In this document: positions 1-64,000 of the stretch, piece by piece
Layout: every line of letters starts with the position of its first letter
How positions within the stretch are numbered: the first letter of the stretch is position 1
NCBI RefSeq assembly: GCF_001684965.1
Contig: NZ_MAYG01000023.1
Span: forward strand, 310,001-374,000
From: Chryseobacterium arthrosphaerae
Lineage (GTDB): Bacteria; Bacteroidota; Bacteroidia; Flavobacteriales; Weeksellaceae
Reading direction: 5' to 3'
DNA length: 64,000 nucleotides
Notes under the pieces: generated by a model
What the model was told of the DNA's origin: nothing
Databases searched by the model: none
What the model saw: only the letters and a program-made list of their open reading frames with translations
Position numbers and translations under genes: made by a program

Positions 1-17
1 ATGCTTCATCCTAAAGC

Positions 18-668
18 TTAATTCCACATTTTCAATTCATAAGCGGCTTCCCAGAAATGGAATTCCATTCTTGAGGCCATGATAAAGGCTTCTGTCATTT
101 TTTGTCTGGTCGCTCCGGTGCTGTTTTCGGCTATTTTATCACAAATCGCTATCGCCTGATCCACTGCTGCTGAAAATTCTTCTCCGGCGTACGTGTCAAT
201 CCATTTTTCATAGGGATTATCTACTGTGTTCTGGGTACGGTAAATATAATCGCCGACTTCCCTGTAGATCCAGAAACACGGAAGTACTGCTGCTACGGCA
301 ATTTCTACTGATTCTAAAGCGGCTGTACTTCTCAGAAAATGAATATAATGATGACAGGCAGGCTGTAAAATCCCTTTATCACTTACCCCAAAATCTTTGA
401 AATAAGATTCATGCAAAGCATTTTCCACTACAATAGCATTTTCAGCAAAACGCATAAAAGCGAGTACATCCTGAAGATCGGCGATCTTTGCGGCAATCAG
501 GGAAAGTGTTCTCCCGAAATGTTCCAGGTACAGGGAATCCTGGGCCATATAAAAACGGAATTTCTCCTGTGGTAAGGAACCTTTCGATAATTCTCTGATA
601 AAAGGCATTTTCAGAATAGATTCATAGAGTTCTTCGATATCTTTCCAGGTTTGTTCAGACCATTTCAT
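18..668 (-). CDS. tenA: TenA family thiaminase II / aminopyrimidine aminohydrolase
   Basis: 216 aa, the usual length of TenA. The family hydrolyses degraded thiamine or aminopyrimidine to give hydroxymethylpyrimidine (HMP) in the cytoplasm. The segment VLPCFWIYREVG near residue 135 carries the catalytic cysteine of TenA, and the all-helical pattern with an acidic EE pair near the C-terminus fits. It is the last gene of the thiM-thiE-thiD-tenA operon; its start lies 14 nt inside the end of thiD. It would feed HMP to ThiD. Identity is secure from the cysteine motif and the context; the exact substrate is inferred. Confidence 0.93.
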   Translation of the reverse strand: MKWSEQTWKDIEELYESILKMPFIRELSKGSLPQEKFRFYMAQDSLYLEHFGRTLSLIAAKIADLQDVLAFMRFAENAIVVENALHESYFKDFGVSDKGILQPACHHYIHFLRSTAALESVEIAVAAVLPCFWIYREVGDYIYRTQNTVDNPYEKWIDTYAGEEFSAAVDQAIAICDKIAENSTGATRQKMTEAFIMASRMEFHFWEAAYELKMWN

Positions 669-1488
669 TTTTGATCAGTTTTTGAGGGTTAAAAAAGTGG
701 TTAAGCGGACCGTTTCCTAGTCCTGTCTGTACATCTGTTCCGTTTTCTATAGCCTGATAAGTATATTCCTGTCCTGAAGAAACAGCGTCATACAATGTTT
801 TTCCCCGGGCAATATAGGCTGCTATGGCAGAGGAAAGTGTACACCCGGAGCCATGGGTGTTATTGGTATTGAATTTTAGGGTTTCAAAAGAGTGGAACAC
901 TTCATTTTCATCATAAAATAAAGAAGTAATTGTTGAGGTTTCCTGATGGCCTCCTTTAAGAAGGATGGTTTTACAGCCCAGGTTTTTTATCTTTTTTCCT
1001 GCTGTGTAGAGGTCTTCAAGAGTTTCTACCTTCAGCTCTGCTAAAATTGCGGCCTCGTCCATATTGGGCGTAATTACATCAGCAATCGGGAAAAGCTTTT
1101 CTGTAATGGCATTGATGGTTTCCTCTTCAATCAGCCTGTGTCCGCTGGTGGCTACCATAACAGGATCGAATACCACCGGTATTTTTTTATATTGAGCAAG
1201 CGTTGAAACAATGGTGTCTACGAGCTGCGGGGTGTGAACCATTCCGATTTTAATGGCATCAGGAACAATATCATCCAATATAGCTTTGATCTGATCTGCT
1301 ACTGCTTCCACAGGAACCGGATATATTTTTCTTACACCCTGGGTATTCTGTACCGGTAAAGCCGTTAATACCGATGTCGAAAAACATCCCAGAGCTGAAG
1401 CCGTTTTGATATCAGCCTGGATACCTGCACCGCCGCTTCCGTCAAATCCTGCAATGGTAAGTACTGAGGGGTATCTGTATTTTTTCAT
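655..1488 (-). CDS. thiD: Hydroxymethylpyrimidine/phosphomethylpyrimidine kinase ThiD
   Basis: 277 aa ribokinase-fold enzyme that phosphorylates HMP and HMP-P to HMP-PP for thiamine synthesis. The N-terminal [18 protein letters not shown] is the family signature, and the C-terminal [15 protein letters not shown] holds the anion hole and catalytic region. ATG start overlaps the thiE stop by 4 nt, a translational-coupling arrangement, and the 3' end overlaps tenA. Transcription is expected from the TPP-riboswitch promoter upstream of thiM. No fused ThiE domain is present; the length is that of single-domain ThiD. Confidence 0.95.
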
Positions 1489-2120
1489 TTTAAAATTTCA
1501 TTTTTTAATTCATAAGCTGCCTTCTGAGGATTGTCTGCACCGCATATTGCTGACACTACAGCAAGACAGTCAGCACCGGCATTTATAATCGCTCCTGCAT
1601 TTCCGGAATGAATACTGCCAATAGCAACCAGAGGTTTTTCTGTCAGCTGCCTGATCTTTGCAATACCGTCCAGACCCCATTCTGTAATGGTGTCTGTTTT
1701 GGTTTTTGTTTTAAATACAGGACTTATTCCCAGATAGTCAGATATGGCAGTCTGTTCGTTGTCAAGCTGGGAGAGATGTTCGATAGAATAACCGATGATC
1801 TTATTTCCCGTAAAAGGATGCTGTCTCAAAAGAGTAGGAGGGGTATCAGAGTTGCCAACATGGATGCCAGCAGAATTTACTTTTTCAGCGACCTCAATAT
1901 TGTCATTGATGATGAGCGGAATATGATATTTATCTGTAATGGCAATAAGCTGTTTTGCCTTTTGGATGAAAACCTCGGTACGGTCATATTTTTCACGAAG
2001 CTGAATGACATCCACACCGCCAAGAATAGCCTGTTCAGCAACGTCCAGAAAGTTTTTTCCCAGACAGTCGGCTTCAGAGATCACCAGATACAGCTTATAA
2101 GGGAAAGGATGTATACTCAT
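1485..2120 (-). CDS. thiE: Thiamine phosphate synthase ThiE
   Basis: 211 aa TIM-barrel enzyme joining HMP-PP and thiazole phosphate to thiamine phosphate. Visible family motifs are [11 protein letters not shown] near the N-terminus (beta2, QLREK), [22 protein letters not shown] and the C-terminal [12 protein letters not shown] with the glycine-rich phosphate loop. It lies between thiM and thiD with 4-nt overlaps on both sides, so the four genes are almost certainly one transcript. Somewhat divergent within the family (TIGR-type TenI/ThiE separation is sometimes hard), but the QLREK motif and the operon make ThiE the best call. Confidence 0.92.
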
Positions 2121-2914
2121 TTCCTGTCGATTTTTAAGTGACTGATGAATTCCTCTTCCGTGATATTGTAAAGTTTGTCAATCAGATTGACCTGGAGGCT
2201 TCCGGGACCTTTGCTTTCTTTGGACGCAATTTCGCCTGCGATACCCAGTAATGCCATTGCCGCTGCCACACCTGATGTTTTGTCTTCCGAACATCCTGCA
2301 AATGCACCTGTCAATGCTGTTGCTGAACAGCCGAGTCCTGTTACTTTAGTCATAAGCGGATGGCCGTTCCTGATCATGAAACATTGGTCCGGATTCAGGA
2401 TAATATCCGTTTCTCCCGAAATACAGACAACAGTGTTAAATTGATTCACAAGAAGCTGAGCTGCATCTACAGCATCATTGCTGGCAGCGGTGCTGTCTAC
2501 CCCTTTAGTTACGGTTGTATTGATTTTAGCCAGAGCAATAATTTCAGAAGCGTTTCCTCTGATAACGGTGGGGCGGTATTCCAAAAGCTGTTGTAAAATC
2601 TGATCCCGGAAAGACGTTGCCCCTGCACCAACAGGATCCAGTACCCATGGTTTGTGGATTGCATTAGCGGTTTCAGCAGCTATAAACATAGATTCAGACC
2701 AGTATTCATCAAGAGTACCGATATTAATGACTACAGCATCTGAAATGTTGACCATTTCTCTGATTTCAGATTTGGCGTGGGCCATGATGGGGGATGCTCC
2801 TGCAGCCAAAAGGGCATTGGCCGTATTGTTCATCACTACATAGTTGGTAATGTTGTGAACCAGGGGAGACTTTTGTTTTACAAGCTGAACGTGCTGCCAG
2901 AGAATTTTTTCCAT
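2117..2914 (-). CDS. thiM: Hydroxyethylthiazole kinase ThiM
   Basis: 265 aa ribokinase-like salvage kinase that phosphorylates the thiazole alcohol. The start region PLVHNITNYVVMNNTANALLAAGASPIMAH is the classical ThiM N-terminus (split here for length: VHNITNYVVMN and GASPIMAH), and VTGLGCSATALTGAF carries the catalytic cysteine loop. First gene of the salvage operon; the TPP riboswitch begins about 75 nt upstream of its ATG. With ThiE, ThiD and TenA it makes thiamine phosphate from salvaged thiazole and pyrimidine; de novo genes (thiC, thiG, thiH) are not in this window. Confidence 0.95.
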   Translation of the reverse strand: MEKILWQHVQLVKQKSPLVHNITNYVVMNNTANALLAAGASPIMAHAKSEIREMVNISDAVVINIGTLDEYWSESMFIAAETANAIHKPWVLDPVGAGATSFRDQILQQLLEYRPTVIRGNASEIIALAKINTTVTKGVDSTAASNDAVDAAQLLVNQFNTVVCISGETDIILNPDQCFMIRNGHPLMTKVTGLGCSATALTGAFAGCSEDKTSGVAAAMALLGIAGEIASKESKGPGSLQVNLIDKLYNITEEEFISHLKIDRK

Positions 2915-2989
2915 TGTTTATCATTAAAATAAAAAATAGCTTCAGGAAAAAATCCAAGACAAAAGCACATTGGCCGGCAATGTAGTTTT

Positions 2990-3066
2990 GCTTTTCCCTA
3001 CGTCGGTGTAAGCCGTATCAGGTTCAAAGGGACTCTCTCAATTCTTTTCAGAATACCCCTAAAGCA
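2990..3066 (-). promoter_or_regulatory. TPP riboswitch (THI element) upstream of thiM
   Basis: Read on the minus strand the conserved TPP aptamer blocks appear in order: GGGG near 3057-3060, CTGA then GAGA near 3028-3050, CCCTTTGAACCTGAT near 3017-3032, and the closing CGTAGGGAA ending near 2994. This is the standard THI-box layout with the pyrimidine- and pyrophosphate-sensor helices. It starts just downstream of a consensus promoter and controls the thiM-thiE-thiD-tenA operon. An obvious U-tailed terminator is not seen between aptamer and thiM, so control of translation start is more likely than attenuation. Confidence 0.95.
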
Positions 3067-3069
3067 AAA

Positions 3070-3100
3070 CAAATGTATAAAAATTATCAGAGCAGGCAAA
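3070..3100 (-). promoter_or_regulatory. Bacteroidota-type promoter of the thi operon
   Basis: On the minus strand TTTG (3097-3100) is followed after 19 nt by TACATTTG (3070-3077), an exact match to the Bacteroidota -33/-7 consensus TTTG-N19-TAnnTTTG. The expected transcription start falls a few bases before the TPP aptamer, which is the right place for a riboswitch leader. Confidence 0.8.
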
Positions 3101-3127
3101 GTGCACTGACTATTTTAAAGGAGAAGT

Positions 3128-4969
3128 TTATCTTTCCACAAGTTCTTTCACCTGTTCACCATAGAAATCGGTTTCTGTAGTAGTGATTTTGAGCAGCTGG
3201 TACCATTTTCTGAACGCTCCGATAAAGACGATAAGCATCAGTACCATGGCTGTAACGGCTAAAGCTGCTAATAAGTATTGCCCTTTGGGAATATAGATGG
3301 TGGTGACCTGAAGATAACCGGCCCAGAATGTAATGATGGCCATAAATACCCCCGGAATAGCAGAACATAATGCATATTTCCCTCTGTTCATCCTGATCAG
3401 CATTGTGGTACAGACGATGAGTCCGCACGCTGCCAGCAGCTGATTGCTGATTCCAAATAAAGGCCAGATGCTGCTTACATTTCCGGTGTAGACCAGGTAG
3501 CCCCAGGCGAAAGTAAAAAGCAAACTGCTGATAATAATTCCCGGGATCCAGTTTTTATCATTGAATTTAGGCATTACAGAGCCCAGCATCTCCTGTAAAA
3601 AGAAACGTCCAACTCTTGTTCCTGCATCAATAGCCGTAAGAATAAATACCGCTTCAAACATGATCGCAAAATTGTACCAGTAAGCCGTCAGCTGATCCAT
3701 ATAAGGTATCTTATTAAAAATATGAGCCATTCCCACAGCCAGAGAAACTGCGCCACCGGTTCTTCCGTGCAGGTCAATGCCTATCTTCTGTGAATAATAA
3801 TCAATATCTACCCCATGCAGAGAAGGGTGGGCTGCCAGGAAAGCATCATAAGACTCTTTGGGCGTATTGATTGCAAAGTAGTCTCCGGGCATCAGAGTAC
3901 ATGCTGCAATCAGTGCCATCAGGGCTACAAAACCTTCAACAAGCATGGCACCATACCCTACAAAAAGAATTTCTCTTTCCCTGTTGAGCATTTTAGGAGT
4001 AGTCCCTGTCGCAATCACTGCATGAAACCCTGAAATAGCTCCGCAGGCGATTACAATAAAAATAAATGGAAGTACAGGACCTCCTATGACAGGTCCTCCG
4101 CCATTGATGAATGCAGTAAGGGCAGGCATCTGTACCGTAGGATGGATCACAATAACACCTACAGCAAGCATAATGATGGTCCCGATTTTTAAATACGTGG
4201 AAAGGTAATCTCTGGGAACTAAAAGCAGCCATACCGGAAGAACAGAAGCCAGAAAACCATATAACGGAATCGCCACCGAAATTGTTTTGATATCCCATGA
4301 AAATAAATTGTTCATCGTAGCATTCTGCATAAGGCCATGCCCGCCGATAATTCCCGCAATCAGAAGTATACCGCCCAGAATACTGGCAAAGAGCACACTG
4401 TTCTTTTTATAGCGCATTATAAGTCCCATAATCACGGCGATCGGCATTGTGATAACTACCGTAAACAGAGACCATGAAGCTTCATGCATGGCATTGATGC
4501 AGGCCAGTGACAGACCTGCCAGCGTAAGAATAAGAATAAATAAAATGGCAAATCCCGCTACAGTACCCGTTGTTTTACCAATCTCCTTTGATGCAATGGT
4601 TGCAAGACTCTGCCCTTTGTGCCTTACAGATGCAAATAATACAACCATATCATGTACGCCGCCTCCCAATACACATCCTATCAGGATCCATAAAGCTCCG
4701 GGAAGATAGCCGAACTGTGCCGCCAGAACGGGACCTACAAGAGGGCCAGCCGCTGCAATAGCTGCAAAATGGTGACCGAAAAGTACATTTTTATTCGTAG
4801 CAACATAATCCTTACCGTCTGCAAATTCTATAGCGGGAGTCGTATTATTGTCATTAAGCCGCAATACTTTATTAGCCATAAAGATCCCGTAAATACGATA
4901 AGCAATCGCAAAAATAAGTATTGATGTGAATATTAATGTTAGAGCATTTATATTATTCAGTATATCCAT
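3128..4969 (-). CDS. cstA: Carbon starvation protein A family peptide/pyruvate transporter
   Basis: 613 aa inner-membrane protein with about 16 hydrophobic segments. The N-terminal part has the CstA hallmarks: ATNKNVLFGHHFAAIAAAGP, LPGALWILIGCVLGGGVHD, and a later GCGAISGFHAVIATGTTPK-like stretch (CGAISGFHA at about residue 310). CstA homologues take up peptides or pyruvate when carbon is limiting. Shorter than the E. coli protein (about 700 aa) but normal for the Bacteroidota form. Transcribed toward the thi operon; its stop is 28 nt before the thi promoter. Substrate cannot be told from sequence. Confidence 0.93.
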   Translation of the reverse strand: MDILNNINALTLIFTSILIFAIAYRIYGIFMANKVLRLNDNNTTPAIEFADGKDYVATNKNVLFGHHFAAIAAAGPLVGPVLAAQFGYLPGALWILIGCVLGGGVHDMVVLFASVRHKGQSLATIASKEIGKTTGTVAGFAILFILILTLAGLSLACINAMHEASWSLFTVVITMPIAVIMGLIMRYKKNSVLFASILGGILLIAGIIGGHGLMQNATMNNLFSWDIKTISVAIPLYGFLASVLPVWLLLVPRDYLSTYLKIGTIIMLAVGVIVIHPTVQMPALTAFINGGGPVIGGPVLPFIFIVIACGAISGFHAVIATGTTPKMLNREREILFVGYGAMLVEGFVALMALIAACTLMPGDYFAINTPKESYDAFLAAHPSLHGVDIDYYSQKIGIDLHGRTGGAVSLAVGMAHIFNKIPYMDQLTAYWYNFAIMFEAVFILTAIDAGTRVGRFFLQEMLGSVMPKFNDKNWIPGIIISSLLFTFAWGYLVYTGNVSSIWPLFGISNQLLAACGLIVCTTMLIRMNRGKYALCSAIPGVFMAIITFWAGYLQVTTIYIPKGQYLLAALAVTAMVLMLIVFIGAFRKWYQLLKITTTETDFYGEQVKELVER

Positions 4970-5088
4970 ATCCTTAATTTTTATCAGTTAATAATTGAAA
5001 ATATTGACTTTTTTATTGTAAATAATTTAAATAAAAGCCAAGTTAATTATTTTGTATATAAAAATGATGAATATGTATACTAAACTAG

Positions 5089-5096
5089 CAAAGTTA
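5089..5096 (-). promoter_or_regulatory. Candidate -7 element for cstA
   Basis: TAACTTTG on the minus strand, 120 nt before the cstA ATG, matches TAnnTTTG. No good -33 TTG is seen at the expected distance, so this is a weak call. The rest of the 4970-5183 gap is AT-rich with no other recognised feature. Confidence 0.35.
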
Positions 5097-5183
5097 TGAT
5101 GATTTTAAAGATTTAAAAATATAATCTGTTGAATATTATGTTTTTAATGTTTGGATTTTATTGTGGTGTGTATTTCTTTTGAT

Positions 5184-6218
5184 TTATTTCTTCTGTGAAA
5201 CAACGAAATCCACCATCTGATCGGTCATTCTATCCAGAGTCTGCTTATCAGTCGTTGAAAAACTGTGAACACCATTTTCAATAATGATCAGAGAGGTCTG
5301 AACTTTTGCTCTTTTCAATTTTCTGTGAAGCTTTTTTGCCTGGCTTAAAGGAACCACTTTATCTTTATTGCCCTGTACAATTAGTGTAGGAACTCCGGTA
5401 GAAGCAAAATGAGTAGGTGATACGGTTTTCAGATAACTGATAGCTTCCTGCTGTTGTTTTTTAATATCATATCCTGAAATTCCTTTGACAAGATTTTCCT
5501 GCAATGAGATAATTTTTTTAGAGATCAGTCCGATCATAGATACCGGGATGGTTCCTGCGCTGGTATGGAAAAGTGTATTCAGGTCAGCGGGTCCATAGTG
5601 GTCTATCACATAATTTACATTGGCGGGATAGCCGGCAAGTTCAGGACTTCCTATAAATTTATCCTCCTGGGTATAGGCCGCCAGTAAAGAAAGATGCGCT
5701 CCTGCCGAAGCCCCGAAAAGACCGATATTGTTGGTGTCGAAATTATATTTTTCTGCATTTTTTCTCACCCATCTTACAGCATCTTTGGTATCCTCTACGG
5801 GCAGTGGAAAATGCGTGTTATCATCCAGAAGAGTATAGTTGATGCTCAGTACTGCATATTGTCTGGCAAGCAGTTTAGATGCAGTGGTTTCAACATAATC
5901 GTCGGCATGAATTACTTTATCTCCTTCTATCCAGCCTCCGCCATGCACATAGATCAATACAGGAAACTTCCCGGATGAAGCGTTTTGAGGCAGATAAAGA
6001 TCCAGTTTCACAGGATTTCCCTTTCTGTTGGTTTTATATACAATATCTTCAGAAACCTTAGCGATTTCCGGAAGAAGAGTGCTTTTGACACGTTGGGGTT
6101 TGGCAGCTCCCTGTTGAAAAGACTGTGAAAAAAATGAATTTGAAAAACTTAAAAATAAAATAAAAAACAGGTTTGTAATAAACCTGTAGTGTGATATGTT
6201 GTGTATAGTTGAGTTCAT
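5184..6218 (-). CDS. Exported alpha/beta hydrolase (esterase, BD-FAE-like)
   Basis: 344 aa. The N-terminus has a hydrophobic stretch (about residues 14-32) ending in FFSQS, a likely signal peptide, so the enzyme is probably periplasmic or secreted. The hydrolase core shows the oxyanion motif YVHGGGWIEGD (about residue 90), nucleophile elbow GASAGAHLS (about 168), acid in VQGNKDKVVPLS and histidine in ENGVHSFST. This set is typical of carboxylesterases of the feruloyl/acetyl xylan esterase type. It stands alone between cstA and the DUF3037 gene, same strand. Natural substrate unknown. Confidence 0.85.
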   Translation of the reverse strand: MNSTIHNISHYRFITNLFFILFLSFSNSFFSQSFQQGAAKPQRVKSTLLPEIAKVSEDIVYKTNRKGNPVKLDLYLPQNASSGKFPVLIYVHGGGWIEGDKVIHADDYVETTASKLLARQYAVLSINYTLLDDNTHFPLPVEDTKDAVRWVRKNAEKYNFDTNNIGLFGASAGAHLSLLAAYTQEDKFIGSPELAGYPANVNYVIDHYGPADLNTLFHTSAGTIPVSMIGLISKKIISLQENLVKGISGYDIKKQQQEAISYLKTVSPTHFASTGVPTLIVQGNKDKVVPLSQAKKLHRKLKRAKVQTSLIIIENGVHSFSTTDKQTLDRMTDQMVDFVVSQKK

Positions 6219-6240
6219 AATAAACTTTTTTGGGAGTGTG

Positions 6241-6624
6241 CTATTTTACTAACTCCTCAAAAAGCTTACCAAAAGTAGTATTCAGATCTTTGGATTTTCC
6301 GGGATGAGGTCTTGAAGTCTGAACCACAGCACTTCGTACAGCCGTCAGCCAGCGGAAACGTTCAGGTATATCCAGTAGGGCAATAGGACCGCCGTCTTTA
6401 TCTCCGTTGGCAATTTTCTGAAAGCTTACCAGATTTTGAATGATGTCCTGATAATCCAGCTTACTGTGCATCAGTTTGAATTTATCAGGACACAGATAAA
6501 ACTCCACTCTGATGAATTTTTCTTTCTTGGAAAACATCACGAGTCCGATATTGAAAAACTCTTCTCTTTCAACTTTGGGCACCAGGCGTATTACCGCATA
6601 TTCATATATTTTATCCTCTTGCAT
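6241..6624 (-). CDS. DUF3037 domain protein
   Basis: 127 aa. The opening YEYAVIRLVPKVEREEFFNIGLVMF matches DUF3037 (motif YAVIRLVP and EFFNIGLV). Function unknown. Its first 14 nt lie inside the end of the upstream HipA-like kinase gene, so the two are translationally coupled. HipA-like kinase plus DUF3037 is a recurrent pair in Bacteroidota genomes (established co-occurrence); whether they work as a toxin/antitoxin, a kinase and its partner, or something else is not known. Small, soluble, no membrane segment. Confidence 0.8.
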   Translation of the reverse strand: MQEDKIYEYAVIRLVPKVEREEFFNIGLVMFSKKEKFIRVEFYLCPDKFKLMHSKLDYQDIIQNLVSFQKIANGDKDGGPIALLDIPERFRWLTAVRSAVVQTSRPHPGKSKDLNTTFGKLFEELVK

Positions 6625-7384
6625 TTTTAGCTTCGTTTACAAAGATTTGAGAATTTTCGAATCTGGTTTTCAAAAACCGGAAGTAGATCTCACGGATCTC
6701 ATCAGGAGTTTCATCAGCATCATTCCAATGTAACCAGTCTTCAGGAATTAAATTAACAATGTCTCTGAACAGCTCATCATTCAGGACTTCATGGGCAAAC
6801 CGGTCAGCTTCGTCCAGCATTTTCGCTTTTGGAAGCAGTACATGATCTTTTACATATTTGAAAGGGGTTTTTGCCGCTGCATCAAAATTCTGCCATGAAT
6901 GATGGAAATAGAAAGACGCACCATTATCAATGATCCAAAGCTCCTTATGCCACATCAGCATATTCGTATTCTTAAAAGTACGGTCTATATTGGTAATGAA
7001 GGCATCCAGCCAGACGATCTTTGAAGCCAGAAGCGGGTCAACGCTTACTCCGGGGTCATAAGTAATAGAGCCGGAAAGATAATGAAGCCCAAGATTCAGT
7101 CCTTCTGAAAACTTCAGCAGGTCCTGTATTTCTTCATCGGCTTCCGTTCTCCCGAAGTCGGCATCAAGATTTACAAAAACCAGTTCCGGGATTTTCAGCC
7201 CGAGAGCTTCTGTAATTTTTCCGCCCAGAAGTTCGGAGATCAGCATTTTTACCCCATGGCCTGCACCACGGAATTTTAAAACATACTTAAAGTCATCATC
7301 AGCTTCTGCCAGAGCGGGAAGAGAACCTCCCTCCCTCAGCGGCAGAATGTAACGCATTACGGTTACAGTTCTTAAATTCTGCAT
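6611..7384 (-). CDS. HipA-like kinase domain protein
   Basis: 257 aa, shorter than true HipA (about 430 aa) and of the stand-alone HipA-like kinase type. Visible: KYVLKFRGAGHGVKML (ATP-loop region with Lys, near residue 35), LDAFITNIDRTFKNTN (catalytic-loop Asp/Asn equivalent, near 130-145) and LWIIDNGASFYF (DFG-equivalent IDNG). So the kinase residues look intact. No HipB-type HTH partner precedes it; the coupled downstream gene is DUF3037. Kinase activity is inferred from motifs; the target is unknown. Confidence 0.8.
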   Translation of the reverse strand: MQNLRTVTVMRYILPLREGGSLPALAEADDDFKYVLKFRGAGHGVKMLISELLGGKITEALGLKIPELVFVNLDADFGRTEADEEIQDLLKFSEGLNLGLHYLSGSITYDPGVSVDPLLASKIVWLDAFITNIDRTFKNTNMLMWHKELWIIDNGASFYFHHSWQNFDAAAKTPFKYVKDHVLLPKAKMLDEADRFAHEVLNDELFRDIVNLIPEDWLHWNDADETPDEIREIYFRFLKTRFENSQIFVNEAKNARG

Positions 7385-7399
7385 GAAGCAAAAATAAGG

Positions 7400-8652
7400 T
7401 TATTTTTTAATAATTTTTTTGATCAATTCTTTTTCTCCTGTTTTATAATGTAAAAGATAAATCCCGGAAGGTAAATGGTGGAGTGGAATGGTATAGCCGG
7501 AATCGGTTTTGTTCACAGTGTGCGGGATGATTCTCCCGGTGGAATCGGTAAAGGAAAGCACTTCAATGTTCTTTTTAGTGCTGATATTGACTACACTTTG
7601 GGCAGGATTAGGATACACCTGAACCGGGTCTTCGGGAGTTACTTCTTTGATGCTGAGATTGCTGACTGTTACCCGTTTTGTTTTGGTAGTATTGGATCCG
7701 CAGGCATCGGTTGTAAGTTTTACATCATAATCTCCCGGCAAATTATAAGTGTGCACAGGGTTTTGTTGTACCGATGTATTGCCATCTCCGAAATCCCACA
7801 GGTAAGTGGTAGCATTGGGTGTTTTACTGGTAAACTGAATGGCAGAGTTTCCTGTGTGCTGATAAACAAATCTGCTGTGAACATCATTGGAAACGGCATT
7901 CCATGTATCCAGCGTATTATAAACTTCTGCTTTCACAATATTTTTGATCAACTGGGCCTGTGCAGGAGCCAGATTTCCGATATAGGAAGCCAGGGTAGGA
8001 TCTTTTTTGAAAATGATGGTGTAGAATGTATAGGCAGCTGCCATGGAACCCAGATAACTGGGATGTGACTGATCCGGATCATAAAGCTCTAAAGAAGGAT
8101 CCTGCTGCCTGATGCTTCGCCATACTTTGCCAACCGGAGACAGAAGGGCTTCGTTGGCTTGTGCCATTTCCACATAACGCTGATAGATCAGGTTATCCAT
8201 TCCTTCATAGGTACATACTTCAGGTTGGGCATTACAACGTGTATCATCACCGTTTTTACGGCCCCAGGTCATATAAAAAATGACATTTCCACACGGATTG
8301 GTCGTTTTGATAAGGTCAGAAAGCTGTGCAGCATAAGGATAGACCTGGCTTGAACAACCTGTTCCGGAAAAGAAGGAAGCTGGCTCTGTTCCTGCAATAC
8401 CACATAATCCCAGTTTCCCTGATTGAGCGTGGCGACAGTGGTACTGTTGATATGGCTCTGAAGCGTTGCCCCTCCCGGTGTCTGGCTTTGATGCTCCAAT
8501 ATATCACCTGCAGAATCGGCTACATTTTTGATCAGACCGGGAAGATTATTGACATTGGTATAGCTGTTTCCGATGAAGAATACTCTTCTGGACGTCTGGC
8601 AGACTGCAAAAGAAAAAGTAATTAAAAATAAAAAAAGTAGAGTTTTTTTCAT
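7400..8652 (-). pseudogene. Frameshifted secreted SGNH hydrolase with PKD and T9SS sorting domain
   Basis: Two frames together encode one protein. The first (ATG 8652) gives signal peptide MKKTLLFLFLITFSFAVCQ, SGNH block I VFFIGNSYT, then GGATLQSH and WDYVVLQEQSQ. Near 8344-8346 the frame breaks; the -1 base change is best explained by loss of one G from a GG(G) run, because the other frame continues VYPYAAQLSDLIKTTNPCG without a gap. The second part has block V DQSHPSYLG, a PKD domain (YLWDFGDGNTS) and a C-terminal type A T9SS sorting domain (VYPNP to the end KKIIKK). Either a real pseudogene or a sequencing error; the rest is undamaged. Confidence 0.85.
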
Positions 8653-8713
8653 AAATTTCAATTTAAATTAGCTTTATAAATATAAAGAATATTAAATAAA
8701 ACCCATTTATTTT

Positions 8714-9556
8714 ATGAATTTGATTAGTGAAAAGAATATATATTTAGAAAATAAAGAAACAAAAGGTTTTCTTGCTGATATTTTTTACATTGACAACGGA
8801 AAAAAACGGCCTCTCGTAGTCTTTGTTCACGGATATAAAGGATATAAAGATTGGGGCGCATGGGATCTGATGGGCAAAAAGTTTGCAGAAGCAGGTTTTT
8901 TCTTTGTTACCTTTAATTTTTCGCACAATGGTACCACAGTAGACAACCCAAGCGATTTTGCAGATCTTGAAGCATTTGGGAATAATAATTATACTAAAGA
9001 ACTTTCAGACCTTAGTGTTGTGATTGATCATTTTATCGACCATCCGAATGCAGATCCGGAAAAAGTGGTGCTGATCGGGCACAGCAGGGGAGGCGGAATT
9101 TCAATCATTAAAACGTTTGAAGATGAAAGAATCAACGGTCTGATCACCCTGGCAAGCGTGGATACTTTGGAAAGATTTCCCACAGGACAAGCATTTGAAA
9201 ACTGGAAAAAGGAAGGGGTATACTATGCTTTAAACGGACGTACCCACCAGGAGATGCCTCATTATTATCAGTTTTATGAAGATTATGAGCAGAATATCCA
9301 CCGCTTTGATGTGGAAAGAGCCACTGAAATGGCGAAGGCCCATATGCTGATCATTCATGGGACCAAAGATGAAGCCGTGGATGCAAAACATGCAGAACAT
9401 CTTCATATCCTGAACCCGAATTCAGAACTGTTCCTTATTGAAAACGCCAACCATACTTTCGGAGCAAAAGAACCCTGGACGGAACAGGATCTTCCGCAGG
9501 ACCTGAATACAGTCACAGAAAAGTGTATTGGGTTTATCAAAGAAAAACTGAAATAA
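8714..9556 (+). CDS. Cytoplasmic alpha/beta hydrolase
   Basis: 280 aa without a signal peptide. VVFVHGYKGYKDWG (oxyanion HG, about residue 35), nucleophile GHSRGGG (about 127), acid IHGTKDEAVD (about 217) and NANHTFGAKEPW with the histidine (about 243) form a full triad in the dienelactone hydrolase/peptidase-like fold order. Divergent from the broken SGNH hydrolase; 61 nt between the two ATGs. Substrate unknown. Followed 49 nt later by a lipoprotein gene on the same strand. Confidence 0.85.
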   Translation: MNLISEKNIYLENKETKGFLADIFYIDNGKKRPLVVFVHGYKGYKDWGAWDLMGKKFAEAGFFFVTFNFSHNGTTVDNPSDFADLEAFGNNNYTKELSDLSVVIDHFIDHPNADPEKVVLIGHSRGGGISIIKTFEDERINGLITLASVDTLERFPTGQAFENWKKEGVYYALNGRTHQEMPHYYQFYEDYEQNIHRFDVERATEMAKAHMLIIHGTKDEAVDAKHAEHLHILNPNSELFLIENANHTFGAKEPWTEQDLPQDLNTVTEKCIGFIKEKLK

Positions 9557-9605
9557 AACGGGTAAAGATGCGTTATAATAAATTAACCACCATATCAGTA
9601 TAATT

Positions 9606-10100
9606 ATGAAAAAAATTATTGCAGGCGCATTTGCGCTTTCACTATGTGTTGTTTCATGTAAAAAAGAAACAAAAACAGAAACCTCTGTAAGTACAGATAC
9701 TTTGGCTACCGTAATGCCTAAAGATTCTGTGATCACAAAAAATGATTCTGTAGCATCACCTCCTCCTTCTGCTTCAAGGTCAACAGATATTATTACTAAA
9801 AGTGTAGGAAAATATCCTCATGATATCAAATTATTTGAAGATAAAGCTATCTCAGAAAGACTGAAAAAACTTACAGGAGCACAGTATGATGAAATGGTGA
9901 AAAATTTCAATGTAGAAGGTCCTATCACCTCAGAAAATGGAATTTATAAACTGACAGGATGTAAGCAGCATGACTGCCCCGGATTTGCTACAAGCATTTA
10001 TTATGATGCTAAAAATGACAAACTGAGTGTTTCCATTGATAAAAATGGTAAAGTGACAAACTTTGATGAAAGCGGAAAATTACGTTTTAAGAATGATTGA
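9606..10100 (+). CDS. Small lipoprotein of unknown function
   Basis: 164 aa. Lipobox SLCVVSC at residue 18 marks a lipoprotein; a Ser/Thr/Lys-rich linker follows to about residue 60. The folded C-terminal part holds LTGCKQHDCPGFATSIYYD, with two cysteines close together that could form a disulfide, and an acidic KLSVSIDKNGKVTNFD tail. I do not recognise a named family. The cysteine segment is somewhat like that of lysozyme-inhibitor (Ivy-type) proteins, but this is only a loose resemblance. Confidence 0.7.
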   Translation: MKKIIAGAFALSLCVVSCKKETKTETSVSTDTLATVMPKDSVITKNDSVASPPPSASRSTDIITKSVGKYPHDIKLFEDKAISERLKKLTGAQYDEMVKNFNVEGPITSENGIYKLTGCKQHDCPGFATSIYYDAKNDKLSVSIDKNGKVTNFDESGKLRFKND

Positions 10101-10120
10101 AAATGAAGTAAAATATAAGA

Positions 10121-10260
10121 AGAAAGCTGGAAGATATAAGTTGGAAGTTATGAATGGTTTTCCCTATCTATTGAAATCAAAATAAGACTGTTTTCCAAAG
10201 GTGATTCATTTGGGCAGCAGTTATTCAAAAAGCTTTTTAAACTTCCAACCTCCAGCTTCA
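10121..10260. repeat. GGAAG-type inverted repeat element
   Basis: Left arm 10122-10149 (GAAAGCTGGAAG ... AGTTGGAAGTT) is complementary to right arm 10239-10259 (AACTTCCAACC TCCAGCTTC) about 90 bp further on. A related element with GGAAGCTGGAGGAGGGAAG lies at 32007-32183. It sits between the convergent ends of the lipoprotein and flavin reductase genes, as REP-type elements often do. Confidence 0.6.
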
Positions 10261-10268
10261 TCCTAAAT

Positions 10269-10303
10269 AAAAAATCGGTCTGAAATTTCAGACCGATTTT
10301 TTT
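10269..10303. terminator. Bidirectional intrinsic terminator
   Basis: Perfect hairpin AAAAATCGGTCTGAAA / TTTCAGACCGATTTTT with A-run before and T-run after, at the convergent ends of the lipoprotein gene (+) and flavin reductase gene (-). It can serve both strands and touches the stop of the flavin reductase gene. Confidence 0.85.
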
Positions 10304-11135
10304 ATTGTATCGTGAGTAAAACCCACGCTTCTTCAACTTTGCTTTCCAGAAGTAATTTCTGTGCGTCAAGATGAATGTTTTCATCAGCATGAAAGTCACC
10401 GGCAGGTAAAACTTCCGTATTGGCAAGCATTCCCAGATCGTTTCCGGTGAATACTTTACTGTATTTGATAGCATCAGGCAGAAGATCAAAGCCAATTCCT
10501 TTAGTAACCAGGGGTTTTGGAACTTCAAAAAGACTGTTCTCATTGCTCCTGGAATACCAGTTTCCTCCTAAGCGGGCTACCATATCCAGTTTTTTCTGAT
10601 CCAGATTTCCTGCTTCATTCAGGTATTCTTCTCTGATATGGATTTTCTGGACTTCACAGATCACGAGGTTTCCGGCACCACCCTGATCACCCAATGATTT
10701 TATCTCTAAAACCTTACATTCAAAGTTGACAGGGCATTCTTCAATCAGTTTAGGCTGTACAAGATCTGCATCTTTCATCGTAAGGCCGGATTTGATAAAC
10801 TCATTGACTCCGGTCTCATATTCTGTGGAAGCTAATGAAATCTGCTGTACAATCGGGAAATTCACTGTTCCAATTACCACTTCAGCTACTTCATGAACAT
10901 TTTCCAGCGTATGTTTGGTGGTATTATCACGTACTCTCCTCGATGGGGAAAAAATCAAGATCGGAGGAACCGTACTGAACATATTAAAAAAACTGAACGG
11001 AGATAAGTTATTATTACCATCTTTATCTACAGTAGAAGCAAGTGCAATAGGACGTGGTGAAACGGCGGTCTGCATGATGGTCTGTAGTTGTACGGAGGTT
11101 ATTTCAGAGGGGATTACTGTTTTCATATTTTTCAT
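10302..11135 (-). CDS. Flavin reductase family protein (flavoredoxin-like)
   Basis: 277 aa FMN-binding split-barrel protein. AVSPRPIALASTVDKDGNNN and LSPFSFFNMFSTVPPILIFS (motifs SPRPIALAST and SPFSFFN) are typical of the flavin-reductase-like domain (residues 20-190). The extra C-terminal 80 aa is normal for the larger Bacteroidota form. ATG at 11135; a second ATG three codons in (MKTVIP) is possible. It lies in the tyrosine-degradation region and is often next to fahA/hmgA genes in flavobacteria, so a link to aromatic catabolism is possible but unproven. Confidence 0.85.
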   Translation of the reverse strand: MKNMKTVIPSEITSVQLQTIMQTAVSPRPIALASTVDKDGNNNLSPFSFFNMFSTVPPILIFSPSRRVRDNTTKHTLENVHEVAEVVIGTVNFPIVQQISLASTEYETGVNEFIKSGLTMKDADLVQPKLIEECPVNFECKVLEIKSLGDQGGAGNLVICEVQKIHIREEYLNEAGNLDQKKLDMVARLGGNWYSRSNENSLFEVPKPLVTKGIGFDLLPDAIKYSKVFTGNDLGMLANTEVLPAGDFHADENIHLDAQKLLLESKVEEAWVLLTIQ

Positions 11136-11214
11136 TTTAACACTTAAGTTGCTTAAGTTATTTCTGATTGCGTCTTATTGAAGTGCACTTAAGTTTGAAA
11201 ATCTACGATTTTCA
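11135..11214 (-). repeat. REP-like 80-bp repeat, copy A
   Basis: On the minus strand this starts with the palindrome TGAAAATC-GTA-GATTTTCA (11196-11214), continues AAACTTAAGTGCACTT and ends ACTTAAGTGTTAAAA. It is the inverted partner of copy B (11637-11716) and matches copy C (33319-33401). It overlaps the 3' end of the GxxExxY gene and the leader of the flavin reductase gene. Confidence 0.85.
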
Positions 11215-11624
11215 TTCTCTTGAAAGTCCTTTAAAGATCGGAGATACAAAGATTCACAGCCTTCATGATAAAGGTTGGTAACATTGAAGTTGACTAAAAT
11301 TGAACGAGGTACTTTTAATAAATTCATATAGTTTATAGTTTGTGCTTTATGAATCTGATGAATTTCAGCAACTGATTTTAATTCCAAAACAATTAATTCT
11401 TCAATTAAAAAGTCACATTTTACCTTACAATCTATACGTTTCTCTTTATAAAAAAAAGGAATTTCAAGTTCACTCTGGTATTTTAAACCTAACAGATTAA
11501 ATTCTCTTTCTAAACATTGATGATAAACTTCTTAATATAAACCTGGACCTGCCAGTTTATGAACTTCAATACAAGCCCCAATAATTTTATAAGAAAGATC
11601 ATTGACTGATTTTTGAGTTATCAT
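11175..11624 (-). pseudogene. GxxExxY family (PD-(D/E)XK-like) gene with in-frame stop
   Basis: Translated from ATG 11624 this gives a whole GxxExxY protein of about 149 aa except for one TAA at 11532-11534 (codon 31), where the family has the Glu of GPGLLE: sequence reads GPGLY-stop-EVYHQCL. The rest is intact: IIGACIEVHKLAGPG, CDFLIEELIVLELKSV (Asp, Glu-x-Lys as in PD-(D/E)XK nucleases), HKAQTINYMNLLK and ILVNFNV. The last residues NENRRFSNLSALQ are encoded by repeat copy A. Copies A and B bracket the gene in inverted order. Readthrough or restart at a downstream codon is possible but would lose the name motif. Confidence 0.85.
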
Positions 11625-11636
11625 AATGCATTAAAA

Positions 11637-11716
11637 TGAAAATCGTAGATTTTCAAACACTAAAGTGAACTTAATTTTCCATAATCATTTAGCTTAAAAA
11701 ACTAAAGTGTTTAAAA
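11637..11716 (+). repeat. REP-like 80-bp repeat, copy B
   Basis: Begins TGAAAATCGTAGATTTTCA (perfect 8-bp arms around GTA), then AACACTAAAGTGAACTTAA, and ends AACTAAAGTGTTTAAAA. It lies 13 nt upstream of the GxxExxY start codon, in opposite orientation to copy A, and abuts the fahA stop region (11724). Confidence 0.85.
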
Positions 11717-11723
11717 ATAATTA

Positions 11724-12971
11724 TTAAAGTGTTGGAATAATTTTACCCGAAACTTCACCGAAACCTACTCTCACACCATCTTTCTCAGCCCATGCTTTCA
11801 TGGTAACGGTATCGTTGTCTTCAATGAATTTTCTTTCTTCGCCGTTGCTTAATGACAGAGGATTCTGACCTCTCCATGTCAGCTCAAGCATAGAACCGAA
11901 AGATTTTGGATCGTTTCCGGAAATAGTACCGCTGGCATATAGGTCACCCACTTCTATGTTACATCCGTTTATAGTGTGGTGAGCCAGTTGCTGGTTCATA
12001 TTCCAGTACATGTATTTGTAGTTGCTTTCGCAGATCAGGTTCTGATCACCGTTTTCAGGCTGGATATATACTTCAAGGTTGATGTCGTAATTTTTATCAC
12101 CTTCAAATTTTAAATAATCCAGCACTTCAGGATCCTGTACCGGAGAAGCTGTTCTGAATGGTTCCAGTGCTTCAAGGGTAACTACCCATGGAGAAATGGA
12201 TGAACCGAAGTTTTTCGCAAGGAATGGTCCAAGCGGAACGTATTCCCAGGATTGGATATCTCTTGCAGACCAGTCATTGAATACCACCATTCCAAAGATC
12301 GCATCTTCAGCGTCTTTCGTAGAAATACTTTCTCCCATCTCCGTATTTTTGTTGACGATGAAAGCCATTTCCAGTTCAAAATCCAGCTGCTTGCAAGGTC
12401 CGAAAACAGGTTTATCTGCATCTGCAGGCTTCATTTGTCCTTTGGGACGGTTGATCTCTGTACCTGAAACTACAATAGAAGAGGCTCTACCGTGGTAACC
12501 TACCGGTAAATGTTTCCAGTTGGGTAATAATGCGTTGGCAGGGTCACGGAACATTTTTCCTACGTTGGTAGCATGTTCTATGCTGCTGTAAAAGTCTGTA
12601 TAATTCGGAATGTGAACAGGCATCATCATTTTTACTTTGTCAAGATCATAAAACGCTTCTTCAATGGTTTTCTGATCTTTTGACAGGGTAGAACCTTCTT
12701 GTAACAATGCCTGGATTCTTGTACGAACGGCGTTGGTAACAGGTTTACCCAGCTCAATAAATTCGTTGATGGTATACGCTTCAAAAACATTGTCGTCTAA
12801 TCCTTCAATGTCTTCGAAATATCCGAGATCATACAAAGTGGCAAGATCAATGACCTGATCTCCGATCCTTGTACAGCATCCGATGTATTCTTTATTAAAA
12901 ACTGCGACTCCGAAAGGAATATTATGTATAGAAAAATCCGAATCTGAGGAATAGTCTACAAATGATTTCAT
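11724..12971 (-). CDS. fahA: Fumarylacetoacetase
   Basis: 415 aa, the usual FAH length. Catalyses the last step of tyrosine catabolism, fumarylacetoacetate to fumarate and acetoacetate. The N-terminal FAH domain runs to about residue 120 (IPFGVAVFN); the catalytic domain shows YTDFYSSIEHATNVGKMFR, LPVGYHGRASSIVVSGTEI (split: PVGYHGRASS), DFELEMAFIV metal ligands and NDWSARDIQSWEYVPLGPF. All landmarks present. Same strand as hppD and hmgA but separated from them, so the pathway is a regional cluster, not one tight operon. Confidence 0.96.
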   Translation of the reverse strand: MKSFVDYSSDSDFSIHNIPFGVAVFNKEYIGCCTRIGDQVIDLATLYDLGYFEDIEGLDDNVFEAYTINEFIELGKPVTNAVRTRIQALLQEGSTLSKDQKTIEEAFYDLDKVKMMMPVHIPNYTDFYSSIEHATNVGKMFRDPANALLPNWKHLPVGYHGRASSIVVSGTEINRPKGQMKPADADKPVFGPCKQLDFELEMAFIVNKNTEMGESISTKDAEDAIFGMVVFNDWSARDIQSWEYVPLGPFLAKNFGSSISPWVVTLEALEPFRTASPVQDPEVLDYLKFEGDKNYDINLEVYIQPENGDQNLICESNYKYMYWNMNQQLAHHTINGCNIEVGDLYASGTISGNDPKSFGSMLELTWRGQNPLSLSNGEERKFIEDNDTVTMKAWAEKDGVRVGFGEVSGKIIPTL

Positions 12972-13026
12972 AAGTTTAGATTTAGTTAGATTAAATGATC
13001 ATCCTGAAAAAGGGCATTCAGGGATG

Positions 13027-13488
13027 TTATTTTGCCTTTTTGGAGTAAGATTGCTCATCGATCCACCGGGCTTTGGTATTGACATCTATAAGGTACAGAA
13101 TATTATCCTGCCGGGTCAATAGCAGGGTTTTGGTGACTGGGATAGGAACTTTTTTATTTTCAAGCATATCTGCCCGTAAGGAAATAATATTCTTTTTTCT
13201 GACAATATCCCCTGTGAAAACATTGGAACTGCTTTCTCCGGTGGCTTTATCATCAAAAACTTCTACATACGTTGCCGCATTTCCTTTGATAATAATAAAA
13301 TCTCTTTCCGTATGATCAGCCTCATCTTTGATGAAAACAAATTTCTTGTTGTCAATATTCACCTTTTCAAGATTCTGATTGATGCCTTTTCTTGCCTCAA
13401 GTCGGTCCAGGATTGCATTCAGGGTTCCATATTGGGCTTTCAGCCCTAATGTTCCGAAGAATAAAATCCCAATTAAAAATTTTCTCAT
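13027..13488 (-). CDS. Small exported protein of unknown function
   Basis: 153 aa from the ATG at 13488; the longer open frame upstream is ignored because the signal peptide MRKFLIGILFFGTLGLKAQ begins here. The mature part is a predicted beta-rich domain (KKFVFIKDEADHTERDFIIIKG, ATYVEVFDDKATGE). I do not recognise a family. It sits between hppD and fahA on the same strand, 72 nt after hppD, so it may be cotranscribed with the tyrosine pathway, but nothing in the sequence ties it to the chemistry. Confidence 0.75.
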   Translation of the reverse strand: MRKFLIGILFFGTLGLKAQYGTLNAILDRLEARKGINQNLEKVNIDNKKFVFIKDEADHTERDFIIIKGNAATYVEVFDDKATGESSSNVFTGDIVRKKNIISLRADMLENKKVPIPVTKTLLLTRQDNILYLIDVNTKARWIDEQSYSKKAK

Positions 13489-13560
13489 ATACTGTGTTTT
13501 ATAAAAAAGTTTTGCCAGAACACTGTATCCTGACAAAACTTACTATTTTTTAACGTAAAA

Positions 13561-14691
13561 TTAAAGATTACCTCTTCTTTCCTGCTCTCTTTCCAATGCC
13601 TCAAATAAAGCTTTGAAATTTCCTGCACCGAAACTCTGCGCACCATGTCTTTCAATGATTTCGAAGAACAGAGTAGGGCGGTCTTCCACAGGCTTGGTGA
13701 AGATCTGAAGTAAATACCCTTCTTCATCATGATCAATAAGTATACCTAACTCCTGAAGTTTCTTTAAATCTTCATCAATATGGCCTACCCGTTCAGGAAC
13801 CATGTCATAATAAGCTTCCGGCGGTGCGGAAAGGAATTCCACGCCACGTTTTTTCAGTTCGGTTACTGTATGGATGATATCCTTGGTAGCTACTGCAATA
13901 TGCTGTACACCTTCACCTTCGTAGAAATCAAGATATTCTTCTACCTGAGATTTTTTCTTACCTTCTGCAGGCTCGTTGATAGGGAACTTTGCATATCCGT
14001 TTCCGTTAGACATTACTTTAGACATCAGAGCAGAATATTCTGTGTTGATCTGCTTGTCATCGAAAGAAAGGATGTTGACAAATCCCATTACTTTTTCATA
14101 CCATTCTACGGTAGGGATCATTCTGTTCCAGTCTACATTTCCTACACAGTGGTCTACATACAGTAATCCTGCTTCTTCAGGGTTGTAGGCACTTTCCCAC
14201 TTCTCATATCCGGGCATGAACGCTCCGTTGTAGTTTTTTCTTTCTACAAACATATGAACAGTTTCTCCGTAGGTATAGATTCCGGACATTCTTACTTCAC
14301 CATGCTCATCAGTTAAAGTTACGGGTTCCAAATATGGTTTTCCACCTCTTTTGGTAGTTTCTTCGAAAGCTGCATAAGCGTCATCTACCCAAAGTGCCAA
14401 AATTTTTACCCCGTCGCCATGTTTCTTTACGTGTTCGTTGATAGGAGAGTCAGACTTCAATCCGGTAGTTAATACCAATCTGATCTTTCCCTGTTGAAGC
14501 ACATAAGATGCACGGTCTCTTACTCCTGTTTCAGGACCCGCATAAGCTACAGACTGAAAACCGAAAGCGGTTTTGTAATAATGGGCAGCCTGTTTTGCAT
14601 TTCCTACATAAAACTCAATGTAATCTGTACCGTTAATCGGCAAGAAATTTTCTGCTTGAGCAATTTTCTCGGCAAATGTAAGTGTTGACAT
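13561..14691 (-). CDS. hppD: 4-hydroxyphenylpyruvate dioxygenase
   Basis: 376 aa non-heme iron enzyme converting 4-hydroxyphenylpyruvate to homogentisate. Two vicinal-oxygen-chelate domains are visible: residues 20-150 (NGTDYIEFYVGNAKQ) and 175-350. The iron ligands of the second domain are His181 (YVDHCVGNV), His264 (GVQHIAVAT) and Glu344 (LFFEIIERHG). The C-terminus GAGNFKALFEALEREQ is the substrate-gating helix. Homogentisate made here goes to HmgA (19044-20195). High confidence. Confidence 0.97.
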   Translation of the reverse strand: MSTLTFAEKIAQAENFLPINGTDYIEFYVGNAKQAAHYYKTAFGFQSVAYAGPETGVRDRASYVLQQGKIRLVLTTGLKSDSPINEHVKKHGDGVKILALWVDDAYAAFEETTKRGGKPYLEPVTLTDEHGEVRMSGIYTYGETVHMFVERKNYNGAFMPGYEKWESAYNPEEAGLLYVDHCVGNVDWNRMIPTVEWYEKVMGFVNILSFDDKQINTEYSALMSKVMSNGNGYAKFPINEPAEGKKKSQVEEYLDFYEGEGVQHIAVATKDIIHTVTELKKRGVEFLSAPPEAYYDMVPERVGHIDEDLKKLQELGILIDHDEEGYLLQIFTKPVEDRPTLFFEIIERHGAQSFGAGNFKALFEALEREQERRGNL

Positions 14692-14847
14692 ATTTTCTCT
14701 TTTACTTTTATTTTATTGGTATGCAAATTACAAAAAACTTGGATATAGGAAAAATATTCCCTACTAATCCTTGAATTTATTTAACATAACGTTAAAGAAA
14801 AGTTTATTTAAGTATATTTAAGTTTCATCTGTATGGAATCAACCGCC

Positions 14848-14925
14848 TACATTTGTAATACAAAAGACAAGTGAAAAAAAATATTTCGAACATGAAAGCC
14901 GCAGATCATCTCTGCGGCTTTCTTA
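14848..14925 (+). ncRNA. Candidate short transcript: promoter-like box followed by strong hairpin terminator
   Basis: TACATTTG (14848-14855) matches the -7 consensus on the plus strand; about 40 nt downstream a 12-bp perfect hairpin GAAAGCCGCAGA / TCTGCGGCTTTC (14894-14922) is followed by TTATTTTT. Between them is only AT-rich sequence. The hairpin also lies at the 3' end of the minus-strand gene at 14930, so it may simply be that gene's terminator; a -33 box is not clear. Confidence 0.35.
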
Positions 14926-14929
14926 TTTT

Positions 14930-15721
14930 TCAGACGGTTTCTATTTTTCTGTTCAGTCTCCCGGCATCAGGATTATAATTATCCCAGATTTTCCAGGTAT
15001 TATCAATCTTTTTAATAAAATAAATCTGTGTACTCAGCTGGTTCACAAAGTGCTCTTCTCCGGTTTCCCCGACTTTGAACAGCAGATTCCAGAATTCCTG
15101 GGATTCCAGTATTTTTTTGTCCGGTTCATCTGTTACAATATTGATATCAAAAACTTCGTAATTGGAACGGTTGTTTTTCGTTACCAGATGAAAATCCTTA
15201 TCACATAATTCTTTACTGAACTGTGATGCCCTTTCCAGAAACGGTGAATCTTCAAACACAAGACCTTTCAGAAGTTCCGTATTATGCGCCGGAAAAAGTT
15301 TGTAGAACTCAAAGGCAGCTGCACAGTAATCATAGACGATCTGGGTCATGAATGAATTGCTTTCTTCTCCCTGATCATCCTGTTTCCTGTGTCTTACCGT
15401 GTGGATATAATCATTAAGGTCTCTGTAGCCCAGAAAGATGCATATTTTGTCTAAAGTTTTTAAAAATCTCAGGTCGCTGTGGGTTTTGTCCTGGTAATCG
15501 TTTTCAAAGAAACGCTGTAGCGTTACATGCGAAATGGTACTCCCGATTTCAAACTTTTTTCCTCCTTTCAGTTCCTCGGCTCCGGACAGCTCATCTTTGA
15601 TAATTTCGGAAAGAATAATATAATGGCTTCTCTTCCATTCATTCACATTCCCCAAAACAGAATTCCTTACCTTAGAATGCTTTACAACTTCTTCTCGTAT
15701 CGAATTATATATAGTTTTCAA
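14930..15721 (-). CDS. Uncharacterised protein with possible N-terminal HTH
   Basis: 263 aa. Residues 55-100 contain GSTISHVTLQRFFEN and FLKTLDKICIFLGYRDLNDYI, the pattern (IS..TL.R.F ... TLD.LA.FLGY..W..F) of a putative DNA-binding HTH found in many Bacteroidota proteins. The C-terminal half ends in KKIDNTWKIWDNYNPDAG, a small alpha+beta domain I cannot name. The start is TTG at 15721: no ATG or GTG lies upstream before a stop, and a -7 box TATATTTG (15748-15755, minus) sits about 30 nt before it. Between hppD and the CoA-transferase genes; a regulatory role there is a guess. Confidence 0.65.
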   Translation of the reverse strand: MKTIYNSIREEVVKHSKVRNSVLGNVNEWKRSHYIILSEIIKDELSGAEELKGGKKFEIGSTISHVTLQRFFENDYQDKTHSDLRFLKTLDKICIFLGYRDLNDYIHTVRHRKQDDQGEESNSFMTQIVYDYCAAAFEFYKLFPAHNTELLKGLVFEDSPFLERASQFSKELCDKDFHLVTKNNRSNYEVFDINIVTDEPDKKILESQEFWNLLFKVGETGEEHFVNQLSTQIYFIKKIDNTWKIWDNYNPDAGRLNRKIETV

Positions 15722-15860
15722 TTTCCTTGTTTTTGAAAGAGTTTTATCAAATATACTGCCAAAATATTAAAGTTTTTTTTATGATCTGTAGGGTTGAGAT
15801 AGAAAAATGTTTTTAACATCTCACGAAAAATGCAGATTGAAAAACTTTATTTGCTGATTA

Positions 15861-17135
15861 TCAGTGTTTAAATCTTTCAAATGCTGCTCTTTCCAACATT
15901 TCCCTGTCGTCAGGATGAGCAATACTGATCAGCTCCTGAGCTCTCTGGCGAAGGTTTTTCCCATACAGATAAGCGGTTCCGTATTCCGTAACAACGTAAT
16001 GGATGTGTCCTCTTGTAGTCACTACACCGGCTCCCTGTTTAAGATAAGGAACAATTCTGGAGACTCCTTTTTTCGTTCTGGCGGTGATGGCAATAATCGG
16101 TTTTCCGTCTTCACCTAATGCTGCTCCCCGCATGAAGTCCATTTGCCCGCCGATACCGCTGTACTGCATGGTTCCAATGGAATCTGCACAGACTTGTCCC
16201 GTAAGGTCGATTTCAATGGCAGAATTGATGGCTACCATTTTTTTGTTTCTCATGATATTGATCGGGAAATTGACTTCACTCACATCCCGGAAGGCAAATA
16301 CGGTATTATCGTCTACATAATCATACAGTTTCCGGGTCCCGAAACAAAAACTGGTAATGGTTTTATTATCGTTGTAACCTTTGTATTTGTTGTTGATCAC
16401 GTCATTCTGGATCAGGTCGATAACGCCGTCACTCAGCATTTCAGTGTGAATTCCCAGATCTTTATGATTGGTAAGGCATTTCAAGACCGCATCAGGAATG
16501 GTTCCGATACCCATCTGAAGGGTGGATCTGTCTTCAATAAGCTCTGCTACATTTTTTCCAACCAACATTTCTTCAGGACCTACTTTTGATCCGTAATCTA
16601 CTGTTGGAAGCTCTTCCTCATGCCATACAAGCTTGTGGATCCTGCTGATGTGGATCATACCGTCCCCATGAGTTCTCGGCATTCTTGGATTGACAACTGC
16701 CACGATGATTTTAGCCGTATCTACAGCTGATCTCGCTATATCTACTGAAGTTCCCAGCGTACAGAACCCATGCCTGTCCGGAGGGGAAACCGTTACCAGT
16801 GCTACGTCCAGTGGAAGAATGTTTTTTCTGAATAAAATCGGGATTTCGCTTAAAAATACGGGTACAAAATCACCTCTGTCGGAATTGACGGCATCACGCA
16901 CCGGAGTGGACACAAACAGAGAATTGATAAAAAAATTGTCTTTATACTCAGGTTTTGCAATTTCTACATTCCCCTGCTGGGTAATGGAGACCATTTCTAC
17001 ATTTTCCAGCCTGTGTGACTGTCTTGCCAGTTCGTCAATCAAATAATTGGGGGTGCAGGCACTTCCGTGGAAAAATACCCGGTTGCCGCTTTTTATGGTG
17101 TATATTGCCTCTTCTGCGCTTATGTAATTATGCAT
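15861..17135 (-). CDS. Acetyl-CoA hydrolase/transferase family protein (4-hydroxybutyrate CoA-transferase-like)
   Basis: 424 aa, the length of AbfT/Cat2-type enzymes that move CoA between acetyl-CoA and a carboxylate such as butyrate or 4-hydroxybutyrate. The catalytic glutamate lies in LGIHTEMLSDGVIDL (about residue 234), and the C-terminal GIGGQMDFMRGA and GVVTTRGHIHYVVTEYGTAYL are family signatures. Same strand as the larger paralogue at 17347 but separated from it by a terminator. May recycle acetoacetate/acetate from tyrosine breakdown; this is inference from location. Confidence 0.88.
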   Translation of the reverse strand: MHNYISAEEAIYTIKSGNRVFFHGSACTPNYLIDELARQSHRLENVEMVSITQQGNVEIAKPEYKDNFFINSLFVSTPVRDAVNSDRGDFVPVFLSEIPILFRKNILPLDVALVTVSPPDRHGFCTLGTSVDIARSAVDTAKIIVAVVNPRMPRTHGDGMIHISRIHKLVWHEEELPTVDYGSKVGPEEMLVGKNVAELIEDRSTLQMGIGTIPDAVLKCLTNHKDLGIHTEMLSDGVIDLIQNDVINNKYKGYNDNKTITSFCFGTRKLYDYVDDNTVFAFRDVSEVNFPINIMRNKKMVAINSAIEIDLTGQVCADSIGTMQYSGIGGQMDFMRGAALGEDGKPIIAITARTKKGVSRIVPYLKQGAGVVTTRGHIHYVVTEYGTAYLYGKNLRQRAQELISIAHPDDREMLERAAFERFKH

Positions 17136-17291
17136 ATTTTATTTTTTTAACAGGATGTTGATTGTATTTTCAGCTTCAAAAAATGACCTCTCTTCCTTCA
17201 AAGATAATCTTATATTTTTACTTTTTCTAATTATTTTGCAGATATTGAAAAGGATTTTTATCATATCAGAAGAGGGGTGTATTACTTAAAA

Positions 17292-17326
17292 ATAAAAGGC
17301 CAAATGCATTGCATTCAGCCTTTTAT
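17292..17326 (-). terminator. Intrinsic terminator after the 503-aa CoA-transferase gene
   Basis: Hairpin with outer arms ATAAAAGGC / GCCTTTTAT and inner arms AATGC / GCATT, starting 21 nt after the stop at 17347 on the minus strand. Separates the two CoA-transferase genes transcriptionally. Confidence 0.75.
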
Positions 17327-17346
17327 GATTTATAGAGATCGTATTT

Positions 17347-18858
17347 TTAATGGGAAACTTCAGCTTCAGCAGCCTGTTTCATACTTCCTGTTTCTGAGAA
17401 ACGTAAATGCCAGCTGAATGCTTCTTCCAGCAGGTGAGGGGTATGGCCTCCACGCTCGCAGGCCCTGTCAAAATAAGATTGTAATTCTTCCCTGTAATCC
17501 GGGTGAACACAGTTGTCGATGATCTTCTGAGCCCTTTCTCTCGGAGCAAGCCCTCGCAGATCGGCCAGTCCCACATCTGTCACCAGGATATCAACATCAT
17601 GTTCGGTATGGTCTGTATGGGAAACCATCGGAAGCACGTGGGAAATGTTATTACCTTTTGAAGCAGCCTGTGTCACGAAAATACTCAGATAAGCATTTCT
17701 TGCAAAGTCACCCGAACCTCCGATACCATTCATTATTTTTGTACCTCCGATGTGGGTGGAATTTACATTTCCGTAGATATCAAATTCTATAGCAGTATTG
17801 ATTGCAATGACGCCCAGTCTTCTGATCAGTCCAGGAGTATTGGAAATGTTCTGTGGTCTTAAAACAAATTTATCCTTGTATCTGGAGAGATTTCCTAAAA
17901 CCCTTTCGTAGCATTCTTTAGAAACGGTAATAGAGGAGGCCGAAGCAAAGCTGAGTTTACCGGAATCTATCAGATCGAAGGTGCTGTCCTGAAGTACTTC
18001 GGAAAACATGGTAAGATCATAGAAATTGCTGTCTTTAAATCCTGTAAGTACTGCATTGGCTACTTTTCCGATGCCTGCCTGAAGAGGAAGTAAACGGTCT
18101 GTAAGGCGGCCTAAACGAACTTCATTCTCAAAGAAATCAAGAAGATGTCTGGCAATAGCTGTGGTCTTTTCATCCGGTTCTGCAATATCTGCCGGGCTGT
18201 CTTTAAGACTGGTGAAAACAATAGCTTCGATTTTATCGGGATCCACAGGGATACTTTTTCTGCCGATTTTATTCCACGGTGCCACAATAGGGATAACATT
18301 CCTGTAAGGGTAATCTTCTGCCTGGTATATATCATGGATTCCGTAAACTTCTTCAGGAACTTCCGTATTGATTTCAATGATGATCTTTTTGGCCAAAGCT
18401 GCAAATGTAACGGAATTTCCTACGGAGGTTGTGGGAACAATGCTTCCGTCTCTTTCTATATAAGCTGCTTCAATGACAGCCACATCAATACTTTGAAGGT
18501 TTTTGGTATGGAGAAGTTCGGCGCTTTCACTTAAGTGCTGGTCGATGAAAAGAATTTCACCTGTATTGATCTTATTTCTTAAAACAGGATCTACCTGGAA
18601 CGGCATTCTTTTTCTGATGACATCAGCTTCCGCTAATTTTCCGTCGGTTCCGTGGCCCAGTGAAGCTCCGGTCATTAAAGTGACTTTAAGGTTCTCAGTT
18701 TTTCCTCTTTCCGCAAGGGCCGGTAAAATAGCCTTGCTGTCACCCGCTTTGGTAAAGCCGCTGGACCCTATGGTCATACCGTCTTTAATGATTTTCACGG
18801 CATTTTCGGCCGTTGTTACTTTTTGGTGTAGACTTTCTAATCTGATTCTTTCTAACAT
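17347..18858 (-). CDS. Succinate/acetate CoA-transferase (acetyl-CoA hydrolase family)
   Basis: 503 aa, the size of Cat1/AarC-type succinyl-CoA:acetate or propionate CoA-transferases. Seen: IGSSGFTKAGDSKAILPAL at the N-terminus, catalytic glutamate in DLTMFSEVLQDS (about residue 290), NSTHIGGTKIMNGIGGSGDF (split: THIGGTKIMNGIGGSGD) and DLRGLAPRERAQKIIDNC near the end. Cytoplasmic. It could link succinyl-CoA to acetoacetate or acetate activation near the tyrosine pathway, but location is the only hint. Preceded by a -7 candidate and a small hairpin. Confidence 0.9.
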   Translation of the reverse strand: MLERIRLESLHQKVTTAENAVKIIKDGMTIGSSGFTKAGDSKAILPALAERGKTENLKVTLMTGASLGHGTDGKLAEADVIRKRMPFQVDPVLRNKINTGEILFIDQHLSESAELLHTKNLQSIDVAVIEAAYIERDGSIVPTTSVGNSVTFAALAKKIIIEINTEVPEEVYGIHDIYQAEDYPYRNVIPIVAPWNKIGRKSIPVDPDKIEAIVFTSLKDSPADIAEPDEKTTAIARHLLDFFENEVRLGRLTDRLLPLQAGIGKVANAVLTGFKDSNFYDLTMFSEVLQDSTFDLIDSGKLSFASASSITVSKECYERVLGNLSRYKDKFVLRPQNISNTPGLIRRLGVIAINTAIEFDIYGNVNSTHIGGTKIMNGIGGSGDFARNAYLSIFVTQAASKGNNISHVLPMVSHTDHTEHDVDILVTDVGLADLRGLAPRERAQKIIDNCVHPDYREELQSYFDRACERGGHTPHLLEEAFSWHLRFSETGSMKQAAEAEVSH

Positions 18859-18915
18859 GTAATATTGATTTTGTATTAAACCACCATTACTTAGGATGCG
18901 TCATGAAAAATAATG

Positions 18916-18951
18916 ATGGTTAAATGGACTTAACCATGCCTTACAAATTTA
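18916..18951 (-). promoter_or_regulatory. Promoter candidate and leader hairpin of the CoA-transferase gene
   Basis: TAAATTTG on the minus strand (18944-18951) fits the -7 consensus; just downstream ATGGTTAA and TTAACCAT (18916-18937) form an 8-bp inverted repeat with a 6-nt loop, which would lie at the very start of the transcript and could be an operator or a 5' stabilising hairpin. A -33 box is not clear. Confidence 0.45.
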
Positions 18952-18955
18952 CGAA

Positions 18956-18992
18956 AAAAGACGCTTTAAATAAAGGATTTAAAGCGTCTTTT
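18956..18992 (-). terminator. Intrinsic terminator downstream of hmgA
   Basis: Perfect 16-bp hairpin AAAAGACGCTTTAAAT / ATTTAAAGCGTCTTTT with a 5-nt loop, 52 nt after the hmgA stop on the minus strand, with T-run. Confidence 0.85.
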
Positions 18993-19043
18993 GTATGTAA
19001 TCAGTAATAGTTTTTCTCTATAATAAGAAAGATCTTTTACGTT

Positions 19044-20195
19044 TTATTCGAGCCATGAAGTTTTGTATGACGGATCTTCCACTTTTAAAGCTTCTTCCGT
19101 GATTTTCAACGGACGGAACGGATCAACCATCACGGCATATTCTTCAGTGAATTTTTTTCCGATGCTTCTTTCCATGGCACCTGGATGAGGGCCGTGTACA
19201 ATTCCTCCCGGGTGAAGCGTAAAGTCCATCAGGTCGATATGGTTACGGCTCATGAAATCACCTTCTGTATAGAACAATACCTCATCAGAATCAATATTGG
19301 AATGATTGTAAGGTGCCGGAATAGCCTGTGGATGGTAATCATACATTCTTGCACAGAATGAGCACACTACGAAATTGTGACCTTCAAAGTTCTGGTGAAC
19401 CGGCGGCGGTTGGTGAATTCTTCCCGTAATCGGTTCAAAGTTTTTAATATTGAATTTATAAGGATAAAAATATCCGTCCCAGCCTACTACGTCAAATGGG
19501 TGTGTAGCATAGATGAAGTCGGTGATCTGGTTTTCTTTCTTTACTTTGATCAGGAATTCTCCTTTCTCATCCACAGGTTCTTTGAAAGAAGGAGCAATGA
19601 TATCCCTCTCACAGAACGGAGAATGTTCCAGAAGCTGGCCGAATTCATTTCTATATCTTTTCGGAGTATAAATAGGAGAGTGGCTTTCCAATACGAAAAA
19701 TACAGTATCATCAGACTGCAGTTCTATCTGATAAATGGTTCCTCTCGGGATAATAAGATAATCTCCGGTTACGAATTCAAGGTCTCCTACAAATGTTTTT
19801 AAGATTCCGGTTCCGTTATGAACATACAGAAGTTCGTCACATTCAGCATTTTTATAAAAATAATCCATTGATTTTCTTGGCTTGGCCAATCCCATTTTCA
19901 GGTCATTGTTCATCAAAAGGATCTTTCTGCTGTCCAGAAAATCGTCTTCAGGAGTGACATTCATTCCTTTGAACATTCTTGGAGTCACATTTTTTTCAAC
20001 TGCAATTTTAGGCGTTACATCCTTAGGCTCACCGATCGATTTGATCTGTGTAGGACGGTGAATATGGTATAACAAAGACGAAATCCCATGAAAGCCCTCC
20101 GTTCCGAAAAGCTGTTCATAGTAAAATTTATCTTCCGGAGACTTAAAGATAGTGTGTCTTTTTGGTGGGATATTTCCCGCTAGATGATATCTCAT
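19044..20195 (-). CDS. hmgA: Homogentisate 1,2-dioxygenase
   Basis: 383 aa cupin-type iron dioxygenase that opens homogentisate to maleylacetoacetate. Shorter than the animal/Pseudomonas enzyme (about 435 aa) but of the length usual in Bacteroidota. MRYHLAGNIPPKRHT is the family start; metal-binding motifs PPPVHQNFEGHNFVVCSF and MDFTLHPGGIVHGPHPGAM are present (His pair HPGGIVHGPHPG). Pathway neighbours are hppD and fahA; no maleylacetoacetate isomerase is seen here, so that step must be encoded elsewhere or be glutathione-independent. Confidence 0.96.
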   Translation of the reverse strand: MRYHLAGNIPPKRHTIFKSPEDKFYYEQLFGTEGFHGISSLLYHIHRPTQIKSIGEPKDVTPKIAVEKNVTPRMFKGMNVTPEDDFLDSRKILLMNNDLKMGLAKPRKSMDYFYKNAECDELLYVHNGTGILKTFVGDLEFVTGDYLIIPRGTIYQIELQSDDTVFFVLESHSPIYTPKRYRNEFGQLLEHSPFCERDIIAPSFKEPVDEKGEFLIKVKKENQITDFIYATHPFDVVGWDGYFYPYKFNIKNFEPITGRIHQPPPVHQNFEGHNFVVCSFCARMYDYHPQAIPAPYNHSNIDSDEVLFYTEGDFMSRNHIDLMDFTLHPGGIVHGPHPGAMERSIGKKFTEEYAVMVDPFRPLKITEEALKVEDPSYKTSWLE

Positions 20196-20217
20196 TTTAC
20201 TTTCATATGTAGTTTCT

Positions 20218-20225
20218 CAAATTTA
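20218..20225 (-). promoter_or_regulatory. Candidate -7 element of hmgA
   Basis: TAAATTTG on the minus strand 23 nt before the hmgA ATG. The nearest -33-like CAA lies 25 bp further, longer than the usual 17-23 spacing, so support is partial. The transcript would have a very short leader. Confidence 0.45.
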
Positions 20226-20268
20226 ATCATTTTTCATGAATTAGCTTGATCAATATTTTTTCTGATGT

Positions 20269-20308
20269 TTTGTAATTAAAAAATAATTGTTAGATTTGTC
20301 TAACAATT
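20269..20308 (+). promoter_or_regulatory. Promoter with embedded palindromic operator before the TonB receptor
   Basis: TTTG (20269-20272), 18 nt, then TAGATTTG (20291-20298) is a consensus promoter. The -7 box is inside a perfect inverted repeat: arm AATTGTTAGA (20285-20294), spacer TTTG, arm TCTAACAATT (20299-20308). A repressor bound here would block the polymerase, so this is a strong operator candidate. The regulator is not adjacent and cannot be named from sequence. The receptor ATG follows 8 nt later. Confidence 0.75.
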
Positions 20309-20316
20309 TTAATTTC

Positions 20317-22386
20317 ATGAAGCGAATATTATTTTCTATTACTTTTTTATCATCATACTGTTTTGCACAGGAGACAGACAGTTTAAATATACATTCACCC
20401 CAAAGCATGGATTCTGCGAGAGTTACTAAAAGAGAAATCAGGACGAGTACTATAGAGGATGTAGTGGTTACCGGTACCATAAAACCGATGAGCAGATCAA
20501 AAAGTCCCGTGGCAGTTGAGATCTACAGTCAGAAATTTTTTCAGAAAAACCCTACACCGAGTATTTTTGAAGCCATCGCTATGGTCAACGGAGTAAAACC
20601 TCAGCTGAACTGTTCGGTTTGTAATACCGGCGATATCCATATCAATGGTCTTGAAGGGCCGTACACGATGATCCTGATCGATGGAATGCCGATTGTAAGC
20701 TCTCTTTCTACAGTATATGGGCTGAGTGGTATTCCGAATAGCCTGGTGGACAGGATAGAGGTGGTAAAAGGACCCGCATCTTCCATTTACGGTTCTGAAG
20801 CAATGGGAGGGGTAATCAATATTATCACCAAAAATGCTCTGACAGCTCCTAAATTGAGTGTTGATCTCATGACGACGGGCTGGTTTGAAAATAATCTCGA
20901 TCTTTCCACTAAATTTAATGTGGGTAAGAATGCGGCTTCACTGTTAAGTTTAAATTATTTCAGCTTTAAGGAAAGGATAGATCAGAATAAAGATAATTTC
21001 ACAGATACTGCTTTACAGAGCAGGATTTCTGTTTTCAACAAATGGAATTTTAAAAGAAAGGAGAACAGGCAGGCAAGTTTTGCCCTGAGGTATCTGTATG
21101 AGGACCGTTTCGGAGGTGAGATGCAATGGAATAAATCATTCAGAGGAAGTGATGAGGTATATGGAGAAAGTATTTATACGAACAGAGCAGAGGTTTTCGG
21201 GTTGTATGAATGGCCTTTGAAAGAACATATTGTAACCCAGTTTTCTTATAATTACCACGATCAGAATTCATATTACGGAGCCAATCCGTTCAATGCCCTG
21301 CAGAAAGTAGCTTTTGTACAAACCTATTGGGACAGAAGTTTCGGAAAGCATGATATCACGGCCGGACTTACTTTTAAAAGAACTTTTTACGATGACAACA
21401 CCCCGGGAACACTGGCATCAGACGGCATCACCAATGCTCCTATGAAATCTCCGATCTGGGGAGCTTTTATTCAGGACCAATGGGAAATCAATGATAAAAA
21501 TACTTTATTGCTGGGGTACAGATACGATTATGATAAGGTGCATCATTCTGTACATTCACCCAGACTGGCATGGAAATTTTCTCCGAACCCCTATCATACG
21601 CTGCGTTTCAATTTCGGTACCGGATTCAGGGTGGTGAATCTGTTTACAGAAGACCATGCTGCTTTAACCGGATCCAGGGAAGTCGTTGTGAAATCAGATC
21701 TTCAGCCTGAAAGATCGGTGAACGGAAATCTGAATTATATCTGGAAAATTCCTGTTGGAAACCGTTTGATAAATCTTGATGCTTCTGCATTCTATACGTA
21801 TTTCAGCAATAAAATTGTAGGTGACTTTGATTCTGATCCTGATAAGATCATCTATGACAATCTTCATGGATATGGAATTTCCAGAGGGGCTTCCCTGAAT
21901 GTAGACTTTGCTTTTCAGTTTCCTTTAAGCGTTAACCTGGGCGTAACCTATCTTGATGTTTACCAGAAATTTGATAATGAAAACCAAAAAACACAACAGT
22001 TACACGCTCCAAAATGGAGTGGAACTTATAACTTAACTTATAAATTTCCAAGCAATCTGACCATCGATTTTACAGGGCAGTTCTACGGGCCGATGAGACT
22101 GCCTGTTTTACCGAATGACTACCGGCCTGAATATTCACCATTCTATTCTTTAGCGAATATCCAGGTTTCAAAGACTTTCAAATCCGGATTTGAAGTGTAC
22201 TGCGGGGTGAAAAATGTATTCAATTTTACCCCTGGAGATCCTCTGATGAGACCGTTTGATCCATTTGATAAACATGTTGATGATCCCATTAATAATCCGA
22301 ATCATTATACTTTCGATACGGCTTACGGCTATGCTCCGATGCAGCGTATCAGAGGATTTTTGGGAGTAAAATATAATCTTAAATGA
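20317..22386 (+). CDS. TonB-dependent outer-membrane receptor
   Basis: 689 aa from the ATG at 20317; an in-frame TTG at 20287 lies inside the operator and is rejected. Signal peptide MKRILFSITFLSSYCFAQ. A TonB-box-like EDVVVTGT precedes the plug (residues 50-160), which has an unusual CxxC (LNCSVCNTGDIHINGLEG), then LIDGMPIVSSLSTVYGLSG and VVKGPASSIYGSEAMGGV typical of ferrisiderophore/heme/cobalamin receptors. The barrel ends in GFLGVKYNLK. Substrate unknown; the CxxC and overlapping thioredoxin-like gene may hint at metal or redox-linked uptake. Regulated by the palindrome just upstream. Confidence 0.92.
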   Translation: MKRILFSITFLSSYCFAQETDSLNIHSPQSMDSARVTKREIRTSTIEDVVVTGTIKPMSRSKSPVAVEIYSQKFFQKNPTPSIFEAIAMVNGVKPQLNCSVCNTGDIHINGLEGPYTMILIDGMPIVSSLSTVYGLSGIPNSLVDRIEVVKGPASSIYGSEAMGGVINIITKNALTAPKLSVDLMTTGWFENNLDLSTKFNVGKNAASLLSLNYFSFKERIDQNKDNFTDTALQSRISVFNKWNFKRKENRQASFALRYLYEDRFGGEMQWNKSFRGSDEVYGESIYTNRAEVFGLYEWPLKEHIVTQFSYNYHDQNSYYGANPFNALQKVAFVQTYWDRSFGKHDITAGLTFKRTFYDDNTPGTLASDGITNAPMKSPIWGAFIQDQWEINDKNTLLLGYRYDYDKVHHSVHSPRLAWKFSPNPYHTLRFNFGTGFRVVNLFTEDHAALTGSREVVVKSDLQPERSVNGNLNYIWKIPVGNRLINLDASAFYTYFSNKIVGDFDSDPDKIIYDNLHGYGISRGASLNVDFAFQFPLSVNLGVTYLDVYQKFDNENQKTQQLHAPKWSGTYNLTYKFPSNLTIDFTGQFYGPMRLPVLPNDYRPEYSPFYSLANIQVSKTFKSGFEVYCGVKNVFNFTPGDPLMRPFDPFDKHVDDPINNPNHYTFDTAYGYAPMQRIRGFLGVKYNLK

Positions 22387-22844
22387 AAAAAATAGCTTTA
22401 TTTTTAATGTTAGTGCCCTGTTTTTATCTGTCTCAGATGAAGACAGGCACTTTTTCTGAACTGGAAGCTTTGCAGAAAGAATTTCCAAAACCTGTGGTGA
22501 TCCATCTTTATACGGACTGGTGTGCGGTCTGTAAAATTGAATCTTACCATTTGAATAAAGATAAAGAGCTGGTTAATTTAATGAATGATCATTTTTATTT
22601 TGTCAATTTTGAGGCAGAGAAAACGAAAGAGAAGATTCATTTTCAGCATCAGGAATTTGAATATCTGCAGAATGGGAACTCGGGAATTCATGAATTGGCG
22701 CTTGCTTTGTCAAAAAATAAAAATCAGCCTGTTTATCCTTTATGGGTATTTCTTGATAAGCATCAGAATCTGGTGTATTATCAGGAAGGGCAGATGACGC
22801 CTGAAAAAATGAAGGAGAAACTGTTGGAAATTTCTGCTTTGTAA
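22383..22844 (+). CDS. Exported thioredoxin-like protein
   Basis: 153 aa with signal peptide (residues 1-18, ending YLSQ) and a thioredoxin fold with DWCAVCKIES, a CxxC redox site (about residue 43), followed by cis-Pro region PVYPLWVFLD. Overlaps the receptor gene by 4 nt (ATGA), so both are made together. Periplasmic, short form of the Thioredoxin_7/DUF255-like group. Its partner may be the CxxC in the receptor plug; this is inference. Confidence 0.85.
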   Translation: MKKIALFLMLVPCFYLSQMKTGTFSELEALQKEFPKPVVIHLYTDWCAVCKIESYHLNKDKELVNLMNDHFYFVNFEAEKTKEKIHFQHQEFEYLQNGNSGIHELALALSKNKNQPVYPLWVFLDKHQNLVYYQEGQMTPEKMKEKLLEISAL

Positions 22845-22864
22845 AATCGGGAGATTTTTGTTGG

Positions 22865-23033
22865 AAACGCAAAGGCGCAAGTTTTTTCTTTGGTGATATT
22901 TTTAAGTCGTAAGGATTTTATCTGTGATAAAATTGTATAATTCTAATATATATGCATCAATTCTTGCTGAAAATTTTTGATTTTCTTGCGCCTTAAAACA
23001 GCATCATATTTATTTCTTTGCGCCTTTGCGTTT
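22865..23033 (+). repeat. Dispersed repeat with terminal inverted repeats, copy 1
   Basis: 169 bp bounded by AAACGCAAAGGCGCAAG (22865-22881) and its near complement CTTTGCGCCTTTGCGTTT (23016-23033). Inside are AAGGATTTTAT, GATAAAATT, the palindromic TGAAAATTTTTGATTTTC (22968-22985) and TTGCGCCTTAAA. Copy 2 at 25118-25289 shares these blocks in order and orientation. It fills most of the 316-bp gap between convergent genes; the remainder (23034-23160) has no recognisable feature. Confidence 0.8.
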
Positions 23034-23160
23034 ACCCAACTGTAAAAGGTCATCTTTTTATATCCCACAGATCATACAGAACACACAGATTTTTTATTGG
23101 TTGAATTTTTAAAATTTGTGAGAACTATCCCAATCTTTAAATTTTAAATAATTAAATCTT

Positions 23161-23637
23161 TTAATTCTTCCCCTCAGCATCTATCAACACCGCCAGTTGA
23201 ATACAAGGTTCATCAGAGCGGTTGCTCCATGCATGGTTGGTTCCCCGCTGAATTACTATATCGCCCGGTTTCAGAAGCGTTTCTCCTTCTTCCATGATGA
23301 GGTAAAGTTCACCGGAAAGAATAATAATATAATCCAGTGTTGGCGTTTGGTGCATCATCGGATGAGTTTCTCCTTTTTTGAGCTCAATTCCTAAATCTTT
23401 ATCCGGTGGAACAACTACATACCTGAAATAAGTGCCATTTTGGGGCGTTTGCGGAAATCCGGTGTTTGGAATTCTGGTTTCAAATTCTAAGCTTGCCGGC
23501 ATTGTCCGGGTATTCCAGATGTCTGAAATAATGAGTCCCGGAAAGTGTTCTACAGCATTTTCAACCTGCTGATCTTCTACAATGGCCGATTTTCCTTCTC
23601 TGATTCCGGTTACGATACGTCTTGGTATTTTGTTCAT
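23161..23637 (-). CDS. Cupin domain protein
   Basis: 158 aa single-cupin protein. The C-terminal half has the double motif: GETHPMMHQTPTLDYIIILSGELYLIMEEGE and GDIVIQRGTNHAWSNRSDEP (core motifs HPMMHQTPTLDY and PGDIVIQRGTNHAW). The N-terminal 70 aa (RRIVTGIREGKSAIV) is typical of a family annotated as cupins next to oxidoreductases. Starts 4 nt after the alcohol dehydrogenase stop, so the pair is one operon, under the HxlR operator. Ligand unknown. Confidence 0.85.
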   Translation of the reverse strand: MNKIPRRIVTGIREGKSAIVEDQQVENAVEHFPGLIISDIWNTRTMPASLEFETRIPNTGFPQTPQNGTYFRYVVVPPDKDLGIELKKGETHPMMHQTPTLDYIIILSGELYLIMEEGETLLKPGDIVIQRGTNHAWSNRSDEPCIQLAVLIDAEGKN

Positions 23638-23641
23638 AGTT

Positions 23642-24634
23642 TTAAGAGTTTTTCATGACGAGTTTGTGCCCCTGCGTCTGATTATTTTTTAAAATGGAAT
23701 GTGCTTTTAGAACGGTTTCTAAAGAAAGATCTCCTATTATTTTATGTTGGGGAGGAAGGATGTCTCCGTTTTCAAGAAGTTTCTTTATTTCCAGTAAGCT
23801 GTTTTTATAGTAATCATATTTTTTAACCATGCCATAAGTATAATTGGAGATATTCATGATTAAAGTTCCTTTGTTGAAAAGGATCTCATGAGCATCTTTT
23901 GTTACCAGGGCCGTGACATCTGCATAAGTGCCGTTGATTTTTAAAACTTCCGCAGTTACTTCTGCCATATAATTGCCTACGAGATCAATTCCATATTCGA
24001 AGGGTTGATCATTGTTGGCTTTTAAAAGTTTTTCAATAAGATTTTCATCTCTGTAATTAACAATCTGATGACTTTGTAATCCTAAGCCGAGAAGCATCTG
24101 TCTGTTTTCTTCACTGCCAACGGTTACTGTAATCTTCCGGATGTTATGAGCCAGTAAAAGTTTGATTAGAAATGAACCGACACCTCCGGCCGCCCCGGTG
24201 ACAAGAAGTGTGTTTTCCGGCTTTAATTTCAAACGGTTAAAGATCTGCAAAGAGGTAAGTCCTGCGGAAGGAATTGAGGCTGCCTGTTCAAAGGAAATGT
24301 TTTCCGGCTTAAGGGCTACAATGGCTTCAGGAACGGCAATATATTCTGCATAGGTTCCATTGCTTCCCATAGATCCGCTTCCGCAGAAAACTTCGTCTCC
24401 AATATTGAACTGAGTGACGTCAGCTCCTTTATCTACAACAATTCCGGATAATTCGCGTCCCAGGATCGGGGAACTGATTAATTTCCGTTCCAGTTCATTT
24501 TCCAGCATCTGATAATCGATGGGATTGAAACCGCTTGCTTTAATCTGGATTAAAACCTCATTATCTTTAGGTTTTGGCTGTTCGGTAAAACCGTCTTCCA
24601 GATTTCCGTTTTTATTTAAAATAACTGCTTTCAT
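23642..24634 (-). CDS. Zinc-binding-type alcohol dehydrogenase / quinone oxidoreductase (MDR superfamily)
   Basis: 330 aa from ATG 24634 (MKAVILNKNGN); the in-frame codons upstream are not preferred since the start is closer to the promoter. MDR layout: GroES-like N-domain with ASGFNPIDYQMLEN, LGRELSGIVVDKG, and Rossmann motif LVTGAAGGVGSFLIKLLL. Zinc-ligand cysteines are absent, so it is a quinone-reductase-like NADPH enzyme. Divergent from the HxlR regulator, with both promoters and a palindromic operator in the 92-bp gap, a layout typical of quinone/aldehyde-responsive HxlR regulation. Confidence 0.9.
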   Translation of the reverse strand: MKAVILNKNGNLEDGFTEQPKPKDNEVLIQIKASGFNPIDYQMLENELERKLISSPILGRELSGIVVDKGADVTQFNIGDEVFCGSGSMGSNGTYAEYIAVPEAIVALKPENISFEQAASIPSAGLTSLQIFNRLKLKPENTLLVTGAAGGVGSFLIKLLLAHNIRKITVTVGSEENRQMLLGLGLQSHQIVNYRDENLIEKLLKANNDQPFEYGIDLVGNYMAEVTAEVLKINGTYADVTALVTKDAHEILFNKGTLIMNISNYTYGMVKKYDYYKNSLLEIKKLLENGDILPPQHKIIGDLSLETVLKAHSILKNNQTQGHKLVMKNS

Positions 24635-24652
24635 TATTGTTAATTTGATACA

Positions 24653-24712
24653 CAAATGTAAAGAGGGAATAGTTTATATTTGCTACTAGTTAACTCATGG
24701 TAACTAGTTACC
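24653..24712. promoter_or_regulatory. Divergent promoters with HxlR-type operators
   Basis: Minus-strand -7 TACATTTG (24653-24660) serves the dehydrogenase/cupin pair; plus-strand -7 TATATTTG (24675-24682) serves the HxlR gene. Downstream of the latter lie ACTAGTTA (24685-24692) and TAACTAGT (24701-24708), an inverted repeat with 8-bp spacer, and an overlapping 14-bp palindrome GGTAACTAGTTACC (24699-24712). Such arrays are typical operators of HxlR family regulators. -33 boxes are weak on both strands. Confidence 0.7.
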
Positions 24713-24726
24713 TTCATGAAACTATT

Positions 24727-25104
24727 ATGGCAAAAATTATCGAAAACGGCATTGAGAGAGAAGCCAGCTGCACAGAAGAATTATTCGCAATGCGGGACAG
24801 TCTGGATGTTTTAGGAGGAAAATGGAAACTGATGATTCTCCGGTATCTGACGAACAGACCGGATCAGATGATCCATTTTAAAAAGCTGGAACGCAGCATC
24901 GAAGGAATTTCTGCGAAAATGCTGAGCAAAGAGTTAAAAGAGCTGGAAACCAATCTTCTGATCACAAGAACCATTCAGGATACGAAACCTATCACGGTAA
25001 CCTATGCCGTAACGGAGTATGGGAAATCTGTATTTCCGGTGACAGAGACATTAGTCAATTGGGGAATAATCCATCGGGAAAAAATTAAAGAATCAATGGG
25101 ATAG
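24727..25104 (+). CDS. HxlR family transcriptional regulator
   Basis: 125 aa from ATG 24727; the earlier ATG at 24697 lies in the operator and would leave almost no leader. Winged-helix core: CTEELFAMRDSLDVLGGKWKLMIL (conserved GGKWK), then HFKKLERSIEGISAKMLSKELKELE and the wing VTYAVTEYGKSVFPV. One Cys (C at residue 9) near the N-terminus matches the redox-sensing cysteine of this family. It probably represses itself and the divergent dehydrogenase/cupin operon, releasing in response to electrophiles. Confidence 0.9.
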   Translation: MAKIIENGIEREASCTEELFAMRDSLDVLGGKWKLMILRYLTNRPDQMIHFKKLERSIEGISAKMLSKELKELETNLLITRTIQDTKPITVTYAVTEYGKSVFPVTETLVNWGIIHREKIKESMG

Positions 25105-25117
25105 TTATACGATATTG

Positions 25118-25289
25118 GAAAATGTAAAGAAGCAAGAATTTTCCTTTAAATATACCTTAAAGTGCAAGGATTTTATTTTTGATAAAATTTAATTCTGTTG
25201 AATTTTAACTGAAAACAAACCTGCTGAAAATCTTTGATTTTTTTGCGCCTTAAAGTTTTATGTTATTAAATTTCTTTGCGCCTTTGCGA
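25118..25289 (+). repeat. Dispersed repeat, copy 2
   Basis: Same block order as copy 1 (22865-23033): GGAAAATGTAAAGAAGCAAG (degenerate left end), GCAAGGATTTTATTTTTGA, GCTGAAAATCTTTGATTTTT (25224-25242), TTTGCGCCTTAAAG, and right end CTTTGCGCCTTTGCG (25274-25288). It lies between convergent genes (HxlR, proX). Together the two copies flank the cupin-dehydrogenase-HxlR block as direct repeats. Confidence 0.75.
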
Positions 25290-25392
25290 TTACTGATAAT
25301 ATTGCTTCATAGAGAAAAGATCAAATTCTATCTCGATGAAGAAATCCTCAGACCCGTGTGGAGCTGAGGATTTTTAATAATACCAAATTATA

Positions 25393-26247
25393 TTAATTTT
25401 TATCTAGCCAGGACTGTACCAGTTCAGAATGATCTTCCACCCATTTTTTTGCTGTGGCTTCTTTGTTTTTACTGTCTTCCATTTTTGTTAAAAGATCAGT
25501 CATGGTTTCATCATCGAAATGGAGCCTTGAAAAGAATTTTGCCAGATCCGGATGATCTTTCCCAAAGCTTTTTCTGGAATAGGTTTTAATCTGTTCAGCT
25601 TCACCATAAATCTTTTGGGGATCATCAAGAAATTTAAGTTTCATTTTACCGAACATCCAGTGGGGCTGCCATCCTGTAACCACAATCCACTGTTTGCGCT
25701 GTATGGCATTCTGTAATTCTGTGATCATGGCGATGGTAGAGGAGTTGATCTGTCTGTAATCCAGCTTATAATCAATAATGGCTTTATCTGTACCGGTCGT
25801 TAATCCTGCTCCTTTCTCAATTCCAATAATTCTATGATTGAACTGTTCCTGGTGCTGATTAAGTTCTTCAATGGAATTAACAGGAACGTATTCAGGAACT
25901 ACCAATCCTATACGGCCGTTATCATAATTGGTTCCAAGATGAGTCAGCCCCGGAAATTTAGCAAGTTTTTTGGCATGGGTGTAAGGAAGCCAGACGCCCA
26001 TGAAAAGGTCAGTATCTTCATTATTCATTGAAGCCAGAATCATATCCGTAGAGGCTTTCTGAATAATGACATGATAGCCCTGCCGGTCCAGAATAGCTTT
26101 AGCAATATGGGTCATTGCCACATCTTCTGCCCAGCCGTCTACCATTCCTATAGTGATATATTTAGAGTTTTTTATGTTTTCACACGAATTTAATGCTGTA
26201 AAAATGAACATTAAAACGGGGAAAAAAAGGTATTTTAATTGTTTCAT
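25393..26247 (-). CDS. proX: Glycine betaine/proline ABC transporter substrate-binding lipoprotein
   Basis: 284 aa. Lipobox TALNSC at about residue 22 anchors it to a membrane. OpuAC-like fold: ITIGMVDGWAEDVAMTHIAK, DLFMGVWLPYTHAK and VVTGWQPHWMFGKMKLKFLDDP, where Trp residues form the aromatic cage for betaine. Third gene of the proV-proW-proX operon with 1-nt spacing from proW. Substrate set (betaine, proline betaine, choline) cannot be told from sequence. Confidence 0.92.
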   Translation of the reverse strand: MKQLKYLFFPVLMFIFTALNSCENIKNSKYITIGMVDGWAEDVAMTHIAKAILDRQGYHVIIQKASTDMILASMNNEDTDLFMGVWLPYTHAKKLAKFPGLTHLGTNYDNGRIGLVVPEYVPVNSIEELNQHQEQFNHRIIGIEKGAGLTTGTDKAIIDYKLDYRQINSSTIAMITELQNAIQRKQWIVVTGWQPHWMFGKMKLKFLDDPQKIYGEAEQIKTYSRKSFGKDHPDLAKFFSRLHFDDETMTDLLTKMEDSKNKEATAKKWVEDHSELVQSWLDKN

Positions 26248-26248
26248 T

Positions 26249-27076
26249 TTATTGTTTTTTCTTTACAAATCCCTGGGTGATCCTGTCCAGGATGATGGCT
26301 AAAATCACAACGGACAGTCCGCTTTCAAATCCCAGACCGATATCCAGATTATTAATTCCTTCCAGTACTTTTTCTCCTAAGCCGCCTGCAGCAATCATTC
26401 CTGCGATAACCACCATGGATAAAGATAACAGTATGGTTTGATTGATCCCTGTCAAAATAGTTTTCATCGCCAGGGGAAGCTCTACTTTAAACAAAATCTG
26501 TCGGTTGGTGGCCCCAAAAGCTCTGGCTGCTTCCACAATGTCTTTCGGAACGGCTTCTATTCCAAGTGTTGTTAATCGTACCGCAGGCGGCATTGCAAAA
26601 ATAATGGTGGCAAAAGCACCGGGTACTTTACCGATACTGAAAAATAATACGGCAGGAATCAGATAGACGAATGCGGGCATGGTCTGCATCAGATCCAGTA
26701 ACGGACGGATGATTTTGTCAGCTATTTTGCTTTTAGCGGCAAAAATTCCCAGAGGGATAGAAAGGATAAGGGCTGTAATAGTGGAGACAAATATAAGGGC
26801 CAGGGTTTCCATGGTTTCTTTCCATAATCCCATTAAAAATATCAGGCTCAGTCCGGCTGCGGTTATCACAGCGACGCCTTTTCCGGCCTTCCATAGTGCC
26901 AGCAGCGTAAAAAAGAGAATGATTGCATAAAAAGGAGTGTTTGTTAATACCCATTCAATCCCCATGATAGAGGAATTTCCTATGTGTTTTATGACATCAA
27001 ATACAGGTTTTCCGTTTTCTGTGAGCCAATTGATTGCAGTTTCTACATATTGACCTATATCTATAGTTTTATTCAT
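26249..27076 (-). CDS. proW: Glycine betaine/proline ABC transporter permease
   Basis: 275 aa from ATG 27076; an upstream TTG at 27094 would overlap proV more and is not preferred. Five or more hydrophobic helices and the BPD_transp_1 domain: TALILSIPLGIFAAKSKIAD, TMPAFVYLIPAVLFFSIGK and the ATPase-contact EAA loop EAARAFGATNRQILFKVELP. Between proV (1-nt gap) and proX. Imports compatible solutes for osmotic balance across the inner membrane. Confidence 0.95.
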   Translation of the reverse strand: MNKTIDIGQYVETAINWLTENGKPVFDVIKHIGNSSIMGIEWVLTNTPFYAIILFFTLLALWKAGKGVAVITAAGLSLIFLMGLWKETMETLALIFVSTITALILSIPLGIFAAKSKIADKIIRPLLDLMQTMPAFVYLIPAVLFFSIGKVPGAFATIIFAMPPAVRLTTLGIEAVPKDIVEAARAFGATNRQILFKVELPLAMKTILTGINQTILLSLSMVVIAGMIAAGGLGEKVLEGINNLDIGLGFESGLSVVILAIILDRITQGFVKKKQ

Positions 27077-27077
27077 C

Positions 27078-28328
27078 TTATTGGTTGTTTGCAATTTCTT
27101 TTAATTCAATAATTTCTTCTTCGTTAAACTTGGTCGCTTCTATGACAAGGGATAACTGGGTAACAAGACCTAAAAATTTATTGTCTTCATCAATAACAGC
27201 AATGGAAGATTTATTTTCGGAGATCAGCGGCAGCATTTCCTCTACCGTCACTTCAGGATACACTGAAGGAACGTTACTGTTGATAATTGATTCTACCGTA
27301 GGTTCTTTCTTTTTGGCGATCCGGACCACATCATTAAGGGTTACAAACCCCAGAAATTTATTCTGAAAATCTACTACCGGAAGGTTTTCTAAGCCTGTGG
27401 TTCTCATTTTTCTTAAAGCGCCTTCAGGGCCGTCTTTTCTGAAACGGACTACCGTAGCTTTGTCGAACATCAGAGATCTGGCCGTGATGATTGTTTTACG
27501 GTCTACTTTTTCTACGAAAGCTTTTACATAATCGCTGGCAGGGTTGGTTAAAATATCTTCGGCTGTACCTATCTGTTCTATGACCCCATCTTTCATAATG
27601 ACGATGCGGTCTCCGATTTTGATGGCTTCGTCCAGGTCATGGGTAATGAAGACAATGGTTTTCTGTAATGTATTCTGCAGTTCAAGCATCTGATCCTGCA
27701 TTTCAGATTTTATCAGTGGGTCCAGTGCAGAGAAGGCTTCGTCCATCAGCAACACTTCGGGATCATTTGCCAAGGCTCTTGCCAGCCCGACTCTCTGCTG
27801 CATTCCTCCTGAAAGTTGCGAAGGATACTGGTTTTCGAAGCCATTTAAGCCCACAATATCGAGTGCTTTCTGTGCTTTTTTATCCCGGGAAGCTTTATCT
27901 TCACCTCTTATCTCCAGCCCGAAAGCTGCATTGTCTAAAATCGTATGATGAGGCAGCAAACCGAATTTCTGGAATACCATACTCATTTCCGTTCTTCTTA
28001 CTTCCAGCAGCTCTTTATTGTTTTTCCCTGTGATATCATCGTCATTGATGTATACTTTTCCTGATGTGGGTTCATTCAGTCTGTTCAAACAGCGCAGTAG
28101 AGTAGATTTTCCACTTCCTGACAGCCCCATGATGACAAAGAATTCGCCTTCATAGATTTCGAAACTTGCTTTGTTGATTCCTATGGTACAACCTGTTTTT
28201 TCAAGAATTTCCTTTTTGGAAAAGCCTTTGTCTAAAAGTTCCTGTGCTTTTTCTTTGTTCTTACCAAAAATAATAGTCAGATCTTCAACTTTAAGTTTTA
28301 CTTTTCTACTGTTTTCATTTTTTTCCAT
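27078..28328 (-). CDS. proV: Glycine betaine/proline ABC transporter ATP-binding protein
   Basis: 416 aa. ABC ATPase with Walker A GLSGSGKST, signature LSGGMQQRVGLARA and Walker B VLLMDEAFSALD (residues 60-270), then a C-terminal pair of CBS domains (ATVVRFRKDGPEGALRKM, PSVYPEVTVEEMLPLI) which in OpuA senses ionic strength. This is the ProV/OpuAA layout. First gene of the operon; the leader upstream is long and structured. The CBS tandem supports osmotic control of transport activity. Confidence 0.95.
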   Translation of the reverse strand: MEKNENSRKVKLKVEDLTIIFGKNKEKAQELLDKGFSKKEILEKTGCTIGINKASFEIYEGEFFVIMGLSGSGKSTLLRCLNRLNEPTSGKVYINDDDITGKNNKELLEVRRTEMSMVFQKFGLLPHHTILDNAAFGLEIRGEDKASRDKKAQKALDIVGLNGFENQYPSQLSGGMQQRVGLARALANDPEVLLMDEAFSALDPLIKSEMQDQMLELQNTLQKTIVFITHDLDEAIKIGDRIVIMKDGVIEQIGTAEDILTNPASDYVKAFVEKVDRKTIITARSLMFDKATVVRFRKDGPEGALRKMRTTGLENLPVVDFQNKFLGFVTLNDVVRIAKKKEPTVESIINSNVPSVYPEVTVEEMLPLISENKSSIAVIDEDNKFLGLVTQLSLVIEATKFNEEEIIELKEIANNQ

Positions 28329-28868
28329 ATTCAGAATTTTGAATTAATAATTGATATAAAAAATTGTACACCAATTCATTATATACGTTTAGCTTTAGTT
28401 GTTCTGCTGATGTGACAGGATAAAATAATTTGCTGGGCTTTTAAAAAATAAAAGCTTTCAACAAAAAAAAATAATGCATAAGCACCATGAGGCCTTATGT
28501 TTATTTTAAATATTTCAATAGATTATACTCTAGAAAAAGAGTGTATATGTAAAAAGAAGCTAATCTTTTACATAGATTCTACAATTAAATTACTGATGAG
28601 GTAATTACAGATATGTGTACTGAACAACTTGAATGCCTACTTTGCATCAAAATGCAGGCCAGCATAAAAAAACTGTGTATCAATTTTTTATGACGGTGCA
28701 AATTTACGGATTTTATATTAAATGGATTTTTTAAGCCGTAAAGTGTTGGTTTTTAGTGTGGTTGAAAAATGAGCTGCTATTCGTGTTTTTTTTCTTTCCT
28801 GCTAAAAAATAGGAGAGTATTGACAATTGTAAAAAATTAAAGTGATCTTTACCGTATGAAGTATAAAA
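28329..28868 (-). promoter_or_regulatory. Long proV leader with internal hairpin terminator and -7 candidate
   Basis: 540 bp without a gene. On the minus strand a -7 match TAAATTTG lies at 28699-28706. Transcribed from there, an RNA would carry a hairpin with inner stem TGCAT / ATGCA and outer GCC / GGC (about 28636-28662), then CATAAGGCC / GGTGCTTATG (about 28475-28498) followed by CATTATTTTTTTT, an intrinsic-terminator shape, before the proV ATG at 28328. This could be attenuation of the operon or a separate short RNA. No known riboswitch class was recognised. The part from 28707 to 28868 is AT-rich with nothing seen. Confidence 0.5.
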
Positions 28869-29234
28869 TTACTTCAGTAAAACTGCAATAATCGCCAGAA
28901 TTGCGGGCAAAGCCTGTACAAAGAATATTTTCTTCGTTGCGGAAATCGCTCCATAGATCCCTGCTACAGCTACACATCCTAAGAAGAATAAGGCTACATT
29001 GGTTTGCCATTGCGGATCTTTGATCAGAAAAGACCAGATCAGTCCTGCGGCCAGAAAACCATTGTATAATCCCTGGTTGGCAGCCAATCCCTTTGTAGGT
29101 TTAAACATTTCCGCAGGCAATGCTGCTTTGAAGACTTCTTTTCCCTTGGTTTCCCATGCGAACATTTCCATCCAGAGGATATAAAGGTGTTCTAATGCGA
29201 CAGCTGCAATGAGGATTTTAGCAATGACTTCCAT
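28869..29234 (-). CDS. DUF1304 family membrane protein
   Basis: 121 aa with four hydrophobic helices; KILIAAVALEHLYILWMEMFAW and GLAANQGLYNGFLAAGLIWSF are the DUF1304 signatures (EMFAW and NQGLYNGFLA). Inner membrane, function unknown. Divergent from the Crp/Fnr gene; 65 nt separate the starts. Alone on its strand. Confidence 0.85.
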   Translation of the reverse strand: MEVIAKILIAAVALEHLYILWMEMFAWETKGKEVFKAALPAEMFKPTKGLAANQGLYNGFLAAGLIWSFLIKDPQWQTNVALFFLGCVAVAGIYGAISATKKIFFVQALPAILAIIAVLLK

Positions 29235-29251
29235 GATTTCATATTTTGTGA

Positions 29252-29282
29252 TTGTAAAACTAAAAAAATAAAGTTAAGTTTG
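29252..29282 (+). promoter_or_regulatory. Promoter of the Crp-DoxX-AhpD-like operon
   Basis: TTG (29252-29254), 20 nt, TAAGTTTG (29275-29282): consensus -33/-7 on the plus strand, 18 nt before the Crp/Fnr ATG. Confidence 0.7.
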
Positions 29283-29299
29283 AGTATTCAATTCTAAAG

Positions 29300-29872
29300 A
29301 TGGATAATTTCAAGGCACATTTAAATAAATTCATTACAGTAACAGATGAAGAATATACTTCCATTTTTTCTTTCTTCGAGGTAGTAAGGGTAAAGAAGAA
29401 ACAAAGCCTGATGCTGGAAGGGGAAATCTGCAGGACCATGTATTTTGTGGTGGAAGGCTGCCTGAGAAAATACTTTATTAATGAAAAAGGGGTAGAGCAC
29501 ACCACTCAGTTTGCCATTGAGAATTGGTGGATTACGGATACATTTGCTTATGAAAGGCAGATGCAGACGGATTTCAATATTCAGTCTGTAGAAAAATCTA
29601 CCATTCTTGTTATTGATTTTAAAAATCAGGAACTATTACTGGAGCAACATCCTGTGATGGAAAAATACTTCAGAATCATTTATCAGAGAGCATATGCCGC
29701 TTCTGAAAGAAAACTCCGCTATCTGGCAGAATATTCAAGAGAAGAGCTGTATGTTCATTTCAGTACATTATATCCCTGGTTTATTCAACGGATACCTCAA
29801 TATCTGATCGCTTCATTTCTGGGTTTTACTCCCGAATATTTAAGTGAAATCAAAGCAAAATTACGTTCTTAA
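29300..29872 (+). CDS. Crp/Fnr family transcriptional regulator
   Basis: 190 aa. N-terminal cyclic-nucleotide-binding-type barrel (residues 20-115: KKQSLMLEGEICRTMYFVVEG, TTQFAIENWWITD) and a short C-terminal helical part (RYLAEYSREELYVHF ... PQYLIASFLGFTPEYLSEIKAKL) carrying the HTH recognition region. No iron-sulfur cysteines as in Fnr. It precedes doxX and an AhpD-like gene on the same strand and likely regulates them; the effector is unknown. Confidence 0.88.
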   Translation: MDNFKAHLNKFITVTDEEYTSIFSFFEVVRVKKKQSLMLEGEICRTMYFVVEGCLRKYFINEKGVEHTTQFAIENWWITDTFAYERQMQTDFNIQSVEKSTILVIDFKNQELLLEQHPVMEKYFRIIYQRAYAASERKLRYLAEYSREELYVHFSTLYPWFIQRIPQYLIASFLGFTPEYLSEIKAKLRS

Positions 29873-29935
29873 ACCAGTTTAAGTTTTTTACGGATCAGAT
29901 ATCGGAAATTTGTCATGTGATTAAAAGCCAATACA

Positions 29936-30367
29936 ATGACAGATACCCAAAATCAATTTCCACAGCTGTTTTTAAGATCAGCTCTTGCTGTAACGATGCT
30001 TTCAGCAGTGGCAGACCGCTTCGGATGGTGGAGTAAAGAAAACTCATCATGGGGGAATATGGAGCGTTTTAAAGAATATACAAGACAGCTTACATTTTTC
30101 CTTCCCGAATCTTTGAGCACGGTTTCAGCGTATGCCGCTACTTTTCTGGAAATTCTTTTTCCTTTACTCCTGATTTTTGGATTTAAAACAAAGTTCGCAG
30201 CCTATGGAAGCAGTATCCTGCTGCTGATTTTTGCCCTGTCTATGACCATTGCATCAGGACCAAAAGCCCCGCTGAACTATTCCGTATGGGTAGGGTGTGC
30301 AGGAGCTCTTTTACTGGCTGTGCAGCCACAATATTCTTTCAGCATAGATCAATTAACCAAAAAATAA
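29936..30367 (+). CDS. DoxX family membrane protein
   Basis: 143 aa, four transmembrane segments with LFLRSALAVTMLSAVADRFGWW at the start, SAYAATFLEILFPLLLIFGFKTKFAAYG and a conserved middle. DoxX-like proteins are inner-membrane components linked to redox or quinone chemistry; the exact job is not set. 63 nt after the regulator and 7 nt before the AhpD-like gene, so likely cotranscribed. Confidence 0.82.
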   Translation: MTDTQNQFPQLFLRSALAVTMLSAVADRFGWWSKENSSWGNMERFKEYTRQLTFFLPESLSTVSAYAATFLEILFPLLLIFGFKTKFAAYGSSILLLIFALSMTIASGPKAPLNYSVWVGCAGALLLAVQPQYSFSIDQLTKK

Positions 30368-30374
30368 TATAATA

Positions 30375-30818
30375 ATGAGCGCAAGATTAAACATTGCAAC
30401 AGTAGATTCAGCAGCTTACAAAGCGATGATGGGATTAGAAGGATATTTACAGACAACTTCTTTAACCCCTATTCAAAAGGAATTAATTAAAATCAAGGCT
30501 TCCCAGATTAATAAGTGTGCCTTCTGTCTTGATATGCATACGAAAGATGCCATTAAATATGGAGAAACGCCTCAAAGGATCTTCATTCTGGATGGCTGGA
30601 CAGAAGCCAGGGAGTTTTTTACGGAAGAAGAACAGGTACTTCTGGCAATGACTGAGGAAATTACTTTAATCAGCCACAAAGGATTAAGTGATGAAACATT
30701 CCAAAAAGCAAAAGCATTCTTTGATGACAATCAGATTGCCCAGATCATTATGGCCATTGTAACTATCAATGCATGGAACAGAATTGCAATCAGTACCCAC
30801 ATGCCCATCGCTAAATAG
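30375..30818 (+). CDS. Carboxymuconolactone decarboxylase / AhpD-like protein
   Basis: 147 aa. The redox motif NKCAFCLDMHTKDA (CxxC followed by Asp and His, about residues 50-57) is that of AhpD-type peroxidase-reducing proteins; preceded by LIKIKASQINK. The rest fits the CMD domain (EEEQVLLAMTEEITLI, WNRIAISTHMP). Cytoplasmic. With the DoxX and Crp-type genes it suggests an oxidative or organic peroxide response unit. Followed by a terminator. Confidence 0.88.
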   Translation: MSARLNIATVDSAAYKAMMGLEGYLQTTSLTPIQKELIKIKASQINKCAFCLDMHTKDAIKYGETPQRIFILDGWTEAREFFTEEEQVLLAMTEEITLISHKGLSDETFQKAKAFFDDNQIAQIIMAIVTINAWNRIAISTHMPIAK

Positions 30819-30845
30819 GTAGTGATAATACAGTTTTTATACTAA

Positions 30846-30883
30846 AAAAAAGAGCTTTTCAACACTGAAAAGCTCTTTTTTTT
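30846..30883 (+). terminator. Intrinsic terminator of the Crp-DoxX-AhpD operon
   Basis: Hairpin AAAAAGAGCTTTTCA / TGAAAAGCTCTTTTT around ACAC, then a T-run. 28 nt after the AhpD-like stop; symmetric enough to act also for the opposite strand. Confidence 0.85.
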
Positions 30884-31013
30884 GGATGTTAAATAGCAAA
30901 GCAGAAGGTTCCGTGGGTATTAAATTCTGTAATTGATATTTTTAAAATTGTATAATCAGTACCTCAGGTCCGGAATAGTAAATTACGCATTATTCTTAAA
31001 TCTGAGAAAGAAA

Positions 31014-31982
31014 TCAATATACAGCTACCGGATTCACATTCACCTGGGTAGACCCTACATAGAGAGGCTGTCCCAGTACAAACAGGAATTCCCATACTTT
31101 CTGTTTTACCAGCGGGCGGCTGTCAATTAATTCTAAATTATAGATTCCTTTTTTGGCCAGCATATATTGGTTGATGGGAAATTCTTCTTTACTTTTTGGA
31201 TTTGGATAGACCTCAGAAGCCCAGGTGTCACCACCGAAAGCAACAATTCCCTGGTCAGCTAACCATTTTGCGGCATCCATTCCGATTCCCGGCTCAGTTT
31301 CTAAGAACTGTTTATTGTCTTTACCTATCAGTTCAAGCCATCCTGTATTGAAAAGAATAACATCACCTTTTCTCAAAGTAAGCCCCTGTTTCTTTAAGAC
31401 AGATTTGATATCCTCAACGGTAAATTCTGTCCCGCCGGGTACAATGGCTTTTCCATAATGAGACACCATATCAAGAACTACACCTCTGGTTACAAAAGGA
31501 GGTACTTTCTCAACACCCAGTTTTTTTACGCCTTCTACGGTTACAAAATCTGTAGCTTTATTCCCGTTATAGTAAACATTATCAATACCGATGTGTCCTA
31601 TGCCGTTAAGCTGAGTGCCTACGCCGGTCCATCCGTTCACCAGTTCATCGTTGAATGTAAACCTGTTGGGACCAATACTTTTTCCACCCTGTTCTCCGGG
31701 CTGGATGTTGTATAGATTGAAGCTTCTGTGTCTGAAAGCCGGTAAGTTTTTATCAATAGGAACAGCCAATGCCAATGTTTTGCCTTGTTTTACCAGTCCA
31801 AGCGCCTGTTTTACCACTTCAGGTGTTAATAAATTCGCAGCTCCGATTTCATCCTGCGCTCCGTAAGCAGACGGATACCATGACTGGTCTGCAGGATTAA
31901 CAAGGGTTTGTGCGTTTAATGCAATGCTGTTTATAGTCAATAGGGTTACTAACCCGAATATTTTAATCAGATTCTTTTTCAT
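31014..31982 (-). CDS. Exported cyclase family protein (kynurenine formamidase-like)
   Basis: 322 aa with signal peptide (residues 1-24, LNAQ). The cyclase/amidohydrolase domain (PF04199 type) follows: HRSFNLYNIQPGEQGG, NGIGHIGIDNVYYNG in the place of HxGTHxDxP metal motif, and VLFNTGWLELIGK. Periplasmic metal-dependent hydrolase; natural substrate unknown. The motif is degenerate compared with KynB, consistent with the secreted subfamily. Same strand as the AKR gene downstream but separated by 209 bp with a repeat. Confidence 0.8.
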   Translation of the reverse strand: MKKNLIKIFGLVTLLTINSIALNAQTLVNPADQSWYPSAYGAQDEIGAANLLTPEVVKQALGLVKQGKTLALAVPIDKNLPAFRHRSFNLYNIQPGEQGGKSIGPNRFTFNDELVNGWTGVGTQLNGIGHIGIDNVYYNGNKATDFVTVEGVKKLGVEKVPPFVTRGVVLDMVSHYGKAIVPGGTEFTVEDIKSVLKKQGLTLRKGDVILFNTGWLELIGKDNKQFLETEPGIGMDAAKWLADQGIVAFGGDTWASEVYPNPKSKEEFPINQYMLAKKGIYNLELIDSRPLVKQKVWEFLFVLGQPLYVGSTQVNVNPVAVY

Positions 31983-32006
31983 TTTTTATGATGTATAGGT
32001 TAAAAA

Positions 32007-32183
32007 GAAGGGAAGTTGGAAGCGGGAAGTTGTTGCAGTCTCTGAACAGCTGGCATTCCGGTTATTGAAAATGATGCTTCCGGGGTTACTTTTCTTTAAA
32101 GAGAAAGGAAGCTGGAGGAGGGAAGTTTTTGAAGTCGGTCAACAACCTGACAGTACTTTCATCCTCCCTCTTCCGGCTTCCAG
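32007..32183. repeat. GGAAG-type inverted repeat element
   Basis: GAAGGGAAGTTGGAAGCGGG (32007-32026) precedes an imperfect hairpin: GAAGCTGGAGGAGGGAAG (32108-32125) against CTCCCTCTTCCGGCTTCC (about 32164-32181). The sequence family is shared with 10121-10260. It lies 8 bp downstream of the AKR stop and may act as a terminator-like structure. Confidence 0.6.
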
Positions 32184-32191
32184 TTTTTATA

Positions 32192-33175
32192 TTAAATTTC
32201 GCTTAAAGCAGCGTTGATGAAATTCAATTCTTCCTGAGAAAGGCTGATATCCATTGCTTTTGCATTGTCAATAGCCTGCTCTGCATTTCTGGCACCTGCC
32301 AAAACTACTGTAATGGCTGGCTGTAAAGTAGTCCATCTTAATACCAGTTGAGAAAGACTGGCCCCTTTTTCCTGAGCAATAGGTTCAATTTTTTCCAGGA
32401 ATGTTTTTACTTTATTCAGATCAAACTGTGAGAAATACCCGTTTCTGTGGTCATTGTCTTTTAATTTGTTATCCTTAAAATATTTACCTGTTAAAAGACC
32501 TCTTTCCATTGGGCTGTATACGATAATTCCTGAATTGTTCTCTAATGAATAAGGAACAAGATCATTCTCAATAGAACGGTTCAGCATACTGTAAGAAACC
32601 TGGTTGCTGGCTAATTTCAAAGTTCTGTTAGCCTCTTCCATCTGGGCAACACTGTAATTGCTTACCCCTGCAGCACGAACTTTTCCTTGTTGGATCAACA
32701 GTTCCATAGCTTCCATCGTTTCGCTGATCGCTGTGGTACTGTCCGGCCAGTGAAGCTGTAAAAGGTCGATATAATCAGTCCCGAGTCTTTTTAAGCTTTC
32801 TTCAACTTCTTTGATGATGTTTTCTTTTGAAGCTAATTTATATACCGGAATTACTTTTCCTTCATCTTCAGCGTCAAAGAAAAACTCTCCTTTTCCGTTG
32901 TTGCTTCCGTCCCATACCAGCCCGAACTTGGTTAGCAACTGGATTTTTGAACGGTCTTTTCCTTTGATGGCTTCACCAATCATTTCTTCGCTTAATCCGA
33001 AACCGTAGAAAGGTGCTGTATCAATAGAAGTCACTCCATGATCCAATGATGCGTGAATTGAGTTAATAGAGTCTTGTTTTTCATTACCACCCCACATGTT
33101 ACCGCCAATGGCAAAAGCTCCGTGTGTGATGGTTGATAATTCTAAATCTGTATTTCCTAATGTTCTATATTCCAT
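32192..33175 (-). CDS. Aldo/keto reductase
   Basis: 327 aa TIM-barrel NADPH enzyme. TITHGAFAIGGNMWGG at the N-terminus, the catalytic Asp in SIDTAPFYGFGLSEEMIGEAIK (Asp-Tyr-Lys-His tetrad residues DTAPFYG, KFGL), LLQLHWPD and C-terminal NADP-binding QLVLRWTTLQPAITVVLAGARN. A YhdN/GSP69-like group member reducing aldehydes. Last of a block with the DJ-1, monooxygenase and MdaB-type genes; 244 bp of repeat sequence separates it from the next gene, so it may have its own promoter. Confidence 0.92.
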   Translation of the reverse strand: MEYRTLGNTDLELSTITHGAFAIGGNMWGGNEKQDSINSIHASLDHGVTSIDTAPFYGFGLSEEMIGEAIKGKDRSKIQLLTKFGLVWDGSNNGKGEFFFDAEDEGKVIPVYKLASKENIIKEVEESLKRLGTDYIDLLQLHWPDSTTAISETMEAMELLIQQGKVRAAGVSNYSVAQMEEANRTLKLASNQVSYSMLNRSIENDLVPYSLENNSGIIVYSPMERGLLTGKYFKDNKLKDNDHRNGYFSQFDLNKVKTFLEKIEPIAQEKGASLSQLVLRWTTLQPAITVVLAGARNAEQAIDNAKAMDISLSQEELNFINAALSEI

Positions 33176-33248
33176 TTTGTTTGTTTTAAATTGTTATTGT
33201 GTGCTAAACCTTGAAAGACTCAAAATATATTGTAGACATCTGATTAAC

Positions 33249-33422
33249 CGCCCCCGTCAAATCTTTGATTTACCACTCCTCCGAGAGAGGGATTTGCAGC
33301 CGTTTGATCAGAAACTCATGAAAATCGTAGATCTTCAAAAACTTAAGTGCTCTTCTCAATAGTCTCTGCATAATCACTTGTATTTACTTAAGTGTTTAAA
33401 AGCTTTTGTGCCTTTGTGGTTA
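33249..33422 (+). repeat. REP-like repeats: AAATC-TTT-GATTT palindrome, 80-bp copy C and a TTTGTGCC tail
   Basis: CAAATCTTTGATTTA (33257-33271) with GC-rich flanks CCGCCCCCGTC and CTCCTCCGAGAGAGGGA; then copy C of the 80-bp repeat (33319-33401: TGAAAATCGTAGATCTTCAA, CTTAAGTG, ends TAAGTGTTTAAAA); then CTTTTGTGCCTTTGTGGTT (33403-33421) resembling the right end of the 22.9/25.2-kb repeats. Three repeat relatives in 170 bp, in the gap between AKR and PfpI genes; copy C has no GxxExxY gene next to it. Confidence 0.75.
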
Positions 33423-34181
33423 AAATGATTTATTATGTAATTCTTTTAAAATTGCTTCCCCAACACTCTTGGCAGATTGCGGATTTTGCCCGGTGATCAC
33501 TCTCTGATCAGCAACTACATGGTTCTGCCAAAGCCCTGATTTTTCAAATTGTGCCCCTCTTTCTTTCAGTCTGTTTTCTAATAAGAAAGGAACAACGTTT
33601 GTTAATTTTACTTCAGATTCTTCTTCATTGGTAAACGCATTGATTTTCTTTCCATCTACCAGGTATTTTCCATTATTAAGTCTGATATTTACCAATCCTG
33701 CCGGCCCATGGCATACCCCTGCAACAATACCACCGTTTTCGTAAATTTCTGAAGCAATAGCTGCCAGTTCTTTATTATCTGCAAAATCCCACATGGCCCC
33801 GTGTCCTCCTGCATAAAAGATGGTTGAATATTCTTTAGGATCCACCTGTGACGGTGTCATAGAATGATCAATCTTGTTTTTGTATTCCTTGTTTTCCCAG
33901 AATTCTTTATTGACAGGATCTTTTAAATCAAATCCATCTACCGGTGGCGTTCCTCCTTTGGGGCTTACAAAATCTATCTCATACCCGGCTTTGTAAAGAA
34001 CTTCCCATGGATGGGAAACTTCACCCAGGTAGTATCCTGTATCTTCACCTGTACTTCCTTTTTTATCATGGCTTGTAACGACGAATAAAATTTTCTTTTT
34101 CATGTGTTTTGATTTTTTAGTTTGTGCCTGAACGAACCCGATACTCAGGACTGTCAGCATTAACAGCATTATTTTCTTCAT
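33420..34181 (-). CDS. Exported DJ-1/PfpI family protein
   Basis: 253 aa. Signal peptide MKKIMLLMLTVLSIGFVQAQ. The glutamine-amidotransferase-like fold has GGHGAMWDFADNKE, nucleophile elbow GIVAGVCHGPAGLVNI (Cys-His, about residue 158) and VDGKKINAFTNEEE. Family is close to Hsp31/class I glyoxalase III or PfpI proteins that act on methylglyoxal; the signal peptide would move it to the periplasm, uncommon for these. Follows the monooxygenase gene with a 2-nt gap. Substrate inferred only. Confidence 0.88.
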   Translation of the reverse strand: MKKIMLLMLTVLSIGFVQAQTKKSKHMKKKILFVVTSHDKKGSTGEDTGYYLGEVSHPWEVLYKAGYEIDFVSPKGGTPPVDGFDLKDPVNKEFWENKEYKNKIDHSMTPSQVDPKEYSTIFYAGGHGAMWDFADNKELAAIASEIYENGGIVAGVCHGPAGLVNIRLNNGKYLVDGKKINAFTNEEESEVKLTNVVPFLLENRLKERGAQFEKSGLWQNHVVADQRVITGQNPQSAKSVGEAILKELHNKSF

Positions 34182-34183
34182 CG

Positions 34184-34471
34184 TTAAATGATATGGGTTA
34201 GGTATATCTGAGGCTTTTCCTGGAGTTTTTCATCTGCCAGAGCTCCAAATGCTTTGATGTAAGGCTGTTGATTATGTAATGCCAATCCTTCTTCACTTTT
34301 CCAGATCTCATAGAAAATAAAATGGTTCTTATTTTCAATTCCCTGGTGAAGGTTGTAAAGTTCGCAAGCCTCTTCTTTTCTGGTTTCTTTTACCATGTTC
34401 TGAAGAACTTTCAGTACCTCTTCCTGGTGTTCTTCTTTTGCTTTTATGACTGCTGTAAGGTGAATTTTCAT
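34184..34471 (-). CDS. Antibiotic biosynthesis monooxygenase family protein
   Basis: 95 aa ferredoxin-like single-domain protein (ABM/YgiN-like): IHLTAVIKAKEEHQEEVLKVL, EEACELYNLHQGIENKNHFIFYEIWKSEE and QPYIKAFG. In E. coli YgiN works with MdaB on quinols, and here too it overlaps an MdaB-like gene (4 nt). Cytoplasmic, usually dimeric. Quinol monooxygenase activity is inferred from the pairing. Confidence 0.9.
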   Translation of the reverse strand: MKIHLTAVIKAKEEHQEEVLKVLQNMVKETRKEEACELYNLHQGIENKNHFIFYEIWKSEEGLALHNQQPYIKAFGALADEKLQEKPQIYLTHII

Positions 34472-35085
34472 GATACAAATTCCGGTTTTAATTCCTGTTC
34501 AAAAACATTTCTCACATGCTCTCTGTAAAGCTTCATATCGCGCTCTATATTGGCATTTTTTTCCACATCATGGAAGTGGAAGCTCTCCATTTTTTCTAAA
34601 GACACAAAGGCATTCATTCTGTGGAACCCAAATAATGGCCCGTCATCTACACTTGTTTCATTGAAAAATTCTCCGGGAAGCGTAAAGGCCGTTGCCGGTG
34701 CATTCCAGCTTGTGGTCAGCATATATTTTCTGCCACCAAGCATTCCTCCTGTTCCGTAATTGATCTCAGGATTCGCTGCATTTCTTCCGTCACTCATATA
34801 AATTCCTTTGGCGTGGCCTGCAGTGAAAACTTCATCGATATATTTTTTCAACCCGTTAGGAAGCTGAAACCACCAGATTGGGGTATGGTAAATAATATAA
34901 TCTGCCCAAACGAATTTTTTTACTTCTTCATGCTTGTCATAATCCTCGCTTACATTAGTGATTTTTACTTCTACATTTTCAAACTCCTGAAGAACGGCTA
35001 ATGTATTTTCTGCGATAGTCTGATTATATTTTCCTCCGGAATGTCCGAAGTTCTGCCCTCCGTTGATGATGAGTACTTTTTTCAT
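34468..35085 (-). CDS. NAD(P)H quinone oxidoreductase, MdaB-like flavodoxin fold
   Basis: 205 aa. VLIINGGQNFGHSGGKYNQTIAE (FMN/FAD-binding start), VKITNVSEDYDKHEE, VWADYIIYHTPIWWFQLPNGLKKYIDEVF and MLTTSWNAPATAF match modulator of drug activity B. Two-electron reduction of quinones to quinols. First gene of the MdaB-ABM-PfpI unit, with -7 TAACTTTG (35114-35121, minus) 29 nt upstream. Confidence 0.92.
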   Translation of the reverse strand: MKKVLIINGGQNFGHSGGKYNQTIAENTLAVLQEFENVEVKITNVSEDYDKHEEVKKFVWADYIIYHTPIWWFQLPNGLKKYIDEVFTAGHAKGIYMSDGRNAANPEINYGTGGMLGGRKYMLTTSWNAPATAFTLPGEFFNETSVDDGPLFGFHRMNAFVSLEKMESFHFHDVEKNANIERDMKLYREHVRNVFEQELKPEFVS

Positions 35086-35391
35086 TTTTTATGACTGTTT
35101 AAATTTTACTCTGCAAAGTTAGTAGTGTATTTTGTATAATAAAAATAATATAAATTATAGTAAAGTATCAGAATATTTATAATTTGTTTTTTGATGTAAA
35201 TCAGTTCGTTTGTGAGCTTTCAGAATAAAATTTAATGCAATGGCTTTTGATAAAATGCCTGATGATTGCTAAGGGAATACTTAATAGTAGTCTATGAATT
35301 GATGAATAAAAATTGTCCGTTATGGTCAAATATCATATCCCTAAAGAATTGATTTCATTCTGTGTCATGTACATTTGTTTGGCAAAATTGA
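35086..35391. promoter_or_regulatory. Intergenic region with two divergent promoters
   Basis: 306 bp. Minus strand: TAACTTTG (35114-35121) for the mdaB-like unit, -33 unclear. Plus strand: TTG (35349-35351), 18 nt, TACATTTG (35370-35377) for the phosphoesterase gene, a full match. The middle is very AT-rich (ATAATAT ... ATTATAG) with no further feature seen. Confidence 0.6.
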
Positions 35392-35397
35392 ATGATA

Positions 35398-36144
35398 ATG
35401 ATACAGATAGCGATTTTCAGTGATGTGCATGGGAACCTTCCGGCGTTGGAAGTGGTCTTGAAAGATATGGACCGAAGAGGAATTCATCAGAAATTCTGTT
35501 TGGGAGACCTGGTAGATTTTGCTCCCTGGGGAAATGAAGTGATCCAGAAAATAAGGGATCAGAACATTCCCTGTCTGATGGGAAATCATGATGAAAGAAT
35601 TGCTTTCGATATGCCTGTTTTTCCTTTGGATAAGCATTCTGAAGAAGAAACAGAGGCGAGGTTTATCGCTATAGACCATTCAAAAAAGCATATTATAGAA
35701 GAAAACAAAAAATTTCTTTCTGTACTTCCTTTCCATTTGAAATTAAACTACAAAATAGGGAATAAACATTGGGATATTCAATTGGTTCATTCCAGTCTGG
35801 AAAGCAATGATACTTACTTATATGACTCCGAAAAAGATGAGGTTTTTATCAGTATGCTGGATGACTCCGGGGCAGATCTGATCGCTATGGGGCATACTCA
35901 TATATCCTTTACAAAACAGTTTGAAAATAGCAGATGGGCTGTCAATTGTGGCTCTGTGGGCCGCTCTAAAGAAGAAAACAGGCTGGCTTCCTATCTGCTT
36001 CTTACGATGGATGAAGAGAAAATAACCCCTGAAATTATACAGCTGGCCTATCCGGTGGAGAAAACAGTGCGTCAGATACGGGAAAGCGGGATTCCTGATT
36101 ATTATGCTTCGTTTTTAAAGAATGAAAATGTATTAATATTATAA
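35398..36144 (+). CDS. Metallophosphoesterase family protein
   Basis: 248 aa from ATG 35398; ATG 35392 two codons earlier is equally possible. Calcineurin-like motifs in order: AIFSDVHGNLPAL (DxH), CLGDLVDFAPWG (GDxxD), CLMGNHDERIAF (GNHD/E), VHSSLES and MGHTHISF (GHTH). All five metal-binding motifs present. Probably YfcE/MJ0936-type small phosphodiesterase; substrate unknown. Followed after 40 nt by a LysR gene on the same strand. Confidence 0.9.
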   Translation: MIQIAIFSDVHGNLPALEVVLKDMDRRGIHQKFCLGDLVDFAPWGNEVIQKIRDQNIPCLMGNHDERIAFDMPVFPLDKHSEEETEARFIAIDHSKKHIIEENKKFLSVLPFHLKLNYKIGNKHWDIQLVHSSLESNDTYLYDSEKDEVFISMLDDSGADLIAMGHTHISFTKQFENSRWAVNCGSVGRSKEENRLASYLLLTMDEEKITPEIIQLAYPVEKTVRQIRESGIPDYYASFLKNENVLIL

Positions 36145-36184
36145 TTATTTTGTAATTTTGTATCAGAATATTAATAAATAAGTC

Positions 36185-37084
36185 ATGGTCAATTTAGAAT
36201 GGTACCGTACTTTTAAGGCGATCTATAAAACCGGGACGCTTACCGGAGCTGCTGATGCTTTATTCATTTCACAGCCGGGAGTAAGTTTACATTTAAGTTC
36301 GCTGGAAGCGTATGTAGGGTATAAATTATTCGACAGGACCGGCAGAAAAATGATTCCTACAGAAAGAGGAAAAGTATTGTTTAATGCCGTCGCAGAGCCT
36401 CTTACCAGATTGGAGGATGTGGAGAAAAACTTTCAGAAATCTACAGAGAAACATACCCCAACCATTAGTGTCGGAATGTGTTTTGAAACGTTTCAGACTA
36501 CGCTGGAGCAATATGTTTCTACATTACCTTTTAATCTGATCATCAGCTTTGGAGAATATCCGGAAATGCTGGATCAGCTGGATAAAGGAATTCTTGATCT
36601 TATTATCACCCCGAAAAAAGGATCTTCTCCCAACATAGAACATGAAGCATTCTCGTCTGAGCAGATCGTTTTGGTCGGAGGAAGAGATGTTGATAAAACT
36701 GCTTTCAATAAAGTGCTGAAAACAAAAGATGCAGAACAGATCGAAGCGTGGCTGAAGAATGAGAAATGGTACGGAACCACCGGAGATATGGAACACCTTT
36801 TCCAATACTGGACTCTGAATTTCGGGCACAAACCGAATTTCCGTCCCAATTATATCGTTCCCAACCTGAATTCCATCGTCCGTTGTCTGAAGGGAGGAAC
36901 CGGACTTGCTGTTGTTCCCGATTTCCTATGCAAAAATGCCATTGAGAGCGGTGAGATACAGCTGATCTGGGAAGGAAAGAAAAAACTTGAAAATACCCTT
37001 TATTTCGGATGTAGAAAAAAAACGAACTATCAAACGGAAATAGAACATATTAAAGGTCTATTCCGTAAGGTGATGGGTAAGTAA
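36185..37084 (+). CDS. LysR family transcriptional regulator
   Basis: 299 aa, standard LTTR size. HTH in residues 4-60: FKAIYKTGTLTGAADALFIS, QPGVSLHLSSLEAYVGYKLF, DRTGRKMIPTERG. The effector domain (90-290) has the two-lobed pattern with ISVGMCFETFQTTLEQYV and LDLIITPKKG. No divergent partner, so the target is not evident; the nearby aldo-keto reductases and MdaB-like operon are candidates. Its stop is inside the end of the convergent GNAT gene (27-nt overlap). Confidence 0.92.
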   Translation: MVNLEWYRTFKAIYKTGTLTGAADALFISQPGVSLHLSSLEAYVGYKLFDRTGRKMIPTERGKVLFNAVAEPLTRLEDVEKNFQKSTEKHTPTISVGMCFETFQTTLEQYVSTLPFNLIISFGEYPEMLDQLDKGILDLIITPKKGSSPNIEHEAFSSEQIVLVGGRDVDKTAFNKVLKTKDAEQIEAWLKNEKWYGTTGDMEHLFQYWTLNFGHKPNFRPNYIVPNLNSIVRCLKGGTGLAVVPDFLCKNAIESGEIQLIWEGKKKLENTLYFGCRKKTNYQTEIEHIKGLFRKVMGK

Positions 37085-37525
37085 AACCATATCCCGCATC
37101 TGTAAACCGTTTTCATAAATCGGGGATGGGTAATTTTCAATAAAGAAATCTTTACGCATCCCTGTTTTAATAAAATTATTTCTCTCATAAAACCTGATCT
37201 GCTGGAAACCTGTATCTGAAGTTCCTACCGCTAAGGTTTTATAACCATTTTCTCTGGCAATTTCCTTTGCCTTGCTGATGAGAAGACTGCCGATTCCTTT
37301 GCTTCTGTAGTTTTCAATAACAGCCATATTTTTTATTTCCAGTTCAGTAGCGCTGTTTTTGTACAATGCCATCACAGCGATATCTTCATCTCCTGAGGAC
37401 AAAAGATAAATATCGGAACTGAAAATATACTGATTAATCGCTTCGACAGTTTCATCCGCCAGTAATAATAAGCTATACGGGATTTCCGAATCCGGACTGA
37501 TCTTATAAAACGTGAATTCTTCCAT
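37058..37525 (-). CDS. GNAT family N-acetyltransferase
   Basis: 155 aa. Core beta4-alpha3: IKNMAVIENYRSKGIGSLLISKAKEIA with acetyl-CoA loop YRSKGIG, then YKTLAVGTSDTGFQQIRFYERNNF. Substrate unknown. Its 3' end overlaps that of the LysR gene on the other strand by 27 nt, and its start abuts the stop of the upstream GNAT gene, so the two acetyltransferases form a small operon. Confidence 0.9.
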   Translation of the reverse strand: MEEFTFYKISPDSEIPYSLLLLADETVEAINQYIFSSDIYLLSSGDEDIAVMALYKNSATELEIKNMAVIENYRSKGIGSLLISKAKEIARENGYKTLAVGTSDTGFQQIRFYERNNFIKTGMRKDFFIENYPSPIYENGLQMRDMVLLTHHLTE

Positions 37526-37960
37526 TTACAGACTCATATGAATAAGCGGATAATCTTTTCCTGAGCCATCTTTTTCTGACCTTCCCACTTTTTTGAATCC
37601 CATTTTTTCATAAAAGCCGATTGCCTGCGGATTCTGTTCATTGACATCTACTTTGGTAAGTCCTGTTTTTTCTTTCATAAATTGATAAAGTTCCTTTCCA
37701 TAGCCTTTCCCACGCATGTCGTTATGAATGAACAGCATTTCCAGGTTGCCTTCCACTACTGAAGCGAAACCTTTGGCTTCCTCATTTTCTGTAATTAAAT
37801 ACACTTCCAGGTTGGGAAGATAATCTCTTGGAATAGCTTCTTTGAAATAGTTGAAATCTTCTTCTGACAGAAAATCATGGGTAGCCTTTACAGCAGATTC
37901 CCAGATTTCCATAATAGCAGGATAATCTCCGGTGTTGGCTGGTCTGATATGATGTGTCAT
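37526..37960 (-). CDS. GNAT family N-acetyltransferase
   Basis: 144 aa from ATG 37960 (MTHHIRPANTGDYP); the TTG 18 nt upstream is rejected. IRPANTGDYPAIMEIWESAV is the typical start, and LEMLFIHNDMRGKGYGKELYQF holds the acetyl-CoA loop (RGKGYG); VNEQNPQAIGFYEKMGFKKVGR ends the core. Closest in style to YjaB-like acetyltransferases. Distinct in sequence from the adjacent gene, so not a recent duplicate. Confidence 0.9.
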   Translation of the reverse strand: MTHHIRPANTGDYPAIMEIWESAVKATHDFLSEEDFNYFKEAIPRDYLPNLEVYLITENEEAKGFASVVEGNLEMLFIHNDMRGKGYGKELYQFMKEKTGLTKVDVNEQNPQAIGFYEKMGFKKVGRSEKDGSGKDYPLIHMSL

Positions 37961-38237
37961 AATTCTGAATTTATACAAAAATAAGGAAAATAGCGACTGG
38001 AAGCCAGATAAGACATGGTTTGTTTGCCATTAGAAAGGTTTATATCCATCTTAAAAACCTATGTAGCTGCTGGGTTTAATATTTACATGCAGATTTAAAC
38101 ATAAAGATCCTTCCGTCTGTCAAGACTTGCTCAATACCATTTTTTAACAGAAACAGTAAAATTGGTAAGTCTAAATCCCGATTTTTTATCGCAAATTTGT
38201 TTAATCACTTTATATTAAAATCAAAAATCAAGAGATT

Positions 38238-39113
38238 ATGCAAAAGAAAACCTATGCAGGGCAACCTGTGGTCACTTTAAATAACGGGGTAGATATTCCG
38301 GCTTTAGGATTTGGAGTATGGCAGATGGATGATCTGAAAGAATGTGAAAATGCTGTCATCAAAGCTATTCAGACAGGATACAGAATGATTGATACGGCGG
38401 CTATCTATCAGAATGAAACTGCTGTAGGCGCTGCTGTGAAAAACAGTGGAGTAAACAGGGATGAACTGTTCATTACTTCAAAAGTATGGGTTCAGGATCA
38501 TGGGTATGAAAAAGCTAAAAGTGCTTTTCAGAGAACATTAGACAGGTTGCAGACGGATTATCTGGATATGTACCTGATCCACTGGCCGTATGGAGATTTC
38601 CTGGGCACCTGGAAAGCATTGGAAGAACTTTATCAGCAAGGGAAAATAAAAGCCATAGGTGTTTGTAATTTTACTGTTGAGAAACTGGAAGAGCTGAAGG
38701 CCCACTCAACGGTTTTACCGGTTATCAATCAGATTGAGCTGCATCCTGTATTCCAGCAGAAAGAATTACAGGTTTATGACAGGGAAAATAATATTGTAAC
38801 ACAGCCATGGAGCCCGCTTGGAAACGGTAATGCAGATCTTTTGAACAATGCAGATCTGAAAGCGGTTGCAGAGAAATATGGTAAAACTGTTGCTCAGGTC
38901 ATTTTAAGATGGCATTTGCAGGAAGGGTTTGTTGTGATCCCGAAATCTGTAACACCGTCAAGAATTGAAGAAAATTTTAATGTATTTGATTTTGAACTGA
39001 CAGAAGATGAAATGAACGTTGTTCGTTCTTTAGATACAGGAAAAAGATTATTCTTTGATCCGAAAGATCCGGAATGGGAGCAGAAAATGCTGAAATCTGT
39101 AGCAGATATTTAA
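38238..39113 (+). CDS. Aldo/keto reductase (AKR5-type)
   Basis: 291 aa. VVTLNNGVDIPALGFGVWQM start, GYRMIDTAAIYQNETAVG (Asp, Tyr), ITSKVWVQDHG (Lys), DMYLIHWPYGD (His) and C-terminal VIPKSVTPSRIEENFNVFDF for NADPH binding: a full tetrad in the 2,5-diketo-gluconate/methylglyoxal reductase group. Its stop overlaps the ATG of the next gene (TAATG), so the pair is coupled. Confidence 0.94.
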   Translation: MQKKTYAGQPVVTLNNGVDIPALGFGVWQMDDLKECENAVIKAIQTGYRMIDTAAIYQNETAVGAAVKNSGVNRDELFITSKVWVQDHGYEKAKSAFQRTLDRLQTDYLDMYLIHWPYGDFLGTWKALEELYQQGKIKAIGVCNFTVEKLEELKAHSTVLPVINQIELHPVFQQKELQVYDRENNIVTQPWSPLGNGNADLLNNADLKAVAEKYGKTVAQVILRWHLQEGFVVIPKSVTPSRIEENFNVFDFELTEDEMNVVRSLDTGKRLFFDPKDPEWEQKMLKSVADI

Positions 39114-39616
39114 TGGCAAATGTGGATTGGATCTATTCCAAAAGATTTGATGAAGATAAAAAAATAGTCACTTTAAAGAGTGGCTATATTTTTTCTTTTT
39201 CAAAGTATGAAGGGTTTAGTTACAGGCTTTTAGTTATTGAATTTTTGATTGATGATGATTTCAATTATCTCCTTCAGATGAGCGTTGCTGAACATGAAGA
39301 CAGGGCAAAGAATAATTCTGATCTGTTTCAGGAAAAGGGTAGGGTGCCTGAAAAGATATTGGATTATCTGGAAATATTATTGGATTCAGATTTTAAAAGC
39401 CTGAAGCAGAATTATAATTTTAGTGATTATGATATTTCTGACATCGGCTCACAGCAGTTTCTGATCAATGTGGATGAGGGTATTGAAGTTAATATCAAAG
39501 AAGGACTGCCTGTAGAGTATTTTGAAACAGAGGTTGAATTGTTTTTGTTTGAATTTAATGAGTACATGAAAAAATGGGTGGAAGAAAAATATGAAGCCTG
39601 GATCCTAAATGAGTAA
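39113..39616 (+). CDS. Hypothetical protein
   Basis: 167 aa from ATG 39113, which overlaps the AKR stop as TAATG; a start 13 codons upstream is possible but lies inside the AKR gene. Acidic, soluble, beta-rich first half (DWIYSKRFDEDKKIVTLKSG, YRLLVIEFLIDDDF) and helical end (FNEYMKKWVEEKYEAW). I do not recognise it. The style resembles small immunity or SMI1-like proteins but no motif allows a claim. Confidence 0.65.
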   Translation: MANVDWIYSKRFDEDKKIVTLKSGYIFSFSKYEGFSYRLLVIEFLIDDDFNYLLQMSVAEHEDRAKNNSDLFQEKGRVPEKILDYLEILLDSDFKSLKQNYNFSDYDISDIGSQQFLINVDEGIEVNIKEGLPVEYFETEVELFLFEFNEYMKKWVEEKYEAWILNE

Positions 39617-39680
39617 TATCATGAAAGATCTCTAACCTTTATTCCTGTTTTATTCGTAAATTTTATTTAAAATAATTCTT

Positions 39681-40742
39681 ATGTTCTGGCCGGATACAAT
39701 CAGTAAAAAATTAGGTGTTAAATACCCTGTCGTTCAGGCTCCCATGTTTGGAATGAGCACGCCACAAATGGTTGCAGCAGCCGGGAAAGCCGACTGTCTG
39801 GGATCGCTGGCGCTGGCTGACCTTTCTGCAGATCAGTCTGTCGAACTTATCAGGGAAACCCGGAAGTTAACAGACAGGCCTTTTGCTGTCAACATTTTTG
39901 CCCATCGTATTCCTGAAGTGACAGATGCACTGCGGGACAAATATCATAAAACAAAAAAGTTTATAGAAGATTTAGCAAGGGAAAATAATATCCACGTAAC
40001 TCTTCCTGAACTTGGTGCCATTCAGGTGAAAAGCTACCATGATCTGATAGATCCCATTATTCAGGAAAACTGTAAAATTTTAAGTTTTATTTTCGGAAGC
40101 CTGGATGACGAAAGTATCCAAAAATTAAAAGCAAACGGTACAGTTCTTATCGGAACCTGTACTTCAGTAGAGGAGGCTCTGATTCTGGAAAGGTCGGGAA
40201 CAGATATCATCTGTGTACAGGGGATTGAAGCAGGTGGCCACCGGGGAGCCTTTGATGCAGACCATATTCCACAGATCGGAGGACTGTCTTTGTTATCTCA
40301 GGTATATGATCACGTGAAAGTACCCTTGATCTATGCTGGAGGTCTTTACAACGCCGGAACGGTACATGCAGCAAAAGACCTGGGAGCAAAGGGCTTTCAG
40401 GTGGGAAGCCTGCTGCTGGCATCTGAAGAAAGTGCCTTGAGACCTTTTGAAAAAGAAAGGCTTAAAAAGGTAAAAGAAGAAGATATTATGCTGACAAGAA
40501 GTTTTTCAGGACGATTTGCCAGAGGGATCAGGAATAAATATATAGAAACGGTTGAAAACTCAGGATATATTTTACCCTATCCCTATCAAAATAAACTGAC
40601 AAATGAACTGCGTAAAGCCGCCAAACTTCAGCAGAATGCAGATTTTGTGGGAATCTGGACCGGACAGTCTATTCACGATTACAGTGAACGTTCTGCCACA
40701 GATATCCTGAGAAACCTCATTGAACAGGTGGAAGCTGTTTAG
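39681..40742 (+). CDS. Nitronate monooxygenase family FMN protein
   Basis: 353 aa TIM-barrel of the 2-nitropropane dioxygenase group. Seen: VKYPVVQAPMFGMSTPQMVAAA, GADCLGS-like segment at 40, IICVQGIEAGGHRGAFD (FMN and catalytic His region) and VPLIYAGGLYNAGTVHAAKDLGAKGFQVGSLLL (phosphate-binding AGG). Class I-like enzymes oxidise alkyl nitronates such as propionate-3-nitronate. Monocistronic as far as seen. Confidence 0.92.
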   Translation: MFWPDTISKKLGVKYPVVQAPMFGMSTPQMVAAAGKADCLGSLALADLSADQSVELIRETRKLTDRPFAVNIFAHRIPEVTDALRDKYHKTKKFIEDLARENNIHVTLPELGAIQVKSYHDLIDPIIQENCKILSFIFGSLDDESIQKLKANGTVLIGTCTSVEEALILERSGTDIICVQGIEAGGHRGAFDADHIPQIGGLSLLSQVYDHVKVPLIYAGGLYNAGTVHAAKDLGAKGFQVGSLLLASEESALRPFEKERLKKVKEEDIMLTRSFSGRFARGIRNKYIETVENSGYILPYPYQNKLTNELRKAAKLQQNADFVGIWTGQSIHDYSERSATDILRNLIEQVEAV

Positions 40743-40776
40743 CGTATAAAAGTTCTGGTACGCATTACATCTTCAA

Positions 40777-41220
40777 CTAGGGCTTTTGAAAAACAGACTG
40801 GAAGTTAAATGCATAGGGTGAAGGACCATTTTCCTGCAAATATTCTAAACGTTTCAAAGCTTCGTCTATATCCGGGTATTCATCATTTTTAATCCACCAC
40901 AATGCATAGTAGGCTTTTCCATATTTTTGAAACCATTCCTTTCTTCTTCTTAAAAAATCAACATGAAATGTTTTATAAGTGTAATATTCCAGGGATTCTA
41001 TGTTTTTCCATACAGATAAGTTGATCATGACCTGTTCATCATGTAATGGATTAAATCCTGTAGCATTGTTGTCATCATCTTTCAGTCTCCAGATAAATCC
41101 ATCACTTTCTTCGGCCAATTGGTTGACCGAATCAAGATGGCTCACAAACTCAGTCATTATGGGATCTTCAATATTAGCTCCGATCATTCTGGCAATATTA
41201 ATTTGTGCTAGTTGGTACAT
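40777..41220 (-). CDS. DUF3291 family protein
   Basis: 147 aa from ATG 41220 (MYQLAQINIARM), the usual start of this family; the longer open frame is rejected. Signatures: LAQINIARMIGANIEDPIM, DGFIWRLKDDDNNATGFNP and WKNIESLEYYTYKTFHVDFLRRRKEWF. Ferredoxin-like monooxygenase-related fold, function unknown. Divergent from the HxlR regulator gene 95 nt away, which probably controls it; AT-rich half-sites TAGTAT and ATACTA flank the gap (41275-41308). Confidence 0.85.
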   Translation of the reverse strand: MYQLAQINIARMIGANIEDPIMTEFVSHLDSVNQLAEESDGFIWRLKDDDNNATGFNPLHDEQVMINLSVWKNIESLEYYTYKTFHVDFLRRRKEWFQKYGKAYYALWWIKNDEYPDIDEALKRLEYLQENGPSPYAFNFQSVFQKP

Positions 41221-41314
41221 TTTTCTATTTCTTTTATTCTGATTAATATTGTGTAAAAATAGGTCCTGTACCATTAGTATAAAATAACTATCAATATAGA
41301 TACTATTAAAAAAA

Positions 41315-41686
41315 ATGAAAAAAGAATGTGAAACCTCCTATATTAATGTTGATCAAAAATCTTATCCCTGTGCAGTAAGCTTTGTTATGGATCTCATTGG
41401 AGGAAGATGGAAAGGAGTTATTCTCTGCCATTTAAAAAATGGAGATAGAAGATTTGGTGAGCTGAAGAAAGAGCTTTCTTTTATTACAGAAACAACCTTA
41501 AGTATCCAATTGAGACAACTGGAAAGGGATCAGCTGATAACAAGAACCGTGTTTGGAACCAAGCCTCCGGTAAAAGTGATATACAGTTTATCTGATCTGG
41601 GTTTGACATTTATCCCTCTGCTTGATCATATTAACGATTGGGGTAAAATTACTTTAGAAAATAGAAAAAAGCTGTCCCAAAAGTGA
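41315..41686 (+). CDS. HxlR family transcriptional regulator
   Basis: 123 aa winged-helix protein with CAVSFVMDLIGGRWKGVILCHLK (GGRWK motif) and ITETTLSIQLRQLERDQLITR, ending PLLDHINDWGK. Contains the N-terminal Cys pair region (ECETSY, PCAVSF) typical of thiol-sensing HxlR/YodB types. Divergent to the DUF3291 gene. Second HxlR regulator in the window; it is not a recent copy of the first. Its stop lies inside a terminator hairpin. Confidence 0.9.
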   Translation: MKKECETSYINVDQKSYPCAVSFVMDLIGGRWKGVILCHLKNGDRRFGELKKELSFITETTLSIQLRQLERDQLITRTVFGTKPPVKVIYSLSDLGLTFIPLLDHINDWGKITLENRKKLSQK

Positions 41687-41700
41687 GACAGCCATTTTTA
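41671..41700 (+). terminator. Intrinsic terminator at the HxlR 3' end
   Basis: GCTGTCCC / GAGACAGC hairpin (41671-41692) overlapping the HxlR stop, then ATTTTTA. It also ends the convergent lectin-like gene. Confidence 0.65.
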
Positions 41701-42486
41701 TTCGTTGAATTCAATGATAAGCTGGTTCATGGCCGAGCCGGTAAAGGTTGTGGTAGAGCCACTTAAATCGTTCCATCTTCTTTCTGTATTGCCGGAAGTA
41801 TTATAAATATGAGTAGAACCCTCAGTTCCTCCTGAATTGTTAGGCTCTCCTGGCGCAAACCAGTTTTCCGTAGTGGCCGGGTTGGTAGACCAGTTCATTC
41901 TGAACTCTTCTCCCGTAATCCATTGAAGCCTGTCCGGGTTGCCGGGTCTCTGAATCTTATTAAAGCCGATCCATATATTGTTCCCCAGATTATATCCGGT
42001 TCCTGAAGCTACTATATTGGTTGCCACCCAGATTCTTTCAGCATCGCTGGGCATTGTTACCAGATAACCTCCCATTTGTTTTCCAAAGCTGAACGCATTG
42101 AACCAGTTGATTCCCTGTGTAAGCTGGTATGCACAGTAGGTGTGATTATTTACAGACCATTTTTTACATCCCAGTTCTGCCGCTGTTCCTCCTCCCGGTA
42201 CTGGACCGGGCGGTTGAGGCCTTGTAGCTACCGGTTTGGGATCATAACCTAATATGGTGCTGTTAAATCCTGATGATCCGCTACCGAGATCACTTCTGGA
42301 AATCTTTCTTACATTTCCGTTAGTATCAGCAGAAAGTATATCGTCATTGCCAGCTCCCTGTGGTAGAGTACGGATCCTTAATTCTCCGTTATTATCGAGC
42401 GATTTTGTGGGAGTAGTTGTATTGATCCCCACCTGAGCTCCTATGAAATACGGTAAGACAATGAATGCTAAAATTGATTTCTTCAT
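41698..42486 (-). CDS. Secreted C-type-lectin-fold protein
   Basis: 262 aa. Signal peptide ends IGAQ; QVGINTTTPTKSLD is a head-domain-like motif common in Bacteroidota surface proteins. A Pro/Gly linker (ATRPQPPGPVPGGG) leads to a C-type lectin domain, residues 110-262: GYLVTMPSDAERIWVATN, NIWIGFNKIQ, the Ca-binding EPN in APGEPNNSGGTEGSTHIY and WND in RRWNDLSGS. Both sugar-binding motifs are intact, so calcium-dependent glycan binding is plausible. Upstream paralogue 14 bp away, about 80% alike by eye. Confidence 0.85.
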   Translation of the reverse strand: MKKSILAFIVLPYFIGAQVGINTTTPTKSLDNNGELRIRTLPQGAGNDDILSADTNGNVRKISRSDLGSGSSGFNSTILGYDPKPVATRPQPPGPVPGGGTAAELGCKKWSVNNHTYCAYQLTQGINWFNAFSFGKQMGGYLVTMPSDAERIWVATNIVASGTGYNLGNNIWIGFNKIQRPGNPDRLQWITGEEFRMNWSTNPATTENWFAPGEPNNSGGTEGSTHIYNTSGNTERRWNDLSGSTTTFTGSAMNQLIIEFNE

Positions 42487-42500
42487 GTGTTTCCTTTTTA

Positions 42501-43286
42501 TTATTCATTAAACTCAATGATGAGTTGGTTCATAGAAACATTGGAATTGGCAGTCAGTGTACCGTCAAGATCATTCCATCTTCTTTCAGCATTGGCTGAA
42601 CTTGTAAATATATGGGTGGCTCCTTCAACTCCGTTAGAGTTATTGGGTTCTCCGGTATTAAACCAGTTTTCTGTTGTTGCAGGATTGGTAGACCAGTTGA
42701 TTTTGAATTCTTCTCCGGTAATCCATTGAAGCTGATCCGGATTTCCGGGTCTCTTGATTTTATTGAAACCAATCCATATGTTATTGGCCAGGTTATATCC
42801 TGTTCCTGAGTTTACGATATTAGTATTTACCCAGGCCCTTTCCGCATCATTAGTCATGGTTACCAGATAACCTCCCATTTGTTTTCCGAAGCTGAATGCG
42901 TTAAACCAGTTGATAGGCTGTGAAATTTGATAGGCACAATATGTATGATTATTCACTGACCATTTTTTACATCCCAGTTCTGCCGCTGTTCCTCCTCCCG
43001 GTACTGATCCGGGTGGTTGAGGCCTTGTAGCAACCGGTTTGGGATCATAACCTAATATGGTACTGTTAAATCCTGATGACCCACTGCCGAGATCACTTCT
43101 GGATATCTTTCTTACATTTCCATTTGTGTCTGTAGAGAGAATATCATCAGCCGCTACGCCTATGGGTAAAGTGCGGATCCGTAATTCTCCGTTGATGTCG
43201 AGTGATTTTGTAGGAGCGGTTGTATTAATACCAACTTGTGCATTTAAAGCGCAGGGTATAATAAAAAGTAGAATCGTTTTTTTCAT
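42501..43286 (-). CDS. Secreted C-type-lectin-fold protein (tandem paralogue)
   Basis: 261 aa, same architecture as its neighbour: signal peptide to LNAQ, VGINTTAPTKSLDINGELRI, linker with ATRPQPPGSVPGGG, and lectin domain with GYLVTMTNDAERAWVNTN, NIWIGFNKIK, EPN in NTGEPNNSNGVEGATHIF and WND in RRWNDLDGT. The linker and head regions are nearly identical at DNA level to the paralogue, while the loop around the EPN site differs more. A candidate -7 box TATATTTG (43308-43315, minus) lies 22 nt upstream. Likely cell-surface or secreted; ligand unknown. Confidence 0.85.
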   Translation of the reverse strand: MKKTILLFIIPCALNAQVGINTTAPTKSLDINGELRIRTLPIGVAADDILSTDTNGNVRKISRSDLGSGSSGFNSTILGYDPKPVATRPQPPGSVPGGGTAAELGCKKWSVNNHTYCAYQISQPINWFNAFSFGKQMGGYLVTMTNDAERAWVNTNIVNSGTGYNLANNIWIGFNKIKRPGNPDQLQWITGEEFKINWSTNPATTENWFNTGEPNNSNGVEGATHIFTSSANAERRWNDLDGTLTANSNVSMNQLIIEFNE

Positions 43287-43709
43287 TTTATGTTTTGTTT
43301 ATTGTACCAAATATATAAAAAATATCTTATGATAAATACTGTAACTATTTGATTTTTAAATGTTTGTGAATTTAATTTAAAATACTTTCTGTATTCATAT
43401 TTGTTTATATGTGAATATTTTTAATCTATAATTGGTTTTTTATTAAAATCATAAAATGTATTTGAATTATGTATGGTAAATTGATTGTGTCAATAGCATG
43501 ATAAATGAGACCTTATCATATCAATAGTTATGACATAGGATGATTGTTGAAATGCTATAAGTTTTGACATAGCAGGTGAACGATACAGCTTATTTACGGG
43601 CATAGAATGGTTAAAAAAACTCCTTCCAGAGCTAACTGAGAGGAGTTTAGGTATTGTATAGAAGCAATTATCCGATTTTAAAATTCAACCGGCTTATCGT
43701 TCAGATTGG
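43287..43709. other. 423-bp intergenic region
   Basis: AT-rich. Holds the lectin -7 candidate (43308-43315) and the mpl terminator (43614-43650). Two copies of AGTTnTGACATAG (about 43526-43538 and 43558-43570) are seen 32 bp apart; meaning unknown. No gene or RNA recognised. Confidence 0.6.
43614..43650 (-). terminator. Intrinsic terminator after mpl
   Basis: AAACTCCT / AGGAGTTT hairpin with T-run TTTTTTAACC on the minus strand, 60 nt after the mpl stop. Confidence 0.7.
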
Positions 43710-45047
43710 TTATTTCGTCAGATCCAGCCCTCCGAAGTTTCCGGAGCTCATCATCAGATAGACTCCATCTGTTTTATCCAGAGTATTCCAATAGGCGTGA
43801 AGATCTTCTGCATTGGTGAATACCCTTAAGCTTTCATTTTTGAATTTCTCTTTGATGAATTCAGGAGAGATAGGTTCCATTCTTTTGATCTTCAGGGCAT
43901 CTTCGGAATAGAAAACAACAGCTTCATCCAAACCGTCCATAGCGTGATCATACTGTTCAAGGAAAGCAGGATTTAAACTTGAATAGGTATGAAGTTCCAG
44001 GAATCCGTATTTCTTTTCATTCTTAAACTGTTCTTTGAAAGCTTTTACAGCAGCTTTTACTTTACTCGGTGCATGGGCAAAATCTTTATAAAGGGTTCCT
44101 TTATCTTCTCTTTCCACTTTTTCAAGACGTTTGGAAGCTCCTTTGAAACTCATGATCGCTTCGTAGAAATCCTCATCCATGATTCCCAGCTGCTGGCAGA
44201 TATGTCTGGCTCCTTCAAGGTTCAGCAGGTTGTGGGCACCGAAAACAGAAAGAGGAACATCTCCCATTTCGGTTTTTAAATATACTTTCCCGTTATTGAT
44301 CTCATATTCCGGAGTTTTATAAGGGATCTTCCTGAAGTAGTTTTCTGCATTTTCCACTACCTTCACTACCTCGGGGTCTTCTTCATTATAGACAAGAACG
44401 CCTCCGGCAGTAATGCTTGCCACAAACTTCCTGAACTGCTCAATATAATCATCAAACGTTTTGAAAACATTGATATGGTCCCATGCAATACCGCTCATCA
44501 AAGCAATATTCGGTTGGTATAGTAAGAATTTTGAACGCAGGTCAATAGGGGAGGAAAGGTATTCGTCTCCTTCCAGCACCATAAAGTCATTGTCCTGAGT
44601 AAGCTTTACCATACAGTCGAAACCTTCCAGTTGTGCTCCTACCATAAAATCCACATCTTTGCTGTGGAAATTCAGGACATGAAGGATCATTGAAGTAATC
44701 GTTGTTTTCCCGTGAGATCCTGCAATGACAACTCTTGTTTTATTTTTAGACTGCTCGTACAGGAATTCAGGATACGAATATATTTTCAGACCCAGTTCCT
44801 TTGCTCTTGCCAGCTCAGGGTTATCCTGATGGGCGTGCATCCCAAGAATGACAGCATCAATATCCGGAGTTATTTTTTCCGGGAACCAGCCCATTTCCTG
44901 AGGCAGTATTCCCTTTTTCTCCAGTCTTGATTTTGATGGTTCAAAGATCGCATCATCTGAACCGGTAACCTGGTATCCTTTATCTTTTAATGCGATGGCA
45001 AGATTGTGCATGGCGCTGCCGCCAATGGCAATGAAGTGGGTTTTCAA
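43710..45047 (-). CDS. mpl: UDP-N-acetylmuramate:L-alanyl-gamma-D-glutamyl-meso-diaminopimelate ligase (Mpl), Mur ligase family
   Basis: 445 aa Mur ligase. N-terminal HFIAIGGSAMHNLAIALKDKGYQVTGSD (UDP-binding), ATP loop GSHGKTTITSM (about residue 110), LEGDEYLSSPIDLRSKF, DFAHAPSKVKAAV. Recycles murein tripeptide onto UDP-MurNAc. The start is TTG at 45047: the preceding TAA (end of the lipoprotein gene) is in the same frame with only two codons between, and no ATG precedes the essential GGSAMHN region. Operon: NUDIX, acyltransferase, lipoprotein, mpl. Confidence 0.9.
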   Translation of the reverse strand: MKTHFIAIGGSAMHNLAIALKDKGYQVTGSDDAIFEPSKSRLEKKGILPQEMGWFPEKITPDIDAVILGMHAHQDNPELARAKELGLKIYSYPEFLYEQSKNKTRVVIAGSHGKTTITSMILHVLNFHSKDVDFMVGAQLEGFDCMVKLTQDNDFMVLEGDEYLSSPIDLRSKFLLYQPNIALMSGIAWDHINVFKTFDDYIEQFRKFVASITAGGVLVYNEEDPEVVKVVENAENYFRKIPYKTPEYEINNGKVYLKTEMGDVPLSVFGAHNLLNLEGARHICQQLGIMDEDFYEAIMSFKGASKRLEKVEREDKGTLYKDFAHAPSKVKAAVKAFKEQFKNEKKYGFLELHTYSSLNPAFLEQYDHAMDGLDEAVVFYSEDALKIKRMEPISPEFIKEKFKNESLRVFTNAEDLHAYWNTLDKTDGVYLMMSSGNFGGLDLTK

Positions 45048-45053
45048 TTGTAT

Positions 45054-45491
45054 TTACTGTTTTTTAACATTAGTATTAATGATCTGCTGGAAAGCCTCAA
45101 GAATATTATTCCAATTCGTCTGATAATTTGGAGTGATCATGCTGGCATCTGATTTACTGCCTTCATTAGGACCTTTCTTGATGTTGACAGACGTAGAAAT
45201 ATTGTCGTACAATTTTTTATGGTCTTCCTGAATTCTTCTGAAATTATTCTGAGAAAGAGTCTGATCCAGTTTCTTTAAATCTTCATCTGAAATTTTAAAA
45301 TCCTGTTTGTATTTTTTTCCCTGGCCTTCAAAAGAATAATGGGCATTATTTCCTTTTATAAGCAGGTTTTCATAGACAGGGGCATAGCCTCCGCTTTTTG
45401 CATAGCTGATATCAAAATCCGAATATACTTTCTGGCTGTTGCATGAAACTAATACTATGACTGCGAATAAGATTCCAAGTATTCTGTTCAT
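45054..45491 (-). CDS. Lipoprotein of unknown function
   Basis: 145 aa. Lipobox VLVSC at residue 17; then SQKVYSDFDISYAKSGGYAPVYENL and a helical C-terminus. Not a recognised family; typical of short flavobacterial outer-membrane lipoproteins that appear between the acyltransferase and mpl. 6 nt before mpl, 16 nt after the acyltransferase stop, so cotranscribed; a role in envelope maintenance is inferred from neighbours. Confidence 0.75.
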   Translation of the reverse strand: MNRILGILFAVIVLVSCNSQKVYSDFDISYAKSGGYAPVYENLLIKGNNAHYSFEGQGKKYKQDFKISDEDLKKLDQTLSQNNFRRIQEDHKKLYDNISTSVNIKKGPNEGSKSDASMITPNYQTNWNNILEAFQQIINTNVKKQ

Positions 45492-45507
45492 AATTTTCTT
45501 ATTTACT

Positions 45508-46314
45508 TTAATTATTTGAGTCCTTTTGTTCTAATTTTTTAGCTTTAAGTTCTTCATCATAACTGTGTAATAGGTTGAAGTCTTCAGTCTGCTCAATGGC
45601 AGTCATGATCTTCAGTAAAATTTCCGGTGCTTTTTCATTATCGTAGTCGATATCCAGGGGGGCCTTAAACTCCATGGTAGGTTTTACACCGGTAACCTTT
45701 ACCCGAAGTCCTTTTTTATCAAAAGCTCTTCTGAATCCGTTGATCTTGATAGGGATTACGATAGGACGCTGATTTTTTACCAGTTTAGCGGTTCCTCTTC
45801 GTCCCTGTGCAAAAGCGGATGTTGTTCCCTGCGGGAAAGTAGCCACCCAGCCATTATCCAGTGCCTTCATGATATTGTCTACTTCACTCATATCTACCAT
45901 CCTGTTGACGGTTTTCCCTTCAGCTCTCCAGGTTCTTTTTACCGTTACAGCACCTGCAATCTTAAAAATTTTAGGAAGAATACCTTTATTCATGGTTTCT
46001 TCAGCTGCAACATAGTAAAAATCAATCTTGGGATTCAAAAGATAGATCGGATTTTTAATGGTATTTAAATATCCGTTGTTTACGGCACAGAAAGCATGGT
46101 ACATGGCAGCAACATCTGCAAAATAAGTCTGATGATTAGACACAAACAATACATTGGAATCCGGAAGATCCACAAGATGCTCTGTGCCGGTAATTTTCAG
46201 TTTATTAAAGCCATTAAACCTTCTGTAGGATACAACTCCCAAGATAAAAATAATAAACCTTTTCAAAAAATAAGGGGTACCGAATGCATCGGTGAAAATA
46301 TTTTTCTTCGCCAT
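45508..46314 (-). CDS. 1-acyl-sn-glycerol-3-phosphate acyltransferase family protein
   Basis: 268 aa LPLAT. Motif I is FVSNHQTYFADVAAMYHAF: here His and Asp are separated by five residues (HQTYFAD), one more than the standard HX4D. Motif III FPQGTTSAFAQGRRGTAKL replaces FPEGTRS. Hydrophobic N-terminus (residues 12-28) anchors it to the inner membrane. It would acylate lysophosphatidic acid or a related glycerolipid. Between NUDIX and lipoprotein genes. Confidence 0.88.
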   Translation of the reverse strand: MAKKNIFTDAFGTPYFLKRFIIFILGVVSYRRFNGFNKLKITGTEHLVDLPDSNVLFVSNHQTYFADVAAMYHAFCAVNNGYLNTIKNPIYLLNPKIDFYYVAAEETMNKGILPKIFKIAGAVTVKRTWRAEGKTVNRMVDMSEVDNIMKALDNGWVATFPQGTTSAFAQGRRGTAKLVKNQRPIVIPIKINGFRRAFDKKGLRVKVTGVKPTMEFKAPLDIDYDNEKAPEILLKIMTAIEQTEDFNLLHSYDEELKAKKLEQKDSNN

Positions 46315-46341
46315 TTTTCAATTAAACACGGTAGTGCAAAG

Positions 46342-46971
46342 TTACATTTTTTTCAGCAACTGGCTGAATTCACTTAATATCATCGCTGTAGCACCCCAGA
46401 TAATGTATCCGTTAAAGTTGATGACAGGAACTTCTTTTCCGCCCGCACTCGGAAGTGCCATAATTTCAGGAGTGTCTGAAAGGCTTAGAAATGAAGTAAT
46501 GGGAAATTCGATAACTTCCACCGCTTCACTCTGCTGTAAAATAAATGCGGGATTCTTTCTGGTATATGAAATATAGGGATATACATAAAAGTTGCTCGGC
46601 GGAATATAGATGGGAGACATTTCCCTGATGATCCGTACATAATGTTTATCAATGCCTATTTCTTCAGAAGTTTCACGAATAGCCGTCTCAGCAAAGTCCC
46701 GGTCCATTTCCTCACGTTTTCCGCCCGGTAAAGAAATCTGTCCGCTGTGCCTGTCGTGTTCATTGATGGTTCTCTGGATCAATGGAAAATACCACTCGTT
46801 ATCCTTCAGGTACAAAACAATATTGACGGCAGCAAATTTGGGATTTTTGGCCAGCACTTCATCGTAGGTGAAAACAGGACGGTAGGGAGGGGAAAATATT
46901 CCATGGGCATGTTCCCCGGGAAGTTCTATACTTTTTATTTTCCGTAATAAATCTTTTCCAAAATTTTCCAT
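46342..46971 (-). CDS. NUDIX hydrolase, CoA pyrophosphatase-like
   Basis: 209 aa. Nudix box GGKREEMDRDFAETAIRETSEEIGI (fits GX5EX7REUXEEXGU; split here as GGKREEMDRDFAETAI and RETSEEIGI), preceded by SGQISLPGGK, typical of NudL/CoA diphosphatases; YVYPYISYTRKNPAF follows. Probably cleaves CoA or its derivatives. First gene of the four-gene envelope operon, 27 nt before the acyltransferase. Confidence 0.9.
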   Translation of the reverse strand: MENFGKDLLRKIKSIELPGEHAHGIFSPPYRPVFTYDEVLAKNPKFAAVNIVLYLKDNEWYFPLIQRTINEHDRHSGQISLPGGKREEMDRDFAETAIRETSEEIGIDKHYVRIIREMSPIYIPPSNFYVYPYISYTRKNPAFILQQSEAVEVIEFPITSFLSLSDTPEIMALPSAGGKEVPVINFNGYIIWGATAMILSEFSQLLKKM

Positions 46972-47130
46972 AGCTCAAATTTAACAATATATCTTGAAGA
47001 AACGGGAGACTTAACATTAATTAACCTATGCCGATAAGCAGGAAAACTGTATGATAAAGACTGATGATCACAATAACCTGTATGCAAAGCATATCGATAT
47101 TTTCTCAAGAGCGGGTTGGGAAAAACAGTA

Positions 47131-47598
47131 TTATTTAACCGTTACAGTAGCAATATGTTTCACCGGAAAATTAACAGAATTGGCGATGAAACAATATTCG
47201 TTAGCTTTATGATGAAGTTCTTTTGCTCTTTCAATCATTGATTCTTCTGTTACTGTGACAGCAGGATGCAGGACTGCTTCAGTGAAATGCCCGCTTCCAT
47301 TGGTTGTTTCTTCCATAATGCCCGTTGCTTCATCCGTATATTCTGTAACGATAATCCCGGCTTCTGAGCAGAAGTGCAGATACCATAGCATATGGCATGA
47401 TGAAAGCGAAGAAAGAAACAGCTCTTCAGGATTATGTTTGGTTCTGTCCCCACGGAATGAAGGATCAGAAGATCCCTGAATGACAGCTTTATGCTCTGCC
47501 GAAATAGTATGGCTTCTTTCATAATCCCTGTAACCGGTGGTTCCAGTTCCCTTATTTCCTGTCCACTGAGTGGTAATTTTGTAATGGTGATTTTTCAT
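47131..47598 (-). CDS. OsmC family protein
   Basis: 155 aa. LFLSSLSSCHMLWYLHFCSEAG holds a Cys and neighbouring His/Cys of OsmC-type peroxidatic centre, and RDYERSHTI and YCFIANSVNF fit the YhfA/OsmC group. Reduces organic hydroperoxides in the cytoplasm (family knowledge). Its start is only 9 nt after a 16-unit octanucleotide tract (47614-47741), which therefore lies in the leader or promoter and may vary in length. Confidence 0.88.
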   Translation of the reverse strand: MKNHHYKITTQWTGNKGTGTTGYRDYERSHTISAEHKAVIQGSSDPSFRGDRTKHNPEELFLSSLSSCHMLWYLHFCSEAGIIVTEYTDEATGIMEETTNGSGHFTEAVLHPAVTVTEESMIERAKELHHKANEYCFIANSVNFPVKHIATVTVK

Positions 47599-47613
47599 GT
47601 TATAAAGTTAAAA

Positions 47614-47741
47614 GATTAAAAGATTAAAAGATTAAAAGATTAAAAGATTAAAAGATTAAAAGATTAAATGATTAAATGATTAAATGATTAAATGATTAAA
47701 TGATTAAATGATTAAATGATTAAATGATTAAATGATTAAAT
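47614..47741. repeat. 16-unit octanucleotide tandem repeat
   Basis: Six perfect units of GATTAAAA (47614-47661) followed by ten of GATTAAAT (47662-47741), after a degenerate half-unit GTTAAAA. Total 128 bp. The switch between two homogeneous blocks (last base A to T) suggests expansion of each variant by slippage. It sits 16 nt before the OsmC ATG, so on the minus strand it is the 5' leader or promoter spacer. Confidence 0.95.
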
Positions 47742-47867
47742 GATCTTGCTGTTAAACCTCAATATTGTTTTGGCCTCATCGATAGGAATTTTAGCCCGGT
47801 CAAATTAAAATAAACCCAAAGTTCCGTTGGCTTTAGCCTGAACCTATGTTTTTTCTGCATCATAAAA

Positions 47868-47892
47868 AAACCTCCGGTACAGCCGGAGGTTT
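47868..47892 (-). terminator. Intrinsic terminator after rng
   Basis: AAACCTCCGG / CCGGAGGTTT hairpin around TACAG with adjoining A-run, i.e. T-run on the minus strand, starting 11 nt after the rng stop. Confidence 0.85.
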
Positions 47893-47902
47893 GAATTTTG
47901 TC

Positions 47903-49462
47903 TTAATTAGAGAATTCTATCAATTCTTCTTTTTTGGAATTGTAGATTTTGTATTCTAAATATTTAAAAGAATCCCTTGGTACAATGGTTACCCACTTTT
48001 TGTATTTGATAAACCATTTCATCTGGATGCTTTTGATGCCTTTGGTTAAATAGGCTTCTACGAAAGGGTGTACGTGCAGGTAGATTTTTCCTTTTTCTTT
48101 CTGCAGGATGTTTCTTAAAGTTTCACCCATTCTTTCCACGATTACGATCGGAGCTACAATTTCTCCGTCTTTGTTCGGGTTTTCTTCTTTGGTTTCGATC
48201 TGCTTTTCCGGACGGTTTCTTTGTCTGGTGATCTGGATCAGTCCAAATTTACTTGGAGGAAGTATTTTATGGCGAGCCTTGTCGCGCTTCATTTCCTCTT
48301 TTAGATGTTCATAGAGATCTCTTCTATGTTCAGAATTCGGCATGTCGATGAAGTCAATCACAATGATTCCTCCCATATCACGGAGGCGAAGCTGCCTTGC
48401 GATCTCGGTAGCTGCCATTTTGTTCACTTTCAGTGCGTGTTCTTTATTGACAGCGGTTCCGGTGGTAATATTATTCCCGGAATTAACGTCTACGACGTGA
48501 AGAGCTTCTGTGTGCTCAATAACAAGATAAGCGCCTTTAGAACTTGGAATATTAACGTGTTTTCCAAAGCTCTGTTTAAGTTGTTTTTCAACATTGTAAT
48601 ATTCCAGAAGAGGAATATGAGAATCATAAAACTGGACAATATTTTTCTTTTCAGGAGCAATTACTTCAATGTAATTTTTCATTTCACCTACCATCTGCTC
48701 GTCATCACAGATGATATTGACGAAGTCCTGGTTAAAATTGTCTCTTAAAATAGCTGAAGCCTTGTCTTCTTCGCTTAAAACTTTAGATGGAACCTTATTT
48801 CTCTGGATGTTTTTAAAAGTGCTTTCCCATTTCTGAACCAGCTGGTTCATATCATTGTGAAGGTCGGCTACTTTTTTTCCTTCGGCCACTGTTCTGATGA
48901 TGACCCCGAAACCTTCAGGTTTAATGCTGTCAATCAGGGTTCTCAGTCTTTCTTTTTCTTCAGAACTTCTGATTTTTTTGGATATTGAAACCTTGTTGTC
49001 GAAAGGAATCAGTACCAGAAAACGTCCTGTCAGAGAGATCTGGGTAGAAATTCTTGGGCCTTTTGTAGATATAGGTTCTTTAGTAATCTGTAACAGAACC
49101 AGATCGTCTTTGGCGATCACTTTATCTACTGTTCCGTTTTTGTCTATTTCGGGTTGTATCTCGAAATTTTTTAAGCTTGAAGTGCTTTGTTTTTTAGAAA
49201 TAGTATCTTTTAAAAACTTTCTGTATGTAAGATATTGGGGCCCCAGGTCCTGATAATGCAGGAATGCATCTTTATCATATCCGATGTTGACGAATGCAGC
49301 ATTCAGATTGGGTGCCAGTTTTTTTACTTTTCCTATAAACAGATCTCCAACTATAAAATCGCTTTTGTCTTCTTGCTCATGAAGTTCACATAGTCTTCCG
49401 TCTTCCAGCAGTGCAATCTTTGTAAGATCATCTTCATGCGAAACTATTAGTTCTTTCTTCAT
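47903..49462 (-). CDS. rng: Ribonuclease E/G family protein
   Basis: 519 aa, the length of RNase G-like Bacteroidota enzymes. S1 domain near residues 40-120 (DLFIGKVKKLAPNLNAAFVNIG), FLVLIPF region, catalytic acidic residues in VVDVNSGNNITTGTAV (Asp) and IIVIDFIDMPNSEHRRDLY (Asp), and C-terminal VERMGETLRNILQKEKGKIYLHVHP. No long degradosome tail. Downstream of the HU and tiny basic gene on the same strand. Confidence 0.95.
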   Translation of the reverse strand: MKKELIVSHEDDLTKIALLEDGRLCELHEQEDKSDFIVGDLFIGKVKKLAPNLNAAFVNIGYDKDAFLHYQDLGPQYLTYRKFLKDTISKKQSTSSLKNFEIQPEIDKNGTVDKVIAKDDLVLLQITKEPISTKGPRISTQISLTGRFLVLIPFDNKVSISKKIRSSEEKERLRTLIDSIKPEGFGVIIRTVAEGKKVADLHNDMNQLVQKWESTFKNIQRNKVPSKVLSEEDKASAILRDNFNQDFVNIICDDEQMVGEMKNYIEVIAPEKKNIVQFYDSHIPLLEYYNVEKQLKQSFGKHVNIPSSKGAYLVIEHTEALHVVDVNSGNNITTGTAVNKEHALKVNKMAATEIARQLRLRDMGGIIVIDFIDMPNSEHRRDLYEHLKEEMKRDKARHKILPPSKFGLIQITRQRNRPEKQIETKEENPNKDGEIVAPIVIVERMGETLRNILQKEKGKIYLHVHPFVEAYLTKGIKSIQMKWFIKYKKWVTIVPRDSFKYLEYKIYNSKKEELIEFSN

Positions 49463-49698
49463 TTTGTTATAAGATAAAATTGTTTAAGATTATAGGAAGT
49501 GGATGTTTTTTCTCGAATAATTCATCTAATAAATATAAGGATTTAGAATGAAAACCTGTATATTTTTATTAAAATAATATTTGAAATCTTCCGTTTTCCG
49601 CAGAATCTTATAGTTGCAAACAAAAATATAGTCGGTGAACTTTAAAAATATAAAACCACCAACTATATTATTATATTGTAAATCTCGAGAAGAAGAGA

Positions 49699-49788
49699 TT
49701 ATTTTTTCTTATGTCTGTTCGCTCTTCTTCTTTTCTTTCTTTTGTGAGTCGCAACCTTGTGTCTTTTTCTTTTCTTTCCGCTTGGCAT
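49699..49788 (-). CDS. 29-aa extremely basic protein, short conserved flavobacterial ORF
   Basis: ATG at 49788, stop 49699. Begins MPSGKKRKRHKVATHK and ends in RANRHKKK; about two thirds of the residues are Lys, Arg or His. I know closely similar tiny proteins as conserved open frames between HU and rng in Flavobacteriia (from memory; not checked). Size and charge suggest an RNA or ribosome binder like bacterial Thx/bL36-type peptides, but function is unknown. Between HU (43 nt away) and rng (236 nt away). Confidence 0.75.
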   Translation of the reverse strand: MPSGKKRKRHKVATHKRKKRRRANRHKKK

Positions 49789-49831
49789 AATTTTAATTTT
49801 TTAGTAACTAGTTAATATTCAGTTAATGTTC

Positions 49832-50122
49832 TTATTTTACTGCAACTTTAGTTTTTACTTTCTCTACAAAAGACTTTGAAGGTTTGAAAGCAGGAATGTT
49901 ATGAGCAGGAATCTCAATTGCAGTATTCTTAGAAATATTTCTTCCTGTTTTAGCAGCTCTTGTTTTAATGATAAAAGATCCAAAACCTCTCAGATAAACG
50001 TTATCCCCATTATACATAGAAGTTCTGATCTCCTGCATAAAAGCTTCTACAACTTTCTGTGTTTCATTCTTTTCTGTTCCCAACTTATTTGAGATGGTGT
50101 TTACCAATTCTGCCTTTGTCAT
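49832..50122 (-). CDS. HU/IHF family DNA-binding protein
   Basis: 96 aa. MTKAELVNTISNKLGTEKNE (dimerisation helices), DNVYLRGFGSFIIKTRAAK and GRNISKNTAIEIPAHNIPAFKPS (Asn-Pro arm region where Ile-Pro replaces), the DNABII pattern. Bends DNA nonspecifically; nucleoid organiser. C-terminal tail KVKTKVAVK is short and basic. Upstream -33/-7 promoter at 50154-50186. Confidence 0.95.
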   Translation of the reverse strand: MTKAELVNTISNKLGTEKNETQKVVEAFMQEIRTSMYNGDNVYLRGFGSFIIKTRAAKTGRNISKNTAIEIPAHNIPAFKPSKSFVEKVKTKVAVK

Positions 50123-50153
50123 TTCCTTATTTTAATTTTAAATTTTAGGTGTG

Positions 50154-50186
50154 CAAATTTAGTTAAAAAAATTGAATACTAGCAAA
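50154..50186 (-). promoter_or_regulatory. Promoter of the HU gene
   Basis: TTTG (50183-50186), 21 nt, TAAATTTG (50154-50161) on the minus strand: full consensus match, about 32 nt before the ATG. Confidence 0.75.
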
Positions 50187-50406
50187 TTAGTGGCAAAATA
50201 TTTTTATTCAGACAGTTGAGATCTTAATGTATACACTATATTAAGGAGGTCTCAGGAGAATTTAATAATTTAATAATATAGCTCTGTCATAAGCCGGAAT
50301 TCTACAGAAAATCCACTGAAATAATTTTTCTTAATAACTGTCAGACAATGATTTGTTGTCTTGAAAACTTATTTTTGCTACAGTTATTATTCAGGGGAAG
50401 TGGGGC

Positions 50407-51078
50407 CTACATACTTGAATTATAGTATCCGTTTTCCACACAGAAACGGATCAGGTGAAGTTTTGTTTTCAGGCCAAGCTTTTCTGTAAGACGGTTGATG
50501 TAAGTGTCAATAGTTCTTGTACTCAGATTAAGTTTTTCCGCAATTTCTTTGTTGCTGAACCCTTCATAGCAGAATCTCATCAGCTGTATTTCGGCCGGGG
50601 AAAGCTCTTCCTGTCCCTTTTTCTGCCTGTCCATATACTCCTGCACTGCAAGGGGCTGCTGTTCCCATTCTTTGGAGTAGGCTTGGTAATCAAACTCTTC
50701 AGAAGCTATGCTGCCTTTGATAATATCTTTAATGATGGTGCTCTTTTTCTCACAATAATAGATATTGGGTATTTTGGCCAGAATATCTGCCATGTCTTCC
50801 TGGTAGGTGCCGGAATACGTGATAATAGGTGTTTCAGAATTATTTTTTCTGATGTATTTGATAGCTTCAATTCCGCTTAATACCGGCATAAACAATTCGA
50901 TGATGAACACATCTTCCTGTCTTCTGTAGATTCTGTTCACAAGTTCATGCCCATTATTACAGTCGTTCAGAAGCATATAAAAAGGATTCTCCATCAGTGT
51001 TTTGATCATTATTTTCTTAAAATAAAAATCACTGTCTGCAATTGAGAAACGCACGGTATTAGATAATATTTTACTCAT
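50407..51078 (-). CDS. NarL/LuxR-type response regulator with Glu at the phosphorylation site
   Basis: 223 aa. Receiver domain residues 8-125: VRFSIADSDFYFKK (acid pocket D15, D17), VFIIELFMPVLSGIEAI where the phospho-acceptor Asp is Glu61, TYSGT (Thr) and YCEKKS (Lys). LuxR HTH residues 155-215: LSPAEIQLMRFCYEGFSNKEI, LSTRTIDTYINRLTEKL. Glu in place of Asp often mimics the phosphorylated state. Divergent from the T6SS operon, so it is the obvious candidate regulator of TssO-TssR or Hcp. Confidence 0.88.
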   Translation of the reverse strand: MSKILSNTVRFSIADSDFYFKKIMIKTLMENPFYMLLNDCNNGHELVNRIYRRQEDVFIIELFMPVLSGIEAIKYIRKNNSETPIITYSGTYQEDMADILAKIPNIYYCEKKSTIIKDIIKGSIASEEFDYQAYSKEWEQQPLAVQEYMDRQKKGQEELSPAEIQLMRFCYEGFSNKEIAEKLNLSTRTIDTYINRLTEKLGLKTKLHLIRFCVENGYYNSSM

Positions 51079-51258
51079 TTTTCAATATCGATTTGGCGAA
51101 TGATATTTAAAATTCCGAGGCCTAATTTATGAAAAACTTATTAAAGAGGAAATTAATATTAATTTAATCAGGGTTTTCACGAAACCGGCCTGGGGAAATT
51201 ACGTATTGTGCATAAAATTTTTTTTTTATATTTTCACAGGCCAAACAAATCGCAAATT

Positions 51259-51795
51259 ATGTCTTCGAACAGGGAAAAAAAATTAAACAAATCTGACGTC
51301 AGAATAGGCATTTGGAAGTTTATTCTGTCTTTTGCTATTTTGTCAGTAGTATCATTCGCATGTCTGTTTCTCTTCTTTAAGAGCTACGACATACAGCGGG
51401 AAGGGATCAGCAAGGACTCTGAAGCCTACAAAGAACTGATGCTCCGGAGCGACGTGCTGAAAAATCAAGTTGACGAAATCTATGATAAAATGGCCCAGCT
51501 TAGTCTTAATAAGGTGGAAAATGAGGTTTTTCTCAGAACCAGTATTATGGATAACGTAAGAGACGTTAAAAATATTATGAAAGCAGACAGTGTTCAGAAT
51601 TTTAAACATTATGCTGTACTGATGAAACAGATAGAACCCATGCTGAAATTAAAAGCAGACATCATGGTTGTGGAATCCCGCAAAAAATTTGCGAAAAGGG
51701 ATCTTGAAGACTGTATGAACAAAATAGACAGAGCCAACAGCGAGCTTAGAAAGGATCCTACAAGAAATTTTACAGGAAGTAAAAGAAGAAGATAA
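51259..51795 (+). CDS. T6SS TssO-type membrane protein, first copy
   Basis: 178 aa from ATG 51259 (MSSNREKKLNK); the longer frame upstream starts outside the likely leader. One N-terminal transmembrane segment (FILSFAILSVVSFACLFLFF), then a periplasmic helical domain. Same design as the next gene and placed in the TssO-TssR order of Bacteroidota T6SS-iii; TssN/O-like inner-membrane part. First gene of the T6SS operon in the window, divergent from the response regulator. Assignment to TssO versus a sister is uncertain. Confidence 0.65.
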   Translation: MSSNREKKLNKSDVRIGIWKFILSFAILSVVSFACLFLFFKSYDIQREGISKDSEAYKELMLRSDVLKNQVDEIYDKMAQLSLNKVENEVFLRTSIMDNVRDVKNIMKADSVQNFKHYAVLMKQIEPMLKLKADIMVVESRKKFAKRDLEDCMNKIDRANSELRKDPTRNFTGSKRRR

Positions 51796-51806
51796 AAAGA
51801 AAAGAT

Positions 51807-52331
51807 ATGCAAGGACAAATCACATTATCTAAAAAGGAAAGGCATTATCAGTTTTTTTATTTAATACTGATGCTGATCACTGCCATGATATTTTTGGGCA
51901 TCATTTTTCTGAAAGGATTTGTATCTCCTTTTTCTGATGAAGATGTAAGAGGAATCCAGAACCTGGAACAGAAAGCTGAATTTGAACAGCACCAAAAAGT
52001 TATTTTACCGATCATGGACAGCACTTATACTATGATCACCAAACTTACGACTGACGGCCCGCAGCCTTTTGCTGAAAATAATATCCAGTTGGGAGTGAAT
52101 GATCTTAACAGCTATTTCAGCAACAATAACGTCATCGATATTCGAAAGGACGCCTATCCTCAGATTGCCAAATTTTACAAAATGTATTTTGAAGACAAAA
52201 AGGTAATTGCAACAACCACAGAAGATATTAAGATCTTTGAAAAGCAGGTGGAAGACTGTAGAATCGGATTTAAAGATAAACAGAACAAAATTTACGAACG
52301 CGAAAAAGACCTGAAGGCAAGAACGCAGTAG
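51807..52331 (+). CDS. tssO: T6SS membrane protein TssO
   Basis: 174 aa. One N-terminal transmembrane segment (FFYLILMLITAMIFLGIIFLKGF; 23 residues), then SPFSDEDVRGIQNLEQKAEF and a C-terminal helix KIFEKQVEDCRIGFKDKQNKI. This is the length and topology of TssO, a component of the subtype-iii membrane complex that replaces TssJLM. 11 nt after the previous gene, 54 nt before the PKD gene. Confidence 0.8.
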   Translation: MQGQITLSKKERHYQFFYLILMLITAMIFLGIIFLKGFVSPFSDEDVRGIQNLEQKAEFEQHQKVILPIMDSTYTMITKLTTDGPQPFAENNIQLGVNDLNSYFSNNNVIDIRKDAYPQIAKFYKMYFEDKKVIATTTEDIKIFEKQVEDCRIGFKDKQNKIYEREKDLKARTQ

Positions 52332-52385
52332 GGAAAGCATGGAAATACTAGGAACTAAAAATAAAACACATCACAATTATTAACT

Positions 52386-53297
52386 ATGAATTATTTTCAA
52401 AAGAACAAGAAGAACATTATTATTGGTGTTATAGCAACATTGCTCATTGCGGCACTGGTTGCTTTGTGGCTGCAGAAAAAAGTGATTCACTCTGCCGATG
52501 ATATTGTTGGAGTGGTTTACCCTAACTCTCTGGCAGTAGGAGATACCCTTTTATTTGAAGATAAAACCCAATTTGCAAAAACCAAAAGATGGAATTTCGG
52601 AGACGGTACAACTTCTGATAAAAGCAATGGTATACACTTCTACAATAAACCCGGATATTACCAGGTAAGTTTGATCATAGACAACAAGTATACGAAGTCT
52701 TTCCCGGTAATGGTAAACGCAAGAAGCATCCAGAAAGCCAAAGATACGGCACAGATCAAAACAACGATTGAGGCGCCGGCTCAGGCTATGCAGAATGAAA
52801 ATGTGTCTTTCCGCGCCGTTTCAGAAGCTAAATCGTTTGCATGGAAATTCGGGGAAACAGGAGGTACGGATGCCAAAGAAAAATTTGCTATTTATTCTTA
52901 TAAACAGCCGGGAGATTATCTGGTAACCCTGCTTACCGAAGAAAATGAAAACCCTGTCTACCACCGCATCAAAATTCTTCCTGCTTATAATGCCCTTGCG
53001 GAAGAAGAGGTATCTGTAGAAGATTCTTATGCCAAAATAGATGATGATTTCAAATACCACCTGCAGCAGATTGCTAACGGAAACAGCTTCAATATGCACT
53101 ACAACTACCTGCTGAAAACTTATCTGTGTAACAATGAAAATACAGTGGTGAAAGTAAATGACAGCAAGGTAAACAATTTTTATATGTATTGTGCAGGCCT
53201 TCAGTTTGACAAGAATACCGTAATTCAGACTGTAAAAGTGAATTTCGATGATAAGCAGAATTGCGTAACGAAAGTAGATATCAACCAAAGCAAATAA
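52386..53297 (+). CDS. T6SS-associated PKD-domain membrane protein (TssP-like)
   Basis: 303 aa. Single transmembrane segment (residues 11-30, IIIGVIATLLIAALVALWLQ), then two PKD-like beta domains: VVYPNSLAVGDTLLFED plus RWNFGDGTTSDKSNG (about 40-110) and NVSFRAVSEAKSFAWKFGETGG (about 140-200), and a C-terminal domain with four widely spaced Cys (NENTVVKV, YMYCAGLQFD, NCVTKV). Between TssO and TssR; TssP is the name used for a PKD protein in this position, but the match is from position and fold, not a measured homology. Confidence 0.7.
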   Translation: MNYFQKNKKNIIIGVIATLLIAALVALWLQKKVIHSADDIVGVVYPNSLAVGDTLLFEDKTQFAKTKRWNFGDGTTSDKSNGIHFYNKPGYYQVSLIIDNKYTKSFPVMVNARSIQKAKDTAQIKTTIEAPAQAMQNENVSFRAVSEAKSFAWKFGETGGTDAKEKFAIYSYKQPGDYLVTLLTEENENPVYHRIKILPAYNALAEEEVSVEDSYAKIDDDFKYHLQQIANGNSFNMHYNYLLKTYLCNNENTVVKVNDSKVNNFYMYCAGLQFDKNTVIQTVKVNFDDKQNCVTKVDINQSK

Positions 53298-53344
53298 TAC
53301 CGTCCGGAATTCCGGATGCGCCAATCATAAAAAGATAAAATAGG

Positions 53345-55750
53345 ATGAAAAATAAATTTCCTCTAGCAGCATATTATATAGGGTTATCAGTATTATTGAC
53401 GAGTTGCCAGGTAAAGCTTCCGTCTAAGAAAACCCCCGAGCCTTCTCAATACAGTATGGTAGACGGCTCTCCCGTAGTCAACGGATTTCCTAAAAAGTCA
53501 GTGCCTTGGATTGTGGTTTCAGACCGTTCAAGAAATACGGCTTATCTGGATAAAGATGATGAAAAGTCATACAAAGAAGTGAAATTCCTGGAGCCTCTGA
53601 TGGTGCTGAAACACAGGGACGGAATGGTAAAAGTAGCAGAATATGTTCCTGATGCTTTAATGAAAAAAGTTTCATCAAAATCCATTAAAACATATGGCTG
53701 GATTCCTGAATCCGACCTGCTTCTGTGGAACAATTCCCTGAAAAGCGAAAGAACAGGATATCCCGTAAGAGTAGCGGTAGTGCCGAACAACAGCGAAGTC
53801 ATCAGAAGTGCTGAAAGGTACTATAAAAATGACTCGATCATGGTGTTCAACTCACCAAGCCTTATTGAAACAGCCAATGTGAAAATTCCTAACGGACAGA
53901 TGGTATATGTTTACAAACAGGCTGAAAATAACAAGAGATTCCTGGTAGGGAAGAAACCCACTATTGATATAGACAGCATTGGCACCAGCCTTTACGGTTG
54001 GGTAAGTTCCAATGTGATCTCCACATGGGGTGAGCGCTCTGCCATAAAGCTGAAAAATACAACAGGAATCAGTGATACCGGTTTAGGAATCCATGAAGGG
54101 TATCCGGGCGGATCAGCATCAGATGCAGAAAACAAAACGGCAATTCTTCTTACAGATGTCAATAAAAGACCTCCGCTAGAAAATATTTTCCCGGTAACTT
54201 TACCATTGGAAGGAACCCCTACTCCTGATCTCAAGACGAAATATTTTACCAATATTTTAGATTACAGCAAGAATTACGTATTCAACGTTTTGGGTGAGGA
54301 AATTTATTTCGACCGTTATAAGGAGATTACGGAAAGAGATAAGAAAATGAATATTGTTTTTGCATTGGATATCAGTGCTGCCAATGCACCGTATGCTTCC
54401 ATTGTAAAATCATTATTACAGGATCTTCAGCTTAGATTTGAAAAACCGTCTTATTTCAGTACTGTAAAATATGGGGTGGTTTTATATAAAAATAATCCTT
54501 GCGGAAATAATGTTTCCGTTTCTAACCTGAGCACTGATTACAGCAAAATTACGACGTTTATCACTGAGAAGAGTAATGAAATGAACTGTGCGAGTAACAG
54601 CGGCTACCAGCCGGTAGGTGAGGCTCTTTCTGCAGCCGGAAACCTTCTTTCAAATGTTCCTGATGAAACCAATATCGTAGTGACTGTAGGGACCTCTGCC
54701 AGCCAGAGCGGGAATATGTACAGCGTGATAAGTTCCCTTACACAGGCTCAGGCAAGACTGATTATGTTCCAGACCAATGCAAGATCTTCAGATAACTACA
54801 ACGATTTTGTATTGATGGCAGAAAATGTGGTAACTAACACCGCAAAAAATATTGCTGAACTTAAAAAACAGAAGATCACTGACCAGTATGATGTTCTTAC
54901 CAAAAATAACTTCAGCCTGGTAGAAGGCGACGAAGGATTCTTCTCGCTGGCCTATCCTAAGCAAAGTATGTCTCAGGGCTTTGTAATCTTCCCTAAAAAA
55001 GGTGATGTTGCAACGCCTGGATTCCTGAAAAAATCTGTAGACAGCCTTATTGCACAGGTAACGGTAGATAACCAGAATATTGATAAATCACTTAATAACT
55101 ATTTCCACTCTTCTGTAGGAGCGGGTAAAACAGATGTTGATCTGAAGTACAAGTATCTGTATCCGGGGCTTACCAATCCTGTATCTGCAGGAATTGCTGC
55201 ACAGCTGATCAACTACGGAAATCCGTTCCTGGTAAAAGGATACATTCCAAAAGATCTGAAAGATTATGAGCCAGCCATAGAAAAAGGGATCCTGATTTCT
55301 GAAACAGAATATGATAATCTGAAAGCTTTCTACACAGAAGTATATAAGAATACCGAAGCAGATCGTCCGAACTTTAACCAGGCAAAAGCCGTGAAGGAAT
55401 ATGTGAAACTGCTGAAGAAGTACAATCCTACCATTAAATTCCTGGATAAAGGAGAGCTTTATGAGCTGCCAATGTCCTATGCAATTGGAATGAGTACAGG
55501 ATTCGACCTTTCAGAAGAAGAACTGATGGCGAAATATAAGCTGAAGGGATGGAAAAAATCAAAAGTAGTTCCTAGTGAGACCGTAAGAAATTATTTCCAG
55601 CATTATAAAAATCTGGCAGACAGAATGCTTGCCAACAGAAATAATCCTGCAGTAAAAATTCAGCAGAACGGACAGACATTCTACTGGCTTAATGAATACT
55701 TTACCCCAACAAGGATCCCAAGAGAACAGCCGGAGTATACTAAACATTAA
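53345..55750 (+). CDS. tssR: T6SS protein TssR
   Basis: 801 aa, the size of TssR. Signal/lipobox SVLLTSC (Cys near residue 21) indicates an outer-membrane lipoprotein. The middle has a von Willebrand-A-like region (MNIVFALDISAANAPYASIV, AIVVTVGTSASQSGNMYSVI-like TNIVVTVGTSASQ). Large C-terminal domain ends NEYFTPTRIPREQPEYTKH. TssR spans the envelope with TssN, O, P and Q. Last gene before a terminator. Confidence 0.88.
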   Translation: MKNKFPLAAYYIGLSVLLTSCQVKLPSKKTPEPSQYSMVDGSPVVNGFPKKSVPWIVVSDRSRNTAYLDKDDEKSYKEVKFLEPLMVLKHRDGMVKVAEYVPDALMKKVSSKSIKTYGWIPESDLLLWNNSLKSERTGYPVRVAVVPNNSEVIRSAERYYKNDSIMVFNSPSLIETANVKIPNGQMVYVYKQAENNKRFLVGKKPTIDIDSIGTSLYGWVSSNVISTWGERSAIKLKNTTGISDTGLGIHEGYPGGSASDAENKTAILLTDVNKRPPLENIFPVTLPLEGTPTPDLKTKYFTNILDYSKNYVFNVLGEEIYFDRYKEITERDKKMNIVFALDISAANAPYASIVKSLLQDLQLRFEKPSYFSTVKYGVVLYKNNPCGNNVSVSNLSTDYSKITTFITEKSNEMNCASNSGYQPVGEALSAAGNLLSNVPDETNIVVTVGTSASQSGNMYSVISSLTQAQARLIMFQTNARSSDNYNDFVLMAENVVTNTAKNIAELKKQKITDQYDVLTKNNFSLVEGDEGFFSLAYPKQSMSQGFVIFPKKGDVATPGFLKKSVDSLIAQVTVDNQNIDKSLNNYFHSSVGAGKTDVDLKYKYLYPGLTNPVSAGIAAQLINYGNPFLVKGYIPKDLKDYEPAIEKGILISETEYDNLKAFYTEVYKNTEADRPNFNQAKAVKEYVKLLKKYNPTIKFLDKGELYELPMSYAIGMSTGFDLSEEELMAKYKLKGWKKSKVVPSETVRNYFQHYKNLADRMLANRNNPAVKIQQNGQTFYWLNEYFTPTRIPREQPEYTKH

Positions 55751-56174
55751 TTGTTAGTTTTTATAATATCAAAAGCAGGAGTTTGTACTTCTGCTTTTTT
55801 TGTTGATGAAAAACTGAAATCAGAAATTACTTTAAATAATAGACATGAATTTTCTATCCGGAATTATCTTATTGCACTCTCAGTTTTCCTTTCTCAATGT
55901 TCACTTTTTGGTTTGATTTTTACTCTGTTATTTCTCTTTATAGTGTAAAAATTATATTTTTCTTAAAATCGGGAAATAATTTAAAATGCCTTATTGACAG
56001 GAGTTGCATAGTAGTTTGTAAATCAAATATCGTAGAATTACGACAAGAAATCGTAGAACTACTACAATTTTTCAGATTTATGGTGAAAAGTTTTTTTTAG
56101 AAAAAAAGAGCCTCTATATTTGCTATACAATCACCGAATCACAAAATATTATTAACGATTAAAATTTACAAATC
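55751..56174 (+). promoter_or_regulatory. hcp leader: terminator, two 21-bp direct repeats and -7 element
   Basis: 424 bp gap. After the TssR terminator (55771-55801), 55802-56028 has no recognised feature. ATCGTAGAATTACGACAAGA (56029-56048) and ATCGTAGAACTACTACAATT (56050-56069) are near-identical direct repeats, period 21 bp (two DNA turns), each with a partial GTAG/CTAC dyad. The -7 match TATATTTG follows at 56115-56122. This is the layout of an activator array for the Hcp promoter; -33 is poor, which fits activator dependence. Confidence 0.65.
55771..55801 (+). terminator. Intrinsic terminator after tssR
   Basis: AAAAGCAGGAG / CTTCTGCTTTT hairpin (inner loop TTTGTA), then a long T-run. 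Ends the tssO-tssR operon. Confidence 0.85.
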
Positions 56175-56588
56175 ATGGCAGAAAGAAATTCGAGAGGAAT
56201 CTTAAAATTCAACAACGGCGAAGGACAGAAATTATTAAAAATGAACTACAGCGTATCGAGATCTACAGACGTATCCGGACGTGTAGCATCAGATCCTTCC
56301 AATGCATTGATCAAAGTTACAGTAGAAGCTACTGACAAATCAGACATCCTTGAAAGCTTACTGAACGGAAAATATAAGCCTACGGTAGGAGAGATTGTTT
56401 TCAACAAATCTCACGAAGAAGGAACACTGATCACCCTGAAATGGGAAAACGGATATGTGATCCAGCACGAAGTAGACTTTGACGCTATTGACAGCAACAG
56501 TATGTTGATCAGTTTCGTAATCAGTGCAGAAGGAATTGACTATGGAAACTCACGTTTCGATGGTTTATGGCCTGCAGCTGGTAAATAA
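56175..56588 (+). CDS. tssD: T6SS tube protein Hcp/TssD
   Basis: 137 aa. RGILKFNNGEGQKLLKMNYSVSRSTDVSGR is the Bacteroidota TssD start (motifs MNYSVSRSTDVSGR), then IKVTVEATDKSDILESLL, LITLKWENGYVIQHEVD and ISAEGIDYGNSRFDGLWPA. Stacks as the inner tube pushed out by sheath contraction. Own promoter with the direct-repeat array; ends at a terminator, so it is made separately and probably in excess. Confidence 0.95.
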   Translation: MAERNSRGILKFNNGEGQKLLKMNYSVSRSTDVSGRVASDPSNALIKVTVEATDKSDILESLLNGKYKPTVGEIVFNKSHEEGTLITLKWENGYVIQHEVDFDAIDSNSMLISFVISAEGIDYGNSRFDGLWPAAGK

Positions 56589-56635
56589 GCTGATGATACA
56601 TCTGAAAATTATACACATTATCAACATTCATAAGA

Positions 56636-56668
56636 AAAAGACTGTCCTTGTTAAAGACAGTCTTTTTT
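56636..56668 (+). terminator. Intrinsic terminator after hcp
   Basis: AAAAAGACTGTC / GACAGTCTTTTT hairpin followed by T-run, 48 nt after the stop. Confidence 0.85.
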
Positions 56669-56758
56669 GCCTGAAATTTTTCTTTATTTAAACTTAAGAA
56701 ATAGCTGTTTCGCAAAATATTATTATCTTTAATACTCACCAAATCAAACACAAAGCAT

Positions 56759-58690
56759 ATGAAAACCGAATTGTCAACGAAGGGACCATCTTTCCGGCCT
56801 GCTCAAAATGCAGATGCCATATCTGAGAACCATCATACAGGAATCAACCGGCTGGTAAAGCTGTCGCTGGTGGTGGAAGGTAAGATTATTAAATACTATA
56901 AACATTTCACCCTTAAGCAAAAAGCAAATCACCACCACGAATTCAATCTTATTTTAGCCCATGATGCGTTGGGAGACAGACAAAGTCATACTCTTGAAGA
57001 AGCGAATAAATTCCTTGGGAAGCGGCTCACAGCAGTGATTGCCTATAAAGATATTGAAAACAGTCCGGAAAGGAATTTTGTGGGAATCATTACCAAAGTA
57101 GGTTTCAGCCAGGAAAAGATGAGCCTTGGGAATATTGTAATTTCAGGATACAGTCCTACTATTTTGCTGGATGGAGCTCCGCATATCCAGAGTTTTGGCG
57201 GCGGACAGGCTGTTAATATGGGAATCATTGCGGAAGAAGTAATCAGACAGGGAATTGATAAAGGGCGTTTTGATATAAGAGTGGATACGAATGACTATTC
57301 TCAGATCATCTACAGCAGCCAGTATAATGAAACGCATTACAATTATCTCGCAAGGATGGCAGAAGCCTATGGCGAGCAGTTTTATTATGATGGTGAAGTA
57401 TTGCACTTCGGGAAACTTCCGCCTCAGAATAAGCCGATCAAACTGGTCTACGGAAGCAATGCGAATGATATCAGGGTAGAGCTGAAGGCTGTTCATACAA
57501 AACCACAATATTACGGTTACAACAGCAGCAAAAATGAAAAACTGACTTCAGGGGAAACACCTGTAAAACATTTGGGGGATCTTGCCCAAACAGCATACAG
57601 CCATAATGAAAATATATATAAAACGCCGGCACTTCAGGTAGCACCCATCAAAGCATCTACCCATCTGGACGTAGAACATTCCCAGAGAAGCACTGCAGGA
57701 AGTGAAGCTGTAAGTGTATTCTCAGTTTCCGGTTCTACAACAGTTCCGTTTCTGCACCCCGGTTGCGTTGCAGATGTTTATATGAGAAAACCTGACAGCA
57801 ATGAAACCTCTTATTTTACCAAAGTGATGATTACGGATGCCGTTCACGAAATTGATACCATCGGTCACTATACCGGAAGTTTTGAATCCATTGCAGCCGA
57901 CACAGGATTTTTACCCAAACCTGAATTTACAGTTCCTGTCGCACAACCTCAGATCGCAACCGTGGTAGCCAATGCAGACCCTGAAGGACAGGGAAGGGTA
58001 CAGGTAAGATTCGACTGGCAGATGAATGATACGACGCATTTTGTACGGGTTATGAGCCCGGATGCCGGAGGAACAGACAGAATTACCCAAAACCGCGGTT
58101 ATGTAGCCATTCCCGAAGTAGGAGATCAGGTTATGGTCAATTTTGTACACAATCATCCTGACAGACCTTTTGTCATGGGCGGAATGTTCCACGGCGGAAT
58201 CGGCCTTGGAGGCGGAATCGATAACCGTGTAAAATCTATCCAGACCAGGAGCGGGCACAAAGTAGTCTTTACAGAAGATGAAAGCATTATCATCACAGAT
58301 AAAAGCGGCAATGAGATCCATCTGGATACTACAGGAAGCAATATCACCATCACAGCCCCGGAAACCATGACCCTGAACTGTAAGAATATGAATATTAATG
58401 TGGGGGAGAATATGAATACAAGTGTAGGGATGAATAAATCTGACAGTATTACCATGAATCATACTGAAAGTGTAGGGATGATGAAAAATATTTCTGTGGG
58501 AACTAACTTTATGACGAATGTTGTAGGTAAAATGGTAGAATTTATTACAGGAAATAAAGAATCTCATACAGAAAAAGACAGGCTTCGGGTAAGCAATGGA
58601 AAAATAACAGCTCAAAGTACAGGTTCTTATGAGCAGCATTCTGAAAAAGAGATACAAAATAATTCAGGAGAAATATCTAAAAACCATTAA
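56759..58690 (+). CDS. tssI: T6SS spike protein VgrG/TssI
   Basis: 643 aa. gp27/gp44-like head (LVKLSLVVEGKIIKYYKHFTLKQ, RFDIRVDTNDYSQIIYSSQYNE, NYLARMAEAYGEQFYYDGE), gp5 OB-like part at residues 400-480 (PEGQGRVQVRFDWQMNDTTH, PEVGDQVMVNFVHNHPDRPFVMGG) and a C-terminal needle with repeats MNINVGENMNTSVGMNKSDS. No effector domain fused. The next gene starts 2 nt after its stop, so the effector it delivers is probably that one. No PAAR gene is seen in the window. Confidence 0.95.
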   Translation: MKTELSTKGPSFRPAQNADAISENHHTGINRLVKLSLVVEGKIIKYYKHFTLKQKANHHHEFNLILAHDALGDRQSHTLEEANKFLGKRLTAVIAYKDIENSPERNFVGIITKVGFSQEKMSLGNIVISGYSPTILLDGAPHIQSFGGGQAVNMGIIAEEVIRQGIDKGRFDIRVDTNDYSQIIYSSQYNETHYNYLARMAEAYGEQFYYDGEVLHFGKLPPQNKPIKLVYGSNANDIRVELKAVHTKPQYYGYNSSKNEKLTSGETPVKHLGDLAQTAYSHNENIYKTPALQVAPIKASTHLDVEHSQRSTAGSEAVSVFSVSGSTTVPFLHPGCVADVYMRKPDSNETSYFTKVMITDAVHEIDTIGHYTGSFESIAADTGFLPKPEFTVPVAQPQIATVVANADPEGQGRVQVRFDWQMNDTTHFVRVMSPDAGGTDRITQNRGYVAIPEVGDQVMVNFVHNHPDRPFVMGGMFHGGIGLGGGIDNRVKSIQTRSGHKVVFTEDESIIITDKSGNEIHLDTTGSNITITAPETMTLNCKNMNINVGENMNTSVGMNKSDSITMNHTESVGMMKNISVGTNFMTNVVGKMVEFITGNKESHTEKDRLRVSNGKITAQSTGSYEQHSEKEIQNNSGEISKNH

Positions 58691-58692
58691 TC

Positions 58693-60651
58693 ATGAGTGT
58701 GTGTAAAGAGTCTTATATAGGAGGAGATTATATTGAAATTACTGGTGGAAGCTGCAAAGTTTATGCAAAAGATAATATAAATAATATCTCTGTAAATGGT
58801 CCATTTGGACAGAATGGTTTAAAAAATGGTGTTTTGTATGCTACTAATGGGCAAGCACCAATAATTGGAGCAGAGGATTTAGATTTCTATGTTGATATAT
58901 TTAGATCAAATAGCCAAAATCCAGATAATTTTGGAAAAAAGGATTCTGATTATAAAGGAACATTTGGTTTTGATAGGTATAATGAAAATACAAGTGGGAA
59001 AGGCAAACAGTCCGTAAGTGGTTTTGATGTTATGCATTTTAATGGTATAAAATATTATACACCATGGATCTCTTTATGGCCCCCAAAACAGAATTTACAA
59101 TCTATTTCTGAAATTGATTCTAATTACAATCCTGTAACAAGTGCAGTACTTGTTTTAAAAGTTTTACCTGGGAAAACTTCTAATGGAAACGCTAAGATAT
59201 TTATCTCTTCTGATAATCTCAATATTAAAATCGATAATAATGATTCTGTTACGAAGGAAACATCGATAAATGGTACTATAATCATTACTGTTTCATGTGT
59301 AGGTGTTTTAGAAAAAGATGCCAAGATAGAGATAAAGCAAAACGATCAATATGGTATTGTTGTTGGCAAATTGAAAATTATAAAAAATAATGTTGTCTAT
59401 ATTGCCAATACTAAATTTATTACCGTAATAGAAGAAGAACAGGTCACAAATAATGAAAAAAAATTGCAAAAAAGAGAAGCTGAAAAAAAGGAATTTCAAA
59501 ATCTTATAAAAGATGTAATTACTTATCTTAATACTAACTCTTTAAATCAATCTCTTATCTATATAAAAGGTACAGTAGAAGATATTTTTGTAATAGATAA
59601 AGGAGAGATAAAAAGGAATGCTGGAGAAGGAGTATATAGCAATAGTATAACTATTCCTTATTTTGAAGGTAAACATCAAGACAAAGCAATAGATGATACT
59701 AAAGAAACTAAGGAAGAACGTGAGTTAGATAAGGCAATTAAAAATCTTTATAATGCACTAAATAAAAATTATAATAAATATAAGAAAAATACATATTATT
59801 GTAGTGATACAGTAAATAATACTGATCAAGAATTGTTTAAAATTTATGAAGAAAAATATCAAGCATATCTTAATACTTTAACTGGTAATCAAAAGATAGG
59901 GGGAAAAGAAAGAAGAAATGATACAATCTATGTTTTTATAGATAAAAATCAAGAAACATTGGATATTGGTGGTTTTAGCTATTATGGATATACTTTAGGA
60001 GCAGATAATGTAGCTTTTGTATTTAATAAACATGTGAAAGAAAGGAAATTTGGAACCTTTGCTCATGAAATAGCCCATTCATTAGGGCTAGATCATACTT
60101 TTGAATTAAGGGATAAAGAATATAGGAGTAATAAAACGCTTGATGCTGATATAATACAAAAGGAAAAATTACTAAAAGAAAAACAACAAAATAATTCTCC
60201 ACAAGTATTAAATAATAGCGCTGTTAATGCGCAAACAAGGTTTACACGGATAATGGAGAAAAATTTACATTATCCAATTGTGCAGAAGCCAGAACAAATT
60301 TCAGCAAATTTTGGGGGAAGTAAAGAAAAATATTATCTTCATATAAGCTCAATGTTTAGTTCTTTAAAATTATTAGCTAATTCTGAAGGAGCTGTCTCTC
60401 AATCACAGTCTCAGGGTATAGATCCAGTTGCTTCATTACAAAGTGATATAAATGAACTTAAAACAAAGAGACAAGCCAATGAAAATAAATATATTGATGT
60501 GGATATTTCAGCTACACAAGAAAATTTCATGGATTACGATTATGATTCTAATAATACTCATAATCCTAATTTTGAACCTAAAAGTTTATGGTATTGGCAA
60601 TGGAAGGAATTACAGAATAGTAAATTTTTAATCAAGAAAGTTATAAAATAA
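58693..60651 (+). CDS. T6SS effector candidate: zinc metalloprotease (metzincin-type)
   Basis: 652 aa. Zinc motif FAHEIAHSLGLDH, His458, Glu459, His462 and His468 (HExxHxxGLxH), and a Met-turn-like FMDYDY at Met613, unusually far from the zinc site, with a Gln/Lys-rich insert between. N-terminal domain YIGGDYIEITGGSCKVYAKDN (1-60) recalls the leader seen on other flavobacterial VgrG-linked effectors. No signal peptide, consistent with T6SS transport. Much AT-richer than VgrG, in codon use too. Start 2 nt after VgrG. Protease activity and substrate are inferred from motifs. Confidence 0.82.
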   Translation: MSVCKESYIGGDYIEITGGSCKVYAKDNINNISVNGPFGQNGLKNGVLYATNGQAPIIGAEDLDFYVDIFRSNSQNPDNFGKKDSDYKGTFGFDRYNENTSGKGKQSVSGFDVMHFNGIKYYTPWISLWPPKQNLQSISEIDSNYNPVTSAVLVLKVLPGKTSNGNAKIFISSDNLNIKIDNNDSVTKETSINGTIIITVSCVGVLEKDAKIEIKQNDQYGIVVGKLKIIKNNVVYIANTKFITVIEEEQVTNNEKKLQKREAEKKEFQNLIKDVITYLNTNSLNQSLIYIKGTVEDIFVIDKGEIKRNAGEGVYSNSITIPYFEGKHQDKAIDDTKETKEERELDKAIKNLYNALNKNYNKYKKNTYYCSDTVNNTDQELFKIYEEKYQAYLNTLTGNQKIGGKERRNDTIYVFIDKNQETLDIGGFSYYGYTLGADNVAFVFNKHVKERKFGTFAHEIAHSLGLDHTFELRDKEYRSNKTLDADIIQKEKLLKEKQQNNSPQVLNNSAVNAQTRFTRIMEKNLHYPIVQKPEQISANFGGSKEKYYLHISSMFSSLKLLANSEGAVSQSQSQGIDPVASLQSDINELKTKRQANENKYIDVDISATQENFMDYDYDSNNTHNPNFEPKSLWYWQWKELQNSKFLIKKVIK

Positions 60652-60652
60652 T

Positions 60653-61381
60653 ATGAGTAATAATTTCTTTATAATTTTGATTTTATTTATATTGACTTCA
60701 AATAGTTGTGCTACAGCGCAAGATTTTTCAAAGTATAAAACTATTGATGATGTAAAAAGAGAAAATAGTTACTGTAATCAACGATTTTCTAAGGATGGAA
60801 AATTCCTGAATGGTTTCTATAAAGTTTCATCAAAAAAAGGTTCCACCATTTTTGCTAGCTATAAAGATGGATACTATAAGGAAGTGTTTAATCAGTCGAA
60901 AGGTATGCTTTGGTCAAAAGAGAAATTCAATGAAGATAATAATTTAGTAGAGTATGTATCATATTTTAATCCCAAAAGAATTAAAGAAGACGAATATTAT
61001 CAGGTGCAAAAATATGATTCAATAAAAACATTTTTTCAACCACACTTTCCTGAAAAATCTATTATATATTTTAAAAATAAGATGTATATTTTAAACTATA
61101 CTGTTGAAAGTAAATATTTAAAAATTACTACAGAACTGGATAATTTTAAAATTTTTAATTCAATGGATGTCTTTATGGCAATACCAGCTAAATTTTTCTT
61201 TTCAGACTGTTATAATAGTAAATTCATTTTTGGAAATAATTCAGATTACAGAAATAGAGAACTATATGTAGAAATAAAAAATACTAATAAAACGATTCAA
61301 CAAAAATTTGTAGTAGGAGATTCTAACAAAAAGGATTCTGAAATTAATTATTTTGATTATTTTGAAATAGAGAATTTATAA
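60653..61381 (+). CDS. Lipoprotein, candidate immunity protein for the metalloprotease
   Basis: 242 aa. Signal with lipobox ILTSNSCA (Cys near residue 19). The body has MORN-like GKFLNGFYKVSSKKG and beta-strands (STIFASYKDGYYKEVF, KEKFNEDNNLVEYVSY). Starts 1 nt after the effector stop and shares its AT-rich codon use, the position expected for a periplasmic antidote. No family recognised. A chaperone or unrelated lipoprotein cannot be excluded. Confidence 0.7.
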   Translation: MSNNFFIILILFILTSNSCATAQDFSKYKTIDDVKRENSYCNQRFSKDGKFLNGFYKVSSKKGSTIFASYKDGYYKEVFNQSKGMLWSKEKFNEDNNLVEYVSYFNPKRIKEDEYYQVQKYDSIKTFFQPHFPEKSIIYFKNKMYILNYTVESKYLKITTELDNFKIFNSMDVFMAIPAKFFFSDCYNSKFIFGNNSDYRNRELYVEIKNTNKTIQQKFVVGDSNKKDSEINYFDYFEIENL

Positions 61382-61404
61382 AGGAATCCTCTAAGTTATA
61401 TTAA

Positions 61405-62616
61405 ATGAAATTAAATAAGAGTATATTGATCATCTTTAAAATATGGATGCTTACGGGTATGGCGATAACTTGTCATCCAAATAAATCAAAATCATTGGAA
61501 AGTAATGAACCCGTTGAAAAATTTAATTCTGTAGAGGAGTTTGCAAATCATAAAACCGCTTTTGAAAAGATTAATGATAAAGTTTCTTTTTACAAGCCTG
61601 ACGGAAATAAAATCTTAATGATAGATTTGAAACGATCTGTCTATAATGTTTATTTTCCGGAAGTCTACAGCGAAGGACTCATCAAAATAAATAATATGCT
61701 TTATTTTTTACCTGCAAAAGTAGAGAAGTATCAAACATTTTCAACGGGAGAAACCGGAACAGCAACCGGAACTTTTAAAACAGAAAACGTCACAAGTGAT
61801 ACGGGTCTATTATTAAAGAAAAACATTGAATATCCGGTTGGTAATACTATGAAAACAAATGACATTTCTTATGAGTATAACAAATTTGGACAGTTATTGA
61901 AGGTTCAACAAAATAATAAAACAACCATCAGGAATACCTACGACAGTAATGGTAATTTAATAGAGACTCAGACACCAGATAAGCAAATTAAATATAATTA
62001 CAATAATGAAGGAAATATTGTCTCGGAAGAATGGGATAGCCAGGGTGAAAAAATAGTATTCAAATACCAATACAACTCTTCCGGACAGCTGGTAAAAAAA
62101 TATACTGATGATCAGAATCAGGTAGAAGAATTTACATATGATTCTAAGGGAAGAATTATAAATGTCATTGAATATTCTGCCGAGATAGATAAAAGTGATT
62201 CTAATAAATTAATCAACCTTTTTTTCAAAAAAACATATTCTTACACCAATGATCAGCTTACAAATGAAAAACAACTTGAATACAAAATTACCAATACATC
62301 TGTTTTGGTCAACAAAAAATGGCAGGCGATCAACATTGAGCAACAAAGAAAATTAGCTTGGGAAAAAATTAGTGATCCTTCTGAAATTCCGTTTGCTGAA
62401 ACAGACAGGAATTATACTTATCTGGAAAAACAAATCAATGTATTGATAAATAATTTTGGTTTCTCCAACAGGGTTGAAAACGGAAAATTATCTCAGGAAA
62501 AAGAAGTTCTTCAAACAGAATCTATAAAATTTTCTCTTGACGATGTAGGGCGTATTATAAAAAAAGAAAGTATTGATAAGGATAAAAAAATTATCATAGA
62601 AAAATACTTTTATTAA
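61405..62616 (+). CDS. Lipoprotein with YD/RHS-like repeats
   Basis: 403 aa. Lipobox-like TGMAITC near residue 23. Residues 140-250 hold YD-type repeats: YEYNKFGQLLKVQQNN, NTYDSNGNLIETQTPD, YNYNNEGNIVSEEWDS, YQYNSSGQLVKKYTDD, FTYDSKGRIINVIEYS (period about 20). These resemble RHS wrapping strands, but the protein lacks a toxin tip and has no VgrG/PAAR domain. With the neighbouring lipoprotein it is a candidate immunity or envelope-shield protein. Confidence 0.7.
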   Translation: MKLNKSILIIFKIWMLTGMAITCHPNKSKSLESNEPVEKFNSVEEFANHKTAFEKINDKVSFYKPDGNKILMIDLKRSVYNVYFPEVYSEGLIKINNMLYFLPAKVEKYQTFSTGETGTATGTFKTENVTSDTGLLLKKNIEYPVGNTMKTNDISYEYNKFGQLLKVQQNNKTTIRNTYDSNGNLIETQTPDKQIKYNYNNEGNIVSEEWDSQGEKIVFKYQYNSSGQLVKKYTDDQNQVEEFTYDSKGRIINVIEYSAEIDKSDSNKLINLFFKKTYSYTNDQLTNEKQLEYKITNTSVLVNKKWQAINIEQQRKLAWEKISDPSEIPFAETDRNYTYLEKQINVLINNFGFSNRVENGKLSQEKEVLQTESIKFSLDDVGRIIKKESIDKDKKIIIEKYFY

Positions 62617-62719
62617 TATTTTACCAAAACAATTTTCTCCGGAATTCAAAGAAAATGATGTACTGTTTTTATTTATTGAGAAAGAAGTAAAAGATAAACA
62701 ATACCCACCTATAAAATGA
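62600..62719 (+). pseudogene. Possible gene remnant overlapping the next start
   Basis: A short open stretch (after TAG 62597-62599) reads LPKQFSPEFKENDVLFLF then IEKEVKDKQYPPIK and stops with TGA overlapping the ATG of 62716. The residues look like a real protein C-terminus of an exported protein, but there is no start. It may be the decayed 3' end of another immunity gene. Low confidence. Confidence 0.35.
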
Positions 62720-63102
62720 ACACAATAAAATACATCATCATAACCTTTTTTATCTCAAGTTTATTGATCCATTGCAGCTATGCAGATAAACATCATATAA
62801 TAACCTATAATAGTGATGAGTTCAAAAAATTTGAAGCAGGAGCAACTGTAAAACTTAAGCAGGCATGGGATATTCAGAAGAAATATGCTATGGATAAAGG
62901 AGAACCTCCGGAAGGCTGGCTTTTTTTTGTTATTGATGGGAATTATGTATTTACATCCATATTCCGGCCGAAAATCCCTGAGGCCTATACCGGTGGAATC
63001 TGGGTGAATTCAGAAACAGGCGAAGTTAAAGAAACAGACGCTGATGCATATATACGGTATAAGGATGCCTACAACGGAGACGGTCATCCCTTTTACTTTT
63101 AA
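62716..63102 (+). CDS. Small lipoprotein
   Basis: 128 aa. Lipobox SLLIHC (Cys near residue 20). Body: GATVKLKQAWDIQKKYAMDKG, EPPEGWLFFVIDGNYVFTS, GGIWVNSETGEVKETDADA, with a short acidic end. I cannot name the family, but the FxxV..NxETGxV pattern is seen in small predicted immunity-like proteins. Codon use is closer to the chromosome than the effector gene. Possible third lipoprotein of the T6SS module. Confidence 0.6.
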   Translation: MNTIKYIIITFFISSLLIHCSYADKHHIITYNSDEFKKFEAGATVKLKQAWDIQKKYAMDKGEPPEGWLFFVIDGNYVFTSIFRPKIPEAYTGGIWVNSETGEVKETDADAYIRYKDAYNGDGHPFYF

Positions 63103-63165
63103 AAATAGAGTAATTTTTCTTACCTTGAAAAGCAAAACAATAACCTGACAACTTCAACACCATCA

Positions 63166-63786
63166 ATGAACAGAATCACCGATCACCTGAAATATTTCTC
63201 AAAGCTATCTGCTGTATTCATCTTCAGTCTGTTTAAGATCTATGCTATAGGCATAATTTCGACTATTACTGTCCTCGTACTGGGAATTTATATTCTGGCA
63301 GAAAGTTTAGGCTCATCACTGGGCCACAGTGGAGCTCTGGCATTTATAGTGGCTACAGTTATGGCTAAACCTGTATCGGCAGGACTTTTCTATCTGCTGA
63401 TCATTATCGCACCGTTTGTAATTGCCATTTTTGCTACCAAATATGCGATGGCAGGAATCATCAGTAGGCTGCTCAAAGACCATACGAAAACAATTCTGAT
63501 TCCTTTTATTGATAAGGTGCTGGATAAATTCAAAACCAATCAGCCAGCTGTAGTTCGTACCAGTGCAGATTTTGCGCTGGCCAAAATGAAACTTCTTAAC
63601 GAATTCAGGAGCAGCTCAGAAAATAAAATCCTCAAACGTATTCTGGGCTATGCTCTGAATAAAATAAAATTTGATGAACTGAACCTGGGAGATGAGCATG
63701 CCAATTTCTATGATATCATTAAAACAACCCTTATTGAAAAATTGCATGAGCTGGCAGAGCCTTCAGCCATGATTTTCTATATATAG
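63166..63786 (+). CDS. Membrane protein of unknown function
   Basis: 206 aa. Three hydrophobic stretches (about residues 26-46, 55-75 and 76-95) followed by an amphipathic helical C-terminus (KILIPFIDKVLDKFKTNQ, IIKTTLIEKLHELAEP). No family recognised. Directly after the lipoprotein gene on the same strand; whether it belongs to the T6SS module or is the start of a new block is not seen because the window ends. Confidence 0.6.
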   Translation: MNRITDHLKYFSKLSAVFIFSLFKIYAIGIISTITVLVLGIYILAESLGSSLGHSGALAFIVATVMAKPVSAGLFYLLIIIAPFVIAIFATKYAMAGIISRLLKDHTKTILIPFIDKVLDKFKTNQPAVVRTSADFALAKMKLLNEFRSSSENKILKRILGYALNKIKFDELNLGDEHANFYDIIKTTLIEKLHELAEPSAMIFYI

Positions 63787-64000
63787 GATTGCAGTGGGTA
63801 AGTTTAATTTTATTGTACTTTTTGAATATTTAAGATCAGTAAGATCCTGAAATGGGTGATGTATAGATCATCTCGGCAACCGGTTAAAAAAGAAAAAAGC
63901 CCTCTGTTACTTCTCTAATAGAAGAATTAACTATCTTTATCTCATTTAGAATAAAATATTTAATTTTAGAGACACTAAAAAAATAATTTCCGGAACATTT
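63787..64000. other. Terminal region without a recognised gene
   Basis: 214 bp to the end of the window. AT-rich, no complete reading frame or repeat was recognised. Confidence 0.5.

Follow-up and report, generated by a model that had tools for sequence, protein, structure and literature searches.

GxxExxY, a predicted nuclease family often framed by its own dispersed repeat and a possible agent of repeat spread or maintenance

The GxxExxY locus and its repeat element

The window, by which we mean the whole stretch of 64,000 nucleotides that was analyzed, belongs to a 5.05-Mb genome of 35 contigs. It carries a GxxExxY gene that sits between two minus-strand neighbours, one starting at 11135, which judging by its sequence is presumably flavin-reductase-like, and one at 11724-12971, which we take to be a putative fumarylacetoacetase gene. 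Two copies of a repeat element flank the GxxExxY gene and additional half-elements were found further downstream:

11136..11214, minus strand: half-element A; its outer end AACACTTAAG... adjoins the start of the neighbouring gene and its core palindrome lies on the gene side
11196..11214, no strand: core palindrome of A, identified by reading
11175..11624, minus strand: GxxExxY gene (PF13366/TIGR04256) with a stop codon at 11532-11534 within the family motif
11637..11717, plus strand: half-element B, whose core palindrome lies towards the gene and whose outer end is ...CTAAAGTGTTTAAA
11637..11655, no strand: core palindrome of B, identified by reading
22968..23034, plus strand: lone half-element of another type, core with the outer end CTTTGCGCCTTTGCG
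25225..25292, plus strand: lone half-element of another type, core with the outer end CTTTGCGCCTTTGCG
33319..33421, plus strand: lone half-element C, core with the full outer end CTTTTGTGCCTTTGTGGTT, no gene

A previous sequence-only reading of the window had claimed that a GxxExxY gene is enclosed by copies A (minus) and B (plus) in facing orientation, and this arrangement was borne out by reading, translation and search. The core palindrome of both copies is TGAAAATC-NNN-GATTTTCA. The two copies share 76% of their sequence along some 80 bp (BLAST E 2.7e-7), so their likeness is not a matter of chance. The 80-bp element described in that reading is a real palindrome-bearing unit, but it constitutes only one half of a palindromic element of about 190 bp, the fuller forms of which end in AACCACAAAAGNCACAAAAG. 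In its fuller form the unit makes up a long, imperfect palindrome with the ends AACCACAAAAG-N-CACAAAAG. The outer end CTTTTGTGCCTTTGTGGTT is kept in copy C and is missing from A and B. Copy C had been recognized as a third, gene-less copy at 33319 and it is indeed a lone half without a gene, but it extends to 33421. Instead of three copies, BLAST located the element at no fewer than 24 places in the genome when A, B, and C are included (40 of the 80 candidates were scored), so that at least 21 further copies are present elsewhere. Three full 190-bp elements are arranged in tandem at G000:C1:1965848-1966311 (L003-L005) and the second and third of them are 95% and 81% like the first. Among the related cores that had been listed, those at 22968 and 25225 turned out to be half-elements, but of another type, and no element was seen around the core at 33257. 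The core palindrome, which is joined to CTTTGCGCCTTTGCG at 22968-23034 and 25225-25292, seems to be common to different repeat types. No known RNA family reached its gathering score between positions 10000 and 35000 of the window.

Reading and translation confirmed that one in-frame stop codon (11532-11534) breaks the GxxExxY gene of the window, which is intact in relatives. Its 3' end also diverges from the relatives. The last 13 codons had been placed inside copy A; this is true for the damaged frame of the window, but the gene of L126, an intact relative, extends only as far as the palindrome. The TIGR04256/PF13366 profile cut-offs were passed by the frame fragment of the window (39.1 bits vs. 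35) and by the whole locus (116.9 bits vs. 22), and profile searches detected three PF13366 genes in the window's genome.

GxxExxY is a large family, for which one search returned at least 8000 homologues. Its placement in the PD-(D/E)XK class, which had been stated before, agrees with the fold predicted for a relative of the window protein (P0001, pLDDT 94.2), whose nearest neighbours are Cas4 and lambda-exonuclease-type folds. On the basis of this model, the GxxExxY protein is a predicted Cas4/RecB-type PD-(D/E)XK nuclease, with a best Foldseek E of only 2.6e-3 and with VIA-align and Foldseek lists that are also compatible with other PD-(D/E)XK relatives. At E up to 1, the 82 family members examined matched 18 Pfam families in all, and neither PF01797 (HUH-Y1) nor PF04754 (Rpn) was one of them; a sequence search for solved relatives with this threshold also found none. 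In the family alignment (A3), one cysteine, C33, falls into columns that are invariant or nearly so. In a literature search with the GxxExxY name and accessions, the family was touched only in passages on other matters. The corresponding search with words for the repeats gave no match, and such repeats could be published under another name.

Inverted repeats around GxxExxY genes

The sequence-only reading had also compared the GxxExxY protein with RAYT transposases, the enzymes of the REPtron. To score whether a gene is bracketed, its downstream flank was reverse-complemented and compared with the upstream one. At least one PF13366 match is present in 139 of the 148 genomes of the genus, with up to nine matches when fragments are counted. 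We scored 93 genus loci (3 from the window's genome, 30 best HMM matches, 60 from the 12 genomes richest in matches); five decayed loci were left out of this set. Outside the SYKIIGAA clade, 53 of 66 genes reached a score of at least 14. In contrast, none of the 27 genes of the SYKIIGAA clade (c3) had an inverted repeat at this threshold, which argues against a REPtron-like reading. This clade may represent a domesticated form that has no need of repeats to work. The repeats within the genus are clade-specific (ACCATTAAG..., CCCACAGATTTCACAGAT, CTCGCAGATTTTGCTGATTTCGCAGAT, ACCACAAAAGTCACAAAAG, and others). For the window gene, a score of 13.5 was obtained by the gene-end measure and 29.5 when the insert's outer 150 bp were compared; the former value is low because the damaged frame runs into copy A. 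Related GxxExxY genes lacking the repeat had been named as an observation that would speak against a link between protein and repeat. No such gene was seen among the 30 loci that match the window's site best, all of which, the window included, have an inverted repeat (this list favours window-like sites), but the 27 genes of one genus clade do lack it. The SYKIIGAA loci include L015-L024, L029, L195, and L205, and each of the 351 pairs within this clade has at least one flank in common. At L029, the GxxExxY gene adjoins what we take, from its sequence, to be a beta-mannosidase-like gene.

Beyond the genus, a scan with the GxxExxY alignment was carried out and the best 80 loci were taken, which by record title represent about 16 phylum-level groups and mostly stem from MAGs. 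At least 150 bp are available on both sides of 74 of these loci. As controls, we used 174 mechanical ORFs from the same loci (at least 700 bp away, shorter than 1500 bp, full flanks). Here, an inverted-repeat score of at least 16 was reached by 55 of the 74 GxxExxY genes but only 7 of the 174 control ORFs, and at a threshold of 20 the corresponding numbers were 42/74 and 2/174. The scores of at least 16 were drawn from about 12 of the roughly 16 groups, and the one locus each from Methanothrix, Kapaibacterium, Neomarinimicrobiota, and Melioribacter scored below 16. Three observations count against the REPtron-like reading: 19 of the 74 loci remained below 16, direct repeats were also found at a score of 16 (12/74 vs. 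1/174 controls), and most of the loci outside the genus originate from MAGs. Several of the direct-repeat loci carry whole palindromic units adjoining the gene. The typical motif outside the genus is periodic (ACCACAGAGACACAGAG and variants), and most repeats follow one theme, which is ACCACAGAGACACAGAGACACAGAG pointing inwards from either side with CAC/CGC and GAG/AAG variants. In our judgement, the association between gene and repeat is practically certain.

The window's site was followed in relatives. It may be occupied by a gene with ACTTAAG-type, ACATAAG-type, or ACAAAAG-type ends, by a palindromic unit that has one core and no gene (G075, G081), by a decayed gene or by other sequence, and nearest tree neighbours differ in their state. 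Both ends were of the same type in 48 of the 49 sites with an insert of at least 400 bp (49 of 70 fetched), but these sites, which were picked from the best window matches, reflect few evolutionary changes seen repeatedly and are not independent. At the 18 ACAAAAG sites, 17 genes resemble the query at 84-100% and one, which is decayed, does so at 60%, whereas the other listed site genes reach 53-62%. Many gene-less sites are filled by other palindromes (GATGCTTCGAC..., AAACCTCATAGG...). By eye, about 53 bp surrounding the core form a perfect palindrome in the gene-less units at L165 (G075) and L166 (G081), and matched changes on both arms distinguish one unit from the other. At L155-L175, other palindromic repeats of the GATGCTTCGACTCCGCTCAGCATGACA and AAACCTCATAGGTTTT types occupy the site where the gene is missing. 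For 34 intact genes at the window's site, a median dN/dS of 0.073 was calculated over 155 pairs, and therefore the protein is kept for its function, though often lost.

The occurrence of intact genes, palindromic units without a gene (G075, G081), and decayed forms at one syntenic site is also consistent with a homing-like selfish nuclease, which would cut gene-less units at the same site in other strains so that recombination copies the gene in; the dispersed units would then be decayed or protected targets. PD-(D/E)XK homing endonucleases do exist. We nevertheless consider this scenario improbable. It leaves the spread to unrelated sites and the higher copy number in genomes with the gene group unexplained, and strong purifying selection together with mostly vertical inheritance is unusual for a homing gene.

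Inheritance of the gene and spread of the gene-less units

When proteins that are at least 70% identical were compared outside the repeat-less clade, both flanks matched in 147 pairs, one flank in 5 pairs, and none in 21 pairs. The 147 pairs with both flanks matching indicate that the gene rarely moves; the 21 pairs without a matching flank include a relocated subclade with CTCGCAGAT repeats. Full-length copies fetched from 13 genomes had a maximal within-genome identity of 0.70 and no recent gene duplicates were seen among them. With one query protein, 8 of 72,556 plasmid records matched, all of which are typed non-mobilizable, and none of 50,697 phage records did so. No target-site duplication was detected, since the mean shared word was 3.74 compared with 3.80 for shuffled pairs (n=91; 7 share a word of at least 6). 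Taken together, the GxxExxY gene is mostly inherited vertically, is under purifying selection, and is rare on plasmids.

These data bear on the possibility of an ordinary IS/MITE pair, with a small transposon as the unit that holds the gene and its MITEs as the units that do not. A single gene bracketed by TIRs, together with short units that share these ends and vary inside, would fit this model. The shared words, which are not longer on average than in shuffled pairs, the lack of recent gene duplicates and the scarcity of plasmid and absence of phage matches for the query make it very improbable, and a plain IS/MITE was set aside as the less likely candidate.

In the genus, the exact pattern CCACAAAAGNCACAAAAG was found in 137 of 148 genomes and its backward-read control in none. 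For other phyla, CACNGAGNCACNGAGNCACNGAG was searched in 28 genomes, 24 of which had been chosen for such a bracket and 4 for a bracketless gene. Among the bracketed genomes, 17 of 24 hold 8-75 copies; the remaining 7 yielded no exact triple, which argues against the REPtron-like reading. None was found in the 4 genomes with a bracketless gene. The backward control gave zero in most genomes and a maximum of 17 in the genome holding 75 copies. Among the 150 places listed, copies less than 300 bp apart were oriented inwards in 31 of 32 cases in other phyla (overlapping tandem matches dropped) and in 18 of 27 cases in the genus, where 9 were on the same strand and none pointed outwards. Gene-less inward pairs span 65-264 bp, and 16 of the 17 solo units examined have no open frame crossing from end to end. 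The gene-less short units differ internally but have identical types of end. A repeat occurring at many sites unrelated to the gene had been named as evidence against the RAYT analogy; many such sites do exist, but the same picture is expected of a REP-like population. The clearest recent spread was observed in G112, where four near-identical solo units lie in different surroundings. In this genome, the tested gene group was not found (best E 1.5e-24) and other PF13366 genes are present. This counts against the REPtron-like reading, and for this reason we rate the two readings with GxxExxY as dispersal agent slightly lower and a role of another enzyme slightly higher.

Another explanation is a regulatory or defence role, in which the inverted repeats serve as operators or marks to which the protein binds, while ordinary slippage and recombination account for the spread of the repeats. 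The repeat-less clade, which shares a genomic site, indicates that some members work without repeats. A precedent is given by the Rpn nucleases, which are PD-(D/E)XK enzymes as well (PMC5350276) and are reported to be anti-phage toxin-antitoxin systems (PMC10327210). This explanation appears quite unlikely to us, since a copying process is required to account for the inward pairing, for nearly identical copies at unrelated sites, and for the match between repeat and clade. Defence is further disfavoured by PADLOC, which returned only weak matches (Cas4 models and PDC-M36A, best E 0.001) and no defence-system label.

The copy number of the repeat was related to the presence of the gene. Median numbers of the ACAAAAG repeat were 14 (41 genomes), 9 (5 genomes), and 12 (41 genomes) where the gene group or its nearest relatives are present and 3 in the 61 genomes without them, with E-value classes that were picked after inspection of the table and genomes that are related. 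Nine genomes without any PF13366 gene hold 3, 0, 0, 1, 0, 9, 0, 2, and 2 copies, and the 9 copies in G095 count against the REPtron-like reading. The repeat is also abundant without the matching gene group in G017 (50), G138 (41), G112 (31), and G047 (30), which may have lost the gene recently or harbour another owner of the repeats. For kinship-corrected analysis, a tree was calculated from two neighbouring genes for 69 of 70 loci (one was dropped because of a short flank), a set fetched for site states and not at random. With gene presence defined as E <= 1e-47, unlike the cut used for the medians, independent contrasts of copy number and gene gave r 0.395 (p 7.7e-4) on this tree. In 20 of the 27 closest discordant pairs the gene-bearing genome holds more copies, in 4 pairs the other one does, and 3 pairs are tied. 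A second repeat/protein pair showed the same tendency (mean 2.24 in 49 genomes with the gene vs. 0.80 in 99, p 2e-4, uncorrected), but the lack of an exact match in 16 of the 49 gene-bearing genomes counts against the REPtron-like reading.

An enzyme acting in trans, above all a Y1 transposase of the TIRYT/RAYT type, might move the repeats, with GxxExxY being a passenger or a user of them. TIRYTs are, according to the sections of PMC3733652 and PMC6006769 used here, Y1 transposase genes between TIRs, and some TIR types are dispersed in dimers; bracketing with occasional dispersal is found in the former source. Y1_Tnp was detected in 12 of the 17 repeat-bearing genomes tested and in the window's genome, and the recent spread in G112 without the tested gene group points in the same direction. 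On the other hand, 5 of the 17 genomes show no Y1_Tnp and yet hold 12-75 motif copies (MAGs may be incomplete). Moreover, the motif was located within 600 bp of the match at 4 of 30 Y1_Tnp loci (7 of 30 anywhere) compared with 17 of 17 GxxExxY loci; 30 of the 47 Y1_Tnp matches were fetched and positions are rough where contig ends cut the loci. By eye, the inverted repeats at the Y1_Tnp loci shown are other sequences. We therefore regard a trans-acting enzyme as unlikely, and a RAYT or TIRYT as owner of the repeats was held the less likely candidate. At L298, L299, L315, and L323, Y1_Tnp genes lie between long inverted repeats of other sequence and are apparently TIRYT-like.

Possible mode of action and comparison with known systems

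The best reading of our data is a second REPtron-like system, which is unrelated to that of the RAYTs. We lean towards the view that GxxExxY is the resident enzyme of this system and the nuclease agent of repeat dispersal. A more far-reaching claim is that a PD-(D/E)XK family with members in a wide range of bacterial phyla by itself disseminates a hitherto unnamed class of dispersed inverted repeats, copying short DNA units to new sites by neither HUH nor DDE chemistry, with co-evolution of enzyme and repeat and a domesticated mother unit; this we advance tentatively, as its chances fall somewhat short of even. Most of the traits tested (bracket, inward pairs, clade-matched repeat, copy-number link, vertical single gene) fit the proposed analogy with the RAYTs. 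What we observed is a bracket of clade-specific repeats with matching ends, the dispersal and inward pairing of these repeats, a link between their copy number and the gene, purifying selection on the protein, and a predicted nuclease fold; what we infer beyond this is that the nuclease itself moves the repeats, that it binds and cuts DNA, and that cutting has a role in the spread.

In such a system, each protein clade would recognize its own short periodic repeat, with units of about 8-10 bp and a total length of 19-45 bp. Two repeat copies arranged head to head would form a palindromic, hairpin-capable unit. The gene would reside inside one such unit, mostly at a fixed chromosomal site and with vertical inheritance, and the gene-less units of 65-264 bp would represent the dispersed population. 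The Cas4/RecB-type nuclease might cut or nick the folded inverted pair, and the resulting ends could be copied into new sites by host repair or template switching without target duplication. We know of no strand-transfer chemistry that a PD-(D/E)XK nuclease has of its own, which argues against the REPtron-like reading. The cut-then-copy mechanism is borrowed from the chemistry of RpnA, which the abstract of PMC5350276 describes as a PD-(D/E)XK endonuclease that promotes RecA-independent recombination, with priming and template switching as proposed steps. With their cognate repeats, the GxxExxY proteins, a family of no known function, obtain a testable job, and an intergenic repeat class found in many phyla gains a candidate owner.

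Several known systems resemble parts of this picture. IS-derived MITEs are short and gene-less and have inverted ends like the GxxExxY units, but here no target duplication was found and the gene does not multiply. Cas4 carries a conserved set of iron-sulphur cysteines. GxxExxY proteins are without this set, are shorter than Cas4/RecB-type nucleases, and, to our knowledge, no repeat bracket is known around Cas4. Rpn/YhgA-like proteins are also stand-alone PD-(D/E)XK nucleases, but they belong to another Pfam family (PF04754) and the abstract of PMC5350276 names no cognate repeat. The TIRYT/TIRtron shares with GxxExxY a gene between long TIRs, some of which are dispersed; it differs by its HUH-Y1 enzyme, and our motif was rarely near the Y1_Tnp loci examined here (4/30). 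Of the RAYTs, the part of PMC8049555 considered here reports that they are single-copy, vertically inherited, and not observed on plasmids, and that E. coli genomes with RAYTs hold more REPINs. In the RAYT/REPIN REPtron, as with GxxExxY, the gene is single-copy, vertically inherited, and nearly absent from plasmids, it has inverted repeats, pairs of inward orientation are dispersed, and genomes with the gene hold more repeats. RAYTs are HUH-Y1 enzymes, whereas GxxExxY is a predicted PD-(D/E)XK nuclease, and unlike REPs the GxxExxY repeats are periodic and have, by eye, no common GTAG end. If our reading is true, GxxExxY would provide a second, chemically unrelated answer to the RAYT/REPIN problem, the persistence of short non-coding repeats in bacterial genomes.
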